A stretch of 64,000 nt of DNA from positions 194,857 through 258,856 of the forward strand of contig JAKASI010000003.1 of NCBI GenBank assembly GCA_021828185.1, read 5' to 3'. The position numbers and the translations under genes are program-made. Below the pieces are notes generated by a model. The model had not been told where the DNA came from and did not search any database. It saw only the letters and a list, made by a program, of their open reading frames with translations. This DNA is from an archaeon. GTDB taxonomy: Archaea; Thermoproteota; Nitrososphaeria; Nitrososphaerales; UBA183. This document shows, one piece after another, positions 1 through 64,000 of the stretch; the first letter of the stretch is position 1, and the number at the start of each line of letters is the position of its first letter.

Positions 1-1
1 C

Positions 2-229
2 GAGCAGCTCGCGTCGGAGATGGCCGGGAAGGCTATGTTTGGGAAGCTGAACGTAGACGACAATCCAGCGACATCCCAGCAGTTCGGGATTCAGGGGATA
101 CCGACCATAATGGTGTTCAAGGACGGCCAGCCCGTGGACGGTCTGGTCGGCGCCGCTCCGAAGCAGATGATCGAGGCGAGGATAAGGCCATACCTTCAGG
201 GCGGGAAGAAGGGTGCCCCCTACAGTTAG
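2..229 (+). CDS. thioredoxin, C-terminal part (cut by window edge)
   Basis: This is the C-terminal half of a thioredoxin-fold protein. The frame is open from the first bases, so the start and the CxxC active site lie outside the window. What remains shows the family hallmarks: a KLNVDDNP strand and turn, the cis-proline loop GIQGIPTIMVFKDG, and a final helix ending in RPYLQ. The role in thiol-disulfide exchange is inferred from the family. The gene stops three bases before the end of the convergent Bat regulator. Plain thioredoxin is favoured over a larger fusion, but the missing N-terminus prevents certainty. Confidence 0.85.
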   Translation, partial: EQLASEMAGKAMFGKLNVDDNPATSQQFGIQGIPTIMVFKDGQPVDGLVGAAPKQMIEARIRPYLQGGKKGAPYS

Positions 230-232
230 GGC

Positions 233-937
233 CTAGCCCTTCTCTTTCGCTGTGACGTAGGCCAACCTCGCGTAGGGTCGGACTGCCTGCAGTATCTTGA
301 GCTCGGCCTTTCGCAGGTGCTCCTCATAGGTGGACCGCTTCATCCCCTGCTTGGACGCGATTTCGTCTATGGTCGCCCCCTTCGGCATCCCGTAGTACCC
401 CATCTGCATTGCCATCATGAATGCGGCCAGCTGCTTCTTCGTCAAGGCCCCCAGGAACTCGTCCACGGGGACGGTTATGGCCCCCTTGGCAGACTCCCTC
501 GGTATCACCGACCTGCTTTCGACGACCAGCTTGGAGACCTTCGAGAGGCTGGTCATGGCGTCGTCCAGGGTGTCCTTCGTGAAGGCGAGGACCCTGCAGT
601 ACTCCTGGCCGCCCCTATAGTTTACGGGCATCACGGGGATGCACCCGGCCCATTCAATCAGAGCGACGGTCGAGTTGTCGGTGGCGCACTTGCACCCTAT
701 CACAGCCTCGAGGTTCTTGGGCGAATAACGGTTGAACCGTATCAGCCGGGCGCCCAGGCTCTTCAGCATCTTCCGGAGTGCGGGCTCCAGCCTCTCGGCG
801 TCTTCTTCCTTCGGCGCCTGGAACTCCAAGATGTCCACCTGGAGGTTGCACCATCTCTGGATGCTCACTGCAGGGAAGAGCTTCGAGAGGCCGCAGAACG
901 GGAGGGAATGGTCCAGCTTCAGGGAGACGTCGAACAC
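233..937 (-). CDS. Bat-type helix-turn-helix transcriptional regulator
   Basis: A 234-residue regulator of the archaeal HTH_10 (bacterio-opsin activator, Bat) type. The C-terminal 55 residues carry the typical sequence with LTKKQLAAFMMAMQMGYY followed by GATIDEIASKQGMKRSTYEEHLRKAE, which forms the DNA-binding helix-turn-helix. The N-terminal 150 residues are a sensor-like region with scattered Cys residues and no membrane segment. A GTG start fits a TATA-like GTTTAGAA about 26 nt upstream (960-967), so the message is probably leaderless. Its target is unknown; thioredoxin and ASCH neighbours give no firm clue. Confidence 0.85.
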   Translation of the reverse strand: MFDVSLKLDHSLPFCGLSKLFPAVSIQRWCNLQVDILEFQAPKEEDAERLEPALRKMLKSLGARLIRFNRYSPKNLEAVIGCKCATDNSTVALIEWAGCIPVMPVNYRGGQEYCRVLAFTKDTLDDAMTSLSKVSKLVVESRSVIPRESAKGAITVPVDEFLGALTKKQLAAFMMAMQMGYYGMPKGATIDEIASKQGMKRSTYEEHLRKAELKILQAVRPYARLAYVTAKEKG

Positions 938-959
938 GGGCCAAGGACCATGATAGATG

Positions 960-967
960 TTCTAAAC
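960..967 (-). promoter_or_regulatory. TATA box of the Bat regulator gene
   Basis: On the minus strand this reads GTTTAGAA and sits 23-30 nt upstream of the GTG start at 937, the spacing expected for an archaeal leaderless promoter. Confidence 0.4.
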
Positions 968-1007
968 CGTTTCTGTGGGATGCCGGCGGGTGCCGGCGGG
1001 CGGTGAG

Positions 1008-1322
1008 CTAGACGAGGTCGAATTCGACAAGCCAGAGCTCGTCGCTCGCCTTGAAGCCCTGCTTGGACCAGTGGGTTTTCACTTCGGTGGATGAAGACGC
1101 GCCGTCTCTGCGGGCGAGCCTGTCGTCGATGCTGCCTAGCCTTATCCTCCTCAGCCCGGTGACCCTGATCTTCGCGAACTTCGACGGCGGGTATCCCATC
1201 CGGGCGGCGTCGTACTCTTCGCCGACCTTCACTCTCGCGTTTGGCCACTTGCGGAAGGTCACCGTCTTCTTCCCGGCTAGAATCCGCTCCGCTGATTTTG
1301 CCCCGAACGTGATGAGGGCCAT
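1008..1322 (-). CDS. ASCH domain protein
   Basis: A 104-residue protein with the ASCH fold, a PUA-like beta-barrel linked to RNA binding. It begins MALITFGAKSAERILAGKKTVTFRKW, matching the family pattern in which a lysine-rich turn after the first helix contacts nucleic acid, continues with a GEEYDAAR strand and KIRVTGLRRIRL, and ends DELWLVEFDLV. Length is normal for a stand-alone ASCH protein. It is upstream of and co-directional with the Bat gene. The actual ligand is unknown. Confidence 0.75.
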   Translation of the reverse strand: MALITFGAKSAERILAGKKTVTFRKWPNARVKVGEEYDAARMGYPPSKFAKIRVTGLRRIRLGSIDDRLARRDGASSSTEVKTHWSKQGFKASDELWLVEFDLV

Positions 1323-1410
1323 TTCTAGTCGTTCCCCATGGCGGTGAGCGCCGGGGCCAGATGCGGGATGTCTGGCGTCAAGAACTGCGTTTGCTGGTAT
1401 GTGGGATTCT

Positions 1411-1417
1411 GTTAAAC
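1411..1417 (+). promoter_or_regulatory. TATA-like box upstream of the putative RNA
   Basis: GTTAAAC lies about 22-27 nt before the start of the helix-rich stretch, a plausible TATA position for a transcript starting near 1438. Confidence 0.3.
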
Positions 1418-1437
1418 TTGACTGTAGTTCAATCGCT

Positions 1438-1660
1438 GGAAGGCGGTTAGGTGCCTAAGCTCTGCGGGAAGGTTACAACGCCCCTGTCCGATGGGAGAGT
1501 AGCCTCTCCAGGGCAACGTCGTTGTGAGAGGACCAGGTTGGCGCGTGACCTCCTGGTGAGGTCGATGTTCGCCAGATTCCGTGCGGCGCAGGTACTAGGA
1601 TAATGTGGGCAATCACCGGGTTCGTCCCCCGAGCCGGAGGCGTCGGGTCGCCCTAGACCG
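1438..1660 (+). ncRNA. putative structured RNA in a gene-free region
   Basis: No convincing protein gene lies between 1323 and 1676. The plus strand has a TATA-like GTTAAAC (1411-1417) and, 20-25 nt on, a stretch rich in nested helices. ACAACG pairs with CGTTGT and encloses CCCTG/CAGGG, which encloses GGGAGAG/CTCTCC with a TAGC loop. A second unit has GGCG/CGCC around GACCTC/GAGGTC. The conserved boxes of RNase P RNA, SRP RNA and 5S rRNA were looked for by eye and not found. End points are estimates. Confidence 0.35.
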
Positions 1661-1676
1661 GACTTCCGGATTCCCG

Positions 1677-2087
1677 CTACCTTAGTCTGGCCAAGTCGCC
1701 TTCTGATGGGAATAGCTCTTCGTACGAGGGAACCTCAGCTCCCAAGACCGCCGCGCTGTCGATATCCGCCTCGTACCACAGCAGGTCGGGGTCGATATGC
1801 CTGGACTCCAGGCCTGCGAGGATCATTCTGAGCCATGGCACCGGTATCCAGTGGTCCCCATAGCGCCCCCTGTTCTCAATGGCGGTCCTGACGATGTCTT
1901 TGTAGTAGTCCGTGAGACTCTCGTCGCCCCGGAAATATCCTGGGGCGGTCTGGGCGGAGGCAAGCAGGACAGCGGCATCGGTATGGAGTTCCGAGGACTC
2001 TCCGACCTCTGGCCCGAACTCTCGGTCGGTGTCCCAGGCGTCTTCTTCGATTGAATTCGTGAACCTACGCCTTATCGCGCTAATCAT
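1677..2087 (-). CDS. hypothetical acidic protein
   Basis: A 136-residue soluble, acidic protein of unrecognised family. It has no signal peptide, membrane segment or Cys cluster. The amino-acid composition (many D, E, W, Y in amphipathic segments such as DHWIPVPWLRMILAGLESR) looks like a real globular protein rather than a shadow frame. No function can be assigned. An AT-rich stretch lies directly upstream (2097-2135). Confidence 0.5.
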   Translation of the reverse strand: MISAIRRRFTNSIEEDAWDTDREFGPEVGESSELHTDAAVLLASAQTAPGYFRGDESLTDYYKDIVRTAIENRGRYGDHWIPVPWLRMILAGLESRHIDPDLLWYEADIDSAAVLGAEVPSYEELFPSEGDLARLR

Positions 2088-2171
2088 CGCCTGAGGTATG
2101 TCCTGTATGATTATTGAAACGACATTTTTGAAAGGGAAAGAGGCGGCCGTTCAGTTGCGTTGAACGGTGCC

Positions 2172-2303
2172 TTACCAGAGGGCGCCGCCGACGGCGAACA
2201 GAAACCAGGAGATGAACGAGAGCTGAGAGATTGGGACGGCCATGGAGGCTGTCTGAATCCAAGTCGCCAGGTCTAGGACTGATGCGGTCAGGCCCGTGAA
2301 CAA
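2172..2303 (-). CDS. possible small membrane protein, leaderless TTG start
   Basis: A 43-residue frame (TTG start) ending in a hydrophobic stretch, SQLSFISWFLFAVGGALW. It is supported mainly by a good TATA box (GTATATAG on the plus strand, 2326-2333) whose spacing places transcription start at the TTG. The frame is the same as that of the secreted protein gene upstream, separated from it by that gene's TAG stop. It could instead be a non-coding leader. Confidence 0.3.
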   Translation of the reverse strand: MFTGLTASVLDLATWIQTASMAVPISQLSFISWFLFAVGGALW

Positions 2304-2325
2304 CGAGTCAATGGGCGCCTGCTCT

Positions 2326-2333
2326 GTATATAG
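2326..2333 (-). promoter_or_regulatory. TATA box for the small gene at 2172-2303
   Basis: CTATATAC on the minus strand, 23-30 nt upstream of the TTG at 2303. It lies just beyond the stop of the upstream gene, so it would serve the small frame only. Confidence 0.4.
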
Positions 2334-2366
2334 GCGGGTGGAAGCGAGCGTCTGGACGGAAAGTCC

Positions 2367-2858
2367 CTATGAGTAGTAGGGCACCTGTCCAACATCCGTG
2401 ACTTCTTCGGACTCGATAACATATCCCCCGCTTGCGTTGAAGCCCTGAACGCTCAGCAGATACGTCCTGCCAGGGGAGACGACGGCCGCGGCGGAGAGTG
2501 TGAAGTTCACGATGCGGTTCATGCCGGGTCCGAATGGTCCCTGTACGACCCCGGCGGAAACGTTGCCCACGTAGAGGTGGACGCTGCTCAGGGCGGCGTT
2601 CCCTGAAACGTTCAATTCAAGCGTGAGAAAAGCCGGATTGGCAATCCCCAACTGGTCCGTCGTGTTCTGAGTCCGAAGGCTGGTTGACACTATCGAGAAG
2701 TGAGGGCATGATGAGTCGTTCGGCGAACAGGTAGCCTGCAGCGTCGGCAGGGACCGTATCTGGTTTCCCACCGAAGCCGCCTCGTAGTTCAGCACCACCG
2801 CCACGCCGATGACCAGCGCCGTGCAGAGAGTGAAGACCACCAGGCTCTTGGCGTACAC
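2367..2858 (-). CDS. membrane-anchored extracellular protein, unknown function
   Basis: A 163-residue protein with one N-terminal hydrophobic helix (LVVFTLCTALVIGVAVVLNY) that could be an uncleaved anchor or signal, followed by a beta-rich extracytoplasmic region with many Ser, Thr and Asn and several NxS/T sites typical of archaeal surface glycoproteins. Two Cys (CSPNDSSC) may form a small disulfide loop. The layout resembles archaeal type IV pilin-like or small surface proteins, but no pilin peptidase site is evident. Confidence 0.6.
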   Translation of the reverse strand: MYAKSLVVFTLCTALVIGVAVVLNYEAASVGNQIRSLPTLQATCSPNDSSCPHFSIVSTSLRTQNTTDQLGIANPAFLTLELNVSGNAALSSVHLYVGNVSAGVVQGPFGPGMNRIVNFTLSAAAVVSPGRTYLLSVQGFNASGGYVIESEEVTDVGQVPYYS

Positions 2859-2910
2859 GACGGCGCGGTCTGCACCGCTGGGATATCTTCCTTGCGAAAT
2901 CCCGAAGGGG

Positions 2911-3858
2911 CTAGGTGAGTACCTTCAACAGGACGTCTCGGGAGACATTCCCGCCCGATACCACCACCACGACCCGCTCTCCAAGGCCACCCCTGTGAGA
3001 GAGAAGAGGAGCGAGGGGGGCAGCCCCCGAAGGTTCCGCTATGATTCTGGCCGCCTTCGCCATGACCCTGGTCGCGTTGAAGATCTCGTCTTCTGAAACT
3101 GTGAACGCCCCGTCGACGTAACGGGAGCACGCATCGAATGTGAGGTCTCCGAGGGCCGACGGTATCAAGCCATCGGCAATCGATGCTGGCGAAGGGACGC
3201 TCACCACCTTCTTCGCGCGAAGGGCACCTGTGAGCTTGGGGGCGCCTTCAGGCTCGACCCCGAATATCTTCAGCCTCGGGTTCTGGCTCTTGAGCGCAAT
3301 CGAGATCCCAGAAATCAGACCGCCCCCACCGACAGGGACTAGCACGGAGTCGAAGTCGTTCAGTTGCTGGGAGATTTCCAGCCCGCATGTCCCCTGACCG
3401 GCAACGACGTCTCGGTCGTTGAACGGGTGGACGAATGCCGAGTCGGTCGCGCCTGCAATCTTTCTCGCCTCGGCCTCCCGCTCGTTGCTGAACCTGCCCA
3501 CCTTCACCACTTCGGCCCCATATTCCGCTATCGCCTCGGCCTTCTCTTTGATGATGGTCTCGGGTACCACCACAGTACACCTTTTGCCGAGCATCCTAGA
3601 ACTGTAGGCCACCGCGATGCCGTGGTTCCCGGACGAGGCAGCGACCACTGCCCTCTCCTTGACCTGGGCAATCTTGTTGTATGCGCCCCTTATCTTGAAT
3701 ACCTTGATCGGCTGGAAGCACTCGAGTTTGAGGAAGACTTCGCGGCCACAGATTTTGGAGAGGGCAGGAGACTCGACGAGGGGTGTCCTGCTGGCCACCC
3801 CTGCTATCCTCCTCTCCGCGCCTTCGATGTCCTTCAGGCCAGGAATCGCCATTCCCAT
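2911..3858 (-). CDS. threonine/serine dehydratase (PLP fold type II)
   Basis: A 315-residue pyridoxal-phosphate enzyme of the threonine dehydratase/serine racemase family, which converts threonine to 2-oxobutyrate and ammonia. The PLP lysine is K55 in VFKIRGAYNK, the Asn loop is ASSGNHGIAVAYSS, and the phosphate-binding glycine loop is VPVGGGGLISG. The family's C-terminal SGGN motif is present. There is no ACT regulatory domain, so it corresponds to the short catabolic or racemase-like form. The usual SF before KIRGA is VF here, a conservative change. Neighbours give no pathway context. Confidence 0.9.
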   Translation of the reverse strand: MGMAIPGLKDIEGAERRIAGVASRTPLVESPALSKICGREVFLKLECFQPIKVFKIRGAYNKIAQVKERAVVAASSGNHGIAVAYSSRMLGKRCTVVVPETIIKEKAEAIAEYGAEVVKVGRFSNEREAEARKIAGATDSAFVHPFNDRDVVAGQGTCGLEISQQLNDFDSVLVPVGGGGLISGISIALKSQNPRLKIFGVEPEGAPKLTGALRAKKVVSVPSPASIADGLIPSALGDLTFDACSRYVDGAFTVSEDEIFNATRVMAKAARIIAEPSGAAPLAPLLSHRGGLGERVVVVVSGGNVSRDVLLKVLT

Positions 3859-4009
3859 CGAGGGTCTACCCGCCTCTAGAAAAGAGGATTCATGACGGCC
3901 CGCCGAGGCTCATGGAAGGGACCGGGATGCAGGCTGCCTGCTACTCACATCCGCCCGTGAGGAGAGAACTTGGGTGAGGCTCGTCGTTCCTGACAAATGG
4001 GACGGCCAG

Positions 4010-4189
4010 CTAGCCCCGAATGGCTGAGCTGACCTTCTGTGCAACTTCTGGCGGGACCGTCTGCATGCCGTGCGCGGCCTTCGCGTGGACAGATGCGATC
4101 TGCATCACCTCGTCCTTGGAGGGAACTCCTTTCACTTCGAAGCCGCACTGCATGTCGATGTCCTTGCACTTGAATTCGTAACCTGCCAT
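4010..4189 (-). CDS. DUF1059 small protein
   Basis: A 59-residue protein of the DUF1059 family. The family pattern is clear: FKCKDIDMQCGFEVKG, then a helix with EVMQIASVHAKAAHGMQ. Two Cys and two His could bind metal, but the role is unknown. ATG at 4189 is preferred over the GTG at 4210 because a TATA-like CTTTTACTT lies at 4220-4228, too close for the GTG. Confidence 0.75.
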   Translation of the reverse strand: MAGYEFKCKDIDMQCGFEVKGVPSKDEVMQIASVHAKAAHGMQTVPPEVAQKVSSAIRG

Positions 4190-4228
4190 CTTCTTGTCAT
4201 GGATTGTCACTCGCAGTCAAGTAAAAGA

Positions 4229-4543
4229 CTACGGCCGGCGCTGCCGGTGAGCGTCAGGAGCGCCCGCGAATGGACCCGGCGGTCTTCCGCCGGCGCCGGG
4301 GGCCTTCATAATCGAATTCGTTTCTACCCATACTAACCTGTTTCTGCACCTCGGGCAGGCTATCGCCCGGAGTTCCTCATCCCGCCTGATGAGCCTCACC
4401 GGCTGGTCATCCCACTTTGGGCACTTCACAAGGTGGCGCCCCTCCATCTTGGACAGTATCGTGGAGTTCCTGTTGTCGGTGACCGGTAGGAAGTATCCCT
4501 CGTCGGCGTTGGCGGTCCCCCGCCCCCTGCAGAGCTCCGACAC
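4229..4543 (-). CDS. hypothetical zinc-ribbon-like protein
   Basis: A frame of 104 residues whose middle looks genuine: VKCPKW then, after about 20 residues, ACPRCRNRLVW, resembling a treble-clef or zinc-ribbon pair. The last 25 residues are proline-glycine rich and may be past the ancestral end. The GTG start is uncertain: the same frame stays open without a canonical start up to the stop of the GNAT gene at 4742 and contains another Cys pair (RWCAQCP). It may be a decayed longer gene. Confidence 0.4.
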   Translation of the reverse strand: MSELCRGRGTANADEGYFLPVTDNRNSTILSKMEGRHLVKCPKWDDQPVRLIRRDEELRAIACPRCRNRLVWVETNSIMKAPGAGGRPPGPFAGAPDAHRQRRP

Positions 4544-4741
4544 AACATTATGGGCATCTAGGCCTAGGATGACGCTGGTCCTGCGCCTGATCTCCCGGGG
4601 TTGATCGAAAGCGATTATGGGGCATTGAGCACACCACCTAGTCTGGCCGCAGCCATGCCCCTGAAATCTCTGGATGGATTTTGAACCAACACTGTTGAAC
4701 GGAATTTCGGGAGGAGAGCCCTGCGGCCTTCCACTTGTCGG

Positions 4742-5203
4742 TCAGAGGATCAGCCGCATCTCGTGAGTGGGCATGAAGCCGACCTCTTCATACAGATGCC
4801 TCCCGTGATCCGAAGAATGGAGCACCACCCTTTCATGGTGATGTACCCTGCTCCACTTCACCGCACGCTTTACGATCTCCTTCGCCACTCCCTGCATCCT
4901 GAAGCCCTTCACCGTGTACATCGACATGAGGTACGGCACGACGTGCAGTGGGTTATTGGGCCTGGGGACCTCCTCTCTGAGCCAGATGCACCCGCTCCCC
5001 GCCACCCTCCCGTCCGGAGCCCTGGCGATGAACCCGATGAGCTCGCCGCTCGCGAGCTTCGCCTTGATCCACCGACGGGTGTATGCCTCCGACCGGTCTA
5101 TCTTCCTCTTGAACTCGGGGCGGAGCTCATGCCACATGCTCAGTCGATGTTCGACGAGCAGCTCGAGGTCGTCAGGCTTGGCGCGTATAATCTTGAACCC
5201 CAA
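4742..5203 (-). CDS. GNAT family N-acetyltransferase
   Basis: A 153-residue acetyl-CoA-dependent acetyltransferase. It opens with GFKIIRAKPDDLELLVEHR, has the beta4 strand VVPYLMSMYTVKGFRMQGVA, in which RMQGVA replaces the usual R/QxxGxG/A acetyl-CoA loop, and ends with the strand-helix GRHLYEEVGFMP typical of GNATs. A TTG at 5203 is chosen as start because GGAGGTGA (5208-5215) lies four bases upstream and overlaps the stop of the preceding thioesterase gene, showing translational coupling. Substrate unknown. Confidence 0.8.
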   Translation of the reverse strand: MGFKIIRAKPDDLELLVEHRLSMWHELRPEFKRKIDRSEAYTRRWIKAKLASGELIGFIARAPDGRVAGSGCIWLREEVPRPNNPLHVVPYLMSMYTVKGFRMQGVAKEIVKRAVKWSRVHHHERVVLHSSDHGRHLYEEVGFMPTHEMRLIL

Positions 5204-5207
5204 GGGC

Positions 5208-5215
5208 TCACCTCC
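5208..5215 (-). promoter_or_regulatory. Shine-Dalgarno site deciding a TTG start
   Basis: GGAGGTGA on the minus strand, four bases upstream of the TTG at 5203. Its TGA is the stop of the thioesterase gene, so the two genes form one message. Confidence 0.7.
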
Positions 5216-5675
5216 CCGTGCGGAGGACCATCTGGGTTGCGGTCCCTCTTGCAACGTCCTTGCCCTCGTGGTTCTTCAGGACGACTTCGGTCATCGCCAC
5301 TGTCCTTCCGCGATGAACCACTTTCGCCTCCGCCCTAAGCACCCCCTCGACAACCGGGCGGAGGAAGTTCATTTTCACCTCCAAGGTCGTGAACGACTCG
5401 CCGTCGGCGAGGGTGGTCATGGTGGCAATGCCTATGCAGGCGTCAGCGAGGTCCGTCATGACCCCTCCATGGAGAGTCCCCATGGGGTTGTGGAATCTGC
5501 GGTCAGCGTTCAGGGTTATCGTCGCGGTCCCGTCTCCGCACTTCACCAGGTGCATGCCGATGGTCTTCAGAGTCGGAGGCGCTTTGGATTCGTCGGCCAG
5601 GGCCTCGCTGAATTTCTTGTTCAGGCTGGTCGGGCGCCGGACCGGCCCAGATGTTAAACTTGGTGTCGCGCTCAC
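5208..5675 (-). CDS. PaaI-type hotdog thioesterase
   Basis: A hotdog-fold acyl-CoA thioesterase of the PaaI/YbgC-like group. The catalytic helix region reads NPMGTLHGGVMTDLADACIG, matching the family's G-x-HGG and the later D in the helix, followed by TTLEVKMNFLRPV, the dimer strand. It would hydrolyse acyl- or aryl-CoA. A GTG at 5675 is used; the open frame extends further but would overlap the divergent gene at 5734. The downstream GNAT gene is coupled to it. Confidence 0.8.
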   Translation of the reverse strand: MSATPSLTSGPVRRPTSLNKKFSEALADESKAPPTLKTIGMHLVKCGDGTATITLNADRRFHNPMGTLHGGVMTDLADACIGIATMTTLADGESFTTLEVKMNFLRPVVEGVLRAEAKVVHRGRTVAMTEVVLKNHEGKDVARGTATQMVLRTGR

Positions 5676-5733
5676 TTCCGAGGGACCGCGGAAGATTGAA
5701 AGAAGGCTTGTGGCGTCCCCGTGGCGTCCGCCC

Positions 5734-5946
5734 ATGAGGATGTCGATCACAGAGGTTATCGGAGTCACCAAGAAGTTCCTCAAGGAGGACGCGGGCTACG
5801 AGAGAGTGAAGGTCTCTTCGGTGGTGGCCATGGAGACGGACTCGAAGTGGAAGGTCATCGCCGAGATCTCCGGGATAGGCGCTGAGAAGAAGGAAGTCCT
5901 CGTGGACGACAGAGATGGGAACATAATCGCCTACAAGCAGGCCTGA
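5734..5946 (+). CDS. small GvpO/PepSY-like protein
   Basis: A 70-residue soluble protein: a short helix (ITEVIGVTKKFLKEDAG) followed by three predicted strands (VKVSSVVAMET, WKVIAEISG, KEVLVDDRDGNIIAYKQA). This resembles the core of GvpO-like or PepSY-type domains, where the last strand carries a D-x-DG-x-I motif. It is divergent from the thioesterase. ATG at 5734 or 5740 are both possible. A similar architecture appears at 60723-60977. No other gas-vesicle gene is present, so a GvpO function is not implied. Confidence 0.55.
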   Translation: MRMSITEVIGVTKKFLKEDAGYERVKVSSVVAMETDSKWKVIAEISGIGAEKKEVLVDDRDGNIIAYKQA

Positions 5947-5956
5947 GCTTCGGCGG

Positions 5957-6385
5957 TCAGAGCAATATCACGGCTATGTATGAAATGAGCTGGGCGATCA
6001 GCATCACCACGTGCTCCTCCTCGTCGTCATAATAGACGAAGGCCTCGTTGCCGAGGATGAGCCCGGCGAAGAGCCCCATGCCGATGAAGAACGCGTACGG
6101 CAGGAGAGACGAGTTCCCCGCCAGATAGAGGCCGAGCGCGGAAAAGTAGGCCAAGGAGGAGAGGAGTTCCCATGACATGATCACTGCGAAGAGCGCCCCT
6201 ATGGTGGACGCGCTAGAGCGGTGCCTTTTCGCGACCCTCTCCATGAGCTCAAGGTTCTTGCTCGAGGACCTGAAGAGCCTCCCCCGGTATCCGTGGTTGG
6301 TCAGCCAGTCCACCACGTTTCCAACCCCCGCCATTCCAAAGTAGACCCCCCAGAACAGGAGAAGACCGGCAGATACCAGGTTCAT
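5957..6385 (-). CDS. hypothetical four-helix membrane protein
   Basis: A 142-residue integral membrane protein with hydrophobic segments near residues 3-22, 60-85, 92-115 and 120-142. The loop after the first helix is basic (RGRLFRSSSKNLELMERVAKR), suggesting it faces the cytoplasm. Not recognised beyond this. Convergent with the 5734 gene, 10 bp apart. Confidence 0.65.
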   Translation of the reverse strand: MNLVSAGLLLFWGVYFGMAGVGNVVDWLTNHGYRGRLFRSSSKNLELMERVAKRHRSSASTIGALFAVIMSWELLSSLAYFSALGLYLAGNSSLLPYAFFIGMGLFAGLILGNEAFVYYDDEEEHVVMLIAQLISYIAVILL

Positions 6386-6452
6386 GCTACACGTGGCAGG
6401 GGAGAGCGGTGCCCTTTATAGCGGAATCTGAGATTGGCTCTTTCAGGCCGGA

Positions 6453-6719
6453 CTACCGAACCGCCCTTTCTTCTGCGATCCTCGACGCTTCGGGATGCTC
6501 CGCGTTCCGGAGGAGCGCTTCTCCCTTCGGGGCGAGCTTGTAGAGACCTGACCCTTCCTCCGTGTATACCAGCCCCGTCTTGGTCATGAAGTCTGCGTAT
6601 TCCTCGAGCTGAGCGAACGAGAGGTCGGCGCCGTACATCATCCTAAGCTTCCTCCCGTCTCCGGCGGCGAATACGTGGAGGATGGCTTCAAGGATTTCTG
6701 CCCTGCTTCTGTCGCTCAA
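6453..6719 (-). CDS. winged-helix DNA-binding protein (HTH_45 type)
   Basis: An 88-residue single winged-helix protein of the archaeal HTH_45 type: SRAEILEAILHVFAAGDGRK, then YADFMTKTGLVYTEEGSGLYKLAPKGEALL, in which the wing is followed by the typical LTPKG-like strand. It is probably a dimeric transcription regulator. It is divergent from the coiled-coil protein at 6849, with its start near that gene's promoter region, so it may regulate it. Confidence 0.75.
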   Translation of the reverse strand: MSDRSRAEILEAILHVFAAGDGRKLRMMYGADLSFAQLEEYADFMTKTGLVYTEEGSGLYKLAPKGEALLRNAEHPEASRIAEERAVR

Positions 6720-6848
6720 ACAACGGTGGCACGCGGCGGCGGATTTGAATGGCGTCAGCGAGTTGTTGGTAAGGGTTTTCGGAAGGGAGCCTACGTTTCT
6801 CCCTTCCTTCTGCTAGGGCCGCCGTGTGTAGTCAAGACTGACTCTCAG

Positions 6849-7457
6849 ATGAACATTCGTTGGCTCAGATTCTCAAAAGCGGGACCGACGCAAGAAGCGC
6901 AACAGATGATCGAAGCGAGCGACAGCAACTTTGGAGGCGAGATGAAGCACCGTCTCGTGGACGAGTTCGTGCTCTCCTACATCAACGGTTCCCTGAAGCC
7001 GAACTTCGCTGAGAAGAACCCCATGAGCGGAAGAGACGTGGAGTTCCTGATGGACGGACCCCAGCTCGACAGGACGAAGAAGACCGACATCTGGTACTAC
7101 TCGAGCGCGGTGGGGACCGGGTATCAGTACAGGGTGGTGTACAGGGACAGGAGGTTCTCCGACCTCGACCGTCTGGTCCACCTGTACTCCGGAACGCTCC
7201 CGGTCACCGAAGAGGACAGGCCTGTCGTCGAGCAGAAGCTGTACGAGCTCATCATGCTGATGATCAAAGAGGGGAGGCTCCCGAAGACGTTCCAGGTCAA
7301 GTCTGCGAAGGAGGCAGAGAACGAGAAGCTCGCAGCGCTGGTGGAGGAGCTCGGGCGGTCCCTGGACGAACTCGGAAAGCGGGTCAGAAAGCTCGAGGAG
7401 CAGCTCGCCGTACAGAACGAAGTCAAGCTAGGAGACGAGCAGCAGACTCTGGCCTAG
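6849..7457 (+). CDS. hypothetical protein with C-terminal coiled coil
   Basis: A 202-residue soluble protein. The first 130 residues are mixed alpha/beta with many charged and aromatic residues; residues 150-185 form a strong heptad coiled coil (LAALVEELGRSLDELGKRV). ATG 6849 is preferred because the upstream part of the open frame overlaps the divergent regulator. The stop overlaps, by two bases, the stop of a SnoaL fragment on the other strand. Family not recognised. Confidence 0.6.
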   Translation: MNIRWLRFSKAGPTQEAQQMIEASDSNFGGEMKHRLVDEFVLSYINGSLKPNFAEKNPMSGRDVEFLMDGPQLDRTKKTDIWYYSSAVGTGYQYRVVYRDRRFSDLDRLVHLYSGTLPVTEEDRPVVEQKLYELIMLMIKEGRLPKTFQVKSAKEAENEKLAALVEELGRSLDELGKRVRKLEEQLAVQNEVKLGDEQQTLA

Positions 7458-7650
7458 CCGTCAATTCTCGGTCGGGGGCCAATGGCGGCCCAGGTCAGGA
7501 AGTTGTTCAAGGCTGCCGTGTCGAAGTAGGTGGTGACCGATTCGAGTCTTCCGTCCTTCATCTTCCAGAACTCTGCGACGTCGCAGTTCATCGTCCTTCC
7601 CTTGGGAGACAAACCGCGGTCGTATGGGTTTCGCCAATATTAGCGGAGGG
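7454..7650 (-). pseudogene. fragment of a SnoaL/NTF2-like protein
   Basis: Only the C-terminal strands of a SnoaL-like (NTF2 fold) protein remain: SPKGRTMNCDVAEFWKMKDG and then a strand ending SVTTYFDTAALNNFL. The N-terminal two thirds expected for this family (about 130 residues) are absent and the frame is closed by a TAA just upstream. It is a remnant left between the 6849 gene and the intein gene. Confidence 0.55.
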
Positions 7651-7726
7651 ACCAGGGTGGGCCGGGCGAGGAGACAGGGGAGTGTGAAAGTGAGGAGCCG
7701 GCCAGCCACAGACTGGTAGCCGGCGG

Positions 7727-9634
7727 CTATGGCGACCAGCAGGCGGCCTTGGCGTTGTCATACCAGGCATTGCAGTTGTGAACGACAGCGTTAGAGACGA
7801 GATAGCTCTGGTCTCGCGTGGCTATGTTGTACACTCTTCCCACATAGAAATGTCTACTGACTTTTTGAATCGGAATGATGAAGTATGCGTCCCTTATCTT
7901 GACCCGCCTGTGTTGGGAACTAGGGCAGAGCACCCCTCTGTAGATGAGTTTTCGATCATAATGTACCCTGTCTGTCCAACCTTCTTCAATCCCGCAGAAC
8001 TGTCCCAGCCTGGCCCAAGCCAGCTGAATCTGTTCCGCCAGAACCTTGGACACTGTATTGAAGATGACTCGGTTTCTCTTGTTCACATGCCCATCACCTG
8101 AGAGGTATCCCGCGAGAAATGATTGTAGAATTCGGGTATCTCTATTGTATAGAATGAATTCTGGAATCTTCTTGTTCTTGACCCCAGCGCCGCAATGCTT
8201 CTGGAGAAACTCGCCAAGCGGTGCTGAGCTGAATGCGACTCGAATTGCGTTCCTGGAGCGACGTCTAATCGTCGCCTTGTAACCCATTGAAGATGCGAAT
8301 GCTACGACCCTCCTAGCAAATGCCATCTCCTTTCTATGAAGAGTCAAGATTATTGTCCTCCCATAGACGCAACCCTCTGCGACGTACAGCCCCACAAACC
8401 AGGCACTCACGCTCGATAGTCTGAACGCCCTAGAATAGGTCCGGGCCCCTCTGTGACACCATTGGGTCTTGCGAAGAGGGAATAGACTTCGGTCCATTCG
8501 TCCGATGATTCTTGGAAGGACAAGATAGTCTCCTTGGAGGAATGCATGTTTTTCCAGCACATCACCTGCATTCTTCCAAACTGGCGATGAATATTCGACA
8601 GGTCCCTTCCTTTCAGCGGTGCCCCTGACGACAAGAACGGGATGATTGGGCGTTAGTTTGAGGGGCAACAACCCCGTCCCCTTGACTTCGACCAGATCTC
8701 CATTATAGTGACGCTCGAACGTCTTAACCACGCTCTCGAGCCCTGTTCTCCCAACGACGGAGTCTCCGACTTCGTACTGGGAGATTTGCTTGTTATCTCC
8801 CAAGACAAGCTCGCTGGGGGGCAGACAATACTCTCCCGTGGTTACTCGCTCACATTTGAAATTCTCATCGCAGAAATCACAGAGCTCTTCGCTTCCTATC
8901 ACCCACCCGGTCCCTGGGTTCATGTCAGTCTTGAGCTCGGTTAACTCCTCGGAGAGTCCCATGGTCAGGGTGTCGAAGGGACTCGAAGTGCACTGATTGC
9001 AACCGGAGGCGCAGGGGAATGGCTCGACGGTGTAGAAGTGAGTACCATCGGTGTTATGGAAATCGCAAAAAGCTTGACAGGATGCAGAACCGCCGAGGGT
9101 GACTGTGGTCCCCGGTGGGAAGAATATGTTGTAAGCGCCCTGCTGTCCGAGTTCCGGAATCAGTCCCAACTTTATCCAGGAAGCGATCTGGGGACCAATC
9201 TGGGAGTCGTCGATGGTTGACGGAGGGTCGGCTGTGATGATTTTGCTCGGGAGGACGGTCCCCTGCCCTACGTTGTACTCGGAAAGCCCGCCGGAATAAC
9301 TCTTGTCGGCCTCGATATCCATGACGGCCTTGTCTACGCCTTTGGGGGCGAACGGTATCGTCTTCCCCTGCCAATAGCTCCCCCAGTAGATGTTCTGCCA
9401 TCTGTAGCCCGACTTCCAGAGGGGCCCGCCGTTGTACACAGCCAGACTGCCCCCCTTGACCTCCTTTGCCGGGAGCATCTGCGCGTGGCCGCAGGGGGAA
9501 GCGATGTGCCAGACTCCAGAGGCCAACTTGCTGCCGGAAGATGCCCTCACGCCCACATGGTCGAAAGCCGAGACAGGTCTTCCGCAGACGGGGCAGTCGC
9601 GTCGCCCCCTGCACTGTTCGCAGGTTCGCTTCAT
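7727..9634 (-). CDS. exordium/metalloprotease-like protein interrupted by an intein
   Basis: A 635-residue precursor. Removing residues 270-620 (intein) leaves a 284-residue host protein. The host has a Cys-rich zinc-ribbon-like start (CEQCRGRRDCPVCGR) and a C-terminal region that resembles secreted exordium-like or zinc-protease-like proteins: GLSEELTELKTD in place of the usual HELAEAxTDP, then MNPGTGWVIGSEELCDFC, and after splicing EYCNAWYDNAKAACW. The first His of the metalloprotease motif is Ser here, so proteolysis is doubtful. No signal peptide is visible. It lies downstream of the phosphoesterase gene on the same strand, with CAGGAGCC as a possible ribosome site. Confidence 0.75.
   Translation of the reverse strand: MKRTCEQCRGRRDCPVCGRPVSAFDHVGVRASSGSKLASGVWHIASPCGHAQMLPAKEVKGGSLAVYNGGPLWKSGYRWQNIYWGSYWQGKTIPFAPKGVDKAVMDIEADKSYSGGLSEYNVGQGTVLPSKIITADPPSTIDDSQIGPQIASWIKLGLIPELGQQGAYNIFFPPGTTVTLGGSASCQAFCDFHNTDGTHFYTVEPFPCASGCNQCTSSPFDTLTMGLSEELTELKTDMNPGTGWVIGSEELCDFCDENFKCERVTTGEYCLPPSELVLGDNKQISQYEVGDSVVGRTGLESVVKTFERHYNGDLVEVKGTGLLPLKLTPNHPVLVVRGTAERKGPVEYSSPVWKNAGDVLEKHAFLQGDYLVLPRIIGRMDRSLFPLRKTQWCHRGARTYSRAFRLSSVSAWFVGLYVAEGCVYGRTIILTLHRKEMAFARRVVAFASSMGYKATIRRRSRNAIRVAFSSAPLGEFLQKHCGAGVKNKKIPEFILYNRDTRILQSFLAGYLSGDGHVNKRNRVIFNTVSKVLAEQIQLAWARLGQFCGIEEGWTDRVHYDRKLIYRGVLCPSSQHRRVKIRDAYFIIPIQKVSRHFYVGRVYNIATRDQSYLVSNAVVHNCNAWYDNAKAACWSP
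7775..8827 (-). mobile_element. LAGLIDADG intein (351 aa)
   Basis: An in-frame intein from Cys270 to Asn620 of the 7727-9634 precursor. Block A is CLPPSELVLGD; block B GLLPLKLTPNHPVLVV has the TxxH; the two LAGLIDADG helices are WFVGLYVAEGCV and FLAGYLSGDGHV, both with the acidic metal ligand; blocks F/G read FYVGRVYNIATRDQSYLVSN, then the terminal AVVHN followed by Cys+1. All residues for splicing are present, so splicing and nuclease activity are both likely. The DNA is visibly more AT-rich than its neighbours, a sign of transfer. The C-terminal extein is only 15 residues. Confidence 0.95.
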
Positions 9635-9729
9635 ACTTTCAGGCTCCTGTTAGGAAACCGGCCTTGAACCATATTGGTCGTGCGTGCAAATGTCCAAGTT
9701 TTCGAAGTGGTTTCAATGTGCGAGCCTAG

Positions 9730-10794
9730 TCAAATAGGTGCAAATGGGCGTGGCACCTGAGTGAAGTCGAACGCCTCGGGGAAGCCGTTGGCGGCCGCGT
9801 CCCTTGTGCTCAGGGGAGACAGGCCATAGCGTGTCTCGACGAACTTCAGAATCGAAGTGTGGTCGTTGACGGTGCTGTCGACGAAGCCTGCCTTCGTATA
9901 TGGCGAGATGACCAAGCATGGGACCCTGAAGCCGTACCCGTACTTGTCGACCTGTGGCGGAGGGACGTGATCGAAGAAGCCTCCATAGTCGTCCCAGGTG
10001 ACGAAGATGGCCGCTGATGGCCAGTAGGGACTGGTTCCTACAACGTTGACGATGTAGTCCGCGACGGAGTTCTCTCCCGTCTGTATGTCTGATGGAGGGT
10101 GCTCGTCCCCTCCCGGGGCCCCGATTACCCACGACACCTGGCTGAGCTGGCCTGCCTTGACGTCGGCCGTGATGCTGGCAGCCTCCTTGAAGTTTCCCAT
10201 TGTTTTCGGGGAGTTCTTGATGTAGGAGAAGCTTTCGTACCAGGACGGATAGTCGGCATAGACCTTCCAGGTCACGCCCGCGGCGTCGAGCTCCTGGAAG
10301 ACTGGAGGGAAGGGGAGGTTCCTCGGGACGTTGTCGTCCAGAAGCCCTCCGGCTGTACCCGCCACCAAGAAGAGATGGTTGGGGGCGCTTTCGCTCATGA
10401 CCGATGTGAAGTACCTGTCGCACAGGACGTATTCTTCCGCAGCCTTCCAGTAGCGGCCGAGGTCCGTCCCGTCATAGTAGCCCATCACCTCGGCGTTCCC
10501 TTCCATGTAGACGAACCCATCCATCTTTCCCGAGTCGTAGTCAGCGTGAGCAGACTTCCAGTTGTGGCTCGTGTCGACTGGTGTGAGGTTGGTGTCGTGG
10601 TAGGGGCTCACGCAGGTCGAGGAGCCGGGGGCGTCAGGGAGGCAGTACGCCTTCCCGGCCGTCCCGTCAGCGCCGGGGTACGTCCCGAAGTAGTTGTCGA
10701 AGGTGTGGTTCTCCTGAAGAACGATGATGATGTTTCCTATGGCGGAGACGCCCGGGCCGGCTGCGCCCCGCCTTGGAAGAGTCGCTTGGGTCAA
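9730..10794 (-). CDS. phosphoesterase, phospholipase C/acid phosphatase family
   Basis: A 354-residue member of the PF04185 family (phospholipase C, acid phosphatase AcpA). The N-terminal signature [20 protein letters not shown] matches the family's ENRSFDhyFG metal and nucleophile site, and [32 protein letters not shown] and [15 protein letters not shown] are further family blocks. It would release phosphate from phospholipids or phosphomonoesters. Family members are usually exported, but no signal peptide is seen after the TTG start. GGAGAAG lies about 8 nt upstream. It is probably co-transcribed with the 10810 gene. Confidence 0.9.
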
Positions 10795-10809
10795 GCCTGA
10801 CTTCTCCTG

Positions 10810-11265
10810 TCAACCGAAGGTAAGAGTGATGGTGAACGCAGCCTCAGGCGGCAGGGTGGCGATTTCGGCGGAGACGCTCCAACTCTGGAGCCCCAGATGG
10901 GCGGAGAAGGCGGTGAGCATACTGACCAGATGTTCTGCAATCCACCCCAGCACCTTCTGGATAGCGCCCTGGGCGTCGGCCGAGAGGCGGGAGAAGACCT
11001 TCAGGACTCCTCCTATCGACATGGAATGGGACTGGAGCGACGACACCAACGTTGTTCTAATGTTTGCGCGGGCCGCAGCGTCGACTGCTTCGGGCTTCGT
11101 GTCCCCGAAGGCGGCCCTCAACGAGGCTTCAAGCCCCCTTACTAGAGACACCGACCGCTGGAGGTCGGGCAGGTGCCTGCGGAGCTTCCTGGCGTCTCCT
11201 CCCTGTGAAAACTTGTTCCAGGCATCCTTCAATTCGTCTGGCACCTCCCCTCCGGCGACACTCAA
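10810..11265 (-). CDS. hypothetical protein, phosphoesterase partner
   Basis: A 151-residue, mostly alpha-helical protein starting with TTG; a TATA-like CTTTTTAGCC lies about 27-35 nt upstream (11291-11300), consistent with a leaderless message. No Cys, no clear membrane segment. It ends 16 bp before the phosphoesterase start and should share its transcript. Function unknown. Confidence 0.55.
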   Translation of the reverse strand: MSVAGGEVPDELKDAWNKFSQGGDARKLRRHLPDLQRSVSLVRGLEASLRAAFGDTKPEAVDAAARANIRTTLVSSLQSHSMSIGGVLKVFSRLSADAQGAIQKVLGWIAEHLVSMLTAFSAHLGLQSWSVSAEIATLPPEAAFTITLTFG

Positions 11266-11382
11266 GATGAATATTGGAAGAATTCGAGGGCTAAAAAGAA
11301 TTCATTCGGTTCATTCACAGGAAAGAGGAGAGGCGTCCCGGGAAAAGGGGCGCACGCCCCTGTCCCTTCCCGGAGGCGCTCT

Positions 11383-11775
11383 TCATGTGGGAGTAGCCAT
11401 CGGCCGCGATGGTCCGTGCTTCTCAGCGAGCCACTGCCGCGGCGAGAGCCTCCCCTCGGTGGGGAGCCCTGATTCGACCCACTCTCTCATTCCGCCCTCG
11501 TAGGCCTTCGCGTTGTACCCCTGCTTCGCCAGGAACTCGGCCGACTCTCTGGAGGCGTTGCAGGTGTAGCTGGAGCAGCGGGTGGTGATTTCCTTGCTCC
11601 TTTCGAGCTCCCTTCACTTCCCTGCCTGGAGCTCACTCTGAGGAACAGATATGGAGCCCTTGATGTGGACCTTGTCGCAGGCTTCGGGCTCAAGGACGTT
11701 CACTGCGACCACGCCTGGAGAGCCCAGCTTGGTCGTGAGCTCGTTCTTCGAGATTGTCTTCGTTTCGTGCCGGCG
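11383..11775 (-). pseudogene. rhodanese-like protein gene with an internal TGA
   Basis: Reading one minus-strand frame gives a complete rhodanese-like domain: ISKNELTTKLGSPGVVAVNV, HIKGSISVPQSELQ, CSSYTCNASRESAEFLAKQG and YEGGMREWVESGLPTEG. The frame is broken once, by TGA at 11614-11616, between the fourth strand and the active-site Cys loop, and no ATG, GTG or TTG opens it. The active-site region CSSYTC is otherwise intact. It is best read as a recently inactivated sulfurtransferase gene; a Sec codon is unlikely because the TGA is not at the catalytic Cys. Confidence 0.7.
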
Positions 11776-11833
11776 GGAGCTTTTCCGAGATTGATGATTT
11801 TTGGAAACGATTTTCCAGATTCACCGGGCGCGC

Positions 11834-12124
11834 CTAGCTCTGGTCGCGACCGAACTCTTCGAGGAAGCCCTTCATCTTCCAGAAGACATCTAGGAACTCG
11901 AGCCCCCTTGGAGTAACTCCGTAGTAGGCTCCGTCTTCATCTTGTGACCTGACCGTGAGTCCGAATTTGCAGAGCCTTTCGACGATCAGCTTCAGCCTGT
12001 CGACTGGGACCCCGACTCCATAGGAGAGTTTGGTGACCCTCGCGCCCTCGGGGTAGTGGGTGATGACCTCCAGGACCTCGGCGTACAGGTCGGTCTTCGA
12101 CCTCTTCGAGTCCCTACGGCCCAT
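11834..12124 (-). CDS. winged-helix regulator (HTH_45 type)
   Basis: A 96-residue winged-helix protein: DLYAEVLEVITHYPEGARVT, KLSYGVGVPVDRLKLIVERL, then the wing YYGVTPRGLEFLDVFWKMK with the typical TPRG turn and a C-terminal dimerisation helix. It is the last gene of a minus-strand set (ABC ATPase, permease, beta-helix protein, this gene), 26 bp after the beta-helix gene, so it may control that set. Confidence 0.75.
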   Translation of the reverse strand: MGRRDSKRSKTDLYAEVLEVITHYPEGARVTKLSYGVGVPVDRLKLIVERLCKFGLTVRSQDEDGAYYGVTPRGLEFLDVFWKMKGFLEEFGRDQS

Positions 12125-12150
12125 GGTTGGGTGCTCTCACCGGTCCCATC

Positions 12151-13395
12151 CTAGAATGGCGCGTCGAGAAGCCTGTCAACTTTCTTCGAGGGCTTTTCGA
12201 GGTGGACTCCCTCTGAAATGTCGGCTTCTTTCGAGTAGTTGACCTCGTCCGCCATGCTCCCCGGCTGCATGTGCACAATCTCGCCGTAGATCCTCTTGGC
12301 CTGCGAGTACCTCTCGACTCTTACGTTCTTTCCGTACACGTCGTCCACCCTGGTCGGGTGCCCCAGCGTGTGTAAAGTCGACATGGTAGCCCAGAACCCC
12401 CCGAACACCACGCCCTTTCCAATCTCGACAGACTCGCCAACGATGGGGCCGTTGACGCGGGACCCTGCTCCCACCACGACTTCCTTGGCTTTCAATCCGC
12501 GCGAGGTCCACACCTGGCCGCCCACCTCGGCCCTCCCTGACGATGCGACACTGTCGGCCATGAGCCGTCCTCCCACCGCAAGGTCACCACACTTGATCTG
12601 GCCCTTCGACTCGGCAGACCCGAGCACCTCGAACTTCTCAGTGACGTTGAGCGAACCGTTCACGTCGAGCCTCCCGTTGACTTTCAGGCTTGACACTTTG
12701 AGGTCTCCCCGGGCCTTTGCAACCCCGTTGACTTCCAAGACCCTGCAGAGGGCATCTCCTTCGAATTCAACTCTCCCGGAGGCCGTCAGGCTCTCGCCGC
12801 TGCTCCCGGGGGGAAGGGTGAGGTGGCCGTAGACCTGGACTGTGCCGTAGCTCAGCTTGCCCGAGGTCCGGAAGTGTCCCCGCACCTTGATGTCCCCTCT
12901 GATTGTGCCTCCCGCGATTTCGGCGTGGCCGCCGACTCGCAGGTTGGAGATGTCGACGCTCTCGGTGACGGCCATGTGGCCCCCGACGTCAACGTCGTCC
13001 GCCCTGAGGTTCCCCTTGGTCTGCATGTGGCCGCCCACGCGCACCACCTTCGAGGTTACCCCCGTCGACTCGAGGTGGCCGCCGACATCGACCCTTTCCG
13101 CAGTGACGGTCCCATGTACTTCCGCCGAAGCATCGATTTCCACATCCCCGTGGGCAAGGAGATTCCCCCTGACCACTACGTTCCCGCTGGGGCCAAACCC
13201 CGTCCCTTCCACCCTCATCTTTCCGCACTCGAAGTCACACCCGATGGTGACCGGGCCTTCGAAGTAGGCGGTTCCGCTCACGGTCACCCTCCTGCCGGAT
13301 TCAGCCATGATCGTCGCTTTGCGGCCGACCCTCAGGTCTCCCGTGACGTTCCCGAGCTTCGCCGTCGAATCGGCCTCCACCATATGGTCTGGCAT
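12151..13395 (-). CDS. bactofilin-like beta-helix protein
   Basis: A 414-residue protein made almost wholly of short repeats of the form V-x-V-x-G-x-(6-10 residues), for example VDVGGHLESTG, VRVGGHMQTKG, VDVGGHMAVTE and LRVGGHAEIAG, which predict a right-handed beta-helix like bactofilins (polymer-forming cytoskeletal proteins). The last 60 residues leave the repeat and are charged. It starts 4 bp after the ABC permease stop, so the gene is in the exporter operon. It may form a filament or membrane-side scaffold linked to that transporter; this is inference. It is much longer than classic bactofilins (150-200 aa). Confidence 0.75.
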   Translation of the reverse strand: MPDHMVEADSTAKLGNVTGDLRVGRKATIMAESGRRVTVSGTAYFEGPVTIGCDFECGKMRVEGTGFGPSGNVVVRGNLLAHGDVEIDASAEVHGTVTAERVDVGGHLESTGVTSKVVRVGGHMQTKGNLRADDVDVGGHMAVTESVDISNLRVGGHAEIAGGTIRGDIKVRGHFRTSGKLSYGTVQVYGHLTLPPGSSGESLTASGRVEFEGDALCRVLEVNGVAKARGDLKVSSLKVNGRLDVNGSLNVTEKFEVLGSAESKGQIKCGDLAVGGRLMADSVASSGRAEVGGQVWTSRGLKAKEVVVGAGSRVNGPIVGESVEIGKGVVFGGFWATMSTLHTLGHPTRVDDVYGKNVRVERYSQAKRIYGEIVHMQPGSMADEVNYSKEADISEGVHLEKPSKKVDRLLDAPF

Positions 13396-13398
13396 GTC

Positions 13399-14229
13399 CT
13401 ATCTCGCCCTCAACGCGTTTCTCGCCATTGTGATGCCCAGGAGGGCGAAGATTACGCCGAACACGGCCAGTCCGGCCACGTCCCAGACGAACGCCTGGGA
13501 CTGTGAAGCATTGAGAGTGCTGTTCACGATGAGCAGCCTCGTGGCATCGCTGGCCAGCGTGATAGGGTTTGCCTGGGCGACAGGCTTCAGCCAGCCTGGG
13601 AAGAAGCTGAGCGGGAAGAACGCTGAGCTGGTGAACATGAACGGGAATGTGAGAAAGTTGACAGCCGCGAAGAAACTGTCGGTGCTCTTCACCGAAATCG
13701 CTATCCCTGTGAAGAAGGTCGCGAAGACTGCCGTCAGGAGCGCCACGACGGCGAAGACCCCCAGCAGGTTGACCGCGCCGAACCCTGCTCCCAGCTTGAG
13801 CCCGTTCGGGATGAGGAGAGCGAGGACGAACGTTATCGGAGCAGCCGCCATCCCCCTGGCGACGTTCTGAATCACCCCGCCGAAGTAGATGGAAGTTCGG
13901 GGGATGGGGAACGCTCTGAGCATGTCGAGGTAGCCGTTGATTCTGTCGAACACGAGGTCCACGCCCATGAAGCTCATCCCGGTGAGGGCGACGATGCTAA
14001 TCACTCCCGGGGTCAGGTATGTGATGTAGTTGGACGCGCCACCGAACGCCTGCTGCAGCGGCCCTAGGGAACCCCCTGTTGAGGAAGCGAAGGCGTTGGC
14101 CGGGTTGAACGAATTCCCGAAGAGTGCCAGCCAGAAGAGGGCCTGGATTGAAGTAACCATGACTGCGAAGGGGTTTCTTGCCCACTTCGTCAGTGACCTT
14201 CTGCCGAGGGCCAGAGTCTCGCTGATCAT
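13399..14229 (-). CDS. ABC-2 type transporter permease (DrrB-like)
   Basis: A 276-residue membrane protein with six predicted helices and the ABC-2 signature region (LPFMFTSSAFFPLSFFPGWL, then a TM and NPITLASDATRLL). It forms the channel of a drug, lipid or polysaccharide exporter with the ATPase encoded just upstream; the ATG overlaps the ATPase stop (ATGA), showing coupling. Substrate unknown. Confidence 0.88.
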   Translation of the reverse strand: MISETLALGRRSLTKWARNPFAVMVTSIQALFWLALFGNSFNPANAFASSTGGSLGPLQQAFGGASNYITYLTPGVISIVALTGMSFMGVDLVFDRINGYLDMLRAFPIPRTSIYFGGVIQNVARGMAAAPITFVLALLIPNGLKLGAGFGAVNLLGVFAVVALLTAVFATFFTGIAISVKSTDSFFAAVNFLTFPFMFTSSAFFPLSFFPGWLKPVAQANPITLASDATRLLIVNSTLNASQSQAFVWDVAGLAVFGVIFALLGITMARNALRAR

Positions 14230-15227
14230 CTGCTCTCCCTCACGTGGATGTCAGCAAACTTGTCGGCGCGGCCGTTCCCCTCCTCGGCGTCTCTCATGGA
14301 CCTGCCGGTCACCTCGAGGAAGACTTGGTCCAGGGTGGGCTTGGAGAACGACGTCCCTGTTATCTTGAGGCCCCTCGATGAAACGCTCGTTATGATCTGA
14401 GGGAGGGCAGACTCCGCCCTGGGGATCTTCAGGCGATAGGAGTCGCCGGCGCGGGTCACCTCCGTGACAGTCGGGAAGGAGTTGAGGAACCCCGTCAGGT
14501 CTTGGGCACCATCTTCCAAAGTGATGGTCAGTACGTCTCCGCGCAGACTGTCCTTCAGTTCTCCGGGGGTCCCTGCGATCTTGATCGACCCGCGATCCAT
14601 GATGGCGACGACGTCAGAGAGCCTGTCCGCCTCTTCCAGATAGTGTGTGGTCATGAATATCGCGACCCCCTGCTCTCCGTTGAGGTAGGAGATGTAGTCC
14701 CATATCTTGGTCCTGGTCTGGATGTCCAGCCCCACCGTGGGCTCGTCCAGGAAGAGGACCTTGGGCGTGTGGACGAGGGCGGCGACAAGCTGGAGCCTTC
14801 GTTTCATCCCACCCGAGTAGGTCCCGACTCGCTTGTCGGCGTACCCTTCCAGCTCGACCAGCTGCAGAAGGTCCGCGGCGCGCTTCTTGGCCGTCGAGTC
14901 AGGGACATGCTGGAGCTTTGCGGCTAGCAGCAGGTTCTCGATTCCCTTCAGCTCGTTGTCCAGCGTGACCTCTTGAGGCACGACCCCGATTATCCCTCGG
15001 ACCGCCTTTGGGTCCTTTCTCACGTCGTGGCCGCCGACGGCCGCTGTCCCTTCGGTGATCGCCGTCAGGGTGGTGAGCATCTGGATCGTGGTGGTCTTCC
15101 CGGCTCCGTTGGGGCCGAGTAGGCTGAAGACCTCCCCTTCGCCGACGGAGAATGACGCTCGGTCGACGACCCTGGTCGAAGGGTCGTAGGCCTTGGTCAG
15201 GCCGTCGACTTCGATTATCCTGCTCAT
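14226..15227 (-). CDS. ABC transporter ATP-binding protein (DrrA-like)
   Basis: A 333-residue ATPase. Walker A is GPNGAGKTT, the signature is YSGGMKRRLQL, Walker B is VLFLDEPTVGLD and the switch His follows in IFMTTHYLEEADRLSD. A C-terminal 90-residue extension with LTITLEDGAQDLTGFLNSF is typical of the DrrA subfamily that exports drugs or lipids. Operon head: permease, beta-helix protein and winged-helix regulator follow on the same strand. Confidence 0.92.
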   Translation of the reverse strand: MSRIIEVDGLTKAYDPSTRVVDRASFSVGEGEVFSLLGPNGAGKTTTIQMLTTLTAITEGTAAVGGHDVRKDPKAVRGIIGVVPQEVTLDNELKGIENLLLAAKLQHVPDSTAKKRAADLLQLVELEGYADKRVGTYSGGMKRRLQLVAALVHTPKVLFLDEPTVGLDIQTRTKIWDYISYLNGEQGVAIFMTTHYLEEADRLSDVVAIMDRGSIKIAGTPGELKDSLRGDVLTITLEDGAQDLTGFLNSFPTVTEVTRAGDSYRLKIPRAESALPQIITSVSSRGLKITGTSFSKPTLDQVFLEVTGRSMRDAEEGNGRADKFADIHVRESR

Positions 15228-15330
15228 TTTTCCGACAGATAGGACGACATGGAGACAGGATATAACGTCAGTGCACTTTCAGTAGTCACCGGATGTTAGT
15301 TTCCAGGAAGCCTGTTGCGCGAGCGTTCTT

Positions 15331-15340
15331 GATTTAATAG
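15331..15340 (+). promoter_or_regulatory. TATA box of the aldolase gene
   Basis: GATTTAATAG, 24-33 nt upstream of the ATG at 15364, indicating a leaderless transcript. Confidence 0.5.
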
Positions 15341-15363
15341 ATGAGTCTTGACGCGCTATCCCA

Positions 15364-15993
15364 ATGGTCAAGATTCAGCGCCTCAAAGGGGAACTGGCCC
15401 GCACCATCAGGAGGCTGTATGACGGGGGGTTGGTCTCCGGCGTTGGCGGGAACGCCAGCGTCATCCTCCCATCGAGGAAGGAGATTCTGATTACCCCCGC
15501 GGGGTACTTCAAGGGCGGCGTCGCCGAGGGGGACATCGTCAGGGTGAGCATTGAAGGGAAGCTGGTCGGGAAGGGAAAGCCGTCGAGTGAGCTCGCCACC
15601 CACCTAACGGCCTACAGGCTCAGGAGCGACGTCAACGCGATCGTCCACGGGCACCCTCCGACCGCGGTCGCCCTCATCACTGCGGGGATATCCATCCCCT
15701 CCATGACCCCCGAGCACGCGATCATGATCAAGAATCTCGAGGTGTTCGACTTCGCTGTTCCCGGGGAAGCCGGAGCGAAGACTGTGAAGGAATCTCTGAA
15801 GCGGTGCGACGTCGTGGGGATAAGGAACCACGGCTTCTTCTCGCTCGGGGAAGACCTGCATACGGCGGCTTCACGGCTTGAAGTGCTGGAAGAGAGCGCC
15901 AGAATCTACCTCGCTGGACGACAGGTCGGAGGAGTGCCAGGCCTGCAGGAAGAGGACTTGAGGAGGGTCAGAGCCGCGTACAGTCACGAATGA
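15364..15993 (+). CDS. class II aldolase (fuculose-phosphate aldolase type)
   Basis: A 209-residue zinc aldolase of the FucA/AraD/adducin family, which splits a sugar phosphate into dihydroxyacetone phosphate or a related ketone plus an aldehyde. The substrate loop GVGGNASV is followed by TPAGY, the catalytic Glu in PSSELATHLTAY, zinc ligands in VHGHPPTAVAL and the third His in GIRNHGFFSLG. Length and all active-site residues fit. The sugar used is unknown; 5-deoxyribose or ribulose-phosphate salvage are alternatives in archaea. Confidence 0.9.
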   Translation: MVKIQRLKGELARTIRRLYDGGLVSGVGGNASVILPSRKEILITPAGYFKGGVAEGDIVRVSIEGKLVGKGKPSSELATHLTAYRLRSDVNAIVHGHPPTAVALITAGISIPSMTPEHAIMIKNLEVFDFAVPGEAGAKTVKESLKRCDVVGIRNHGFFSLGEDLHTAASRLEVLEESARIYLAGRQVGGVPGLQEEDLRRVRAAYSHE

Positions 15994-16005
15994 CGACGAC
16001 CCGCA

Positions 16006-16030
16006 GAACCTCCCTACGGACTGGAGGTTC
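16006..16030. repeat. 8-bp inverted repeat between two genes
   Basis: GAACCTCC (16006-16013) and GGAGGTTC (16023-16030) are perfect inverted copies with a nine-base spacer. It sits 13 bp after the aldolase stop and about 70 bp before the TATA box of the next gene. It may end aldolase transcription as a hairpin or serve as an operator. Confidence 0.45.
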
Positions 16031-16096
16031 AGTCAGCCTATAGGCCGAGTGGCAGGCCGTGAACCAAGTCGCCTGGAATGAATGTTCGGTAAGTGT

Positions 16097-16103
16097 GTTA
16101 AAG
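16097..16103 (+). promoter_or_regulatory. TATA box of the 16129 gene
   Basis: GTTAAAG, 26-32 nt upstream of the ATG at 16129. Confidence 0.45.
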
Positions 16104-16128
16104 AGTAGTTCATGGAGAAGAATCCCGG

Positions 16129-16410
16129 ATGCTGAAGGCGACCCTCCTAACCAGGTACCACGTCCTGGCCATCTCAGGGGCCTTCCTTTTCGGGGTGTTC
16201 CTGATGGTCGACGACGAGCTGTTCACCTACATGAGCCTCGGGGTCCCCAGGTACGAGTTCCCTCTCCTGGGGTATTTCGCGCTGTGGGACGCATGGGCGC
16301 TGGACTTCGACTTCGTCGTGGTCAGCGTGATGCTGATGCTCGTGGGGATCTACAAGAGCAGAACCTGGGCAACTAAAACGTGTTTTCTGCGTTCGGCATG
16401 TCGGGCATGA
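16129..16410 (+). CDS. small membrane protein, unknown function
   Basis: A 93-residue protein with two hydrophobic helices (YHVLAISGAFLFGVFLMV and FDFVVVSVMLMLVGIY) joined by a 35-residue acidic-aromatic loop. The last 18 residues (after KSRTW) overlap the end of the convergent SnoaL gene and may be a run-on. Family not recognised. Confidence 0.55.
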   Translation: MLKATLLTRYHVLAISGAFLFGVFLMVDDELFTYMSLGVPRYEFPLLGYFALWDAWALDFDFVVVSVMLMLVGIYKSRTWATKTCFLRSACRA

Positions 16411-16801
16411 CCATCTGGGTGATGTCCCAGTACTCGACGATCTTGTCCCCTCTCCCGAAGCGGAAGAGGTGGACCTGCCTCAGGCCGCCGGCGCCCGGAT
16501 TGGACCCTGAGCCCAATAGTTCCGTGTGGACCGCGACCATGTCTCCGTCGGCGAGAATCCTCCTTATTCTGAAGGTTGGGTCAGGCTACTTCGGAGCCTC
16601 CCGTTGGGCCGTGGACATCGATTCGAACAGGTCTTCCATGCCGCCCCTGACATAGGGGTTGTGCTGCCTGCAATCGGAGGCGAAGAGACTGAGCCCGTCC
16701 CTCTGCTTCCCCTGCGTGACCAACCTGAAGAAGTCGCGGACAATCTTCTTCCTGCCCGCAGACCGCGCCGCCCGCTTCCTGGGGTCACTCTTTCTTGGCA
16801 T
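16373..16801 (-). pseudogene. SnoaL-like protein gene with an internal TAG
   Basis: One minus-strand frame of 143 codons encodes a full SnoaL/NTF2-like protein: IVRDFFRLVTQGKQRDGLSL, DCRQHNPYVRGGMEDLFESM, then IRRILADGDMVAVHTELLG, VHLFRFGRGDKIVEYWDI. It is interrupted once, by TAG at 16586-16588, between two conserved segments. The gene has the usual family length, so it appears inactivated by a single substitution. SnoaL-like proteins are small hydrolases or cyclases; the substrate is unknown. Confidence 0.7.
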
Positions 16802-17012
16802 CCTCTGCCATCTTCCTCTTGGCCAGCTCCGGATTCTGGATGTAGAGTATCATCGCGTTGGCGTGGCCGTGGCCCAGGCCGCAATCAGTCTTGAGCCACT
16901 TCAGCAGGTCCGCGTACTTCGTCAGCCCCTTCCCCCTCGCCATCCTGCGGTAGTCCTCCGGCTTCTTGCCGGTCTTCGCGTAGATGTTGTCGATGTACGC
17001 CTTGTAGGTCAT
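16785..17012 (-). CDS. DUF4287 domain protein
   Basis: A 75-residue protein matching DUF4287: YIDNIYAKTGKKPEDYRRMA, then LLKWLKTDCGLGHGHANAMI, the conserved GLGHGHAN block. It starts inside the end of coxS (overlap of four bases), so it is translationally coupled to the cox genes. The fold is helical; function unknown. Confidence 0.8.
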   Translation of the reverse strand: MTYKAYIDNIYAKTGKKPEDYRRMARGKGLTKYADLLKWLKTDCGLGHGHANAMILYIQNPELAKRKMAEDAKKE

Positions 17013-17506
17013 CGGCGGCGCCCCGTCTTAGGGCGGTTCATCTTTCGTGCTGCCCGACGCACGGAGCGAATCACGTTGACATAGCCTGTGCATCGGCAGA
17101 TGTTCCCCGAAATCGCGTTCCTGATTTCGTCATCGGTCGGGTCACTGTTCTTTTCCAGCAGAGCATCGGCCGACATCAGCATCCCCGGCGTGCAGAAGCC
17201 GCACTGTAGCCCGTGCTCCGCGAGGAAGGCTTCCTGTATGGGGTGGAGCCTCCCCTCTTGCGCCAGCCCCTCCACGGTCAGTATCTCTCTGCCGTCGGCC
17301 TGGACAGCAAGGACGGTGCAGGACTTGGCGGTCCTCCCATCCATCACCACGGTGCAGGCGCCGCAGTTGGTGGTATCGCACCCCGAGTGAGTCCCCGTTA
17401 GCCCGAGGTTCTCTCGCAGGAAGTGCACCAACAGGAGACGGGGCTCCACGTCCGCCTCGTGCGGCACCCCGTTCACCGACACCGTTATGTGGCGCTTCTC
17501 GGCCAT
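17009..17506 (-). CDS. coxS: CO dehydrogenase-type small subunit, two [2Fe-2S] clusters
   Basis: A 165-residue iron-sulfur subunit of the xanthine oxidase/CO dehydrogenase family that passes electrons from the Mo site to FAD. The plant-type cluster ligands are in GCDTTNCGACTVVMDG, and the C-terminal cluster ligands in GLQCGFCTPGMLM and NICRCTGYVNVI. All expected Cys are present. It follows coxM by one base-pair spacing and is coupled to the DUF4287 gene. Confidence 0.93.
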   Translation of the reverse strand: MAEKRHITVSVNGVPHEADVEPRLLLVHFLRENLGLTGTHSGCDTTNCGACTVVMDGRTAKSCTVLAVQADGREILTVEGLAQEGRLHPIQEAFLAEHGLQCGFCTPGMLMSADALLEKNSDPTDDEIRNAISGNICRCTGYVNVIRSVRRAARKMNRPKTGRRR

Positions 17507-18403
17507 CTACTTTGCGCCTCCCTTCGCCTGCTCGTAGGCGCGCTTCAATCCTCTGGCGACCAGAAGCCTGACCAGATTTCGTTTGTACTCCGCCGTCCCC
17601 CTGATGTCGGATGCAGGGTCGGATGCCTCCGCGGCCAAGTTGGCCGCACTCTTCACGGCCTCCCGGTCGGTCGCCTTCCGCCCCACGAGAGCCTCTTCCG
17701 CCTTCGCCGCCTTGATCGCTTTGGGTCCGACGGCCGTCAGCCCTATGCCTGCGCTGACGCACTCCCCCTTGGGGTTCAGCCGCAGGAAGACCGCGACCCC
17801 TGCGGTGGCGAAGTCAGCCACCTTCTGCTCGACCTTCAGGTAGGCGCCTCCCGAGTGGGGGGGAGGCACTGGTACCCTCAACTCGGTAAGAATCTCATCG
17901 TGGCCGAGGGCCACGGTGAAGGTGTCCAAGAAGAAGTCCCGCGCCGCCATCGTCCTTGAGCCTGAAGGGCCCAAGATCGCGAACTGGGCGTCCAGAGCGA
18001 GCATCACGGCCGGCAGGTCGTTCGCAGGGTCTCCGTGGGAGACGTTGCCACCCACGGTGCCGAGGTTCCTTACCGTGGGGTCGGCGATGACCGCCGAAGC
18101 ATCGTGGATCATCGGATATTTCCTGCCCAGGAGAGGGGAAGCCTCTACGTCAGCCATGCGGGTAAGCGCCCCCATTCGGAGGAACCCTCCAGACTCCTTG
18201 ATGTATTCCAGGCCTGGAATTCTCCCGATGTCGATGAGGAGGGACGGTGCAGCCACTCTGAGCTTAAGAAGCGGGAGGAGGCTCTGGCCTCCGGCGATGA
18301 TTTTCGCCCCCTCCCCCCGGCTCTTCAGCAGGCCGACGGCCTCTGGGAGGCTCTTCGGCGCTTCATAGTCGAAAGCGGGTGGAAGCAACGGTGGAAGTCC
18401 CAT
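17507..18403 (-). CDS. coxM: CO dehydrogenase-type medium subunit (FAD-binding)
   Basis: A 298-residue FAD-binding subunit. The FAD phosphate loop AKIIAGGQSLLPLLKLR and the second flavin motif TVGGNVSHGDPANDLPA are clear. It would transfer electrons from the iron-sulfur subunit to an acceptor. First gene of coxM-coxS-DUF4287; divergent from coxG at 18444. Confidence 0.93.
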   Translation of the reverse strand: MGLPPLLPPAFDYEAPKSLPEAVGLLKSRGEGAKIIAGGQSLLPLLKLRVAAPSLLIDIGRIPGLEYIKESGGFLRMGALTRMADVEASPLLGRKYPMIHDASAVIADPTVRNLGTVGGNVSHGDPANDLPAVMLALDAQFAILGPSGSRTMAARDFFLDTFTVALGHDEILTELRVPVPPPHSGGAYLKVEQKVADFATAGVAVFLRLNPKGECVSAGIGLTAVGPKAIKAAKAEEALVGRKATDREAVKSAANLAAEASDPASDIRGTAEYKRNLVRLLVARGLKRAYEQAKGGAK

Positions 18404-18411
18404 ACCCTCGC

Positions 18412-18420
18412 TTTATATTA
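18412..18420 (+). promoter_or_regulatory. TATA box deciding the coxG start
   Basis: TTTATATTA ends 24 nt before the TTG at 18444; an in-frame GTG at 18426 would lie too close to be transcribed. Confidence 0.5.
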
Positions 18421-18443
18421 TTGCAGTGGGCGGCGTTTCGGGA

Positions 18444-18881
18444 TTGCACTTCGAAGGTGTCTTCACAGTTGCATCCCCGAAGAAGAAGGTCTTTGCTGTG
18501 GTCACCGACCCGAACCAGGTGGCCCGATGCATGCCGGACCTGCGGAGGCTGGAAGTGAAGTCGAAAGATGAATTCGTCGCCGTTGTCGGGACGGGGATCT
18601 CGCTGGTCAAGGGGAACATCTCGCTTCACTTCAGGACCGTTGAGAAGACCCCTTCTGGCAGGACCAGAATGGTGGCGCACGGCGACGGACTCGGAAGTGC
18701 CATCGACGTGGAGATGGTGACGGAGTTGACCGACGGCAGTGGGGGAGGGACCGCGATGAAGTGGACCGCCGAAGCCAAGGTCAGCGGAAAGCTCGCGTCG
18801 CTCGGCCAGGGACTCATCAAGTCTCAGTCCGAGAGGATAATCAGGCAGCTGTTCGACTGCCTTCGCAGCAGGCTCGAGTAG
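18444..18881 (+). CDS. coxG: CoxG-like SRPBCC protein
   Basis: A 145-residue SRPBCC-fold protein of the CoxG type, thought to help assemble or anchor molybdenum hydroxylases at the membrane. It begins HFEGVFTVASPKKKVFAVVT and has the family blocks DPNQVARCMPDLRRLEV and a long C-terminal helix SQSERIIRQLFDCLRSRLE. Unlike CoxG of bacteria it lacks the long C-terminal membrane tail. It lies between coxM and coxL but on the opposite strand. Confidence 0.85.
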   Translation: MHFEGVFTVASPKKKVFAVVTDPNQVARCMPDLRRLEVKSKDEFVAVVGTGISLVKGNISLHFRTVEKTPSGRTRMVAHGDGLGSAIDVEMVTELTDGSGGGTAMKWTAEAKVSGKLASLGQGLIKSQSERIIRQLFDCLRSRLE

Positions 18882-18887
18882 ACGGCC

Positions 18888-20930
18888 TCAGCCCAAGGGA
18901 ACGGCCCAAAGCTGCTCGCTCTCGATTGGGAGGCTCGCGAACTTCTTGCCGAGAACCAGCTCCAGCGCCCTCGTCGCGGCCGGGGGCACCCCGATGGTCG
19001 GGCTCTCCCCCACCCCCTTCGCCCCGTGCGGGAGGGAGGATGGGTGGGATGCTGTCTTGATTACGAATCTGGGCATCTCGGTGGAGTGCGGCACTCCCGA
19101 GTCGGCCATGGTCGCTGTGAGCAGTTGGCCGTCCTCGTTGTAGAGCGCTCCCTCATACAGCACTTCTCCCAGAGCCTGCGCTGATCCTCCCGTTATCTGG
19201 CTCTCGATCATTATCGGGTTCAGGGCCCTGCCGACGTCGTAGTAGGAGACGATTTCTTCGATGGCGCCGATCCCTTCATCGTTGACCGTGGCTGTAACGA
19301 GGTTCGCGCCGAAGGAGTTCAGGCCTCCTTCCGGCTTGAAGAAGACTTCCGCCTCGTAGTCCCCCTCCAGCAAGCGTGATGAGGAGTACGATCTGCCCAG
19401 CTTCTTCTTCGCCATGGCCTTGACCTTCCGGCTCGCTTCGACCGCAGCCGCTCCCCCCAGCATGGCGGTCCTGCTCCCCCAGGACCCGACCCCGCCGGAG
19501 AGCGAACTCGTGTCTCCGAGTTGGAAGTCGATGAGGTCCTCCTTGACCCCGAGCTCCTTGCCCACCAGGTGCCTTACGAAGACGTCATGTCCCTGACCGT
19601 GGGAGCTTCCTCCCAGCCAGACCTTCACCCTGCCTTTGCTGACCGCGACCTTCCCGGACTCGCCGCCATAGGCTGCGGGGACGAGGACGAACCATGACAG
19701 GCCTAGGGTCTCCTTCCTCTTCCTGGCAGAATACTTGAACGCCCTGAGAGCTTCCTTGAGAAAGGGTCTGGAAGGGCCGATTTTGAGCCCGGTGGGGGAG
19801 GTCCACTGCTTGGAGGTCGCGTTCCTGAGCCTTATCGCCGCCGGGTCCATTCTGAGCTCGTCTGCAAGCCTGTCCATGATCCTCTCCATGAAGAAGGCAG
19901 CCTCGGGGCGCCCTGCCCCCCGATAGGGCCCCCTGGTCACCCTGTTGGTCATCACGATTTTGGAGGTGATGTGGGCTTGCGGGACCGAGTAGGGCCCGGT
20001 AAGCTGGAACCCAATCCACCCTGTTGACCAAGAGCCCTCCGTCGGGTAGGCGCCGGTGTCGACCAGGATGTCCCCCTTCAGCCCCCTTACCCTCCCGCTC
20101 CTGTCTGCGTACACCTTCATCTTGGCGCGGACGCCGCGCCCCTGGTCCGTGGCCATCAGGTGCTCATACCTGCTCTCTACCCACTTCACCGGGCGCCTGA
20201 GCTTCATCGTTGCATAGGCCGCGGCTACGTACTCGGGAAAAATCCCGCCCTTGGAGCCGAAGGCTCCCCCGGTGTCCATCTGCACCACCCTCACCATGTC
20301 CTTCTTCAGATGCATCGACTCGACGAACCCCTCCTTCCAAGAGAAGACAGACTGGGTCGAGCCGTAGATCGTGAGCACCGACCCGTCGTAGACCGCCACG
20401 ACCCCCCTGGTTTCGAGGGGGTTGGGGGTGACCCGAGACATCCTGAAGGTCCCCTCGACTTCGACCGCCCCGCTTGGTTTGAAGTCCTTGCCGACCGTGC
20501 CTTCATCAGCGAGGTTGGATTTGGTGTTGGGGTGAATCGGTTCCGATTCAAGCGACTTCTCGGGGTCCATGACCGGCTTCAGAGGCTCGTACTGGACGTC
20601 CACCTCGTCTGCCCTGTCTTCGGCCTGGTACCTGTCTTCCCCCAGGACGGCGGCGACCGGTTGGCCGACATAGTTGACATATTCCGTGGCCAGGGCCGGG
20701 AAGCGGATGCCCCCCCTGCCGCCTGCGTCCTCTCCAACGGCAGCCATGTCAGCCTTGAGCTCGTTGCCGTTTATTCCGCCGCTGACGGATAGCACCCGGG
20801 CGCGCGCGTAGGGACTCCGGACGAAGTGCATATGCAGCATCCCCTCCATCTTGATGTCGTCTACGTACCTCCCCCTGCCGAGAACGAAACGCCTCTCCTG
20901 CTCTTCTTCGGATCGAGCCTCCGCTGTCAA
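18888..20930 (-). CDS. coxL: CO dehydrogenase-like large subunit, form II (Mo-binding)
   Basis: A 680-residue molybdopterin-binding catalytic subunit. The active-site loop reads PYRGAGRPEA, i.e. the form II (xanthine-dehydrogenase-like, AYRGAGR) version; true form I CO dehydrogenases have AYRCSFR with the Cu-binding Cys. Other family blocks are GRGRYVDDIKMEGMLH, GQPVAAVLGEDRYQAEDRAD, MDTGGAFGSKGG and AKGVGESPTIGVPPAATRAL with the base-catalyst Glu. It is about 100 residues shorter than typical. Because form II enzymes often act on other substrates, CO oxidation should not be assumed. Confidence 0.9.
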   Translation of the reverse strand: MTAEARSEEEQERRFVLGRGRYVDDIKMEGMLHMHFVRSPYARARVLSVSGGINGNELKADMAAVGEDAGGRGGIRFPALATEYVNYVGQPVAAVLGEDRYQAEDRADEVDVQYEPLKPVMDPEKSLESEPIHPNTKSNLADEGTVGKDFKPSGAVEVEGTFRMSRVTPNPLETRGVVAVYDGSVLTIYGSTQSVFSWKEGFVESMHLKKDMVRVVQMDTGGAFGSKGGIFPEYVAAAYATMKLRRPVKWVESRYEHLMATDQGRGVRAKMKVYADRSGRVRGLKGDILVDTGAYPTEGSWSTGWIGFQLTGPYSVPQAHITSKIVMTNRVTRGPYRGAGRPEAAFFMERIMDRLADELRMDPAAIRLRNATSKQWTSPTGLKIGPSRPFLKEALRAFKYSARKRKETLGLSWFVLVPAAYGGESGKVAVSKGRVKVWLGGSSHGQGHDVFVRHLVGKELGVKEDLIDFQLGDTSSLSGGVGSWGSRTAMLGGAAAVEASRKVKAMAKKKLGRSYSSSRLLEGDYEAEVFFKPEGGLNSFGANLVTATVNDEGIGAIEEIVSYYDVGRALNPIMIESQITGGSAQALGEVLYEGALYNEDGQLLTATMADSGVPHSTEMPRFVIKTASHPSSLPHGAKGVGESPTIGVPPAATRALELVLGKKFASLPIESEQLWAVPLG

Positions 20931-21094
20931 GATGGCGTCTCCTCGCCCTGCCTGGAGATAAGGATTAGTCGAGACGCCCCAGGTCTCGCCACCTGCCTTG
21001 GGTGATTCGGCTCAAGGTGCGCGCCGACCGCCACGGCCTGCGAGTCTCCCGGGCGTGAAAAAGGAGAAATCGGGTCGGATGAGGGCGAACACGG

Positions 21095-21355
21095 TTGCCC
21101 AAGCCCATGGAAATCGTGGTCTTCGGAAGGGAAGGCTGCCACCTGTGCGACGCCGTCGAAGCCGAGATCAGGTCGTTGGAAGAGTTCAGGGACGCCCTGA
21201 CCGCCGTCGACATCGAGAAGGACCCGACCCTGCACGCGAAGTACTGGATGAGGATTCCTGTGGTCACCATCGGCGGCAGGGAGGTTTTCGAAGCGAGCAT
21301 GATGGACCTGGAAGGCAGGTGGCGGAGGCGGCTGCCGGCGCTGCTGAAGGGGTAA
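21095..21355 (+). CDS. glutaredoxin-like protein (DUF836)
   Basis: An 86-residue thioredoxin-fold protein of the glutaredoxin-like DUF836 type: EIVVFGREGCHLCDAVEAEI with a CxxC, and IPVVTIGGREVFEAS with the cis-proline. It probably reduces disulfides. ATG at 21107 is an alternative start. Divergent from coxL. Confidence 0.8.
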   Translation: MPKPMEIVVFGREGCHLCDAVEAEIRSLEEFRDALTAVDIEKDPTLHAKYWMRIPVVTIGGREVFEASMMDLEGRWRRRLPALLKG

Positions 21356-21473
21356 CCCCGCAGGGCGCTTCGTCTCATGAAGGCCGGTGCAGGCGGGCGT
21401 TTCGAGCCCCAGAACACGCGTTCTGTTGACTAGGATTAACTCGCCTCCCCTTCTGAGGAGTCCTGAAAGAGTG

Positions 21474-22622
21474 ATGCCAACCTTCAATGAAGGAACCATT
21501 CCAAGGACAGCCAGAAGCGCATCCATACTGATTGCCCTGTTGCTCATCGGGGCCTCCGTCCCTGCAGCAACCCTGGTGGCGTCTTCGGGCGCCTCGGCGG
21601 CCCTCAACAGCGTTCAGGTCACCATCCAGACCACCGAGGACCTCCCCTACCAATACTCCCTGGCGGCCTACAACACGAGTGGGTACCAGGTCGCCAGCTT
21701 CTATGGCAGCTACCCCGAGGCGGGGTTCGGGCTCCCAAGCGGGACCTACCTGATCACCGCGTCGGCATACTATCAGCAGTATGACGTCTGCTATCTGTGC
21801 CCGCTCGAAGTGGGAGTCAACTCGTCCGCCACCTCTGTCGCCATTCCGGTGCGGTACTACCCCCCGGCCTCTGAATACGGGTTCGCGGTCGTGAAGGTGA
21901 TCGGCCAGAGCCAGATAGCCATAGACACCAAGAACAGCACCGACTTCCCGCTGGTCAGGGTTCCGATCCACGTCGCGTACTTCAACGGGACGGCGGCCGT
22001 CGGCGCCTCTGTCTCCGCGTATGTGGTCGGGATGCAATACGCGTACGCGCAGAATTGGATGAGCTACGGCCAGACAGGGTCGGACGGAAACGTCACCCTG
22101 GCGATGCCTGCGGCCCCCCTCGAAGTGGAAGCCCACCTCTCGGTCCCCGTCCAGCTCCCGAAGGGCGTGGGCACGGTCCCGGTCGAAGTGGGAGGCCAGC
22201 AGGTCAACGTGACCGTCTACTGGCAGCCGGCCCAGGTGGAACTGTCCGGCCAGGCCCTGATCCTGCCGCCCCAGAGCGGCGCAGACATCACGCTGAAGGC
22301 GCAGCAGTACCCCTACAGCATGCCGTACCCGGTCTACAGCGGCACCGGGCCCGCACAGAGCGGGGTGACCACGGTCACCACGACTAGCACATCTGCAGGA
22401 CCTTCGCAGCAGGGGGCGGCCCCGTCACAGCCTGGCAGAATAGCGCCCTTCACCCCCACCAGTGCACAGCTCTCTTCACCCGCGCAGGCCGCAGCTGGCC
22501 CCGCGTCCGACCCTCTCGTTGTGCTCCCGTTGGCGCTGGCGGCAGGAGCGGCCGCAGCGGTCGCCCTCATCGCAGCCATGATAGGCAGGAGGAAGCAGGC
22601 TGTCCAAAGCGCTCGCCCCTGA
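21474..22622 (+). CDS. surface-anchored extracellular protein
   Basis: A 382-residue exported protein. A signal peptide is evident (SILIALLLIGASVPAATLVA, cleavage near ASA). The body is beta-rich with repeated YSLAAYNTSG-like strands and many NxS/T sites, resembling carboxypeptidase-regulatory-like folds; a Ser/Thr/Pro/Gly-rich stalk precedes a C-terminal helix (VVLPLALAAGAAAAVALIAA) and a basic end (GRRKQ) that anchors it. ATG 21474 is chosen because the upstream open frame has no signal-like sequence. Probably a cell-envelope protein; partner unknown. Confidence 0.7.
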   Translation: MPTFNEGTIPRTARSASILIALLLIGASVPAATLVASSGASAALNSVQVTIQTTEDLPYQYSLAAYNTSGYQVASFYGSYPEAGFGLPSGTYLITASAYYQQYDVCYLCPLEVGVNSSATSVAIPVRYYPPASEYGFAVVKVIGQSQIAIDTKNSTDFPLVRVPIHVAYFNGTAAVGASVSAYVVGMQYAYAQNWMSYGQTGSDGNVTLAMPAAPLEVEAHLSVPVQLPKGVGTVPVEVGGQQVNVTVYWQPAQVELSGQALILPPQSGADITLKAQQYPYSMPYPVYSGTGPAQSGVTTVTTTSTSAGPSQQGAAPSQPGRIAPFTPTSAQLSSPAQAAAGPASDPLVVLPLALAAGAAAAVALIAAMIGRRKQAVQSARP

Positions 22623-22676
22623 CGCGGGCGGGCCCCACTCTGTTTTTCTTGGTTCGAACTAGATTAGGGGGAGCGA

Positions 22677-23110
22677 TCATAAGCCGACAGGCTTCGAAAG
22701 TGCAGGATGTCGAATCCGGTCGTCGGGCTCGACCGAGTCCAGCATTATTGAGTTGAACGCAGGCGTATAGACGCCGGCCAACGACGCCAGGGTGAGGGGG
22801 AAGACGTCGAGCGAGTACGAGCCGATGGCGAAATAGACGGACGCGCTGGCGACCGACACCCAGCTGAAGAGGACGACGACCTTCCTCCTACTCCAGACGT
22901 GGGCGATGTATCCTCCCAAGAGGAGGGCTAGAATCGTTACACCGGTGCCGTAGGCCACGAGGAGGCCGATAACAAATGGGGACGCGCCAAGGGATGCGAA
23001 GTAGACTGACTGATAGGGACTCGGCATGGCCGAGCCGACGGACCACAGCGCTGAGGTGGACGTCAGAATCCGTGCGTTGGTGGGGAGGTGCAGGAACTTG
23101 CGAGCGCCCC
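22677..23110 (-). pseudogene. truncated MFS transporter (N-terminal helices only)
   Basis: The frame gives the first three or four helices of a major facilitator transporter: SALWSVGSAMPSPYQSVYFA, GLLVAYGTGVTILALLLGGY, the loop VWSRRKVVVLF, then two more helices up to YTPAFNSIMLDSVEPDDR. It then ends at once, lacking about 280 residues. No canonical start precedes the first helix. It directly follows, and slightly overlaps in another frame, the SRPBCC gene end. Remnant of a deletion. Confidence 0.65.
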
Positions 23111-23118
23111 GGTGGTGC

Positions 23119-23541
23119 TCAATTTGAAAGGAGCCTTTCCGCGTATCCGGCGAAGGAGGACAGCTCAGCCTGGGCCGAGGACTCGGCCTCGGCCCTCCCT
23201 TGGGTCTTCAGGATCCACCCCCAATGCCCCTTGAATTTCACGTCCATCGACGCTGTCACCTTCGTCCCTCCTTCGACCTCTTCGAAGCTGACGACGCTCC
23301 TGATCCAGGTGAACCTTGTCTCTGCTTCCGATTCGACCCTCTCCGGAGGGGAGAGCTTCATTTCCGTGGAGACCTCTCTCCCATTCGAGGTGATCTCAAG
23401 ATGGACGGTGTTCCCTTCTTTCTTCGCGACCGTCACCGCCTTCGTCTTCTTCGACCACCTTGGCATGGCCTCGAAGTCGGCGTAGGCAGAGTAAGCTCTG
23501 TCCCTGGGAACACCGATGAAAATGGAGGCTTCGGCGTGCAC
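23119..23541 (-). CDS. SRPBCC (polyketide cyclase-like) protein
   Basis: A 140-residue START-like fold protein: a first strand with ASIFIGVPRDRAYSAYADFE, then MPRWSKKTKAVTVA, a W near the domain's hinge, TSMDVKFKGHWGWILK-like strand and a C-terminal helix. Such proteins bind hydrophobic ligands or act as cyclases. One of six SRPBCC genes or remnants in this window. Confidence 0.75.
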   Translation of the reverse strand: MHAEASIFIGVPRDRAYSAYADFEAMPRWSKKTKAVTVAKKEGNTVHLEITSNGREVSTEMKLSPPERVESEAETRFTWIRSVVSFEEVEGGTKVTASMDVKFKGHWGWILKTQGRAEAESSAQAELSSFAGYAERLLSN

Positions 23542-23690
23542 ACGAAGGCGCCGCTCCGACAGTCATTAAGGAGTTCCCGTCGGGCGCGGCTGACGCCAGC
23601 CGCGAGCCTGATGTGGCGCCCCGACCACGGCGCTCCCCCGGGAGGATGAGACACGGACAACCTTAACTATCGTCAGGCCCCCGAGAGTCT

Positions 23691-23879
23691 GTGCCTCGCA
23701 TAGAGCTCTACGAAGGTGCGCAAAAGCTGGCGGACATAGGCCTCCCGGAGAAGAAGTTCAAGACTGGCTCGGTGGGTTACTGGGCCAGCCAGAAGATCGA
23801 GATCAACGGGAAGAGGTATCAGGGCCAGTTCCAGCTTGTTGAGGTGGGCTCCAAGAACAGAGCTGGCGACGAGAAGTAG
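23691..23879 (+). CDS. small conserved-looking protein
   Basis: A 62-residue soluble protein with a GTG start; TTAACTATC at 23663-23671 is placed for a leaderless message. It has the look of a small single-sheet domain (PRIELYEGAQKLADIGLP, YQGQFQLVEVGSK). No Cys or membrane part. Function unknown. Confidence 0.55.
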   Translation: MPRIELYEGAQKLADIGLPEKKFKTGSVGYWASQKIEINGKRYQGQFQLVEVGSKNRAGDEK

Positions 23880-23945
23880 GTCCTCGGCCGCAGGAGAAAG
23901 AGCGAAACGCGTTAGGGGGTCTCCCAGACTGTGACAGCCGCTCGG

Positions 23946-24485
23946 CTACTGTGAAGGGGGACGGGCCTTCGATTGGCGCCTCGCCCACCACACCAGCACG
24001 ATTGTGGCCGGGATTCCGAAGATGACCGCGACCCAGGCGATTATGGCTATCATCGACCCCACAACGTAGTTCAGGCTGAACGTCGCGATGGGGGCGTCCC
24101 AGTTGCCGTCCAGGTAGACCTTCAGGCAGAACCCTAGGAAGAGGAGAAATGAGACTCCCCCGCCGCGTCTGCCTCCCCTGCCAGAGCGGCAGAACAGCCG
24201 CGCTCTCCTTTCTCCTGCGGAGAGCCCTGTCCACCACCGCCACGCCAAAGCTATTCCAATGACGACTGGGACGCCTGCGAGCAACAGCTCCCAGAAGACG
24301 GCGTAGATGATGAAGGTCAGGGGGTGCCCTACTGTCCAGAGGCCCAGCGCACTGGGGACCAGGCCCGACGACTGGGCGTTTCCCGCGAACCACCAGAAGA
24401 CGTACCCCCCCCAGGCCGAGGCGAGGACCATCGCCACGCCGAAGACGACAGCCGCCCCCAGTGCCTCCTGAGGAATTCCCTCCAT
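23946..24485 (-). CDS. hypothetical membrane protein
   Basis: A 179-residue protein with four hydrophobic helices (about residues 8-32, 50-82, 108-123 and 138-165) and a very basic central loop (RRARLFCRSGRGGRRGGG). The C-terminus is basic. Family not recognised. Confidence 0.65.
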   Translation of the reverse strand: MEGIPQEALGAAVVFGVAMVLASAWGGYVFWWFAGNAQSSGLVPSALGLWTVGHPLTFIIYAVFWELLLAGVPVVIGIALAWRWWTGLSAGERRARLFCRSGRGGRRGGGVSFLLFLGFCLKVYLDGNWDAPIATFSLNYVVGSMIAIIAWVAVIFGIPATIVLVWWARRQSKARPPSQ

Positions 24486-24501
24486 TCGGAGCCGTCCGCA
24501 T

Positions 24502-24750
24502 TCATGGGATGAATTCCCTCCCCCGAGTTAGGTAACCGTTTGCCCTCATGGGTTTGGCGGTCGACCGACCCTTCTGTGAACCGGCTGGAGTTCCACCCCG
24601 GTCGGAAAGACAGTCGGGACAGACGCAGTCGTGGGCCGCCTTGGCGATCTCCTCCCTCCTCTGCGTCGAGACCCCGACGTATGTGCACCAGCACCCTGGA
24701 CCCTTCGTGCACGTGAATTCATTCCCGCACAGTTCGCACTTCTTCCGCAT
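24502..24750 (-). CDS. cysteine-rich CWC-type protein
   Basis: An 82-residue protein with the Cys-rich CWC pattern: KKCELCGNEFTCTKGPGCWC then HDCVCPDCL, eight Cys that can hold two zinc ions. The tail is low-complexity and basic. It lies between the membrane protein and tes on the same strand. Function unknown. Confidence 0.75.
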   Translation of the reverse strand: MRKKCELCGNEFTCTKGPGCWCTYVGVSTQRREEIAKAAHDCVCPDCLSDRGGTPAGSQKGRSTAKPMRANGYLTRGREFIP

Positions 24751-24818
24751 TCACTAGACCGGGCGAAGGCGAGAGGAATCTTAAGGGTTCGCGAAGGATC
24801 CACCCTGGCCGGCACCGG

Positions 24819-26402
24819 CTAGGCCCGGGCGCGGGAGTGCGGGGCGACGAGTGGGACTGAGAGCCTCCTCTCAATCTGCGGCCTGTGGAAGTTGTTCATC
24901 GAGCAGAAGGGGACTACCCTGACTCCGTATCGTTCGTCCGGAACGAGGTAATGGATCGTGCACTTGCGGACCCTCTGGAAGTCGAAGTTGTAGGCGTCCA
25001 TGAAATGCATGTCTCCTATCATCAGGACCTTCCTCATGAAGTCCCCGGTCCCCTTGTAGTTACCCTTGAGAAGGATGGGAGAGATGAGGTCCCTCTTGAG
25101 CCTGCCGTCGGTGTGCCTGAGCATCCCGTAGACCCCGCGAAGGGTCCCGACGAGACGCCCGCTCCTGCTAGCCTTGTCGAGCGACCGATAGAGCTTCTCC
25201 GGGTCCATGTGCCTTGTGATAGGGTCGAAGGCGACCTGCCCGTCCTTCTTGCTGACGTAGACCAGGGTCGCCCTTCCGCACTGTGAGTGATTGGAGAACC
25301 TGTCATAGTGGTCGTTACTGCCTCTGACGAGCTCGATGAAACCTGCGAGCGGAGCCTCAGCAGGAATGGGGAAGAAGTCATCGGCCCGGATCTGGCCGCC
25401 GGTCTGCTTCTCGACCCCGTTGACGACGTCTGCGTTCGTTATCCTCACCTCTCTGACCTTGCTCCTGTCCATCCTCCCGGCCATGGAGACAGGCTGGAAG
25501 TTGACGCATCTGATGACGTCGGAGTTCTCCCCCGCGTACCTGACGATGTCCCCCATCTGGCCGTCGTTCACGCCACGCTGGAGCGTCACCACCAGCACGA
25601 TGCTTTCGAAGCCTACCTTCCTCGCGTTGTCGGCCACGTTCATCTGCCGTTCCGTATAGTATTCGGCCAGCTTTCGCATCCCCTCCTCGGACATCATCCT
25701 CCCGTCGTCGTCGGACTGTGGGACCCTCCCCGCGAGCCTGGCGTCTGGGGTCAGCCCATCGAACTGGAGGTAAAGGGTCGAGACCCCTGCGTCCATGAGG
25801 GCCCTGAGGTAAGCCGGGCCCTTTTCCGGGTCCCCGATCTTCAGGCCGTTGGTGTTCACTTCGATGTGGTTGATGCCGTGGCGCTTGGCCATCCTGATAA
25901 TATCAGGAAGGTCGTCTCTCATCGTCGGCTCCCCTCCAGACAGCTGGAGTGCGTGGATGCCCTTCGGGAAGTTCACCTTCGTCGCCGCCCCGAGCATCTT
26001 GTCAATCTGCTCGATGGTTGGCTCGTACAGGTAACCCGCCGCCCCGGCGTTGGCGAAGCAGACTGGGCACCTCATGTTGCACCTGTTGGTCACGTCGATG
26101 ATCGCCAGGACGGTCTTCGACTCGTGGTCGAAGCAGAGGCCGCAGCGGGTCGGGCATTCGCCCTCGGTGTAGGAGATGGGGTTCTGCACCCCCGTCCCAT
26201 TCTGTGCGAACGCGTCCGCCCCCAGGTATTCATTCGCGTCGGTCGAGAGTAGGTCCTGGAACTCGCCGTGCCGCGCGCAGTGCTTGGTCATCCAGACCTC
26301 GTTCCTGGCGCGGTCGATCCAGATCTTTGCCTCTATCTTCCTCCAGTCTCCCTGCTTTGTGTCTTCGGGGCAGACGGACTCCGTGGAGCGGTAAAGCTCC
26401 AT
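24819..26402 (-). CDS. tes: radical SAM tetraether lipid synthase
   Basis: A 527-residue radical SAM enzyme of the Tes family (MJ0619 type), which joins two diether lipids by carbon-carbon bonds to make membrane-spanning tetraethers. The N-terminal part has the paired Cys and KHCARHGEF segment typical of Tes; the radical SAM cluster ligands are in NRCNMRCPVCFANAGAAG (CxxxCxxC) with LYEPT after it; GGEPT follows as the SAM-binding motif; a further Cys-rich region and an FCSMNNFHR C-terminus fit the family. The leaderless TATA box (26423-26430) supports the ATG. Its presence indicates GDGT-type membranes. Confidence 0.88.
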   Translation of the reverse strand: MELYRSTESVCPEDTKQGDWRKIEAKIWIDRARNEVWMTKHCARHGEFQDLLSTDANEYLGADAFAQNGTGVQNPISYTEGECPTRCGLCFDHESKTVLAIIDVTNRCNMRCPVCFANAGAAGYLYEPTIEQIDKMLGAATKVNFPKGIHALQLSGGEPTMRDDLPDIIRMAKRHGINHIEVNTNGLKIGDPEKGPAYLRALMDAGVSTLYLQFDGLTPDARLAGRVPQSDDDGRMMSEEGMRKLAEYYTERQMNVADNARKVGFESIVLVVTLQRGVNDGQMGDIVRYAGENSDVIRCVNFQPVSMAGRMDRSKVREVRITNADVVNGVEKQTGGQIRADDFFPIPAEAPLAGFIELVRGSNDHYDRFSNHSQCGRATLVYVSKKDGQVAFDPITRHMDPEKLYRSLDKASRSGRLVGTLRGVYGMLRHTDGRLKRDLISPILLKGNYKGTGDFMRKVLMIGDMHFMDAYNFDFQRVRKCTIHYLVPDERYGVRVVPFCSMNNFHRPQIERRLSVPLVAPHSRARA

Positions 26403-26422
26403 TGCCCCGACGGCCGGGTCTA

Positions 26423-26430
26423 GCTATTTA
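26423..26430 (-). promoter_or_regulatory. TATA box of tes
   Basis: TAAATAGC on the minus strand, 21-28 nt upstream of the ATG at 26402. Confidence 0.5.
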
Positions 26431-26473
26431 CCGGTTCTCCCTATCGGCGTCCGGCTCTGTGCCCTAGAATCGT

Positions 26474-27301
26474 CTAGACGATCCTGTTCTCGAGGTGCCC
26501 GATTCCCTTGGCCTGCACCCTCACGACGTCCCCCTTCTCCAGTGTCCTCTTCCGGGCCACCCCCACCCCCGCCGGCGTGCCCGTCGAGATGATGTCGCCG
26601 GGCTCGAGGGTCACTCTGCTCGAGGCATGTTCGATGATCTTCGGCACGTCGAAGACCATGTCAGAGGGGTCTGCTGATTGTACCTTCAAGCCATTGAGGA
26701 ACGTCTCGATGCGCAGGTGGGCGAAATCCCCAGCCTCGTCCTTGGTCACCACCCACGGGCCCACTGGCGTCGAGCGGTCCATCGCCTTGCATGAAAACCA
26801 GTCCAGCATGACCCCGTTCCCCTGCGGGACCCGGAACAGGCTCCTTGCTGACATGTCGTTGAGCAGGGTGTATCCCAGGACGCGGTCCCAGGCCTCGGAC
26901 CGCCTGACGTTCTTGGTCCGCTTCCCGATCACGACGGCGATCTCCCCTTCGTAGTCCATTATCTCGCTGGTGGTGAACCGGGGGATCTCGGCGTACGGCC
27001 CCGTCAGGCTCGAGCAGAACTTCGTGAAGAGGATGGGCTCCTTCGTCTGGGAGGCGCGCTGCTCGTCGATGTGGCTGTGATAGTTGATCGCCATGCAGAG
27101 AATCTTCGAAGTCCTGCTGACCGGTGGGAGGAGGTCGGAACTGTCGACCTTTGTTCCCCCTGCAGGAACCCGGACGTTGTCCGCGTCTGCCAGCATGTCA
27201 TCGAATGCGTCATAGGAAGGCGACAGGTCGACGACCCGACCGCCGGAATGGACCCCCACCCCTTCCGCGTGATTGGGCTTCGAGAAACGGACGAACTTCA
27301 T
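26474..27301 (-). CDS. fumarylacetoacetate hydrolase family protein
   Basis: A 275-residue FAH-family enzyme (2-keto-4-pentenoate hydratase, acylpyruvase or related). The catalytic core has NYHSHIDEQ, EPILFTKFCSSLTGP, the metal ligands in DYEGEIAVVIGKR, and the conserved GDIISTGTPAGVG close to the end. ATG 27301 is chosen because GTTAAAAG on the plus strand (27324-27331) is a TATA box at leaderless spacing. It probably acts in aromatic or sugar-acid breakdown; the exact substrate is not predictable. Confidence 0.88.
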   Translation of the reverse strand: MKFVRFSKPNHAEGVGVHSGGRVVDLSPSYDAFDDMLADADNVRVPAGGTKVDSSDLLPPVSRTSKILCMAINYHSHIDEQRASQTKEPILFTKFCSSLTGPYAEIPRFTTSEIMDYEGEIAVVIGKRTKNVRRSEAWDRVLGYTLLNDMSARSLFRVPQGNGVMLDWFSCKAMDRSTPVGPWVVTKDEAGDFAHLRIETFLNGLKVQSADPSDMVFDVPKIIEHASSRVTLEPGDIISTGTPAGVGVARKRTLEKGDVVRVQAKGIGHLENRIV

Positions 27302-27323
27302 GCAGCACTGGACCAGAAGTTCC

Positions 27324-27331
27324 GTTAAAAG
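27324..27331 (-). promoter_or_regulatory. TATA box of the FAH gene
   Basis: CTTTTAAC on the minus strand, 23-30 nt upstream of the ATG at 27301. Confidence 0.5.
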
Positions 27332-27347
27332 AGTTGGGCGCGCTCGT

Positions 27348-27748
27348 TCAACGCGGCTTCCTGGCGACGATCCGGATGGGGTTGCCGTCGGGGTCGAGGA
27401 CCCACGCCCCACGTAGGGTCTTGAAAGCGTGCGGTGCCCTCGGAGGCTTGACACCCCTCTCCGTCAGGCTCGCGAAAGCCCTGTCCGCGTCGTCGGTTCA
27501 TAGGCGGACTTCGGTCCTGGGCGGGCCTCCGCCTGAGGCGAAGCCGTGGATCTCCCTGGCCGAATCGCTCGTGCCGACCCCAGCGTCAGGTTTCCCAATC
27601 GAAGTCCGACCTTGATGGGGACTCCTTCCTTGGGAGTTCTGAACGTCTCCTTGAAGCCAAAGTCCCGATAGATACCTGCAGATACCTCTGCGTCCTTCAC
27701 GTACAGATTGACCTGCGGGTCATTGAACGCCGGAACGTGCTCGGCCAT
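27348..27748 (-). pseudogene. VOC/glyoxalase-like gene with frameshift and TGA
   Basis: Two frames together give a full VOC (glyoxalase/dioxygenase fold) protein: NLYVKDAEVSAGIYRDFGFK and IKVGLRLGNLTLG in one, then GTSDSAREIHGFASGGGPPR, TEVRL, a TGA (27498-27500), TDDADRAFASLTERGV and WVLDPDGNPIRIVARK in the other. The family has W in the position of the TGA (LW-x-DD). One shift near 27580 plus one nonsense codon inactivate it. Total length fits the family. Confidence 0.75.
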
Positions 27749-27828
27749 CTGGCCGTGTGCACCAGAGCCCGTTATGGGTTTTGGGAGCCCTCGCAGGGGA
27801 CGGCCCCGGCTGCTTCCCCGTCAGCCAA

Positions 27829-28545
27829 TCAGCTTGGATTTTCGTCGGCCGCTGCAAGTCTGAGGACGCGGACAGCCCTAGAGCCGAGCGCAAGTTCAGC
27901 TCCGCCGCCGTATCTTCTCCCGTCCTCGTCTTCGCACCTCAGTGTGAACCTGAAGGTCTTGGGGTCATTGATCCTTGAGAAGGAATGCAGCCCGACTTCG
28001 GCGGTCTCCATCGTGTTGATGTCAAACGGACCGTACCACTCCTTGCTCTCGGGCGAGAAGACCATCACGTGACAGGCCCTTCCCCCCATATTGGTGAACA
28101 TGAGCTCCGAGCTCCGCCAGTCGGCCGGGGCGTTCTTGGCTGCCGACCTCACGAACACCTGCAGTGAGGGCATGACGTTCTCGGCCCGCCTGGCGTCGGC
28201 CTCATCCATTATCCGGGTCACTTCTGCGGCCACGTCCTTCACCACCGCCATGTACGGGGCCCCCTCCAGCTCGAGCATGGAGACCCTGGTCTCCTTCTTG
28301 CTCCGCTTGAGGACCAGCCACTCCCCCTCCTGCAGCACCGCGCTCTCAGTCCCCGGGAACCACTCGGTCAGGTGCTTGGGGTTGAGTGTCACGGTCTTGG
28401 AGAGGGTTTTCTGGACACCGCTGACGTACTCGGCGAGCCTCTTCCTGGTTTCCTTTTCGAGCTTCACGGTGTCGGCGTAGCGCAGGAACTCGTCACCGAG
28501 CTCCGACGCCTCCTTGGGGTCCCACCCCGATTCGGCTGCCTGCAA
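27829..28545 (-). CDS. hypothetical soluble protein
   Basis: A 238-residue protein without membrane parts. The first half is helical and charged (ETRKRLAEYVSGVQKTLSK), the second half beta-rich (ELMFTNMGGRACHVMVFSPE, FRFTLRCEDEDGRRYGGG). Start is a TTG; an ATG is absent. Not recognised. It is divergent from the beta-lactamase-like gene. Confidence 0.55.
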   Translation of the reverse strand: MQAAESGWDPKEASELGDEFLRYADTVKLEKETRKRLAEYVSGVQKTLSKTVTLNPKHLTEWFPGTESAVLQEGEWLVLKRSKKETRVSMLELEGAPYMAVVKDVAAEVTRIMDEADARRAENVMPSLQVFVRSAAKNAPADWRSSELMFTNMGGRACHVMVFSPESKEWYGPFDINTMETAEVGLHSFSRINDPKTFRFTLRCEDEDGRRYGGGAELALGSRAVRVLRLAAADENPS

Positions 28546-28690
28546 ATCTGCTCAGCCTTCATTTCGGGCCAGCCGAAATTACTACATTATGGAGCCGAAC
28601 TTCAGGTCCCCGCGCTTCAGACCAGTGTTTCCGGTGATTGGTCGACTCTGGGCCGGTCTGCCCACGCGAATCCCCTCATTCTGGCGGGGG

Positions 28691-28697
28691 GTATAAC
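28691..28697 (+). promoter_or_regulatory. TATA box deciding the beta-lactamase-like gene start
   Basis: GTATAAC, 26-32 nt upstream of the in-frame TTG at 28723; it rules out the much longer upstream open frame. Confidence 0.5.
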
Positions 28698-28722
28698 TGG
28701 CGGTCAGGCGCAGGGTGTCCCG

Positions 28723-29913
28723 TTGGGCCAGAAGGTTCGGCGCCATTCACCCCTGAAAGAGGCGCTCTCAGCGCACGTCGGCGCGAACCGGGTTCCCGGG
28801 CTCGTAGCCCTGGTAGACCATGGGGGCGAGACGCGCGTAGAAGTCCTCGGTTCGCGGTCATACGGCGGACCGAGAATCGGGCGGGACAGCATCTTCAGAA
28901 TCTCGTCGATGGGCAAGCCTGTTGCCGCGGCCGCCGTGATGGTCCTGGTTGACGAAGGAAAGGTGGAACTGTCAGAGCCGGTCGACCGGTTCCTCCCCGA
29001 GCTTTCGGACCGCCGAGTCCTGAGGGCAATCGATGGCTCTCTGGAGGACACCGTCCCCGCGAAACGTCCCATAACCGTCAAGGACCTCCTGACCTTCACC
29101 ATGGGGACGGGGATTGTCTTCGCTCATCCGGGGGCTTATCCAATACAGAGGGCCATGGAAGACCTTCGCCTCGCTCAAGGGATCCCGGCCCCTCAGGTGC
29201 CGCCTGCCCCGGACGAATGGATCCGCCGCCTGGGCTCGCTCCCCCTGGTGTATCAGCCCGGCGAACGGTGGATGTACAACACCGGCGCCGACGTCGCCGG
29301 GGTCCTCGTTAGGCGGGTTTCCGGCAAGCCTTTCGAGCGGTTCCTGGACGAAAGGCTCTTCAGACCGCTCGGGATGAAGGATACGGCGTTCAGCGTCCCG
29401 CAGTCGAAGATGGACAGGTTCGTGGACAGCTACTGGACCAACCCGGCAAGCGGGAAGACAGAGCTCTTCGACGCGGCCAGGACAGGGCAATGGAGCGGCC
29501 CCCCGGCTTTCCCCTCCGGGGCGGGGGGGCTCGTGTCGACGGCCGACGACTTCCACGCCTTTGCGACCATGCTCATGGAGATGGGGAGCCATGGAGGGAG
29601 GCGAGTCCTGAGCGAAGAGTCTGTGAAGGAGATGACCAGGGACCAGCTCACCCCGGTACAGAAGGCACGTTCGGGGTCCGTCTCCGGATTCTTCGACCGC
29701 TTCGGGTGGGGTCTCTGCATGTCGGTAGTCACAGGGAGAGACCCGTTGAAGTCGGTGGGGACATATGGATGGGACGGGGGGCTGGGAACTCCCTGGTTCA
29801 ACGACCCCAAGAAGGAATTGATTGCCATCCTGATGTCGCAGCGGGCGCAGGAGTCTCCCGCGCCCCCTCCTGTCTACATCGACTTCTGGAAGGCAGCGTA
29901 CTCGATGGCGTAA
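28723..29913 (+). CDS. serine hydrolase, beta-lactamase class C family
   Basis: A 396-residue serine hydrolase of the beta-lactamase/esterase (PF00144) family. The nucleophile motif SxxK is in RISSMGKPVAAAAV, the Y-x-N motif in WMYNTGADVAG, and the strand near the end carries YGWDGGLGTPWF in place of the K/HTG triad. No signal peptide, so it is probably an intracellular esterase or peptidase rather than an antibiotic-resistance enzyme. TTG start as set by the TATA box. Confidence 0.87.
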   Translation: MGQKVRRHSPLKEALSAHVGANRVPGLVALVDHGGETRVEVLGSRSYGGPRIGRDSIFRISSMGKPVAAAAVMVLVDEGKVELSEPVDRFLPELSDRRVLRAIDGSLEDTVPAKRPITVKDLLTFTMGTGIVFAHPGAYPIQRAMEDLRLAQGIPAPQVPPAPDEWIRRLGSLPLVYQPGERWMYNTGADVAGVLVRRVSGKPFERFLDERLFRPLGMKDTAFSVPQSKMDRFVDSYWTNPASGKTELFDAARTGQWSGPPAFPSGAGGLVSTADDFHAFATMLMEMGSHGGRRVLSEESVKEMTRDQLTPVQKARSGSVSGFFDRFGWGLCMSVVTGRDPLKSVGTYGWDGGLGTPWFNDPKKELIAILMSQRAQESPAPPPVYIDFWKAAYSMA

Positions 29914-30009
29914 TGGTCTGACTCGCTAAGGAATTTTGGTCTTATTGGTTTCCTGAAGTTGATTTCGATACAGATACGCGGTGCCCTCGAAGCTCATCCC
30001 GGCGAGAGG

Positions 30010-30129
30010 GTGAAGCTCCTCCAAGTCGTGGTCTGCTCCCACTGCAACTGGAAATGGACTCCGGCCAGAGGGTGGCCGGACCACTGCCCGCATTGCGGCG
30101 CCGGACCCTGGAGAGCCACCCGGGCATAG
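30010..30129 (+). CDS. small zinc-ribbon protein
   Basis: A 39-residue frame (GTG start) holding a clear zinc ribbon: VVCSHCNWKWTPARGWPDHC then PHCGAG. Two CxxC knuckles 17 residues apart would bind one zinc ion. An open frame continues upstream to the stop of the beta-lactamase-like gene with a possible TTG at about 29958, so the true N-terminus may be longer. Confidence 0.5.
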   Translation: MKLLQVVVCSHCNWKWTPARGWPDHCPHCGAGPWRATRA

Positions 30130-30169
30130 CCGCCCCGAGGCCGCCGGGTCGGACCTGATTCGCCATGGG

Positions 30170-30607
30170 TCAGGTCAGTTCTCTCACCATGACTATCGCG
30201 TCTTCTCCGTCCGGGTAGTATCGGCTCCTGACTTCGCCAGTCTTCTCGAAGGAGAACTCTTCGTACATCCGGATCGCAGCCCTGTTTCCAGCCCGGACTT
30301 CGAGAAACAGGCCCCGGACGTCTGGCCCCATGCGCCTGATCAGCTCCTGCAGGAGGGCCGCTCCGACTCCCAACCGCCTGCTCTTCGGCGACACGGCTAT
30401 GGAGATGATGTGCCCACGCGCACCCTGAGTTTCAGCGACGGCGTAGCCCACGACGCCCCCGTCCTCGGCGACTATGAACCCCTCTCCCACCCAGCGCCTC
30501 AGCAGTCGGAACGTCAGTCTGTTGTAGGGGTCAGGAAACGAATCGTTCTCGATTGCCATCACCTGGTCGAGGTCACTTCGCCCGAACGTCCTGACTGTGA
30601 GCGGCAA
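30170..30607 (-). CDS. RimI-like N-acetyltransferase
   Basis: A 145-residue GNAT resembling RimI/Ard1, which acetylates protein N-termini. VRTFGRSDLDQVMAIENDSF, then IISIAVSPKSRRLGVGAALL with the acetyl-CoA loop RRLGVG, FLEVRAGNRAAIRMYEEFSF and the conserved Y in RSRYYPDGEDAIVM. TTG 30607 is the likeliest start; the open frame extends to 30688. Confidence 0.85.
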   Translation of the reverse strand: MPLTVRTFGRSDLDQVMAIENDSFPDPYNRLTFRLLRRWVGEGFIVAEDGGVVGYAVAETQGARGHIISIAVSPKSRRLGVGAALLQELIRRMGPDVRGLFLEVRAGNRAAIRMYEEFSFEKTGEVRSRYYPDGEDAIVMVRELT

Positions 30608-30713
30608 GGGCGGTCTCTTCCACGCTTGGGCGAGGTGGCAGATTAGGGTTCGGCCTTCCCATAACGAATTAACTGCGGCTGAAGACATCCCACCGTCTCG
30701 TAGTCAGGAAACC

Positions 30714-31097
30714 ATGAGCGCCAGGAAGGTACAGGTCGCGAAGAGCTTCCCGCCCGGCTTCTTCGACGGGCTGACCCTGCCGCCAATGGTAATGCGCCCC
30801 GGTGACGTGCTGTCCGTCCAGCCCGACCAGAGCGAGACCTAGCCCGCTTTCGTGCTCGCCGTCAACGTGAAAGGGGAGCGTGGTTGGGTCCCCCGGCGCT
30901 TTCTCCGTCCCCAGGGAGCAAAGGCGGTTGCCACACGACGCTATGACACGACCACCCTGAACCCGTCCGTGGGGGAGGTACCCACCTTGATCGAGGAAGA
31001 CCTCGAGAGCGGGTGGCTCTGGTGCAGAGACAGGAGCGGGAACCTGGGATGGTTCGCCATCAATCATCTTGTGCCGCCCGGCATACCAGACCGTTAG
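30714..31097 (+). pseudogene. tandem SH3-like domain gene with an internal TAG
   Basis: A frame of 128 codons from ATG 30714 with two SH3-like barrels: the first ends in VNVKGERGWVPRRFL, the second has TRRYDTTTLNPSVGEVPTLIEE and WLWCRDRSGNLGWFAINHLV. It is cut by TAG at 30840-30842 (between T and PAFVLAV), where the family has a Trp before P. Nothing else is wrong, so one TGG-to-TAG change is the simplest reading. Confidence 0.7.
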
Positions 31098-31570
31098 CCG
31101 ACTCTCCGCGCAGAGGGCTGCTTCCGTCTGGGGGATCGACCCTTCTTCTCCACCAGATCCTTGAGGCCTGACAGCATCGCCGCCCAGTTCTTTTCCGAGT
31201 GAACCCGAGCCTCCTCGGTGGGGTTGTTGTCTTGTGTCAGAGAGACACTGGTGCGTCCGCCGTCGTCCGTCAGTACGACTCGTATCTTGTGGTAGTTCTC
31301 TGGGACGTCGGGGAGTCCCGACAGCGGGCTGAAATGGCTGTAGCTGAAGGACCTGGGGCGCTTCATCTCGAGGATTTTTCCTCTGTCTATGTACGGCCTC
31401 CCGTTCCAGACCCCCCTCCATTCGATGACGGCCCCATCCTTTCATTCTGAGACGACCTCCGTCCCGAACATGTAGGACTTGGTCTTTTCAGGGTTCACGA
31501 GGGCGTCCCATACTTCTGTGGGTGGGGCGCTGACAATAGTCTGCGCCGATGCGACGAGTCCCCGGTTCAA
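31094..31570 (-). pseudogene. AHSA1-type SRPBCC gene with an internal TGA
   Basis: A frame of 159 codons (TTG start at 31570) encodes a full AHSA1-like SRPBCC protein: TIVSAPPTEVWDALVNPEKT, VIEWRGVWNGRPYIDRGKIL, FSPLSGLPDVPENYHKIRVV and a final helix EKNWAAMLSGLKDLVEKK. One TGA at 31442-31444 falls in SE-x-KDGA, where relatives have Trp (SEWK). The rest is undamaged. Confidence 0.75.
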
Positions 31571-31713
31571 CGGCTCTCGTCGCTTCCAGGGCATCGGCAA
31601 TTAAATTCGTCTGCTGCAAGGGCGGCTCGCTGCGCCTTCGCCGCGAATATTGCCTCTTTCCGCCTCTAACACCCCTTATCTCCCGGCAGCTAGGATGTCT
31701 GTGCGCCGGCTGT

Positions 31714-32976
31714 TTGACTCGCAAACTCTCTTTCGTCCATGCCGCCGCAGTAGGACTGGGGAACATAATAGGCGCGGGGATCTTCGTGATGGCAGGTTCG
31801 GCGATAGGGGCTGCCGGTCCGGCTGCGCTCGTAGCCTTCGCCGTGACCGCTCTGCTCGCCATCACCGTGGGCCTGAACACCGCTGAGCTCTCTTCCAGGT
31901 TCCCCAACTTGGAGGGAGGAGTCTACAGCTTCGCCAGGGCAACGATGGGTGACAGCGTGGGGTTCCTCGTCGGCTGGTTCCGGCTGATAGCGTACGCCGT
32001 GAGCGGAGCGGCGGTGGCCCTGGGGTTCTCCTCCTATCTCGTCAGCGTCGGGGCGCCCCAGGCAATCTACTTCCCGGCTGCGGCCGTTCTGATCGTGGCG
32101 CTCGCGCTGGTCGAGGCAAGGGGGATCAGGCTGGCGTCGGAGATGGAAGTGGGACTTGTCATCGTCAAGATCGTTGGTCTGGCTGTGTTCCTCGCGGCTG
32201 TACTTGCCCTTGCCGGCTTCGCTCCAGGGAACTTCTCGCCGCTCTTCCCGACGGGGGGACTCGGGGTCCTGGTCGCAGCGAACATAGCCTTCTTCGCGTA
32301 CTCGGGGTTCAACACCATAGCGACGTTGACCCCCGACGTGGAGGATGGGGAAAGAACGGTCCCGCGGGCCATCATAGCGTCAATCGCGATCAGCACCGTG
32401 CTCTACGTCCTGGTCGTGTTCGCGCTCCTGTCGGCGCTCAGCTGGACGGCCTACGGTTCGGCTTCTGACCCGCTGTCGGTCGCCCTCGGTTCCCTCAAGG
32501 CGCCCGCCGCAGTGTCCTTCGCCGTGGACGTGGCGGCGCTTGCGGCCACCTTCGCCGTCACCCTTTCCATGATCATTGCCGGGGCGCGGACAGCGAAGCA
32601 GATGGGGGAGGACGCCCTGCTGCCGAAATGGCTCGGCCGCGGTTCGAAGGTGCCTGCTGTCTTGGTGGCAGGGGTGATGGTGGCTTCCCTCGGCCTTGGC
32701 AATGTCGAGAGCATCGCCCTCGTGGCCAACTTCGGCGTCATCATATCCTACATGCTGACCGGCGTGCAGGTGGCCATTGCCAGGAGAAGCCGGATCGCGC
32801 CGAAGTTCTCCTCCCCCGGATACCCCTCGGTGCAGGCGTTTTCCGTGGTCCTCTCCGGAGCCATGCTCCTGGGGCTCGGGACGCAGTCGCTCCTCCTGGG
32901 GACGCTCACGCTCTTCGCCGGGTTGGTGGTGCACGCGGTCTTCACCCACCTCCGCTCTTTCCAGCCAGCGGGGTAG
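31714..32976 (+). CDS. APC family amino acid permease
   Basis: A 420-residue, roughly 12-helix transporter of the amino acid-polyamine-organocation superfamily. Helix 1 has the unwound substrate motif GLGNIIGAGIFVMAG, followed by the family's GPAALVAF segment, FAYSGFNTIATLTPDVEDGERTVPRA in the helix 6 region, and GARTAKQMGEDALLP. TTG 31714 is the likely start. It should import amino acids by proton exchange; specificity unknown. Confidence 0.9.
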   Translation: MTRKLSFVHAAAVGLGNIIGAGIFVMAGSAIGAAGPAALVAFAVTALLAITVGLNTAELSSRFPNLEGGVYSFARATMGDSVGFLVGWFRLIAYAVSGAAVALGFSSYLVSVGAPQAIYFPAAAVLIVALALVEARGIRLASEMEVGLVIVKIVGLAVFLAAVLALAGFAPGNFSPLFPTGGLGVLVAANIAFFAYSGFNTIATLTPDVEDGERTVPRAIIASIAISTVLYVLVVFALLSALSWTAYGSASDPLSVALGSLKAPAAVSFAVDVAALAATFAVTLSMIIAGARTAKQMGEDALLPKWLGRGSKVPAVLVAGVMVASLGLGNVESIALVANFGVIISYMLTGVQVAIARRSRIAPKFSSPGYPSVQAFSVVLSGAMLLGLGTQSLLLGTLTLFAGLVVHAVFTHLRSFQPAG

Positions 32977-33017
32977 CTCTCGAAATTGTCATAAGACCCC
33001 GGAGGACGGCGACCCCG

Positions 33018-33557
33018 TTGCTCCAGGGGAAACTGGTCTACCCGAGGGGTATCGAGAGAGAAGACCTGAGCATCCTCCACCAGCTGGAGAACGACGAGGA
33101 GGTGATGGGGTGGGCGCGGTTCAGGCCGGACCACACCAGAAGCAGAGAGGAACTGGAGAGGCGCTATGAAGACGAGCTGAGGGGGAACAGCCCGACGAGG
33201 CGGACGTTCGCAATCGTCTACCGGAGGACGGCCAAGGTGGCCGGGTGCTGCTCAATCAGATGGTGGCGGCCCTTCGCCACCAGCGCAGAAATCGGGCTGG
33301 CGCTGGCCAAGGACTCGAGGGGGAAAGGGATAGGCACGGAGGTCACGGGGCTCCTGACCGAGCTGGCGTTCGACCAGTACAACATGCACCGGGTCGAGCT
33401 CTTCACGCGGGCGGACAACAAGGGGATGATCAGGTCGGCGGAGAAGAACGGCCTCAAGGTCGAGGGGAGGATGAGGGAGGCGCTCTATTTCGATGGCAGG
33501 TTCCACGACGACGTACAGATGGCCATCCTCAGAGAAGAGTTCAGGAAGAGCGCCTAG
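33018..33557 (+). CDS. RimJ/RimL-type N-acetyltransferase
   Basis: A 179-residue GNAT of the RimJ/RimL branch: LVYPRGIEREDLSILHQLEN, then AEIGLALAKDSRGKGIGTEV with the acetyl-CoA loop RGKGIG, MHRVELFTRADNKGMIRSAE and GLKVEGRMREALYFDGRFHD, the family's C-terminal signature. TTG 33018 lies about 27 nt after a TATA-like GTCATAAG. Substrate may be a ribosomal protein or small amine. Confidence 0.82.
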   Translation: MLQGKLVYPRGIEREDLSILHQLENDEEVMGWARFRPDHTRSREELERRYEDELRGNSPTRRTFAIVYRRTAKVAGCCSIRWWRPFATSAEIGLALAKDSRGKGIGTEVTGLLTELAFDQYNMHRVELFTRADNKGMIRSAEKNGLKVEGRMREALYFDGRFHDDVQMAILREEFRKSA

Positions 33558-33578
33558 CTCGGCGGTGGAGAGATACGA

Positions 33579-34931
33579 ATGCGCATGGCTCTTTTTTCGC
33601 GCAGCCGCTCCCGCGGGCCTAGAAGCCCGGAGCCGTCGGCCGAATCGACGGCTTTTGTCCGCACGGCCCCGCGCGTCTCCGTGGAGGGCGGGTTCCGGCC
33701 GTTTCGAGCAAACCGCACGCTGCTTGTCCTCTCGATCTATCAGCTCCTCTCCAACAACCGGTCCAGCCTCTTCACGGTCTACTTCGTCCTCTTCGTGGTG
33801 GACAGGGAAGGCGCAACTGTGTCTGCGGGCCTGGCGGCATTCTCCGCAGCCTATGTGGTCTCCAGCCTCGTCGGCCCGGTGGCGGGGCGGCTTTCGGACA
33901 GGCTCGGCCGGAGGCGGCCGCTGATAATCTTCGCCGAAGCAGGGTCCCTGCCATTCTTCGTGCTGATTCCCCTTGTGCCCGGCTTCCTTCTGGTCGCTTT
34001 GTTCTTCGTGCTTGCGGAGACAATACTCTCTTTCGGCTCTACCGCGCTTCAGGCCTTCGTCGCTGACATAACGGCGGAAAAGGAGAGAGGGAGGAGCTAC
34101 GGCCTCCTGAGCGCGATGGGGTCGGCAGGCGCCGTGGCCGGGACCCTGGCGGCAGGGGTCGTAGCTGAGATCTTCGGATTGGAGGCCGTCTTCTACATGG
34201 TCGGGTTCCTGATGGCCGGGACCATCCTGCTAGTGGTGTTCGCCGTGCCGGAGGCGAAGCTCCCCGCGGCCGCCGGAAAGAAGCCCCTGCGAGAAATGAA
34301 GGGTCTCGCTGTGTTCTCGGTCGCGACGTCGATGCGCACGCTTGGGACAGGGGCGGTGACGGCGTTCTTCGGGGCATATGCCGCGATTCTGGGCGCGAAC
34401 AACTTCGAGGTGAGCCTGGTGGCGATCGCGGGGCTCGGCACTACGGCGCTGGTTGCGACGCGCCTCGGAAGAACCGTGGACAGCGTCGGCGAGGTCCTGG
34501 GCTACATCTACGGGACGGTCACGGTCCTGGCCGCCCTCCTCGTCTACGCACTGTCCTCGGCCTGGATAGAGCTCATCCCGGCCAGAATAGTCTACGCGGG
34601 CGGCTTCGCTCTCCTCAGCCCCGCGATGCTGAGTTGGGTCACGAAGGCGGCGCCGGGAAACAGGAGGGCGGAGTACCTTGGCTTCTTTTCGCTGATCAAC
34701 TCCACGCTCTGGAGCTTCGGCCCGATTCCGGGAGGCGCAGTGGAAGCATACTACGGACCGCTGGGGCTCTTCGGCTTCGCCCTGGCGATGACGCTGGTGT
34801 CGCTGGCCATGGTCTATGCCCTTTACTTCAGGGGCGCGGTCGCAGGACAGGTCCCGAAGGGGGTCCAGCCTGATTTTTCCACAGGGGCCGGCCCGGCATT
34901 GCAGGTCTTCACGAGTCACCTGCCACGTTAG
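33579..34931 (+). CDS. MFS transporter
   Basis: A 450-residue, 12-helix major facilitator. The loop between helices 2 and 3 has the family signature GRLSDRLGRRRPLI. A cytoplasmic N-terminal tail of about 40 residues is Arg/Ser rich. It starts 22 bp after the acetyltransferase, so the two may share a message. A drug or metabolite exporter is likely; substrate unknown. Confidence 0.88.
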   Translation: MRMALFSRSRSRGPRSPEPSAESTAFVRTAPRVSVEGGFRPFRANRTLLVLSIYQLLSNNRSSLFTVYFVLFVVDREGATVSAGLAAFSAAYVVSSLVGPVAGRLSDRLGRRRPLIIFAEAGSLPFFVLIPLVPGFLLVALFFVLAETILSFGSTALQAFVADITAEKERGRSYGLLSAMGSAGAVAGTLAAGVVAEIFGLEAVFYMVGFLMAGTILLVVFAVPEAKLPAAAGKKPLREMKGLAVFSVATSMRTLGTGAVTAFFGAYAAILGANNFEVSLVAIAGLGTTALVATRLGRTVDSVGEVLGYIYGTVTVLAALLVYALSSAWIELIPARIVYAGGFALLSPAMLSWVTKAAPGNRRAEYLGFFSLINSTLWSFGPIPGGAVEAYYGPLGLFGFALAMTLVSLAMVYALYFRGAVAGQVPKGVQPDFSTGAGPALQVFTSHLPR

Positions 34932-35091
34932 AGTTCCAGCGCGTCGACGGGCCGGGTCTGTCGGAACCGCCCGCCTCTCCCTGCGGTCCCGCGGGTCGCG
35001 CCGGCCACCTTCACAAGGACACAAGGGTCGACCCTGACGACTCGGACCGAGTCGAACTACGGCCATGGCGGCCCACCATGCCCTTACCAGA

Positions 35092-35875
35092 TCAGGTCGT
35101 GGCCTCGTAGAGACTCTCGGAAAGGAGTCTGCCGTCGTAGGCGAAGTCCCGGGTGCGGAGCGCCTCGAAATACGCCGGGTGGACGGACCAGTCGAGGCTC
35201 GTGCCGTGCATCGGATGAATCATCCTGGACCCCAGTCGCTCCAGTCTGGGAAGGACCATCACGGGCTTCTCGCTCGCGAAGAGCCCTGACTCCCTGTACC
35301 GCTAGATCATGATTTCGACGCCCTGGGGGTCGTTGGTGACAGGGTTGCCGTCGACGTAGTTGATGAAGAGGTCGGCCGGGAAGAGCACGTTTTGGGTCTC
35401 CTCGAAGGCCATCATGCTGTCCCAGTGGTGAACGTAGGAGGTCATGACGAATCGCAGCTTCTTCTCTCCCAGCGACAGCCGGTCTCCCTCCCAGACGGGG
35501 ATGTGCGGCTTGGGGAGTTCGAACCACCCCGTGAGCCCGATTCGGGAGCTGAGGCGGCTGCAGACCAGCTTGGCGTTGGGGTATCTGAAGAACTCCATCC
35601 CTCCCCATTCGTCGCTCTCGAAGTGGCACAGCACGACGTACTCCAGCTCCTCCGGTCGGACGGCCTCAAGAAGCCTCTTCTCCACCGCATTGAACATCCA
35701 GGCGGGCCCTGTATGGATGAGGGCAGATTTCCTGTCCTTGGTCAGAAACTGGTTGGATGCGAGGTTGATGGGTTCGCAATAGCCGGAGATCTGTAGATGC
35801 CGTCCTGGACCTCGTCGACTCTGACGTCGCTCTCCTTTATGCTCGGGTAGGACGTGGAGACCGGAGGCTCATCCA
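35092..35875 (-). pseudogene. metallo-beta-lactamase-fold (ODP-like) gene, frameshift plus TAG
   Basis: Three pieces make one MBL-fold protein of the diiron oxygen-binding (ODP) type: DEVQDGIYR then, after a one-base deletion near 35790, ISGYCEPINLASNQFLTKDR and VVLCHFESDEWGGMEFFRYP (HxExDE ligands), YVHHWDSMMAFEE, LFPADLFINY; then a TAG at 35302-35304 followed in the same frame by RYRESGLFASEKPVMVLPRL and RMIHPMHGTSLDW. All ligands are still present. The gene is inactivated twice. Confidence 0.72.
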
Positions 35876-36139
35876 TCGGTTTCACCGTCCCACCCTCGCG
35901 AGACAGGCGTGTGCTCCTCGGAATCCTGTTGGCCTGCTCAACCGCCGGCGAAAGGACCTGTGGATGGCACCTCTGTTCTGACCGGCGTAGATTGACGTGG
36001 ACGGCGTCAGATAGCCACCCGCGTCATTTGTTCCTTTTTCTGACTTGGGCGTATTTACCAAGATGAACCTCCTAGAGACCTGCTGGCAGTGGACCGAGTT
36101 CGTTGCGCCCTCTCGGGGCCCTCAGATTCGCGTAAGCTG
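35876..36139. other. gene-free stretch
   Basis: About 260 bp between the MBL pseudogene and a small membrane protein gene. No credible frame, tRNA or repeat was seen. Confidence 0.5.
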
Positions 36140-36403
36140 CTATGGTTTTGCCGTGTCTGTGGAGCCCAGCTGACGAATCGACGCAACACCGGCAGAAGGA
36201 GGCGAAGCTAGGCCACCTCCGCGACCAGACTGTCGGGAGATCAGAGAGAGGGCCGAGCTGGTGGTGTAAATCCCTATGACCGCGGAGAGGAACACAAGCA
36301 CCGATGCCGAACCGAAGGGGAGGTCATTAGAGAACGTCCCGATTCCGACCGCAGAAAAGAAGAGCGAAAAGAGCAAAGACAGGACCCAGATTCGGAGAAT
36401 CAA
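36140..36403 (-). CDS. small membrane protein next to the group II intron
   Basis: An 87-residue protein with two hydrophobic helices (IWVLSLLFSLFFSAVGIGTF and ASVLVFLSAVIGIYTTSSAL) and a polar tail. The start is uncertain; the frame continues 15 codons upstream to a TAG. Family not recognised. Confidence 0.45.
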   Translation of the reverse strand: MILRIWVLSLLFSLFFSAVGIGTFSNDLPFGSASVLVFLSAVIGIYTTSSALSLISRQSGRGGGLASPPSAGVASIRQLGSTDTAKP

Positions 36404-36424
36404 GCCGACTACGCCCTTGAGGTC

Positions 36425-36904
36425 CTAGGCTCGGGGTGGTCCGACGCGCGTCCGCGAGAGCTCATTTCCGGGCGAGTTTCCGGCCCCCTGATAATAACCA
36501 GAATGGACTACGAATCTAGTGCCCAAAACAATGGGCGACCGCTCTCCTCCGTTGGCCTTCGGAATGTACTTCCTCAGGACGGGGGAGGGTCCGTAGGTTC
36601 GTTGCTTCAGCTCTGTCCGCAATTCTTCGACAAACTTGGCCCTAGCGGATGGTTCGCGCAGGGCAATCCCGCACATCCCATCCACGCCTGAGGTTCTTGA
36701 GCCAGCGTTGTCTAGGACTGCTTTCAGAGCCTGATTGAGCCACTCTCTTTTCCAGAGTAGCGGGTAGAGGTTGTGGAATTGCTTGTTCTTCCGTCTTGTT
36801 GCTGTAATTGCGAGTCCACTCTGGATGTTGAGAACGGCTCTGCCTTCGTCCTTGCGGACTACTGGACTCGGGGATTGCTCTCCGAGCTTATTGTTTGAGT
36901 CCAT
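36425..36904 (-). pseudogene. truncated group II intron reverse transcriptase/maturase
   Basis: The first part of a group II intron-encoded protein: after a strong ribosome site (AAAGGAGGTGAG) the ATG begins a frame with FHNLYPLLWKREWLNQALKA, VLDNAGSRTSGVDGM and TYGPSPVLRKYIPKANGG, the RT-0 and RT-1 blocks. At about residue 130 homology stops (in place of RPLGIPTI) and a short unrelated tail leads to the stop. Palm, thumb, X and endonuclease domains are missing, so it is dead. Confidence 0.8.
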
Positions 36905-37578
36905 TCTCTCACCTCCTTTTTTTGGTTTCGTTACGTGGACTGAATCCATCTGTTGCACAGTTCGGACTTCGGATTTCGGGCTAGAGTCCTTCCCCACAGG
37001 TCGGTAATTAGCCGACGTTCCGGGTACTATGACTCCTCGGAGCCAAGCCAGCCATATCAGGCGTAGCTGCCCTAGCGTCCCGTCCATCGACGGTGCAGGC
37101 TGGGTTGGGTCTCACGTTCTGCAAGGGGCACTTTTTCGGATGGATTTAGGCACCCACCAGTTGTCGGGAGAGCCTCGGCACGCAGGCCGATTCTCGCCTT
37201 CCTACAGACGGGGATTTGTCACGCCGCGAATACACAAACGGCGTGGTGGTTCTCCATGTCGCGCGCGCCTCGTCCTATCCTAGTGTCCTCGCGCGACGCG
37301 TCGCCTACCTGTTGTGGGTTCCTTATCGTTGCCATGTCCGTCCTCAGGTCGCCGACTCGGACGACTAGGCTTCGTCCTTATTGGCTGTCTATGTCCGGGG
37401 CTAGCCCCATGCCGGTCTCTGCTCAGAGCCCGACACGCCGGACGGCTTTCACCTTCGGGAGTCCTGACCTCGCGGTCGAGGACGCCCAGCCCTACCTACT
37501 GCCTTCGCAGTCCTTTGGGCATTGTTCCTTGCAGCGGGCCTTTTACTACTTCTCAGTAGCTCAGGCTTTCGTGACGCG
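36905..37578 (-). mobile_element. 5' RNA part of a group II intron
   Basis: The 670 bases upstream of the maturase start on the minus strand have no gene but show group II intron domain I features: a GGTGAAAGCCGTCC stretch like the conserved GUGAAAGUCC, many GC-rich hairpins, and GGAGTCATAGTACC shortly before the maturase start, which is common upstream of bacterial-type intron proteins. It abuts the truncated methyltransferase frame. Neither the GUGCG 5' end nor domain V was identified, so both ends are probably degraded. Confidence 0.6.
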
Positions 37579-38480
37579 CTGAATCCGCGACGCCATCGGT
37601 TCCGGAGCGGCCATCGTGCCCTGGGCCTCCTCCGAGGTCGAGAAGACGACCATCTTGCCTCCCGGGGCGAGCGTTCGCGCGACCTCCTTGAACGCCTTCA
37701 CCGGATTTTGAGGGAATCCCAATACTTCTGTCATGGCAGCACGGGCGAATGTCGAGTCTCCAAAGGGGAGCGAGTCGGCAGCAGACTCTCTGACTTCGAG
37801 CCTCCCCTCCCTGATCGCCTTTGCGTTCGCCCTCCTCGTAAGCTGTACCACCTCCGGACTGTTATCTACACCTGCGGCTGTGCACCCGGCCTTCAGGACA
37901 TCGTGCAACAGCGCCCCGCCGCCGCACCCAACTTCCATGAACCTGTCATCCGGGGTGAGAGCGAGCTCCTCCAGGATGGCACCGAAGTTGGGTCTGTGGT
38001 GGGTCGGGTCGCGGTAGCCTCTCCGAGCCTCCGCCCCCGTCGGTCGCCTGGCCGTCCTGTCGGTCAGCAAATCCCCGAAGTTGGAGGGAGACAGGGCGCC
38101 GATGAGGCGGGCGACCAGTTGATCAGCGAACCAGCCCAACGGCTCCCCGACACCGACCAGAAATGGTGACTCGGCCGCTGCACTCTGCCGTCACCTGAGT
38201 CCCTTGTGCCAAGGGCCGGAATCCAAAATCAATCTTGGTGTCAGACTGCTCCCATCCGTGATAGCTGATGGCGAAGGCGACCTGCTCCCATTTTCTCCAC
38301 GCGGTCACGTGCCCCCATCTCTCTGCCTCCCTGTGAGATCACTCCGCCGGCTCTAGGTTCGAATTCCATTCCAAGCCGATGTAGGGCAGCAACGAGCTCG
38401 TCAGTGAATGCTTGGAAGGCTACCTTCTGTCTCATCGGCGTCTTGGTCTTGACTAGGATCTCCGCCTTTCGGCCGCTCAA
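37561..38480 (-). pseudogene. broken SRPBCC-methyltransferase gene
   Basis: Three frames together give an SRPBCC domain (KAEILVKTKTPMRQKVAFQA; after a frameshift, WEQVAFAISYHGWEQSDTKI and FRPLAQGTQVTAECSG) followed by a SAM-dependent methyltransferase (NFGAILEELALTPDDRFMEV, GCGGGALLHDVLKAG, then GVDNSPEVVQLTRRANAKAI and FARAAMTEVLGFPQNPVKAF). The methyltransferase frame itself is intact from TTG 38139 but ends abruptly after EPMASRIQ, where the group II intron sequence begins, losing its last strands. SRPBCC and methyltransferase may originally have been one protein. Confidence 0.65.
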
Positions 38481-38571
38481 TGCTTGTCAGGTCCAGGTCT
38501 AGTTAACCGTAGTCGTGACCGCCGATGAATTTCTCGCTACGCATGGTGCCTGTGCATCCGCGGGGACAGAC

Positions 38572-39552
38572 TCATCCGAGCTTCAGTAGCCTGGCGGCAT
38601 TTCCACCCAGGATGGCCGCTTCCCCGTCGCCGTCGATCTGCAGCCCCTCCACCCGTTGGACGCACTTCTCCAGGTCCCCAATCTGGTGCGGGTAGTCGCT
38701 CCCCATCACCATCTTCTCCGGCCCCCAGAAGGCCAAGGACGACTTGAGGACGTCGGCATCGTAGCAGACGGTGTCGAGCCATATCCGCCTGAAGTACTCC
38801 GAGGGGGGCCTGGGGATGCGCACCCTGGTCTCCGGGTAGGCCCTGTAGGCTGCCTCTATCCTCCCGCGCAGGTAGGGGAAGACCCCTCCGGTGTGCGTCG
38901 CCACCAGCTTGAACCCCGGGAGCCGCTCCAGGACCCCGCTGAAGACCAGCCTCAGGAAGGCGAGGCTGGTGTCCACCCCGAAGCCCATGATGGGGACGAG
39001 CCGGTAGTCTTCCATCCCCACGGTGTTGACGGGTGAAGTCGGATGGATGAAGATGGGGACGTCGAGTTTGACCGCCGTCTCGTACACCTTCATGAACCGA
39101 TCGTCATCGATCGGTGACCCCGCGGCGTTGGAGAAGATCATGGCTCCGCGTAGGCCCCGGTCTTTCACCGCCCTCTCGAGCTCCTCCGCCGCGGCCTGCG
39201 GGTCCTGCATTGGGAGCGTAGCGAGGGCGGCGAACTTGTCCGGGAGCCGCTCCATGATGTCGCCGTAGGCGTCGTTGGTCAGCCTTGCCAGCCTGGTGCC
39301 CAGGTCTGGTTCCTCCCGGTCGACCCCCGGGGTGGTGAGCGTGATCACCTGCATGTCGACCCCGCATTTCGTCATCGCCCCGACCCGGTCGTCGAGGTTG
39401 ACGTGGCCGCCTACCACCACGTTGTAGTCCCCGGCGTACTTCAGGAGGACTTCTCCCCGTGGGCCGGTCTCCAGAGTAGCGTGGCCCCGGGAGTTTTTCA
39501 GCCCGTCGAGGTACGCCTTGGGGTAAAAGTGGCTGTGGAAGTCAATGATCAG
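38572..39552 (-). CDS. amidohydrolase, ACMSD-like
   Basis: A zinc amidohydrolase of the ACMSD/OHCU-like PF04909 family, decarboxylating or hydrolysing a cyclic or aromatic acid. Metal ligands: DFHSHFYP at the N-terminus, FIHPTSP, ATHTGGVFPY, and MGSDYPH. The first metal motif lies upstream of any ATG: the frame needed for it begins with CTG (39552), since the first ATG-type start (39420) would delete it. A TATA-like TTATACC lies about 36 nt upstream of the CTG. Confidence 0.82.
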   Translation of the reverse strand: MIIDFHSHFYPKAYLDGLKNSRGHATLETGPRGEVLLKYAGDYNVVVGGHVNLDDRVGAMTKCGVDMQVITLTTPGVDREEPDLGTRLARLTNDAYGDIMERLPDKFAALATLPMQDPQAAAEELERAVKDRGLRGAMIFSNAAGSPIDDDRFMKVYETAVKLDVPIFIHPTSPVNTVGMEDYRLVPIMGFGVDTSLAFLRLVFSGVLERLPGFKLVATHTGGVFPYLRGRIEAAYRAYPETRVRIPRPPSEYFRRIWLDTVCYDADVLKSSLAFWGPEKMVMGSDYPHQIGDLEKCVQRVEGLQIDGDGEAAILGGNAARLLKLG

Positions 39553-39631
39553 GCGGGTTCGAAAGTTGAGAGGCCCGGCTCGGTATAAGAATTCACTGCT
39601 CCCCGGCCGAGGAGGTCCTCATACTGCGTTC

Positions 39632-40381
39632 TCACAGCAGCTTCAGAGTCAGCTGGACCGCGAAAGCCCACATCAGCACCCCGAACCCGACCTTGACCCA
39701 TTCGGTGCGAGTCCTCACCATGAACCTGGCGCCAATGGTCCCTCCGATGGCAACTGCGAGGAGCGTGGGCAAGATCAGGCCGTAGTCCAGGTGTCCGAAC
39801 GCGGAGTGGCCCAGGACCCCGAACAGGGAGGAGAAGATCACGACGAAACCAGCGGTCCCCGCCGACTGCTTTGTGGGTACCCCGTATGCAAAGATGAGGA
39901 AGGGGACGATGAGGATCCCTCCCCCGACCCCGAGAAGGCCTGACAGGACCCCGACTCCGAGGCTGAAGAGCACTACGATTACGTAGGTTGATGACGTGGG
40001 GGTTCTCTCTCCGGTCTCGGCTTTTGCCGCGTTCTCCCAGTGCGTGTAGACCATCCGGCCACCCGCGCCGACCAGGAACACCACGAAGAGCCACAGGAGG
40101 AGGCGCGAATCAACGAAGTTGCTCCACGCCCCGCCGAAGAAGGAACCCACCACGATTCCTGGGATGAAGGCGGAAGCGAGCCTGAGGCTGACGAGCTTCT
40201 CGCGGTAGTAGACGATGGTCGCAAACAGGGCCGTCACCAGATTGAGCACCAGAGAAGTCGAAGTGGAGATGAGAGTCGCGTATCCGAGCAGGAAGAGCGT
40301 CGGAGTGTAGACGGAGCCTCCCCCCTGTCCGAACATCGAGAAGACCACGGAGATGAGGAAGGCCGACACCACCGCGGCCAC
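39632..40381 (-). CDS. TauE/SafE family anion exporter
   Basis: A 249-residue protein with eight helices and the two halves of the TauE/SafE family: SMFGQGGGSVYTPTLFLLG and GLLGVGGGILIVPFLIFAYG, each with the GxGGG-P signature. It exports sulfite, sulfoacetate or other small anions. It follows the FmdE-like gene on the same strand by 25 bp. Confidence 0.87.
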   Translation of the reverse strand: MAAVVSAFLISVVFSMFGQGGGSVYTPTLFLLGYATLISTSTSLVLNLVTALFATIVYYREKLVSLRLASAFIPGIVVGSFFGGAWSNFVDSRLLLWLFVVFLVGAGGRMVYTHWENAAKAETGERTPTSSTYVIVVLFSLGVGVLSGLLGVGGGILIVPFLIFAYGVPTKQSAGTAGFVVIFSSLFGVLGHSAFGHLDYGLILPTLLAVAIGGTIGARFMVRTRTEWVKVGFGVLMWAFAVQLTLKLL

Positions 40382-40406
40382 GAGGAAGTCCGTACGTCCC
40401 GCGCCT

Positions 40407-41042
40407 CTACTGGATGCCTTTCAGGGGGTCGAGGCGGGACTCGGCGTATCCTGAGCAGGGAATGCAGAGGGTCTTCCCGTCCACTGACCGTGCGTACCGT
40501 TCGAAGACATACTCTCCGCAACGGGTGCACTTCACTTTGGCAAAGGACCCCCTGGGCCTGCCGAAAGCGAAGTCCTGCAGCCGCTCAACCTTGAACATCT
40601 GCTCCTCCGTCGCCCCGAGCACGGCTTCCACAGCCCTCTGCGTCACCCCGACGGGGATGTCGGAAGGCTCGACCCCCCGCTTCCTATAGGAGAAGAACTC
40701 CTGCTTTCCGAGCTCGTCCTGGAAGTCTGAGCGGAGGTAGACTCGCACAGCCCGCTTGCCTGGAGCGAAGAGGACCATTGCCATCTTCCCGTAGCCAAGC
40801 CTCTCCATCATCAGTTTGCCATAGGTACACCCCGTGGCCGACATCACTCCGTCGGCCATGCACGTCTGCGGGTGTCCCACCCCGATCTCAACCAGGGCGA
40901 AGACCCCGTGGTCTTTGGCGCGCCCGACTCCAAGCTCCCGCATGGCCGCCAGGCCCATCCTGTACCCGATGGGCATGAAGGGACAGCGGTGCCCGTGGAA
41001 CTCCCACGTCCAGTCGGGCAGAATGACGTCAGTTGCGATCAT
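40407..41042 (-). CDS. FmdE-like protein with zinc ribbon
   Basis: A 211-residue member of the FmdE (formylmethanofuran dehydrogenase subunit E) family. HGHRCPFMPIGYRMGLAAM is the family's metal motif, followed by CMADGVMSATGCTYGK; the C-terminal zinc ribbon is CTRCGEYVFE, CIPCSG. Stand-alone FmdE proteins occur outside methanogens and their role is unsettled. It heads an operon with the TauE exporter and is divergent from the ars genes, suggesting a link to anion or metalloid handling. Confidence 0.85.
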   Translation of the reverse strand: MIATDVILPDWTWEFHGHRCPFMPIGYRMGLAAMRELGVGRAKDHGVFALVEIGVGHPQTCMADGVMSATGCTYGKLMMERLGYGKMAMVLFAPGKRAVRVYLRSDFQDELGKQEFFSYRKRGVEPSDIPVGVTQRAVEAVLGATEEQMFKVERLQDFAFGRPRGSFAKVKCTRCGEYVFERYARSVDGKTLCIPCSGYAESRLDPLKGIQ

Positions 41043-41121
41043 GGGTCAAGTCCAAAACGGCGACCCGGAACCTGGCTATTTATCGCAGGAAGACGGTTCT
41101 CAGTCCTGAGAATCACTTATG

Positions 41122-41135
41122 ATATATTAATATAT
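41122..41135. promoter_or_regulatory. palindromic TATA/operator upstream of arsR
   Basis: ATATATTAATATAT is a perfect 14-bp palindrome 11 bp before the arsR ATG and about 80 bp before the divergent FmdE-like gene. It can act as TATA box in either direction and, being symmetric, as the ArsR operator. Confidence 0.55.
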
Positions 41136-41145
41136 GTGAATTCGT

Positions 41146-41532
41146 TTGCCATACACCGTGAAGCGCCGGAGCTCCTCGTTACAGCGGCTCATAGAACTCA
41201 ACATCTGCCAGCCTTCGGACATCAGGCAGGCGAGGGCAGAAGCGGAGAGGCTCTCCGCCCCGGACTTCTCTGCAAAGCTGCGGCGGGCTGAGAAGCTGGT
41301 CGGAGCCATCGGGGACTCGAACAGGATGAAGATCCTGTTGCTCCTGTCAAAGCGTGAGATGTGCGTCTGCGAGCTGGAGTCGGCGCTGGGGCTGCCGCAG
41401 CCAACGGTGTCCCATCACCTAGGGCTCCTAGAGCAGGCCGACCTGCTCAGGAGGAGCAAGAAGGGGAGGTTTGTCTTCTACGAAGTTCTCGACTCCCCTG
41501 TGCTGGACCTTCTCAAGAACCTGACGTCCTAG
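41146..41532 (+). CDS. arsR: ArsR family metalloid-responsive repressor
   Basis: A 128-residue winged-helix repressor. The DNA-binding core is [41 protein letters not shown], with the metalloid-sensing Cys pair CVCEL, then [16 protein letters not shown]. The N-terminal 45-residue helix is longer than in most. First gene of the ars operon, with the palindrome just upstream as likely operator. Confidence 0.92.
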
Positions 41533-41570
41533 GAAGGTGGCGACCCTCGACAGCCAGACCCAGAGGCCGC

Positions 41571-42677
41571 CTGTCCTTTCTTAACAGGTTCCTCACTCTG
41601 TGGATATTCCTGGCCATGGCGGTCGGGGTCTCTGCCGGCTACGCCTTCCCCGACCTCGCGAACCTGCTGAACTCGCTGAGCGTCGGTACCACGTCGATCC
41701 CGATAGCCATCGGTCTGATCTGGATGATGTACCCTCCGCTTGCCCGGGTCAGATACGAAGACCTGAGGAAGATCGTGCATGAAAGCGGCTCCAAGACGAT
41801 GCTCTCCGCGTCGCTTGTCCTGAACTGGCTGGTGGGACCTCTGCTCATGTTCGCACTCGCCTGGGTCTTCCTGGCTGGCTACCCCGAGCTGAGGAACGGG
41901 CTGATCGTCATCGGACTCGCCAGGTGCATCGCCATGGTGATCGTGTGGAACGGCCTCGCCGAGGGGGACAGCGAGTGGGCCGCAATCCTCGTGGCACTCA
42001 ACTCCGTCTTCCAAATCGTCTTCTACAGCGTCCTGGCTTACTTCTACGTCACGGTTGCCAGCTCCTGGATTGCGGGACAGGGCACCGTCGTGAACATCTC
42101 GCTTCTGGCCGTAGCTCAGTCGGTCGCAATCTACCTGGGCATCCCGTTCTTCGGGGGCATGGCCACGAGGTTCTACTTCCTGAGGCGGAAGGGCAGGGAT
42201 TGGTATGAGAAGACACTGATCCCCAGGCTTGCTCCGACATCTCTCGTGGCCCTGCTCTTCACCATCATCGTCATGTTCTCACTCAAGGGAGCGGTAATCG
42301 TGAGCATCCCGTATGATGTCTTCCTGGTCGCGGTCCCGCTCCTCGTCTACTTCGTCACCATGTTCTTTGTATCCTTCGCCCTGGGGGCGTACTCGAAGCT
42401 GGACTATCCGAGGACGACCACGCTCGCGTTCACCGCAGCCAGCAACAACTTCGAGCTCGCGATTGCTGTCGCGGTTTCGGTCTTCGGTCTCGCATCCGCA
42501 GAAGCCTTCGCCACCGTGATCGGACCCCTGATCGAGGTACCCGTGATGATCAGCCTCGTGAACGTCGCCTTCTGGTTGCAGAAGAGGTACTTCCGCATGG
42601 CCATCCCCCGCGAGAAGGTGGTTCCATTCGGCGCAGGCGGGGCTCTTGAAAGGAGAGCAGGACCGGAGATCAGCTGA
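41571..42677 (+). CDS. acr3: arsenite exporter ACR3
   Basis: A 368-residue, ten-helix arsenite permease. The family signatures are [56 protein letters not shown] with the essential Cys, and [17 protein letters not shown]. It expels arsenite using the proton gradient. The start is uncertain: the frame has no ATG, GTG or TTG before the first helix; CTG at 41571 is used. It begins after the arsR stop. Confidence 0.92.
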
Positions 42678-42690
42678 GCGGGGGACGCCC

Positions 42691-43116
42691 ATGAACAAGG
42701 ACCCCAACCAAGTTCGCGTGCTCTTTGTGTGCGTTGAGAACGCGGGCCGGAGCCAGATGGCCGAGGCCTTCGCCCTGAGGAGGGGGCTCAAGGCTGCGAG
42801 CGCAGGGACCGTGCCCGCCGGATTGGTAAACCCGATGGTGGTGGCAGCGATGGCCGAGAAGGCGTTCAGCATCGCAGCCAGCAAGCCGAAGATGCTCACA
42901 ACGGAGATGATTGAACAGGCGGACATCGTTGTCACCATGGGGTGCTCGGTCGAGGAGGTCTGCCCCAGGCCCATGCTCGCCAAGATGCAGAGGAAACTGA
43001 TCGACTGGAGCCTCGAGGACCCCAAGGGGAAATCACTCCCCGAGGTGAGGAGAATCAGGGATGAGATTGAGAGATTGGTCGAGGACCTCTCTCTGTCGAT
43101 GAAGAAGAGGGCATGA
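42691..43116 (+). CDS. arsC: arsenate reductase, low-molecular-weight phosphatase type
   Basis: A 141-residue LMW-PTP-fold arsenate reductase. The anion loop is VLFVCVENAGRSQMAEAF (CX5R), and the shuttle Cys are in MGCSVEEVCP. It reduces arsenate to arsenite for export by ACR3, using thioredoxin. ATG 42691 is chosen, 13 bp after the acr3 stop. Confidence 0.92.
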   Translation: MNKDPNQVRVLFVCVENAGRSQMAEAFALRRGLKAASAGTVPAGLVNPMVVAAMAEKAFSIAASKPKMLTTEMIEQADIVVTMGCSVEEVCPRPMLAKMQRKLIDWSLEDPKGKSLPEVRRIRDEIERLVEDLSLSMKKRA

Positions 43117-43202
43117 ACCGTCTGGCGGCCAGCCGGTAGACGCGTGGTGCCGAACTAGGTCGGACGCCCGCAGCCGCACATGGCATTCGTCGGCCGGTCT
43201 CC

Positions 43203-43774
43203 CTAGCCCGGCGTGGCGAGAGGGGCGCCGCAGCTCGGGCAGTTCGTCATCCCCGGAGCGAGAGTGATCATGCCTCCGTGGTAGGCGCACTTGACCATGA
43301 TTATCGGGTTCGCCGGAGCGCTCACGACCACCTGCGGAGGGGCCGGCAGTATGCTGGGAGTCACCTCTCTGGTCACGTCCGGACGTCCTTTCACGTTCGC
43401 CACCGCCTTCAGGCTGTAGATGATTGCCCGTTCCCCCTGGATGGCAGGTACCTTGGCATGGTCACCTCGAACGGGTACTCGAGGCCGTTCCCCTTCTGAG
43501 CGTCGAAAGCCTGAGAGATTATCACGTTCTGCGAGTAGCGGGTGTCCTTCTTCTCGGCCGTCCTTCGGATATTCTGGTTGCCCTCCCGTACCCACATTTC
43601 CTCTGTGTACTTTTCCCAGACGCGGAGTTCCATGCGCACGTGTTCCACCTGGAAGTTCTCTTCAGGCACGAGGACGGCTTTGCCCTTGATGGGGGCCCCC
43701 TCGGTCACCGAGATGTTTTCTACGCTCAGGCTCATCTGCGCCTTCAGGGGGAGCGGGCGCTTGAAGAAGCTCAT
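43203..43774 (-). pseudogene. arrestin/SpoOM-like protein gene, one frameshift
   Basis: Two frames join into an arrestin-like (SpoOM) protein: QMSLSVENISVTEGAPIKGK, FQVEHVRMELRVWEKYTEEM and GLEYPFEVTMPRYLP in the first, then AIQGERAIIYSLKAVANVKG and a C-terminal zinc ribbon CAYHGGMITLAPGMTNCPSC in the second. The shift lies near 43448. Each half is free of stops. If real, the C-terminal strand and the ribbon are lost. Confidence 0.7.
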
Positions 43775-43939
43775 GGACAGCCGAGGCCTCGGGAACGCGC
43801 TATAACCGTTGTCGGGCGATCGGCCATCCGAGGCCGACTGAAGCCAGCAACCAGTTTCGCCCGTCGTGCTCCGCCGAGAAACCCCCCAGAACCAGAGTTT
43901 CCACTACGCGCGACTGCCAGTCCGCATGGTGTCATGATT

Positions 43940-44539
43940 TCAGACAGGACTTGGCTGAAGCGAGACCTGAGCGTTCTCATTGATGGAGAGGAACGCGACC
44001 GCCATGAGGATGAAAGCGATGGGGATGATGATGAACCCGACCACGAGTATCGTGGTGGCGGCTCCGATGAGAAAGAGGAACCCTGCCGTCCCGAACATCC
44101 CAATGTTGAGTGCCTTCCCGATCTTGCTGTAGCCTCTCCGCAGGAACACGCCGGACACCGTGAGGAGAACCCACACCACTACTATCCCAAGGAGGGCCCA
44201 CATGATTAACCCGACCCAGTCGCCCGTCGGTATCGTGGACGGGTTGAAGTTGGAGCCGAAGTCTGCAAAGTTCAGGTTGTTGAGACCCATGAACCGGAAG
44301 AAGCTTGCGACGAGGACGAAGAAGCCCACGACGACGCCGACGATGGTGACGACTATCGAGATAACCACGTCGTTGAAAATCGACGAATCCTTGACGATCT
44401 CTGAAACATACTTCACGGCGAAGAGCACCAGGACGAGACCTGCTATGCAGAGCAGCCAGCCGATGCTTGGAACAGGCAGGAGGAGAGCGAGAATCGAACC
44501 TACTCCACCGTAAGTCTTCGCTTGGCCGAGCGTGGCCAT
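43940..44539 (-). CDS. DUF996 family membrane protein
   Basis: A 199-residue membrane protein with five or six helices. It matches the archaeal DUF996 layout: GGVGSILALLLPVPSIGWLL at the start, FAVKYVSEIVKDSSIFNDV, then three helices and a final AFILMAVAFLSINE. Role unknown. Confidence 0.75.
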   Translation of the reverse strand: MATLGQAKTYGGVGSILALLLPVPSIGWLLCIAGLVLVLFAVKYVSEIVKDSSIFNDVVISIVVTIVGVVVGFFVLVASFFRFMGLNNLNFADFGSNFNPSTIPTGDWVGLIMWALLGIVVVWVLLTVSGVFLRRGYSKIGKALNIGMFGTAGFLFLIGAATTILVVGFIIIPIAFILMAVAFLSINENAQVSLQPSPV

Positions 44540-44707
44540 TTATCCACGCCATCCCTGCGTCTGTATTTAGGGCGAAGAGACGTTTCCCATGGCTGAAAAA
44601 CGAGTGAAGGTGCGCGCGGGGACTCCCGGCGGGGCTGGCCGACTACCCGAGGGTTCACCGCCACAGTGCCCCGTCTGAGGGCGTAGACGGTCCGGCTTCT
44701 CGGAGCT

Positions 44708-45787
44708 TCAGCCTTGGGAATCCTGGCTGTCAGAGTCGGACGAGCTCGTCGCTACGACGAAGGTCAATTCCGACTTGGACTCTTCCGCCGGAGGCTCCTG
44801 GGCGGGGGCTGGCTTGGCCGGAACGGCCGCGGTCGGATTTGCTTCTGCAAATACCTCCGTCTTCAGCTCCGCGAGCTTGGTCCCGACTTCGCGTATCTCT
44901 GGGGCTTCCTCCCCCGAAGGCTGCGGCACAACAGGCGTAACCTCGGCCACCGCTTCAGGCGCGACAGGGGTGGGGGCTGTGGGAATCACAGGCCTCACGG
45001 TCGGCGCCGGCTCGGCCGGGGAAGGCTCTTCGGGCTCGGTCGGCCCGGATTGCGCTGGTAGCTCCTCTTCTGCGAGCGGTCCGCCGCCAGTCACCTCTTC
45101 GGCTAGTTGGACCACCTTGGAGACGAGCTCGTCGTATGTCGATTGAGGGACTTGCTCTTCGAGCGCGGCCTTGAGCTCCCTGACCGTGGCTTCGCTTGAC
45201 TCCAGCTGCTCCCTGGGCACCATGGATGAAATCGCGGCCTCGAGTTCCTGCACCTTCTCCTTCAGAGCCTCGTGGTCTGAAGATGGGACCATGCCACCCA
45301 GCCGCCTTGTCGCCTCTTCGTAGCGCCGCTGAAGCGCAGCGTACTCCCCCTTGGCGACCATCCCGCCGACCTGCTCTTCGAGCTCCTTCGCCTTCGAGAG
45401 GCTCTGCTGGTGCACGGCCGCCGGGACCGTCCCCTGTGAGATCTTGAAGAGGAGGGAGTCCATCGTCCTTCCCTGGGCTTCCACCGTCTTTGCCAGGGCA
45501 GCGAATTGAGCTCCCACGTCTGCGACCTGCTTGCCGAGGCCGACGTTCCTCTGAAGTTCTGCCTTGGTCCGGGTGAGCTCCTTCTCCTGATCAGACAGCT
45601 TCCTCTCCTGGTCGGAGATGGTCTTCTCCATGCCTGTGATTTTGTCCTCGAATTCTAGCACTATCTCATGGTGCTCCTTCTTCGTGATCGTCTGGCGCAG
45701 TTGCGCCTCAAGCGCCTTGCACCTCTGCGCGAGCTTCTTCGCGTCCTCTGCCGGGTTCTCTGCCTTGCTCAAGTTCCCCATATGCAC
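44708..45787 (-). CDS. coiled-coil protein with proline-rich tail
   Basis: A 359-residue protein. Residues 10-225 form long coiled coils (KKLAQRCKALEAQLRQTITK, DQERKLSDQEKELTRTKAEL) containing repeats of about 30 residues with GGMV or SSMVPREQ breaks; residues 235-330 are Pro/Glu/Ala rich and disordered. No membrane part. It may organise DNA or a complex; family unknown. Confidence 0.65.
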   Translation of the reverse strand: MHMGNLSKAENPAEDAKKLAQRCKALEAQLRQTITKKEHHEIVLEFEDKITGMEKTISDQERKLSDQEKELTRTKAELQRNVGLGKQVADVGAQFAALAKTVEAQGRTMDSLLFKISQGTVPAAVHQQSLSKAKELEEQVGGMVAKGEYAALQRRYEEATRRLGGMVPSSDHEALKEKVQELEAAISSMVPREQLESSEATVRELKAALEEQVPQSTYDELVSKVVQLAEEVTGGGPLAEEELPAQSGPTEPEEPSPAEPAPTVRPVIPTAPTPVAPEAVAEVTPVVPQPSGEEAPEIREVGTKLAELKTEVFAEANPTAAVPAKPAPAQEPPAEESKSELTFVVATSSSDSDSQDSQG

Positions 45788-45949
45788 CCGGTCTGCTCGA
45801 GCGCCGAAACGACTCTAATTCTGGGAAGTCAAGAATGCTAAACCCTCTGATAAAGCGAAGGCAATCCTATCGCCCGGAAAGGGCGTTCGTCTTGCGGGGA
45901 AGCACTTCTGTGTTTGTCCGGCGCTTTACTTTCCGCCTGAACTGTTTAG

Positions 45950-45969
45950 GCACGCATTCAAGTGCGTGC
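45950..45969. repeat. 7-bp inverted repeat upstream of the AhpD-like gene
   Basis: GCACGCA and TGCGTGC with a TTCAAG spacer, ending 18 bp before the ATG at 45988. Possible operator. Confidence 0.45.
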
Positions 45970-45987
45970 GAAGAGCCCACCCAGGGT

Positions 45988-46590
45988 ATGACAGCTTCAA
46001 GATCGAGGAACCTTGAGGAGCCTTTCCTTGCGCCGATCGAAGAGCCGAAGGACCCTGTTCTGAGACAGATCTTCGCTGCGCAGAAAGCGTACCTTGGAAA
46101 AGTGATCACCCCGTCGAAGGTGCACAGCGCCCGTCTCCCGCCGGCCTTCGCCCAGTTCTACGGCAAGATCGGCGAGCTGGACAGGGAGCTTGGTCTCTCT
46201 CCCGAGATGGCCCTCCTCATAAGGGGGCAGGTCGCGCGCCTCAACGTCTGCCTCTTCTGCATGGACAGCGAGAGAGCGGCGGCCATCCAGAGATCAATGA
46301 ACCAGGCCAAGTTCGACGCCCTAGACGAGTACGACGTCAGCCCGGTTTTCACAGATGCGGAAAGGGCCGCGCTGGATTACGTGACCCGTCTTACCAAGGA
46401 CAAGAAGGTGGACCCGGGGGTCTTCGACCGCGTGGCGAGGTATTACTCGGAACGGGAGATATGTGAGATGGTGTATCTGGTCGCCAGCGAGCACGTCTAC
46501 AACATGACCAACATCGGCCTGAACATTCACTCGGACATGCTGTGCGACCTCGCGAAGAAGAGAAGGTACGAACAAACCGAGAAAGCCTGA
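45988..46590 (+). CDS. carboxymuconolactone decarboxylase/AhpD-like protein
   Basis: A 200-residue protein of the CMD/AhpD fold. The redox-active CxxC lies in ARLNVCLFCMDSERAAA and the helical partner EICEMVYLVASEHVYNMTN carries the conserved His. It is likely a peroxidase-type protein. ATG 45988 is chosen because upstream residues do not fit the family. The inverted repeat before it suggests regulation. Confidence 0.82.
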   Translation: MTASRSRNLEEPFLAPIEEPKDPVLRQIFAAQKAYLGKVITPSKVHSARLPPAFAQFYGKIGELDRELGLSPEMALLIRGQVARLNVCLFCMDSERAAAIQRSMNQAKFDALDEYDVSPVFTDAERAALDYVTRLTKDKKVDPGVFDRVARYYSEREICEMVYLVASEHVYNMTNIGLNIHSDMLCDLAKKRRYEQTEKA

Positions 46591-46693
46591 ACTCGCGTGA
46601 ACGACGAACCTTGACGTTCACTTCCATGCCTGAGGGTCCACCGCGCCCGGCCAAGGAGACAGCATACTGCGCCGAGGTGAAGGCGGTGGAGGG

Positions 46694-47558
46694 TCAGGAC
46701 GATTTTCTAATCGCGAAATAAGTCAGCGCCACAGCAGCGGCGAAGAGCACCGCTGCAAAGAAGCTGACCGGGAACTCCGGGATTCCGGTTTCACCTGACG
46801 TGCTCGAATTTGGGGTCGTGGACGCAGAAGTCACGCTCGTAGTGCTGCTGGCAGACTGGGAAGATTCGGTGGCTGCAGTTGATGCGATCGTTGAGGAAGC
46901 GCTGCTCGAAGTCGTGGAAAGAGCCGACGTGGTGGACGACATGGTCGTGGTCGCCCCGGAATACGCCGGCGAGAGGGCGTAGCCCATCGAACCCGGCAGA
47001 GTGTAGTAGCTTGCGACCTGGTCTACCTGGTGGGCTCCTGACAGTTGATACAGAGCATACAGGTTGAGGGTCGAGGGGTGGCGGACGGCATCGAAACTCC
47101 CGCTGAAGTGGTTCATCAGATCGGACGACTGCGCTGTGTGCCACAGGCCGAGACGGCGTCCGAGCTCGTGCTCCGCGATATCCTGCATGGCCACGTCAAG
47201 TTCCATCGGGTTACCTGAAGGGTCCTCCGCCATGGTCTCCTTTCCTCCCACCCCTATGACGACGTCGTTCCTGAAGCGCACCCCTTCCCTGCGCATGCGA
47301 GTGACCATCCCGGAGATATCCTCGACTTCGCGCGAAATGGCTCCACCCGCCAGGTTCCTGGGACCTCCCGTCGGGCATCGGCCGACCCCCTCCTGCCGAG
47401 GGGTTGGGCTTGCTCAGGACGGGGCGAAGCTCGCCGCGCTCCAGCATGGCGAAGTTCGGGCCCGGATGCATCACTTCTTTGAGTCCGAGGCGGGCGATGC
47501 AGAATGCGATGGACTTGCCGACGTCAATGACTATGTAACGGACTTGCACCTTCGGCAT
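46694..47558 (-). pseudogene. chimera of a VOC protein and a matrixin-like protease remnant
   Basis: The 5' part (ATG 47558) is a VOC protein: VQVRYIVIDVGKSIAFCIAR, AMLERGELRPVLSKPNPSA. After a one-base shift near 47325 it continues as MVTRMRREGVRFRNDVVIG and KETMAEDPSGNPMELDVAMQ, then runs without a break into the end of a secreted matrixin-type protease: DIAEHELGRRLGLWHTAQSS, DLMNHFSG, a Ser/Thr-rich stalk and a C-terminal membrane anchor (FFAAVLFAAAVALTYFAIRK). The middle His of HExxHxxGxxH is Arg. A deletion fused two dead genes. Confidence 0.7.
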
Positions 47559-47611
47559 TGGGAGCCCTTCAGCCATTTCAGGGCTAAGATCGCTTTCTCC
47601 ACAATTGGGGT

Positions 47612-48556
47612 TCACTGCGCCCCCGCCCGTTGTCCGCCACGGCCCCGGACGCCTGGAATCGTCCCTGACGAGACGAGTATCGAGAGCCCGATCACCACCG
47701 CCCCTACCCACTGGACGGAGCTCAGGCTCTCCCCCAGCAAGAGAAACGAAAGCCCGACCCCCACGACGATCTCGACCAGGAGGAGGACTGCCGACTGGGA
47801 GGCCCCGGTGTAGGATAACCCCCTGGTGTACATAGCCAGCGCCACCACGGTGCACGGGATGCCGAGCCAGAGCAGGGCCAGCAGCCCCCAGGGCTGTATG
47901 AAGCCCACAGCCGAAGGCGGGCCGCCCACGAATACCACGGGAGCTGATTCGATGGTCATCACGACCATCAGGGCGAAGGAGCTTGAAAGCGAGGAGATAT
48001 GGAGTTTCTTGCTCATGACGATGAAGACGGTGTACCCCAGCGCCGAACCGATGAGGAGGAGGTCCCCCAGAGCGGTCCCTCCAGAAGCAAGGCTCGACGA
48101 GTAGACGAGGACGACGCCGAAGACCCCCACGACGACCCCGGCCAGGGCTCCGGCGTTGGGCCGCTCTTTCAACACGAAATAAGCCACGACTGGGGTGAAG
48201 ATGACGAAGAGGTTTGACAGAAGCGATGCCAGCGACGCCCCGGCCATATCCTGACCGACGAACTGAGAGAGGAACCCGGCCGTGTAGACGGCCCCCAGGG
48301 CCCACATCCACGGCTTCCTAAGTTCGGGCCATACCCTGGCTGACCTGTAGAAGATCCCGATGAGCAGGACTGCTACGCTCGCGACCAGGAACCGCTCGAA
48401 GAGCAGCATGTAGGGGTTGACGTAATGCAGCCCCATGGATATGGCGACGAAGCTTGTCCCCCAGATTAGCCCAGCCCCGGTGGTCAGCACAACACCGTTC
48501 GGCCCGTGTCCGGAAGTCAGTGGGACTTCTCTCCGGTAGCGGGACACCCCTCCCAT
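47612..48556 (-). CDS. EamA/DMT family transporter
   Basis: A 314-residue, ten-helix drug/metabolite transporter with two EamA repeats: GLIWGTSFVAISMGLHYVNP and LLLIGSALGYTVFIVMSKKL. Residue pairs GxTxxG and the late helix LGESLSSVQWVGAVVIGLSI fit the family. Exports small metabolites or amino acids; substrate unknown. Confidence 0.88.
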   Translation of the reverse strand: MGGVSRYRREVPLTSGHGPNGVVLTTGAGLIWGTSFVAISMGLHYVNPYMLLFERFLVASVAVLLIGIFYRSARVWPELRKPWMWALGAVYTAGFLSQFVGQDMAGASLASLLSNLFVIFTPVVAYFVLKERPNAGALAGVVVGVFGVVLVYSSSLASGGTALGDLLLIGSALGYTVFIVMSKKLHISSLSSSFALMVVMTIESAPVVFVGGPPSAVGFIQPWGLLALLWLGIPCTVVALAMYTRGLSYTGASQSAVLLLVEIVVGVGLSFLLLGESLSSVQWVGAVVIGLSILVSSGTIPGVRGRGGQRAGAQ

Positions 48557-48702
48557 CCTTCGAAAGACTCAGGCTCGATTAAGTTCTCCACGGCGCCACT
48601 CGGGTCATCGTGGCTTCAGAGGGTATGAAAGACTGTCGCGTTGAGGTGTCGCGAGTCGCAACGGTGTTCGTGTCTTCGTCGGCTTCCCGCAGTGAGTCAG
48701 CG

Positions 48703-49008
48703 CTAGTGCATCTTTGGCCTGTTTAACCTTACCGCTTCGAGGACGAGCGCCTTCAGCGCTGCCTCGTCCACGCTGTCGCCTTCATGGGAGTCGATGGCAC
48801 GGACCGTTTTGCTGTCCAGGCGGGTGTTGAAGAGCGTCTTCGGATCATTAATCTGCGCGCCTTTGGGGAAGGTGAGCCTCACAGCGTTCTTGAGAGTGTT
48901 CCCCATGCAGATGATTCCGTCGTGAGACCAGACCGGGACCCCCATGGGGTTGCTCGGCTTCTTCCACTTCACTTCCTCGACCACGCCGGGGTCGGCCTTC
49001 TGAATCAC
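48703..49008 (-). CDS. DUF1801 family protein, start region unclear
   Basis: A DUF1801 (YdhG-like) protein: EVKWKKPSNPMGVPVWSHDG, IICMGNTLKNAVRLTFPKGA, SHEGDSVDEAALKALVLEAV. Relatives start about 35 residues earlier; those residues are present here (QQIDAIVRKAGSWRGDRLSQ) up to about 49110 but no ATG, GTG or TTG opens them. The GTG at 49008 leaves a truncated domain. The gene may have lost its start or use a rare codon. Confidence 0.65.
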   Translation of the reverse strand: MIQKADPGVVEEVKWKKPSNPMGVPVWSHDGIICMGNTLKNAVRLTFPKGAQINDPKTLFNTRLDSKTVRAIDSHEGDSVDEAALKALVLEAVRLNRPKMH

Positions 49009-49114
49009 AGCCCGCAGCTGGGACAGCCTATCGCCCCGCCAGCTGCCTGCCTTCCTGACTATGGCATCGATCTGCTGCGAGGGCGACTTTCCTTTCTGGG
49101 AAGGACTCGACCTC

Positions 49115-49549
49115 TCACCCCGCCGCCCTTTTCACAAGTGCACCAATCCGTGCCTCTTCGGCGGAAGTCAGCTCCTTCAGGGCGAAAGCGACCGGCCACA
49201 TGGCGCCTTCATCGAGCTTTGCTTTGTCGCTGAAGCCGAGGGTCGCGTACCTCGTCTTGAACTTCCCCGCATCCTGGAAGAAGCAGATGACCTTGCCGTC
49301 CTTGTTGGCGTAGGCGGGCATCCCGTACCATGTTCTAGGAGTCAGTGATGGGGCGCTCGTCTTGATAATCGTGTGGACCCTCTTTGCCATGGCGCGGTCC
49401 GGCTCAGGCATACCGGCGATTTTCGCGAGCGCAGCTGTCTCTCCGTCCGCTTCGCCCCCCCTCCTCTCCTTCACGTACTCCCTCATCGCGGCTTTTTCCT
49501 CGTCTGTGAACCCCGCGGACTTGCGGGCTTGCGCGGACTTGGGCTTCAT
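49115..49549 (-). CDS. DUF1801 family protein
   Basis: A 144-residue relative of the next gene: [59 protein letters not shown]. The fold is like that of frataxin-related iron chaperones, but the role is uncertain. It lies directly upstream of the other DUF1801 gene, probably a diverged tandem pair. Confidence 0.75.
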
Positions 49550-49688
49550 TATTGGACCCGGGAGCCTTGGCAGGTCCTGCTACTTATCAAGCCTTGCCTG
49601 AACAGTCTAGGCAAAGAACTGTGGTTGGTACTCTGAATAGGGGCGAGGTCTGCCTCTCACAGCGATGCCGCGCGTTTGGCCGAGGGGT

Positions 49689-50414
49689 CTAGGGAAGCAG
49701 TTTCTCTCTGCTGATCAACCGGCCCGACGCGAAGTACGCGCCCCCCGACATGAAGACTATGGCCGCAGCGAGCAGGAGGTCCACGAGAAAAGCCGACGAA
49801 GGGACTATGAAGGGCAGGATGTATGAGGGCATGACCGTGAAGACCCCTATGGCCATGCCGAGGGGCTGGTTCGAGCCTACTCTCTGCTTCTGGAGGGAGC
49901 TGAAGGACATCATGAGGAGCGTGCCGAAGGCGACGGCCGGGAGTGAGATGGCGACCACTAGGCCCGAGACTTCCAACGTCATCACCCCGCCCCCTGCGAA
50001 CACGCCTGCGGCGATGTCGAGGACCACTTCGAAGGAGACGACGGCAACTGAGAGAATCAGGGCCGCCTTGAGATACTGCCTGTATACGTCCCTCTGGTTC
50101 ATCCCCAGCGAAAGGAAATACTCGAGGACCCCGTTGTTCTTGTCGTACACGAAGAGGAGAAGCACGGGCGTGGCGAAGATGAGAGCTGCGAAGGCCTGGA
50201 GCGGGACTGCGATGAAAGGGAGCCCGGACGAAACGATGTCGCTGGCTGCGCTCGTCGAGTTTGCTGGAACTCCAGTCATGGCGACGTTCCCAACCAACCC
50301 CGGCAGGCTCGAGAGCACCAACCCGACTACGGCCATGAGCACTCCCATGATCGGATAGGTCTTCGACAGGGAGACGCTCCGCTTGGCGATTATCATGCCC
50401 CTGTAGTTCGTCAT
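49689..50414 (-). CDS. ABC-type transporter permease
   Basis: A 241-residue protein with six helices: MGVLMAVVGLVLSSLPGLVG, FAALIFATPVLLLFVYDKNN, LILSVAVVSFEVVLDIAAGV and further. The segment YDKNNGVLEYFLSLGMNQRD is the coupling-helix region seen in ABC-2/NatB-like permeases. It overlaps the ATPase stop by four bases. Substrate unknown. Confidence 0.75.
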   Translation of the reverse strand: MTNYRGMIIAKRSVSLSKTYPIMGVLMAVVGLVLSSLPGLVGNVAMTGVPANSTSAASDIVSSGLPFIAVPLQAFAALIFATPVLLLFVYDKNNGVLEYFLSLGMNQRDVYRQYLKAALILSVAVVSFEVVLDIAAGVFAGGGVMTLEVSGLVVAISLPAVAFGTLLMMSFSSLQKQRVGSNQPLGMAIGVFTVMPSYILPFIVPSSAFLVDLLLAAAIVFMSGGAYFASGRLISREKLLP

Positions 50415-51310
50415 CTGGCTTCGCCGGTCCCCCCTCCGCTTCGGAGAGCTTCTGTCTGGTTCTCCGGAGAGTCGAAGAGATCCTGCAGAGGATTGCCGAG
50501 CTCTCTCATCTCCGTGATTATGACACCCCTTTCGACGAGCTCCTTCAGCAGAAGCCCAGCCTCTTCGGGGCTGTCGAAGCTCATGACATAGTACCCTCCT
50601 TCGCCCATTCTGGCTCTCACCATCTTGGAGATGTCGGTCTTTGTCCTGAACCCGACGCGATACTCCTTCGATTTGATGTCGGAAATCTTCCCGTAGTAGC
50701 CTATGACGCCGTCACGCACCAGGATCAGGTTCGTGCCCACATCCCTCGCCTCGTACAGGTTGTGGGAGGAGTAGAGCACAATCCTGTCCTTCGATAGCTC
50801 GAGCAGGATGTCACGTATCTCCTTCGAGACTGCAGGGTCCACGTTGGAGGTCGGCTCGTCCAAGAGGTAGATGTCCCTCTCAGTGAGGAACACCTTTGCG
50901 ATGGAGACGCGTTTCTTCTGGCCTTGGGAGAGGTCTGAGACCTTCTTGTCCTTCAGCTGCTCCAGCTGCAGAAGGGCGACGGCCTCGTCCGCGCTCCCTC
51001 CCTCGATCTTGGCGTAGAAGTCGAGGGCCTTCCAGACCGTCATCTCTTCTGGTACGGCGTTGTAGTGGGACAGGTAGTTTATCCTCTTCCGTGCACCCTT
51101 CGACCTGACCAGGTCTTCACCGTCGAAGAGGAGGCTCCCGGAATAGGGCTCAAGTATCCCCGCTATGGTCCTGAAGAGGGTCGTCTTCCCTGCTCCGTTC
51201 GGGCCGAGGACGACGTAGATTGCCGACTCCTGTGCCTTGAACGTGATGTCGTGTAGAACGGGGGTGCCGTCATACCCTGAAGTCACCCCTGCTAGTTCGA
51301 GCGTGTGCAA
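50411..51310 (-). CDS. ABC transporter ATP-binding protein
   Basis: A 299-residue ATPase. Walker A is VLGPNGAGKTT, signature LSQGQKKRVSIAK (SGGQ variant), Walker B IYLLDEPTSNVDP and the switch His is in VLYSSHNLYEARD. The C-terminal 90 residues are extra. Coupled to the permease gene; divergent from the 51377 regulator, which probably controls it. Confidence 0.9.
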   Translation of the reverse strand: MHTLELAGVTSGYDGTPVLHDITFKAQESAIYVVLGPNGAGKTTLFRTIAGILEPYSGSLLFDGEDLVRSKGARKRINYLSHYNAVPEEMTVWKALDFYAKIEGGSADEAVALLQLEQLKDKKVSDLSQGQKKRVSIAKVFLTERDIYLLDEPTSNVDPAVSKEIRDILLELSKDRIVLYSSHNLYEARDVGTNLILVRDGVIGYYGKISDIKSKEYRVGFRTKTDISKMVRARMGEGGYYVMSFDSPEEAGLLLKELVERGVIITEMRELGNPLQDLFDSPENQTEALRSGGGTGEAR

Positions 51311-51345
51311 TCCGCGTCCCCTCTGCTCCCAGGCCCTTCGCGGTG

Positions 51346-51354
51346 GTTATATGG
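51346..51354 (+). promoter_or_regulatory. TATA box of the 51377 regulator
   Basis: GTTATATGG, 23-31 nt upstream of the ATG at 51377; this choice rejects a longer upstream frame starting at 51305. Confidence 0.5.
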
Positions 51355-51376
51355 ATGGGGGAAGCGCTTTCCGCAT

Positions 51377-51886
51377 ATGAAATTGTCCAAGATGCTGGAC
51401 CCTGCCGCCACCGCACTTGTGTCGGATCTCAGGACCCAGATGATATTGAGGGAACTGGTGGCGTCAGAGTACTCCGTGACCGAGCTCTCTAGGAAGCTGA
51501 ACGTCCCGCCTGTGACGGTTTGGAAGAAGATACAGAAGCTTCTGGCAGCAGAGCTGGTCGGGCTCTCCTCAGTCAAGAAGGCGAGGAACTTGGAAAGGAA
51601 GATGTATCGGGCGACAGCATTCAACTACTATCCGGCCCAGTTCCTGCCACCCGCCCCAAAGAACCCCCAGCTACTGAGAGTCTACGGGACCTTTTCGGAG
51701 ATTCAGAAGATGTTCATGGCCGCTCAGGCGAAGGACTTCGAGGTCCCCACGAATGAAAATCCGGTCGACTTCGCGCTCTGGCGGGGGCTCCGCGCATTCG
51801 TGGACGTCGGCAAGAACCCAGAGTTCCAGAGGAGGCTCGCCGAGCTCGAAGTAGAACTTGGGAGATATGAGCGAAGCCGGCGCTGA
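51377..51886 (+). CDS. winged-helix transcriptional regulator
   Basis: A 169-residue ArsR-like regulator: LVSDLRTQMILRELVASEYS, VTELSRKLNVPPVTVWKKIQKL as recognition helix, then a wing with RKMYRATAF. The C-terminal helices (LAELEVELGRYERSRR) could dimerise. Divergent to the ABC operon, so probably its local regulator. Confidence 0.8.
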   Translation: MKLSKMLDPAATALVSDLRTQMILRELVASEYSVTELSRKLNVPPVTVWKKIQKLLAAELVGLSSVKKARNLERKMYRATAFNYYPAQFLPPAPKNPQLLRVYGTFSEIQKMFMAAQAKDFEVPTNENPVDFALWRGLRAFVDVGKNPEFQRRLAELEVELGRYERSRR

Positions 51887-52332
51887 CCGCCATCAGCGCT
51901 CGCGGGGGTGGGCCGCCGACATTCGCGAGCAGTGAGCTGCCAGCCGTTCAACGTAATAACCCCAGGCAAGGAATCGCGATGCGAGTCCCCGCCGAACCCC
52001 GAATGGACGAGGGTGACCAGGGTCTTCCCGTCGGAAGCTTCCTCCAAGGTCCAGGTGAGCTGCGACGGCGCCTCGCCCGCCGCGTCCCGGCTCGAAGCAA
52101 AGGTGTAGGCGAACCTTCTGCCGGGGACGAATTCGACGATCCTCCTCCTGGCGGTGGTCTCGGTCTTGTTGACTGCAGAGTAGAAACTGAACTCGAACTC
52201 GCCACCCACCCTGACGTCAATCTTCGCCGCCTTCAGCATCCACTGAACGAGCTCTTCCTCGTCAGTCAGCGTCCTGAAGACTGCCGACGCGGGAGCGTCG
52301 ACCAGGACCGCCTTGGTCATCTCACTGGCCAC
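51724..52332 (-). CDS. AHSA1-type SRPBCC protein with run-on C-terminus
   Basis: Residues 1-135 are a typical AHSA1-like domain: VDAPASAVFRTLTDEEELVQ, VGGEFEFSFYSAVNK, RIVEFVPGRRFAYTF, LVTLVHSGFGGDSHRDSLPG. The expected last helix is lost after about residue 138; the frame then runs on for about 60 residues, mostly antisense to the regulator gene, with low-complexity Ser-rich sequence. Probably the 3' end was replaced by a rearrangement. It may still fold; activity doubtful. Confidence 0.65.
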   Translation of the reverse strand: MASEMTKAVLVDAPASAVFRTLTDEEELVQWMLKAAKIDVRVGGEFEFSFYSAVNKTETTARRRIVEFVPGRRFAYTFASSRDAAGEAPSQLTWTLEEASDGKTLVTLVHSGFGGDSHRDSLPGVITLNGWQLTARECRRPTPASADGGQRRLRSYLPSSTSSSASLLWNSGFLPTSTNARSPRQSAKSTGFSFVGTSKSFA

Positions 52333-52401
52333 TCTGCTTCAGCATCCTGCTGACTCGCTTCACCTGCCCGTCAGAGGTAATTCAGGAGCGGCCCAACGGC
52401 G

Positions 52402-52812
52402 CTACCAGATTTGTTTCGCCGCCGGCTGCAACAGGGCGAACTTGTTGCCGTCCGGGTCGGCGAAGTGTGCTTCGGTCCCCCAGGGCCATTCCGTGGGTCT
52501 AGCCTCGTCGAACTTGACCCCCCGAGACTTCGTCTCTTCGAAGTCCTTCTTGCAGTCGGCGGTCTGGAAGGTCCATTGGGTTCCTTCCCCACCCCGCACT
52601 TGAATTTGGCCTCCCTTCTGATCTGGGAAGGAGCCTCCCGGGAAGAGGCTGATCTCTATGTCCTGCCCTTTCGGTGCGACAGTCAGCCATCTGACGCCCG
52701 TCGGGCCTGAATAGTCGGACCGCTTTTCAAGCCCCAGCGCTTTGGTGTAAAAATCCAGCGCCTTGTTCTGGTCCTTGACGACCAGCGTGACTACCATCAG
52801 CTTCTCGACCAT
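52402..52812 (-). CDS. VOC family protein (glyoxalase-like)
   Basis: A 136-residue VOC-fold protein: VVTLVVKDQNKALDFYTKAL, RWLTVAPKGQDIEISLFPG, WTFQTADCKKDFEETKSRGV and EAHFADPDGNKFALLQP with the closing acidic metal ligand region. Intact, unlike two other VOC genes here. It may be a dioxygenase, glyoxalase or resistance protein; no prediction of substrate. Confidence 0.82.
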   Translation of the reverse strand: MVEKLMVVTLVVKDQNKALDFYTKALGLEKRSDYSGPTGVRWLTVAPKGQDIEISLFPGGSFPDQKGGQIQVRGGEGTQWTFQTADCKKDFEETKSRGVKFDEARPTEWPWGTEAHFADPDGNKFALLQPAAKQIW

Positions 52813-52925
52813 GGTCTCCGTAGAGCCAAGCGTCGATATTTGAACCGCGGCCTAAAGAGTTCAGGCAAAAATGAAGCGATGAATAAATAGCGACGACGCC
52901 CCCCACGGACCAGAAGAAATCCCTA

Positions 52926-53873
52926 ATGGACGAACTTGACATCAGGATCTTCAGGGCTCTGCAGGCGGAGATGGCGGTGGCCCCCTCCGGCACGCAGGTG
53001 AAGTCGTCTCTCAGGTCCATCGCCGCGCGCATTGGTGCGGACGACATGACGGTGAGTTATCGGTACAAGAAGCTGGAGGAGTCCGGCTCGATGTCGGGCT
53101 GGCAGCTGATCGTCAACCCCACCTTCTTCGGCTCCAGGATGATGGATGTAGCCGTGGACGTGCAGCCGGAGTCCGCCAAGGCGGATATGATCAGGAAGCT
53201 CAAGCTAGTCCACGAGGTCCTGGCGCTGTTCGACTTCTATGGGCGAGCCCTGAGGATGATTGTCGTGTACAACGGGGAGGATTCACGCTCTCGGACAATC
53301 GAGCTAATCTCGCGCATCACGAACGCCGAGATGATGACCCAGACTCGTTGGGCGCTCCCCCAAAGCAGGACCGAGCGCCTGACGGAGACGGACGCGGCAA
53401 TCATCCGTGCGCTGTCGCATGACGCCCGAAGGAGCTTCGTCGAAGTGGCAAAGGAACAGCGTCTCTCCCCCAGGACCGTCAGCAACCGCGTCGGGAAACT
53501 GCGGGCGGAGAACACGATATTCGCGCTCCCCATCATCAACATGGGAGGGATCCCAGGGCTCATCCCGGTTTACCTCTCTTACACCTACTCCAAGGACGGG
53601 GTCAAGGGCGCGGTCGATCGGGCGATGCTCTCCCACTTCGAAGCAGGGTACATCTTCGCCCAGTTCTCGGACTCTCCCGGCGGGTGGATTCTACTGAGCG
53701 CCCCGGCGACGAAAGACGTCAAGGGGTACCTAGAATGGGCGAGGGCGCAGCCCGGCGTTGCCGGCGCAAGAGCCGACATACTCACGGAGACCATGATGTT
53801 CCCCGAGAAGCTGATCGAGCTCCTGACCCCTAGGAAAGAAACTGCGGAGATACGAAGGAAGTCGCCCAGCTAG
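52926..53873 (+). CDS. regulator with two Lrp/AsnC-like winged helices
   Basis: A 315-residue protein with duplicated DNA-binding and sensor-like halves. First unit: MDELDIRIFRALQAEM, RSIAARIGADDMTVSYRYKK. Second: LTETDAAIIRALSHDARRSF, VEVAKEQRLSPRTVSNRVGK. Each is followed by a beta-alpha-beta region like AsnC ligand domains. Such tandem proteins occur in archaea as global regulators. AATAAATAG upstream (52879-52887) may be the promoter. Confidence 0.8.
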   Translation: MDELDIRIFRALQAEMAVAPSGTQVKSSLRSIAARIGADDMTVSYRYKKLEESGSMSGWQLIVNPTFFGSRMMDVAVDVQPESAKADMIRKLKLVHEVLALFDFYGRALRMIVVYNGEDSRSRTIELISRITNAEMMTQTRWALPQSRTERLTETDAAIIRALSHDARRSFVEVAKEQRLSPRTVSNRVGKLRAENTIFALPIINMGGIPGLIPVYLSYTYSKDGVKGAVDRAMLSHFEAGYIFAQFSDSPGGWILLSAPATKDVKGYLEWARAQPGVAGARADILTETMMFPEKLIELLTPRKETAEIRRKSPS

Positions 53874-53937
53874 GGACGTCCATGGCCGCGCTTTCCGACC
53901 CCCCATGCCCGGCAGCTGGCCGTTAGGCGATGACGGG

Positions 53938-54663
53938 ATGTCTGGAAACCCGGGTCTCCTGCGCAACGGCCGATACCTGGTCTACAACGCCGAACACGCC
54001 TTCGCCAGTTTCGGCTACAGCCTCTACACCATCACGATACCCGCGTTCTCCTGCGTCTTCTCCGGCAGCATCCTCTTCACCGGGCTGACACTCTTTGTCG
54101 AGTACGGCATCTACTCGGTCACCTTCTTGGCCGGCCCGATCGTGGACAGGGTCGTGGACAAGCGGCGCGTACTCATCACTTCAGCGGCGATCGCTGCGCT
54201 GGCTCTGCCTCAGGGCGACGCTCAGTTTTTCTATGCGCAGGCGTCTCCTGCCATCGGCATGCGCTTCGAAGAGACAAGAGAGTTTGAAGGGGATGCCTCT
54301 GAAGTCTGGAAGAGGGCGTCCGCCATCAGCGAGATCCCCAAGTACTGGCATGGGACGCGGACCCTCGAGGTGGTGAGCGAAAGCGGCGGCGCCGCGCATG
54401 TGAAGATCAAGTTCGCCTTCGGTGGGTCCGGGGAGGCGGACGTCATAGCGGACGGAGAGAAGCGGATGCTCACCATCGACTACACGTCGGGACCGTTCAC
54501 AGGGAAGCAGACCGTAGAGGTGGGCGACGGCCAGGTGATCGCGAAGTGGGACGTGAAGTTCAAGGGGGTCTTTCGCGTGGCATCAAGGTGGAACGAAGGT
54601 CACTTCAGGTCCGGGACAGTGCACGCGTTAGAGAGGCTGACTGCACCGGGGAGCCAGGCCTAG
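53938..54663 (+). CDS. MFS-fragment and SRPBCC protein in one frame
   Basis: A 241-residue frame. Residues 1-95 are the first three helices of an MFS transporter (YLVYNAEHAFASFGYSLYTI, ILFTGLTLFVEYGIYSVTFL, DRVVDKRRVLITSAAIAAL); the rest is an SRPBCC protein (RFEETREFEGDASEVWKRAS to WNEGHFRSGTVHALERL). A TATA-like TTTTTCTATG (54228-54237) lies about 27 nt before an in-frame ATG (54259), so the SRPBCC part may be a separate 134-residue gene and the MFS part a fragment. A true fusion is less likely. Confidence 0.65.
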   Translation: MSGNPGLLRNGRYLVYNAEHAFASFGYSLYTITIPAFSCVFSGSILFTGLTLFVEYGIYSVTFLAGPIVDRVVDKRRVLITSAAIAALALPQGDAQFFYAQASPAIGMRFEETREFEGDASEVWKRASAISEIPKYWHGTRTLEVVSESGGAAHVKIKFAFGGSGEADVIADGEKRMLTIDYTSGPFTGKQTVEVGDGQVIAKWDVKFKGVFRVASRWNEGHFRSGTVHALERLTAPGSQA

Positions 54664-54779
54664 CCGCGTTTCCTGGTTCTTGCTACTTTCGTCCTGCAGT
54701 TTCGGGCTCCCCTCTCCCATAATTTTGCATTCAAATCGCTGCTAGGCGTTATATCGCCACTGCGTCGCGGGTGTCCTCC

Positions 54780-55124
54780 ATGTGGTTGGAGATTATAGTC
54801 GGAGGGGGCCTTGTCACCTTCTCCAACGCAGGCGTGCACCTGAACAGATGGGGGAAGGACCCTCGCCTCGAGTGGGCGTCCAGGGTCGAGGCTGAAGCGC
54901 AGAGAACCAGCGGGAAGACCGAAGGGGTGGAATTCCTCGACGATGAGGGGGACCTCCGGATTCATCTCCACAGGGACGCGGTCCCTTCGGTGATAAGGGC
55001 GATAGACAAGATGGAGCCCTCGATGCCCCAGGACGTGGTCGGGTTCTTCCAGCGGATCAGCTATCTGCTGGAGAACAGCGATGAGTTGGGCGCTACTGTA
55101 AGGGACCTCGGCCTTGTCCGGTAG
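54780..55124 (+). CDS. hypothetical protein with one membrane helix
   Basis: A 114-residue protein: a short N-terminal hydrophobic segment (WLEIIVGGGLVTFSNAGVHL) followed by a soluble alpha/beta region with VEFLDDEGDLRIHLHRDAVP. GTTATATCG at 54747-54755 is a TATA box; ATG 54780 or GTG 54771 both fit a leaderless message. Not recognised. Confidence 0.6.
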   Translation: MWLEIIVGGGLVTFSNAGVHLNRWGKDPRLEWASRVEAEAQRTSGKTEGVEFLDDEGDLRIHLHRDAVPSVIRAIDKMEPSMPQDVVGFFQRISYLLENSDELGATVRDLGLVR

Positions 55125-55190
55125 TGATTTCGGTCAAGTACCCGAGCCTCGAGCAGTTCGTCCCGCTTAGGATAGAGCGGAGAGTGAAGG

Positions 55191-55391
55191 TCACGTGTCA
55201 GGTTCAGGAGAACCCGAGGGGCGTCTCAGTATGACACCTGCGGTGGAGAGCACTACACCAAACATGACTGCCATGGCCGCAAGCGAGAAAACCCCGAGGG
55301 CCGGATTTTCAATCAGATTCTTCAAGCCGAACAAGATGAAAATCGCCCCGAAGGACAGAATCAGATAGGCCCCTACGGCGCAGGAGTCCAA
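55191..55391 (-). CDS. small two-helix membrane protein
   Basis: A 66-residue protein starting with TTG, with two helices (YLILSFGAIFILFGLKNLI, LGVFSLAAMAVMFGVVLSTA) and a short polar tail. The shared TATA box at 55416-55425 supports the start. Family unknown. Confidence 0.6.
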   Translation of the reverse strand: MDSCAVGAYLILSFGAIFILFGLKNLIENPALGVFSLAAMAVMFGVVLSTAGVILRRPSGSPEPDT

Positions 55392-55415
55392 CCCGTTTCT
55401 GCGGGAGTCCTTTCA

Positions 55416-55425
55416 CATATATATG
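55416..55425. promoter_or_regulatory. bidirectional TATA box
   Basis: CATATATATG is a perfect palindrome. It lies 25-34 nt upstream of the TTG at 55391 (minus) and 14-23 nt upstream of a TTG at 55439 (plus), so it could drive both divergent genes. Confidence 0.45.
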
Positions 55426-55438
55426 CCATCGCCTCTGA

Positions 55439-56034
55439 TTGGCTGGTGCCCGCGTCGTGGAAGTCCGGATCGCCATCGTCTTCGACATTTTCGTAGTTTT
55501 CTTCTCTCTGGGAGCCGTATGAGTCGTTGTGGGTCAGGCGGGGTCGCAGTTCCCGACTGGATACGACGCGTTCGACATTTCCAGCATGGTCGGGGGATAC
55601 ATCGGCGGACAGCAGGTCAATCCACCCAGCTATCAGCAGTCCAACTTCGTTGCTTTCACCCAGGCTGTCCTCCCCCCTCTGATAGTGGGGAATCTGGAAC
55701 TTGATACGGCGATTGTCGCAATCCCTGCCCCCTCCTCCTAGCATTCTTTTCCCTCGCCCGTTGGCGACTCTGGCTCCCCGCGGGAATCTCAGGGGTTGTT
55801 GGTGGCGCGCTTTGGACCGTGGCAGTCCCAACGATCGCCAAGCAAGCTGCTGGCAGGTTGGCCGCGTGGCAGGGGTTCAACGGAGTGGGAACCCAGGTCT
55901 CGGTAGGCTCCTCGCTGGGCCCGGACATCGCCATGGCTGGTGGTGCCCTCCTGCTAATCACGTACTTCATGACCATGAAGGAGAAGCTCGATCCTCCTCT
56001 GAACTCGGACTTGCCGAATCCTCCGTCAACCTGA
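55439..56034 (+). pseudogene. secreted/membrane protein gene with TGA and frameshift
   Basis: From TTG 55439 the frame gives a signal-like helix (RIAIVFDIFVVFFSLGAV), a TGA (55520-55522), then in frame VVVGQAGSQFPTGYDAFDIS and AFTQAVLPPLIVGNLELDTA up to a TAG; the +1 frame then continues with WRLWLPAGISGVVGGALWTV, TIAKQAAGRLAAWQGFNGVG and a second membrane helix AMAGGALLLITYFMTMKEKL. This looks like one membrane-spanning protein broken twice. Family unknown; it could also be two small genes. Confidence 0.5.
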
Positions 56035-56252
56035 GAAGTTCTCCCTCCTCGGGGTTTGCAGCCATAGGCGGCCTGGGGACTTGTCGCCCGAGGAGGACGG
56101 AAATGTCTCGCGGTTTGAAGGTAATTCGGCGAACATGACCTCAGGTCCATTACGCCTCCCCACTGGGAACAATCCTAGCCCCTGCCAGGACTCCGTTTCT
56201 TCTCACCAGAGCGCGTTAATCGCATAAATCCCACTTGGTAGACGCTGCACTG

Positions 56253-56822
56253 ATGGCCTCCGAACTCGCATATGTGTTCTGGCACTGGCCGCGCTCGGAT
56301 GTGTCGATCAGGTCTTATGAGAGAAAGCTTGGTTCATTCCAGTCTGCCCTGATGTCGAGTAAGCCACTCGGGCTGACCGCCGCCCTGAGCTATCGTGTGG
56401 ACTCCCTTCCGTGGGGACCCAAAGGAAGACCCCTGTATGAGGACTGGTACGCTGTCGAAGGTTTCGCCGACCTCGGCGTGCTCAACGACGCCGCGGTTGC
56501 CGAGGGGGTCAAGGGGTTTCACGATGCTGTCGCCAGAGACTACATGAAAGGCGCCGGCGGACTCTTCAAGCTGATACATGGAGGCCTTCCGCTCCGCGAG
56601 GCCAGGTACGCCACCTGGATTGAGAAGCCGGTCGGGCCGCCCTACAAGTCGTACTATGAGGAGTTGGCCGAGAGGATAGGGAACAAGCGGACCGACCTGT
56701 GGCGGAGGCAGATGGTCCTCGGGCCGTCGGCACAGTTCTGCATACACAGCCGCGAGGCTGTCGATTTCCCCAAGACCCTTCGGCCATTCACCTCGAAGGT
56801 CAAGGTGGCGGTTTCCAGTTGA
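56253..56822 (+). CDS. hypothetical soluble protein
   Basis: A 189-residue protein: ASELAYVFWHWPRSDVSIRS, SYERKLGSFQSALMSS, YEDWYAVEGFADLGVLNDAA, YATWIEKPVGPPYKSYYEEL. The strand pattern recalls dimeric alpha-beta barrel (EthD-like) proteins, but no family is recognised with confidence. GCATAAATC at 56222-56230 is a TATA box for ATG 56253. Confidence 0.6.
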   Translation: MASELAYVFWHWPRSDVSIRSYERKLGSFQSALMSSKPLGLTAALSYRVDSLPWGPKGRPLYEDWYAVEGFADLGVLNDAAVAEGVKGFHDAVARDYMKGAGGLFKLIHGGLPLREARYATWIEKPVGPPYKSYYEELAERIGNKRTDLWRRQMVLGPSAQFCIHSREAVDFPKTLRPFTSKVKVAVSS

Positions 56823-56917
56823 GGCGGTCTGTGGGTCGAGACTGATTTCACTACCGGGCTCCTGCCGGGAGTAGCTCGCTGCGTTGGACTGCAACCTGTC
56901 ATGCCAGAGGCAGGCGG

Positions 56918-57457
56918 CTAGTCCGTTGCTCCAAGCGCCTTCAGATCAAGCCGCCAGATGTTGACGCGCAGGAACTTTCCGCTCTCGGGCGGGTATTCGG
57001 ACTCGGTTTCCCCGGCAAGGGCGAACCCGAGCTTTCTGCATATGGCGTTCGACTGGTGGTTGTTCACTGAGGGAGACGCGAATAGGAATCTGCGATTCAG
57101 CTTGGCGACATGATTCGCCAGTAGCCTGGTTGCGGCGGTTGCGATTCCCTTCCCCTGGAATTCAGGCAGGACGAACCAGCCCGCCTCCCATCCGTTTTGT
57201 CCGTCTTCATCCCTCTCCCAGTATCCGACGTTACCTACGGGGGCGTTCTCTGGGCCCATGGTAATGGTGTACATGCATCCAGCACTTGGGTCCGCCGACA
57301 GGGCGAGGAACAATTTGTGGCGCTTCCTCAGCGTTTCCGGGCTCTCCGGCCCGTTGAGATGCACCATCTGGTTTGGGTCTCCGAGAGTCCTCTCTAGGAC
57401 CCACATGTCGCCTTCGGCATAGGGACGGATTGAGACTTCCTCAGTCATGGTACCCAA
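56918..57457 (-). CDS. GNAT family N-acetyltransferase
   Basis: A 179-residue GNAT of the RimJ-like kind: VSIRPYAEGDMWVLERTLGD, VGNVGYWERDEDGQNGWEAG, WFVLPEFQGKGIATAATRLL with the acetyl-CoA loop QGKGIA, and SNAICRKLGFALAGETESEY. It overlaps the upstream VOC gene end by 17 bp on the same strand. Substrate unknown. Confidence 0.83.
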   Translation of the reverse strand: MGTMTEEVSIRPYAEGDMWVLERTLGDPNQMVHLNGPESPETLRKRHKLFLALSADPSAGCMYTITMGPENAPVGNVGYWERDEDGQNGWEAGWFVLPEFQGKGIATAATRLLANHVAKLNRRFLFASPSVNNHQSNAICRKLGFALAGETESEYPPESGKFLRVNIWRLDLKALGATD

Positions 57458-57923
57458 TTCGAAGGATGTGTACCGTCAGATAAAGAGTTTCGTCGCGCAC
57501 AGGGTTTCGTTGCGTTTCAGACGGTCTGGAAAGCGCCCCAGAAGGCTGCTTCGAGTCGAACTCGTTACCGTCTGGGTCCGCGAACTCGCAAATCCACTCT
57601 CCCCAGTCCATTCTTTTCGGCGGCGTAAGGAACTTGACGCCCTTTCTTCTGAGCCGTTCGTACTCTGAGTTGATGTCTGGAGTGAGAAACGTGATCCCGG
57701 TCGATCCCGGCTCGCACAGGTGGACGCGCGTTCTGGGCCTCCCTGGTCCCAACTCAATCCAATGACCCGGATTATCCACGGTCCCTTGCACCCCCGGGTC
57801 GGGGTCGGACACCGGTGGGCCGATGTAGGCGACTTTCAGGCCGAGCACATCGACATACCATCGAAGAGCCTTCTTCTTGTCGGCCACCACGATGGTTACA
57901 GTGTCGATACCGTCGATGGTCAT
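57441..57923 (-). CDS. VOC family protein
   Basis: A 160-residue VOC protein: IDTVTIVVADKKKALRWYVD, VLGLKVAYIGPPV, GHWIELGPGRPRTRVHLCEP, and WICEFADPDGNEFDSKQPSG with the Glu metal ligand. The last 30 residues overlap the GNAT start. Intact. Substrate unknown. Confidence 0.83.
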   Translation of the reverse strand: MTIDGIDTVTIVVADKKKALRWYVDVLGLKVAYIGPPVSDPDPGVQGTVDNPGHWIELGPGRPRTRVHLCEPGSTGITFLTPDINSEYERLRRKGVKFLTPPKRMDWGEWICEFADPDGNEFDSKQPSGALSRPSETQRNPVRDETLYLTVHILRIGYHD

Positions 57924-58294
57924 TGATATTGAGGATGGGCGGGAGCCGGAAAACCTTGGGTCTGATGGCTGGAGTGCCGTTGTGGAGACCAGGCGACGTC
58001 AAGATAGTGCATGGGGTTCGTTGCGCCCCGCCGAAACCTAGGGGGCCAAGGGGCCTCGGTGGACGAAGTTTTCCCGGCTGAAAACTTGTGCAACCGGTCA
58101 AATCCATCTCCATGTGGTTTGCAAACAGACGACTCGGGCGCAGGAACTGACAACGCAGACTCGAATCGCACGTCGACTCGCCGCTCTCGGCACCCCCGGC
58201 CCCCAATCAGGGAACGGTTTCAGGGCAGGAAGTTGGCAGGGACCCGCATGCGCACTAGGCAGTACGCTACGAATGGTACTGTTGCTCTTCGAGT
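57924..58294. other. gene-free stretch
   Basis: About 370 bp with only weak shadow frames. No tRNA, repeat or clear promoter for a plus-strand gene was seen; the end carries the tail of the zinc-finger gene on the minus strand. Confidence 0.4.
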
Positions 58295-58486
58295 CTACGT
58301 GCTCTGCATGTGCCCCATGCTGTGCTGGGCGAGCTCCTGCCTGATGCTCTCGAGGGCCCTAAGCACCTCCTTGTTCATCGCCTGGTAGTGGTTCAGGAGG
58401 TGATATTCCCTCTGATCCTTGGGGAAGGTCTGGCCGCAGTGAGGACAGAAGTCGTTGTTCGTCTGCTTCGGCTTCGACTTCGGCAC
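58295..58486 (-). CDS. small C2H2 zinc-finger protein
   Basis: A 63-residue protein with a classic C2H2 finger: DFCPHCGQTFPKDQREYHLL, then NH (Cys-x2-Cys ... His-x3-His), followed by a helix EVLRALESIRQELAQHSMGH. A TATA-like GATAAATCG lies at 58509-58517, 23-31 nt before the GTG start. Archaeal single-finger proteins of this size are usually DNA binding. Confidence 0.7.
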   Translation of the reverse strand: MPKSKPKQTNNDFCPHCGQTFPKDQREYHLLNHYQAMNKEVLRALESIRQELAQHSMGHMQST

Positions 58487-58635
58487 GGCACAACTCGTGC
58501 ACGTGACGATTTATCCTTTTGAGAGGTGGGTTTCTGGCAGCTCTCTTCCGTCGAGCGAAGGGTCACGAAAATCGATGGCGACTCGTCCCGCGGAAGAATG
58601 CCTTGTCTAGGCACGGCCGCAAGTCGCGTGCTCGG

Positions 58636-58785
58636 CTAGACGAGCTTCTGCATCACGATGTTGTTCTGGCCGAACGGCGCGACTGTCTTGAATCCTTCCT
58701 TCTTGAACAACTCGCAGTAGTACTGCTCGGCTATGGATGAGACCGGGACAAACGACGCGCCTGCCTCGCGGCGGAGGAAAGGAAC
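58636..58785 (-). pseudogene. C-terminal fragment of an unidentified protein
   Basis: A short frame with protein-like sequence, GASFVPVSSIAEQYYCELFK, KEGFKTVAPFGQNNIVMQKL, ending at 58636. Upstream the frame continues only as a shadow of the CBS gene. It looks like the last 45 residues of a lost gene. Confidence 0.35.
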
Positions 58786-58820
58786 CGTGCCTGACGACGG
58801 TCGCGACCGTCGCCGTGTGA

Positions 58821-58830
58821 CTTTATAGTC
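58821..58830 (+). promoter_or_regulatory. TATA box of the CBS gene
   Basis: CTTTATAGTC, 23-32 nt upstream of the ATG at 58853. Confidence 0.5.
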
Positions 58831-58852
58831 GCAGACCTGGGGCTCTCCTCGT

Positions 58853-59344
58853 ATGTCGCCCAATGACAGAGAGGGAGATGTCCTGAAGAAACTGGACCTG
58901 CGGGTGAAGGAGATCATGAGGCCGAACCCTCCCACGGTACCTGCGAGCGCCACGGTCCTGGAGGCGGCCAAGGTGATGGAGAAGCAGGACTCCTCGTTCG
59001 TCTTCGTGAAGTCGAAGAAGGGGATCGTCGGCGTAGTCACCGAGCGGGACATCACGAGGAGGGTCGTCGGGAAAGGGGCGTCCCCTGCCGCGACCAAGGT
59101 CGAGACCGTGATGACCTCACCCATGATCGTGGTGTCTCCCGAAGCGAAGGTCGAAGACGCACTCAACGTCATGGCATCCAAGAAGGTGAGGATGCTCCCG
59201 GTCATGGACGACAAGGCAGGGCTGGCGGGGCTCGTGTCCGTCTCGGACATAGCGAAGGCTCTCGCCGAGAAGTCGGGCTACACCTCTTCGCTGATAACCG
59301 CCATGACAAAGGAGAACCCGCCCCGGAGCGGAATCTACGGCTGA
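58853..59344 (+). CDS. CBS domain pair protein
   Basis: A 163-residue protein with two CBS domains: LRVKEIMRPNPPTVPASATV, FVFVKSKKGIVGVVTERDIT and VETVMTSPMIVVSPEAKVED, MLPVMDDKAGLAGLVSVSDI. Such Bateman modules sense adenine nucleotides. No other domain is attached, so it would act in trans on a partner. Leaderless start set by the TATA box. Confidence 0.9.
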   Translation: MSPNDREGDVLKKLDLRVKEIMRPNPPTVPASATVLEAAKVMEKQDSSFVFVKSKKGIVGVVTERDITRRVVGKGASPAATKVETVMTSPMIVVSPEAKVEDALNVMASKKVRMLPVMDDKAGLAGLVSVSDIAKALAEKSGYTSSLITAMTKENPPRSGIYG

Positions 59345-59381
59345 CCTGTTCCTCTCCTGATCTGAGAGCGGCCGTACGCGC

Positions 59382-59804
59382 TCAGTGGGTGTCCGGAGAC
59401 GGAGTCAAGGGGACCTGGAACTCCTTCTCTTCCCACATGTCGTAGGCGGTCGCCGAAGAGGAAGCCTGGGTGATGATGGCCAGGGCGGTCGCCACGTGCA
59501 TGAAGCCGACGGCTCCGAAGTATGTTGACCCCCACGAAAGCATGACCCCAGCCGCCAGGGCCAGTCCGAGGACCCCCTGAAAGATGGCGAGATACCATGT
59601 GGTCTTCGTTATGCGCTTTATCCTAGATGGGCAGGAGGTACGTCTGACGCCCCTGTAGACCGCGAACGCCAGCCCCAGGATTGCCACCGCAACTACGACG
59701 TGGACCACGAGGTCCACAGCGTCGCCCAGGGGCGAGAAGAGGATGAACACGATCTGAAAGAAAGCGACCCAGATTATCGCATACATCGCCTTCCAGTTGT
59801 CCAT
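59382..59804 (-). CDS. hypothetical four-helix membrane protein
   Basis: A 140-residue protein with four helices (MYAIIWVAFFQIVFILFSPL, VVHVVVAVAILGLAFAVYRG, LAIFQGVLGLALAAGVMLSW, FMHVATALAIITQASSSATA). ATG 59804 is chosen because CTTAAATC about 27 nt upstream (59829-59836) is a TATA box. His residues in helices 2 and 4 might bind haem, as in small cytochrome-b-like proteins, but this is speculative. Confidence 0.65.
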   Translation of the reverse strand: MDNWKAMYAIIWVAFFQIVFILFSPLGDAVDLVVHVVVAVAILGLAFAVYRGVRRTSCPSRIKRITKTTWYLAIFQGVLGLALAAGVMLSWGSTYFGAVGFMHVATALAIITQASSSATAYDMWEEKEFQVPLTPSPDTH

Positions 59805-59949
59805 GGACCGTGAGCTGAGAGAGTTGTGATTTAAGGCTGAGACGGCTCCCTCCCTGGATTCAGGGACCATCGCGCCTCTCCCTGGTAGCCGACTCGAAAC
59901 GGTAGGTCGTCAGGAGCCCTGGACGACTGTCAATCGCTTCGCTCTAACG

Positions 59950-60475
59950 CTATGGTCCGAGCAGTACCCCGTTCTTCGACACTTCGGGTTCGGTGCACTG
60001 GCTGCGGTCGAAACAGCATGCAGTCCGCTTTCCTGACTTAGGTTTTGAGAGAGTCTTTCCGATCCGTATGCCGCATGTTTCCTGGTTCCTGGTCGCGATT
60101 ATCCAACGGATCCAGTCCCATCGCGCGTTTGGCGTGATGCCCGTCCAAAGGTCGTATGCTTGTCTGTCGACCGCGAGGGCCTTCTTCAGGTCCTCCGGCA
60201 CCCTGGGCTCCGGCCATTTCTTGACCGGTTCAATCGCCAGCGTCGCCGTGCCACCGGCGTCAATCCTGATGCCTTTGCGTATGGCGTTGTCCACTTTGAG
60301 CCAATGGCTTCTCTTTCCGTCAGGTTCGAGCGGCGCCTGAAAGCGGAAACCGTTGATGGTTCCCCTGGCCATCACCATGCCTCGATGGAAGCTTCGCGCT
60401 CGCGCCCTTCGGGAGCCTGAGAAGCGTCAAGGAGCCGATCTTGACCAGTCTGGCTTCGAAGCGGACTTCCGACAT
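59950..60475 (-). pseudogene. DUF1905/YdeI-like protein gene, one frameshift
   Basis: ATG 60475 opens SEVRFEARLVKIGSLTLLRL, LPKGASAKLPSR, which is the start of a DUF1905 domain; a one-base shift near 60375 is needed to continue as ARGTINGFRFQAPLEPDGKR, SHWLKVDNAIRKGIRID and the YdeI-like C-terminal part (VPEDLKKALAVDRQAYDLW, RWDWIRWIIATRNQETCGIR). The second frame has its own ATGs, so a coupled two-gene form cannot be excluded, but loss of function is likelier. Confidence 0.65.
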
Positions 60476-60722
60476 GTTCCCTCCTCCGTGTCAGTCCTCG
60501 TAATATTCGTTGGCGCGGGAGCTGTTCGCCTGGGTTCCCCGCTTTCCTGCTGGTTGAGTCATGCGAATTCCTTCGGACTGCCGTTCTTGAACACGCGCCT
60601 AAGAGATTCAGGCGAAGGTGAAGCCCGCTAGGAGGAGCCCACGCGGTTTACTTTTCCTTACCCCGAATTCAAAAGTTTCACGCACCGGACGATATCTTAC
60701 GGCGTGCCGGATCAGAGCCGCA

Positions 60723-60977
60723 ATGGCACTCATAAACAGTGCCGACGAAGCGGAGAGCGTAGCCAGTGAGTGGCTCAAACAGCGATACCCACGGCGGCTT
60801 GCGAAGGCCAGCATCAGTCATGTAATGCTTGAAGGGGGGACGTGGACGGTCAAGGCCAATCTAGAAATCAGAGGCGACCTGTTTGGGCGGAAGAAGAGCA
60901 CGCTCATGCTGAGGATTGACCCTGAGTCGATGAACGTAGTCGGATACTCCGACGTGACAGTAACTGGAAAAGCCTAG
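60723..60977 (+). CDS. small PepSY-like protein
   Basis: An 84-residue protein: a helix (DEAESVASEWLKQRYPRRLA) then strands with AKASISHVMLEGGTWTVKAN, FGRKKSTLMLRIDPESMNVV and GYSDVTVTGKA. The order and length resemble the 5734-5946 protein and PepSY-type domains. ATG 60723 is chosen because the region before it is intergenic in character. Function unknown. Confidence 0.55.
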   Translation: MALINSADEAESVASEWLKQRYPRRLAKASISHVMLEGGTWTVKANLEIRGDLFGRKKSTLMLRIDPESMNVVGYSDVTVTGKA

Positions 60978-61084
60978 CGAGAGGACTTCCGGGTTACAGT
61001 AGGTGCTCGCATTCGCGGTGCACAGAGTTCACCGCGGCCCGCCTGGTCCACCCTTAAATGTGAAACATTGATTGGGGTCTTCCA

Positions 61085-61567
61085 GTGGTCGGCAGGCCGA
61101 CCTCTGCCTTCTTCTTCTCCGCAGTCGGCGGTGCCATAACACTGGTCGTTGCGCTGACCGCCATCCGTTCTTGGTTCGTGCTCCATTCGGAGTTGGGTGC
61201 AGGATTTGGCTATTCATCGTTGGCTCTTGGCAGCGTGCCATCGGCAGAGGCCATGGTCCTGTTCATCATAGGTGCGTTCTGCGGCATCTCGATAATCGTT
61301 GGAGCTTTCCTGCAGTATTCAGGCGGGAAGCGCAAGGTGCGGCTGGGCTCCACTTTGGTACTCGTCGCTTCAGTCGTAAGCATACCTACGACTTTCTTTG
61401 GAGGGGTATTTGGCGGCGTTCTGTCAATCACCGGCGTTGTCCTTGGCTTTGCCTGGAAACCACTGAGAGAGGCTTCATCCGGTGAGCCGGGGTCATGGAT
61501 GATCGCCCCGAGTCCACTTTCGCCAAGCCTCTCCCGTGTATCGTCCGAGCCGACCGACTTGAGTTAG
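61085..61567 (+). CDS. hypothetical four-helix membrane protein
   Basis: A 160-residue membrane protein: TSAFFFSAVGGAITLVVALT, AMVLFIIGAFCGISIIVGAF, GSTLVLVASVVSIPTTFFGG and GVLSITGVVLGFAWKP, then a polar tail. KRKVRL between helices 2 and 3 should be cytoplasmic. Not recognised. Confidence 0.65.
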   Translation: MVGRPTSAFFFSAVGGAITLVVALTAIRSWFVLHSELGAGFGYSSLALGSVPSAEAMVLFIIGAFCGISIIVGAFLQYSGGKRKVRLGSTLVLVASVVSIPTTFFGGVFGGVLSITGVVLGFAWKPLREASSGEPGSWMIAPSPLSPSLSRVSSEPTDLS

Positions 61568-61925
61568 TTCCGCACAAATCTGCGGCTTGGACGAAGGTCT
61601 CCGAACGGGAGTATGAGAAGGCCAGGGCGCACATGAGAGCCACGCCCTCCCGGCCTTAACCTCAGGTGGAACGGTGGCTAAACTCAATCATAGACGCGTG
61701 GGAAGCAAGGAGGAGAACCGCCAGACGGAAGGCAACCAGAAGCGCGAACAGAAGTGAGTGATAGAGACGAGGTCCAGGCGCCGCTCCGGCGGCTTGAGCC
61801 CGTCTTGGTGAGAAGAGTGGCGTTATCTTCCAGGTCATCCCCAGAGACTCTCCCGGACGAGATTCTGCTCCTCGAAAGCGTCGCCGTGCCTAACGAAAGG
61901 CTCCGATAAGCATCCATCCAGCTCC

Positions 61926-62069
61926 TTGACAAAGCCGCACTCCCCTGGAGGGAGTCACATAGGCTACAGAGACCCTGTCGAAGCGAGGGAGTGGCGAAAG
62001 GCGAACCTCGAAATCGTAAGAAGTCGAAGGAAGAAACTGGGTGAACTCGTGGAGTGGGACCGCTGGTGA
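61926..62069 (+). CDS. possible small basic protein
   Basis: A 47-residue frame with TTG start: TKPHSPGGSHIGYRDPVEAR, EWRKANLEIVRSRRKKLGEL. The amphipathic basic helix is protein-like, but there is no homology I recognise and the region 61568-62150 is otherwise without a clear gene. Another 27-residue basic frame lies at 61674-61757 and is weaker. Confidence 0.3.
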   Translation: MTKPHSPGGSHIGYRDPVEAREWRKANLEIVRSRRKKLGELVEWDRW

Positions 62070-62295
62070 CACAGCTCGAAAGGCCGTACGTCGCCGTGTA
62101 TAGGGTTCATTGCGCCTCCGCCGGGAAGGACTCATCCTGCGTTGCGCTATAGGTGCCAGACCGGCTGAACAAGTCGCCGAAGCTTCTTGCGTACACCGCT
62201 GGTCCTTCAACGCGATCTTCTATCGCTGCGCTCCAAGGCCCGCTCCTCCAGCTTGCGCCGGAGGTTAAGGCCTAAGGCCAACTCTTCTCGGGAGT

Positions 62296-62328
<33 letters not shown>

Positions 62329-62453
62329 ACGATTGCTTAGCTGCCCGGCGACGCCCTCTCGGACGACCGGTACGCCAGAGGCAACGCCCCGCTGTTCCTC
62401 TCGTACTGGGCAGGGCTTCCCCTCAGTGAACCACCGCTTCCATCAGGTAGAGG

Positions 62454-62498
<45 letters not shown>

Positions 62499-62893
62499 GA
62501 TGGGCGAGCAGCCCCACCCTTGGCCCCTGCTGCAGGACCAGGATGGGAAGAGCCGACATCGCAACTTTACCCAGGCTTACGCCCGGAGTTAGACTATGTC
62601 TTCACCCACGAGCACTCGTGGGGTCGGCGTATGATGGCCTCGCTTGTGTGGCACACCCGACGCCCTTGCGGGCTGTCGCACCATGTCGGAACATGATGTG
62701 CTCCCTTGCGGGAATGGTCGAGCTAGCCGCGACGGCCATCTCATTACGCACACTTCTGCGCGCTCAGTCGTTACGGGGTCACAACGGAACGGCCGGACCT
62801 CCGCCCAACTTGCGTTGGACATTTTCGGTGGCATCCGGGATGTTAGGCTGCGCCATGCTCAGATTTTTTGGGACGCTTGCGCGACGAAGGAGT

Positions 62894-62992
62894 ATGTCGA
62901 GGCGGCAGACAGCTTCGCTCATCGCGGTCGTTGTGGCCGCGTTTTTGCTTCTTCTGTTGCTCACCATTTTGACACCTCCACTTCCTACCTGA
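62894..62992 (+). CDS. intron-borne small hydrophobic peptide
   Basis: A 32-residue frame: basic start (MSRRQTA), one membrane helix (SLIAVVVAAFLLLLLLTIL) and a proline-rich end. GAAGGAG lies 1-7 bases upstream of the ATG. First of four plus-strand frames inside the 23S intron. Unrecognised. Confidence 0.4.
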   Translation: MSRRQTASLIAVVVAAFLLLLLLTILTPPLPT

Positions 62993-63064
62993 ACTTGGCG
63001 CTTGCCCTTGGCTGCGCTTTGGCTTTCGTCAACCTCACTATGCCCCTGCGGTCGTTGATTGGTG

Positions 63065-63241
63065 ATGGCTTCGGGAAGGACCTTCCGCCAGTTTGGTCTG
63101 GGGAGCGGCCTCTTCATCATCGCCATCAGGCTTGTGCTGTTGCTGCTTGAGCACGACCCTGTCGTCTTGCTGGTAGTCCCGGCGTTGACCGCGGCGTTGC
63201 TCTTGCTCGAGGCACTGCGTAGAGTCTCGACGAAACCGTAG
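63065..63241 (+). CDS. intron-borne small membrane protein
   Basis: A 58-residue frame with a long hydrophobic stretch (SGLFIIAIRLVLLLLEHDPV, VLLVVPALTAALLLLEALRR), probably a helical hairpin with a charged turn (EHDP), and a basic end. Codon use resembles that of genes elsewhere in the window. It lies on the strand opposite to the rRNA. Unrecognised. Confidence 0.5.
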   Translation: MASGRTFRQFGLGSGLFIIAIRLVLLLLEHDPVVLLVVPALTAALLLLEALRRVSTKP

Positions 63242-63299
63242 CGCTTCTTGCGCCTTTCGCTTCGCCAACTTGATAACGCCCTCGTGGGCGCGGCTGTCG

Positions 63300-63488
63300 A
63301 TGGACAGACGGAGGCTGTCACCTGTGTTCTTGGTGCTGGCACTGGTCTTCTTCTTTGCCGACGTCTTGACCCCAGGGAGTTCTTTCCCGGGGCTGGGCGC
63401 GGCAGGAGAGGTGCTGTACTGGACTCTGTATGTCGTGAGCCTCTTGTTCATCGTCCTGTTCGTAGCCTTCAGAGGACGAAGCTACTAG
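63300..63488 (+). CDS. intron-borne two-helix membrane protein
   Basis: A 62-residue frame: MDRRRLSPVFLVLALVFFFA, a short loop DVLTPGSSFPGLGAAGE, a second helix VLYWTLYVVSLLFIVLFVAF and the basic end RGRSY. This is a textbook hairpin with positive charges at both ends facing the cytoplasm. Strongest coding candidate in the intron. An in-frame TTG at 63270 is an alternative start. Confidence 0.55.
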   Translation: MDRRRLSPVFLVLALVFFFADVLTPGSSFPGLGAAGEVLYWTLYVVSLLFIVLFVAFRGRSY

Positions 63489-63505
63489 CGCTGCCATCCG
63501 CGGTG

Positions 63506-63724
63506 ATGCCTGACCGAACCTACCTTTCCAATCAGATGAAAGAACTCGTATTAGACAGGGCTGTATCGTCGCCTTCGATGGCGGCGAAGCTTGTCGTCCG
63601 CTGTGCAGACTGCGGCTGTTCTCCGGAAGAGTGCCGAGAGGCGCCCTCCGCGGTCGACTGCCCAAACTGCAAGCTCGACGAATGCTGCTGCTGGAACGCC
63701 GTTCACGGCGTCACTGAAGGATGA
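63506..63724 (+). CDS. intron-borne Cys-rich protein
   Basis: A 72-residue frame: a polar helix (SNQMKELVLDRAVSSPSMAA) then a Cys-rich region VVRCADCGCSPEECREAPSA, VDCPNCKLDECCCWNAVHG with nine Cys arranged as possible zinc knuckles. It ends just before the 5' part of the intron core. Unrecognised; it may be a zinc-ribbon DNA- or RNA-binding protein. Confidence 0.45.
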   Translation: MPDRTYLSNQMKELVLDRAVSSPSMAAKLVVRCADCGCSPEECREAPSAVDCPNCKLDECCCWNAVHGVTEG

Positions 63725-64000
63725 TCTTCCACCTGACCGGGTGCTGAAATCCCGTTGGACTTCCCTCGGCGTTGCCCTCTCCCGCTCTTCCCAACTAACC
63801 GCGTTGCCGCGGCTCCTGGTTCAAGGAGGTCGGGTTTCGCCGATATAAGCCGATACTCGTTTTATTCGGAAAACTTCAATCGCGTTACCACGATTCTGCC
63901 CCAAGGCCCTTATGGGCCGAGGTACCAAACCGCGGGGTCGATTGGAGCTCTCGCCCGCGACGAGCCTGTTACCCCTGGGGTAACTTTTCTGTCACCTCCA

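Follow-up and report, generated by a model that had tools for sequence, protein, structure and literature searches.

What kind of element splits the 23S rRNA gene of this archaeon, and how might it persist when the genes that it holds are small, lie mostly opposite to the rRNA and include no recognisable homing enzyme? The gene, on the minus strand at the edge of our window (the whole stretch of 64,000 nucleotides that was analysed), is interrupted at L2500 by an insert of 1358 nt (Table 1). Its 5′ exon, read from 64000 to 63920, closes with ...GGTACCT at 63920, and CGATGTCGG opens the 3′ exon at 62561. The split between U2500 and C2501 described in the initial annotation is confirmed by these exact junctions, and the same site is uninterrupted in 14 related genomes among the loci read. 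The best model for the 3′ exon alone was LSU_rRNA_archaea; a bacterial LSU model ranked first only where the scanned stretch included part of the intron. At gathering score, the 23S gene was the sole Rfam match in the whole 64-kb window. ARAGORN found no tRNA in the same stretch. Position 2500, given in E. coli numbering, agrees with the LSU/2500 site of published archaeal IA3 introns. In a 2018 survey, LSU/2500 occurs in two archaeal IA3 records, which makes L2500 a known group I site (PMC6125680).

Table 1. Coordinates of the intron, its exons, helices and antisense frames in the window.
Feature	Position	Strand	Remarks
Group I intron (IA-like), 23S rRNA L2500	62562..63919	-	final G at 62562; exon junctions located to the nucleotide here and in relatives, Rfam match, covariation
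5′ exon of 23S rRNA, up to window edge	63920..64000	-	sequence and homology to relatives
3′ exon of 23S rRNA, archaeal	62130..62561	-	LSU_rRNA_archaea, 365.9 bits
P1 hairpin and internal guide sequence GGGGCA (63897-63902)	63897..63919	-	C-G, C-G, splice-site U-G wobble, one A-C mismatch
P2 hairpin	63878..63895	-	70/75 cells pair; as many in 0/300 shuffles
P3 5′ strand UCGGC	63849..63853	-	partner 62624-62628; 75/75 cells pair, 4/300 shuffles as many
P4 5′ strand	63838..63843	-	partner 63766-63771; 90/90 cells pair, 0/300 shuffles as many
P6/P6a 5′ strand GUCCAACGG	63752..63760	-	partners 62778-62780 and 62782-62787
P6 loop insert with cargo genes	62788..63751	-	between P6a strands
P7 5′ strand GACUG in R element CCCCGUAACGACUGAG	62765..62769	-	invariant in 15 introns; preceding C would bulge
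P3 3′ strand GCCGA	62624..62628	-	core alignment
P8 hairpin CCCACGAG/CUCGUGGG	62605..62622	-	100% paired; double changes in 3/5 tested pairs
P7 3′ strand in S element GAAGACAUAGUC	62592..62596	-	core alignment
P9 hairpin	62571..62586	-	100% paired; double changes in 5/6 pairs
TM1, 45-aa hydrophobic frame	62855..62992	+	antisense; alternative ATG five codons upstream; hydrophobicity beyond shuffles
TM2, 58-aa hydrophobic frame	63065..63241	+	antisense; hydrophobicity beyond shuffles
TM3, 62-aa protein, two hydrophobic stretches	63300..63488	+	antisense; 12 metagenomic homologues
TATA-like box CGTATTAG	63547..63554	+	31 nt upstream of Cys-rich start; 6/8 consensus positions; same place in G018
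Nine-Cys (Cys-rich) small protein gene, 48 aa	63578..63724	+	antisense to rRNA; frame open from 63536; homologous frame in 6 introns

The insert belongs to a family. Relatives, defined as those of a draft genome with a protein 83% identical to one of the window, were searched with rRNA-plus-intron DNA as query, and 71 of 101 related genomes matched at E ≤ 1e-5, many of the matches being short. Among the loci read, 14 genomes hold an intron at the same nucleotide (323-1292 nt), and of the 14 with an empty site two (G025 and G028) have a 23S rRNA only 73-74% like that of the window and may be contaminants. A covariance model of the intron 3′ end (R1), built from 12 of the 15 introns with G005, G042, and G043 excluded for their long P8 loops, matched 13 genomes strongly (E below 1e-15) and three weakly (E 0.004-0.005) out of 400 in the class; it added a 399-nt intron in G539, bringing the total to 16, that of the window included, with 15 relatives. 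Four further contigs (G017:C1, G008:C156, G026:C11, and G004:C16) stop 5-12 nt within the 3′ end of the intron, probably because the assembly broke at points where exons almost alike in several species lead into introns that differ.

Fifteen of the introns were aligned over their core, and the pairing cells were tested against 300 shuffles. UACCU at 63920-63924, the end of the 5′ exon, is the 5′ strand of P1, in which the pairs U-A, C-G, C-G, and U-G form in all 15 introns while the second pair is A-C in nine and A-U in six; the U-G pair is made in every case by the splice-site U. The last intron nucleotide is G in all 15 and in G539 as well, so that the exon-end U, intron-end G, P1, and S element on which the initial annotation had leaned are all present and conserved across the alignment. 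All cells pair in P5 (45/45), P6 (45/45), and P7 (75/75); P6 and P7 never vary and, being invariant, lend no covariation support, nor does P1. P3 shows a change from CG to UA in three introns, and P6a pairs in 85 of 90 cells with double changes in six of six pairs. The pairing cells of P2, P3, P4, P5, P6a, and P9 were matched by only 0-4 of 300 shuffles; when doubly changed pairs are counted alone, P2-P5 and P9 are matched by 76-165 of 300 shuffles and P6a stands out (11/300). For P8 and P9 taken together over 12 introns, 100% of the cells are paired, with 38 double-change cells as compared to a shuffled mean of 10.8, as high a count arose in 0 of 500 shuffles, and slid registers all give 44-58% paired.

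Extra hairpins P7.1 and P7.2 between the P7 5′ and P3 3′ strands and a bulged C in P7 are hallmarks of IA introns. P7.2 pairs in 73 of 75 cells, P7.1 was recognised by eye, and a C directly precedes GACUG in 15/15 introns. Searched for exactly, the R-element pattern turned up in one genome (G006) of 398 sampled from the phylum. We read the insert as an IA-type group I intron, with IA3 as its most likely subgroup. The Rfam model Intron_gpI (RF00028), which the initial annotation had proposed to run on the insert, does return a match, though a weak one of 23.9 bits (E = 0.002) that spans only the last part of the intron (62570-62705) and stays below the gathering score of 50 bits. Likewise, all eight relatives scanned match below that score (24.1-35.2 bits, E 4e-6 to 0.009, the upper value coming from the 323-nt intron of G085 with E = 4e-6), and the P3 drawn by the model in the window differs from that of the core alignment. 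In the 2018 survey, too, RF00028 had no significant archaeal matches and subtype models were required (PMC6125680). The group I class is supported by the conserved and covarying fold, even though the Rfam model remains below its gathering score.

Size differences between introns fall mostly in the P6 loop, and recognised cargo lies within this loop in eight of the 16. In the intron of the window, the four frames on the plus strand noticed at the outset are indeed found, including the one with nine Cys. A homologue of this Cys-rich frame is present, always antisense, in six introns (window, G018, G034, G006, G033, and G032), whose proteins share 17 invariant columns besides the start Met. Differences by codon position number 192/152/347, and the pooled pN between introns is 0.26 vs a pS of 0.74 (pN/pS about 0.35); by these counts the gene is under purifying selection. 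At E ≤ 0.01, 79 of 201 related genomes have Cys-rich matches (weak and intron ones counted), and chromosomal homologues are common outside introns: of 25 such loci fetched, from fewer than the 79 matching genomes, 20 were scanned by Rfam, none of which has rRNA within up to 1.5 kb on either side. Five draft genomes (G006, G018, G032, G033, and G034) show no Cys-rich match besides the one in their intron, and G003 has no match anywhere in its genome. The family also has metagenomic homologues (P0001-P0039). A weak match (E 5.8e-5) in another relative, at G047:C1:1006996-1007118, sits shortly past the estimated 3′ end of an intronless 23S gene. Neither Pfam nor NCBIfam offers a known family for the protein, and the PDB gave no meaningful match (best E 0.11 by sequence and 3.7 by fold, from a model with mean pLDDT 83.5). 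Its tree, built on 43 columns, has no starred branch and is too short for counting captures.

The other three frames of the window intron are hydrophobic. Each begins with ATG, is 45 aa or longer and includes a strongly hydrophobic stretch; 1000 dinucleotide shuffles contain such frames at an average of 0.043, none of them has as many as three, and five attain the same total length. TM3 has metagenomic homologues (P0041-P0052) that are 76-94% identical; an alignment of 11 sequences, drawing on 10 of the 12 relatives, contains 28 invariant columns, which shows conservation at the level of the predicted protein. Two of these relatives, P0042 and P0044, start with a translated conserved intron element adjoining TM1 and are therefore most likely located in introns like that of the window. 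No TM3 was found in viral contigs, nor in 61 related genomes in a search run without a positive control. Small hydrophobic antisense frames also occur in the introns of G003, G033, and G032. Of the four antisense frames, two have relatives elsewhere, the Cys-rich frame (five other introns) and TM3 (metagenomic relatives); for TM2, no homologue was found among 5.8 billion proteins.

A second kind of cargo runs along the intron strand. GYD-domain genes are present in four introns, singly in G006, G033, and G035 and as a tandem pair in G032; two of these five genes were scanned, and each gave a match to Pfam PF08734 (E 5e-10 and 3e-12). With a pN of 0.36 vs a pS of 0.78, these predicted genes show conservation and purifying selection, and chromosomal GYD copies exist in several genomes, G033 included. 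The notion that the cargo is all antisense accordingly applies to the window intron and its four plus-strand frames but not to the family, in which the GYD genes share the strand of the intron. As to a homing endonuclease, Pfam recognised none in seven frames of the window, ten proteins from the window and relatives, or ten frames of relatives, and the shortest introns, at 323-412 nt, could hardly accommodate such a gene. The initial annotation was right that the insert has no recognisable endonuclease, for the frames scanned with Pfam, and its idea of a cargo cassette standing where an endonuclease might be is supported by the conserved non-endonuclease genes of the P6 loop.

Many cargo starts are preceded by promoter-like boxes. 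The consensus used for scoring is that of the archaeal TATA box, and the distances from box to start fit archaeal promoters with leaderless mRNAs. An octamer agreeing with the consensus at six or more of its eight positions precedes 10 of 14 starts by 24-36 nt, as compared to 13-15% of background positions, and one agreeing at seven or more precedes 5 of 14, as compared to 2.4-2.6%. The clearest cases are the four GYD genes tested (CTTATATC, CTTAAATA, GTTAAATA, and TTTATATA). The scan covered 14 of 17 located starts; left out were the second of the two GYD genes in G032 and, with their unclear starts, the hydrophobic frames in G033 and G032. The scoring was not blind, as the boxes had been seen by eye beforehand and the GTG starts of G018 and G032 had been picked from the protein alignment. 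We propose that the cargo genes, with putative archaeal promoters of their own, may therefore not depend on the rRNA for their expression.

Exon and core identity correlate with r = 0.83 over 78 pairs from 13 introns, a value that excludes G032 (an extra insertion of ~100 nt disturbs the exon) and G043 (short exon) and drops to 0.15 over 105 pairs if both are kept. The insertion of G032 (L045), which lies in the 3′ exon at the window equivalent of about 62473, is possibly a second 23S intron of another kind. A tree of the core groups the introns of the window, G018, G003, G034, G006, and G033 with a support of 87/91, below the level that the tool marks with a star. The best reading of these patterns is a mainly vertical inheritance of the L2500 intron, and the simplest history is one old intron whose P6 loop gains, loses, and reorders genes. 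The new kind of intron mobility that had been considered at first finds no evidence here, with intron and exon divergence running together among the 13 introns and only loosely once the two disturbed rows are added. Outside any rRNA gene, a truncated copy of the intron 3′ end occurs ectopically, together with a short piece of 3′ exon, in L149 (G041:C7:10800-13800, minus strand, ~2200-2350), downstream of what by eye is a transposase-like frame and with small hydrophobic antisense frames still open nearby; perhaps it is a relic of a cargo-bearing intron.

Taken together, we consider it very probable that the locus holds a group I intron that is passed on mainly by vertical descent and has independently expressed small genes in its P6 loop. 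The L2500 intron would be co-transcribed with the 23S rRNA and then excised by its own ribozyme, a self-splicing that we infer: in P1, the guide sequence would pair with the exon end UACCU, and the second splicing step would use the terminal G. The P6 loop would carry small host-type genes, namely antisense ones for the Cys-rich and membrane proteins and, in relatives, intron-strand ones for GYD proteins. They would use archaeal promoters of their own, with a TATA-like box ~30 nt upstream, probably yield leaderless mRNAs, and be expressed independently of the rRNA.

That the insert might instead be a bulge-helix-bulge intron, cut out by the archaeal splicing endonuclease and only accidentally resembling a group I intron, would agree with the usual type of archaeal intron in the 2018 survey (PMC6125680). 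Such introns have two 3-nt bulges around a 4-bp helix at their junctions, and a 4-bp central helix can be drawn in two of 15 introns (G085 and G077), yet with only one or two of six flanking pairs. This helix is absent in the window and in 12 of the other 14 introns, the best candidate at the window junctions, with three of four central and two of six flanking pairs, was rejected, and the group I core is both conserved and covarying at a known group I site, all of which makes this explanation hardly credible. Quite improbable, too, is an intron that is still mobile and relies for its homing on an endonuclease gene at another place in the genome. Such collaborative homing is known from phages (PMC3984707), and the window codes for a 635-aa LAGLIDADG protein at 7727-9634 on the minus strand (LAGLIDADG_3 domain, E 1.7e-13), where GC is lower (0.518 at 8001-9000). 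However, nothing ties this protein to the 23S site; it resembles parts of several NCBIfam models for other proteins, including one named intein-containing, but far below all their cut-offs, and the joint divergence of exon and intron described above argues against homing.

The cargo itself could be unexpressed, consisting of decaying chromosomal gene inserts that illegitimate recombination has trapped in a tolerant loop. Insert size and content do vary, half of the introns are without recognised cargo, the G003 genome has no Cys-rich match, and TM2 has no homologue found. Nevertheless, the purifying selection on Cys-rich and GYD frames between introns, the invariant columns of TM3, and promoter-like boxes at a similar distance from many cargo starts speak against decay, and we regard this account as unlikely, if more plausible than the other two.

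The intron itself is of a known kind, being an archaeal IA3-like group I intron; it is the cargo that differs. The archaeal IA3 introns described by Nawrocki, Jones, and Eddy in 2018 likewise have archaeal hosts, IA3.2 and IA3.3 (LQMQ01000054 and LQMP01000030) residing at LSU 2500 with about 800 nt, and the large P6 insert of IA3.1 carries a LAGLIDADG gene, whereas the window intron has small host-type genes in P6 (PMC6125680). In that survey, LAGLIDADG endonucleases, found in 21 of 39 introns, are the only Pfam-recognised proteins of those introns, unlike the family studied here with no endonuclease in the frames scanned (PMC6125680). The closest precedent for a host gene inside a large-rRNA group I intron is the fungal mitochondrial rnl intron mL2449 with rps3; this gene is free-standing in relatives, and its essential nature has been proposed to ensure retention of the intron (PMC5626475). 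However, mL2449 is mitochondrial and carries one ribosomal protein gene, as compared to several small, mostly antisense genes with promoter-like sites in an archaeon (PMC5626475). In nuclear rDNA introns such as Dsq.L2066, too, a protein gene runs antisense to the rRNA intron, a His-Cys endonuclease gene described as expressed in vivo; yet these are homing endonucleases of eukaryotes, while the antisense genes of the window intron are not endonucleases in the frames scanned (PMC9548176). The rRNA insertion sequences of CPR bacteria are also 23S group I introns of uncultivated prokaryotes, some of which contain an open frame and some none, but 274 of 278 Pfam-recognised frames in their 23S inserts are homing endonucleases (PMC11270868). 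In the open-access literature, no description of archaeal rRNA introns with small host-type cargo was found.

Prokaryotic rRNA group I introns are mostly viewed as parasites whose gene, where they have one, is for a homing enzyme. Conserved and selected host-type cargo, in some drafts the sole copy found, offers a direct way to test how an intron without visible mobility persists, and the intron may be retained through indispensable cargo. Tentatively, and with somewhat more doubt than confidence, one may go further and picture the rRNA intron as a protected gene island in which small host genes, with promoters of their own on both strands, have their sole copies: its loss would cost the host those genes, so that it would persist by cargo dependence and not by homing, and antisense transcription through the rRNA gene would be tolerated or even used. 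The family thereby lets one ask how cells handle genes that oppose a highly transcribed rRNA gene, and it would give the mitochondrial rnl intron with rps3 a prokaryotic counterpart, one that apparently arose on its own.
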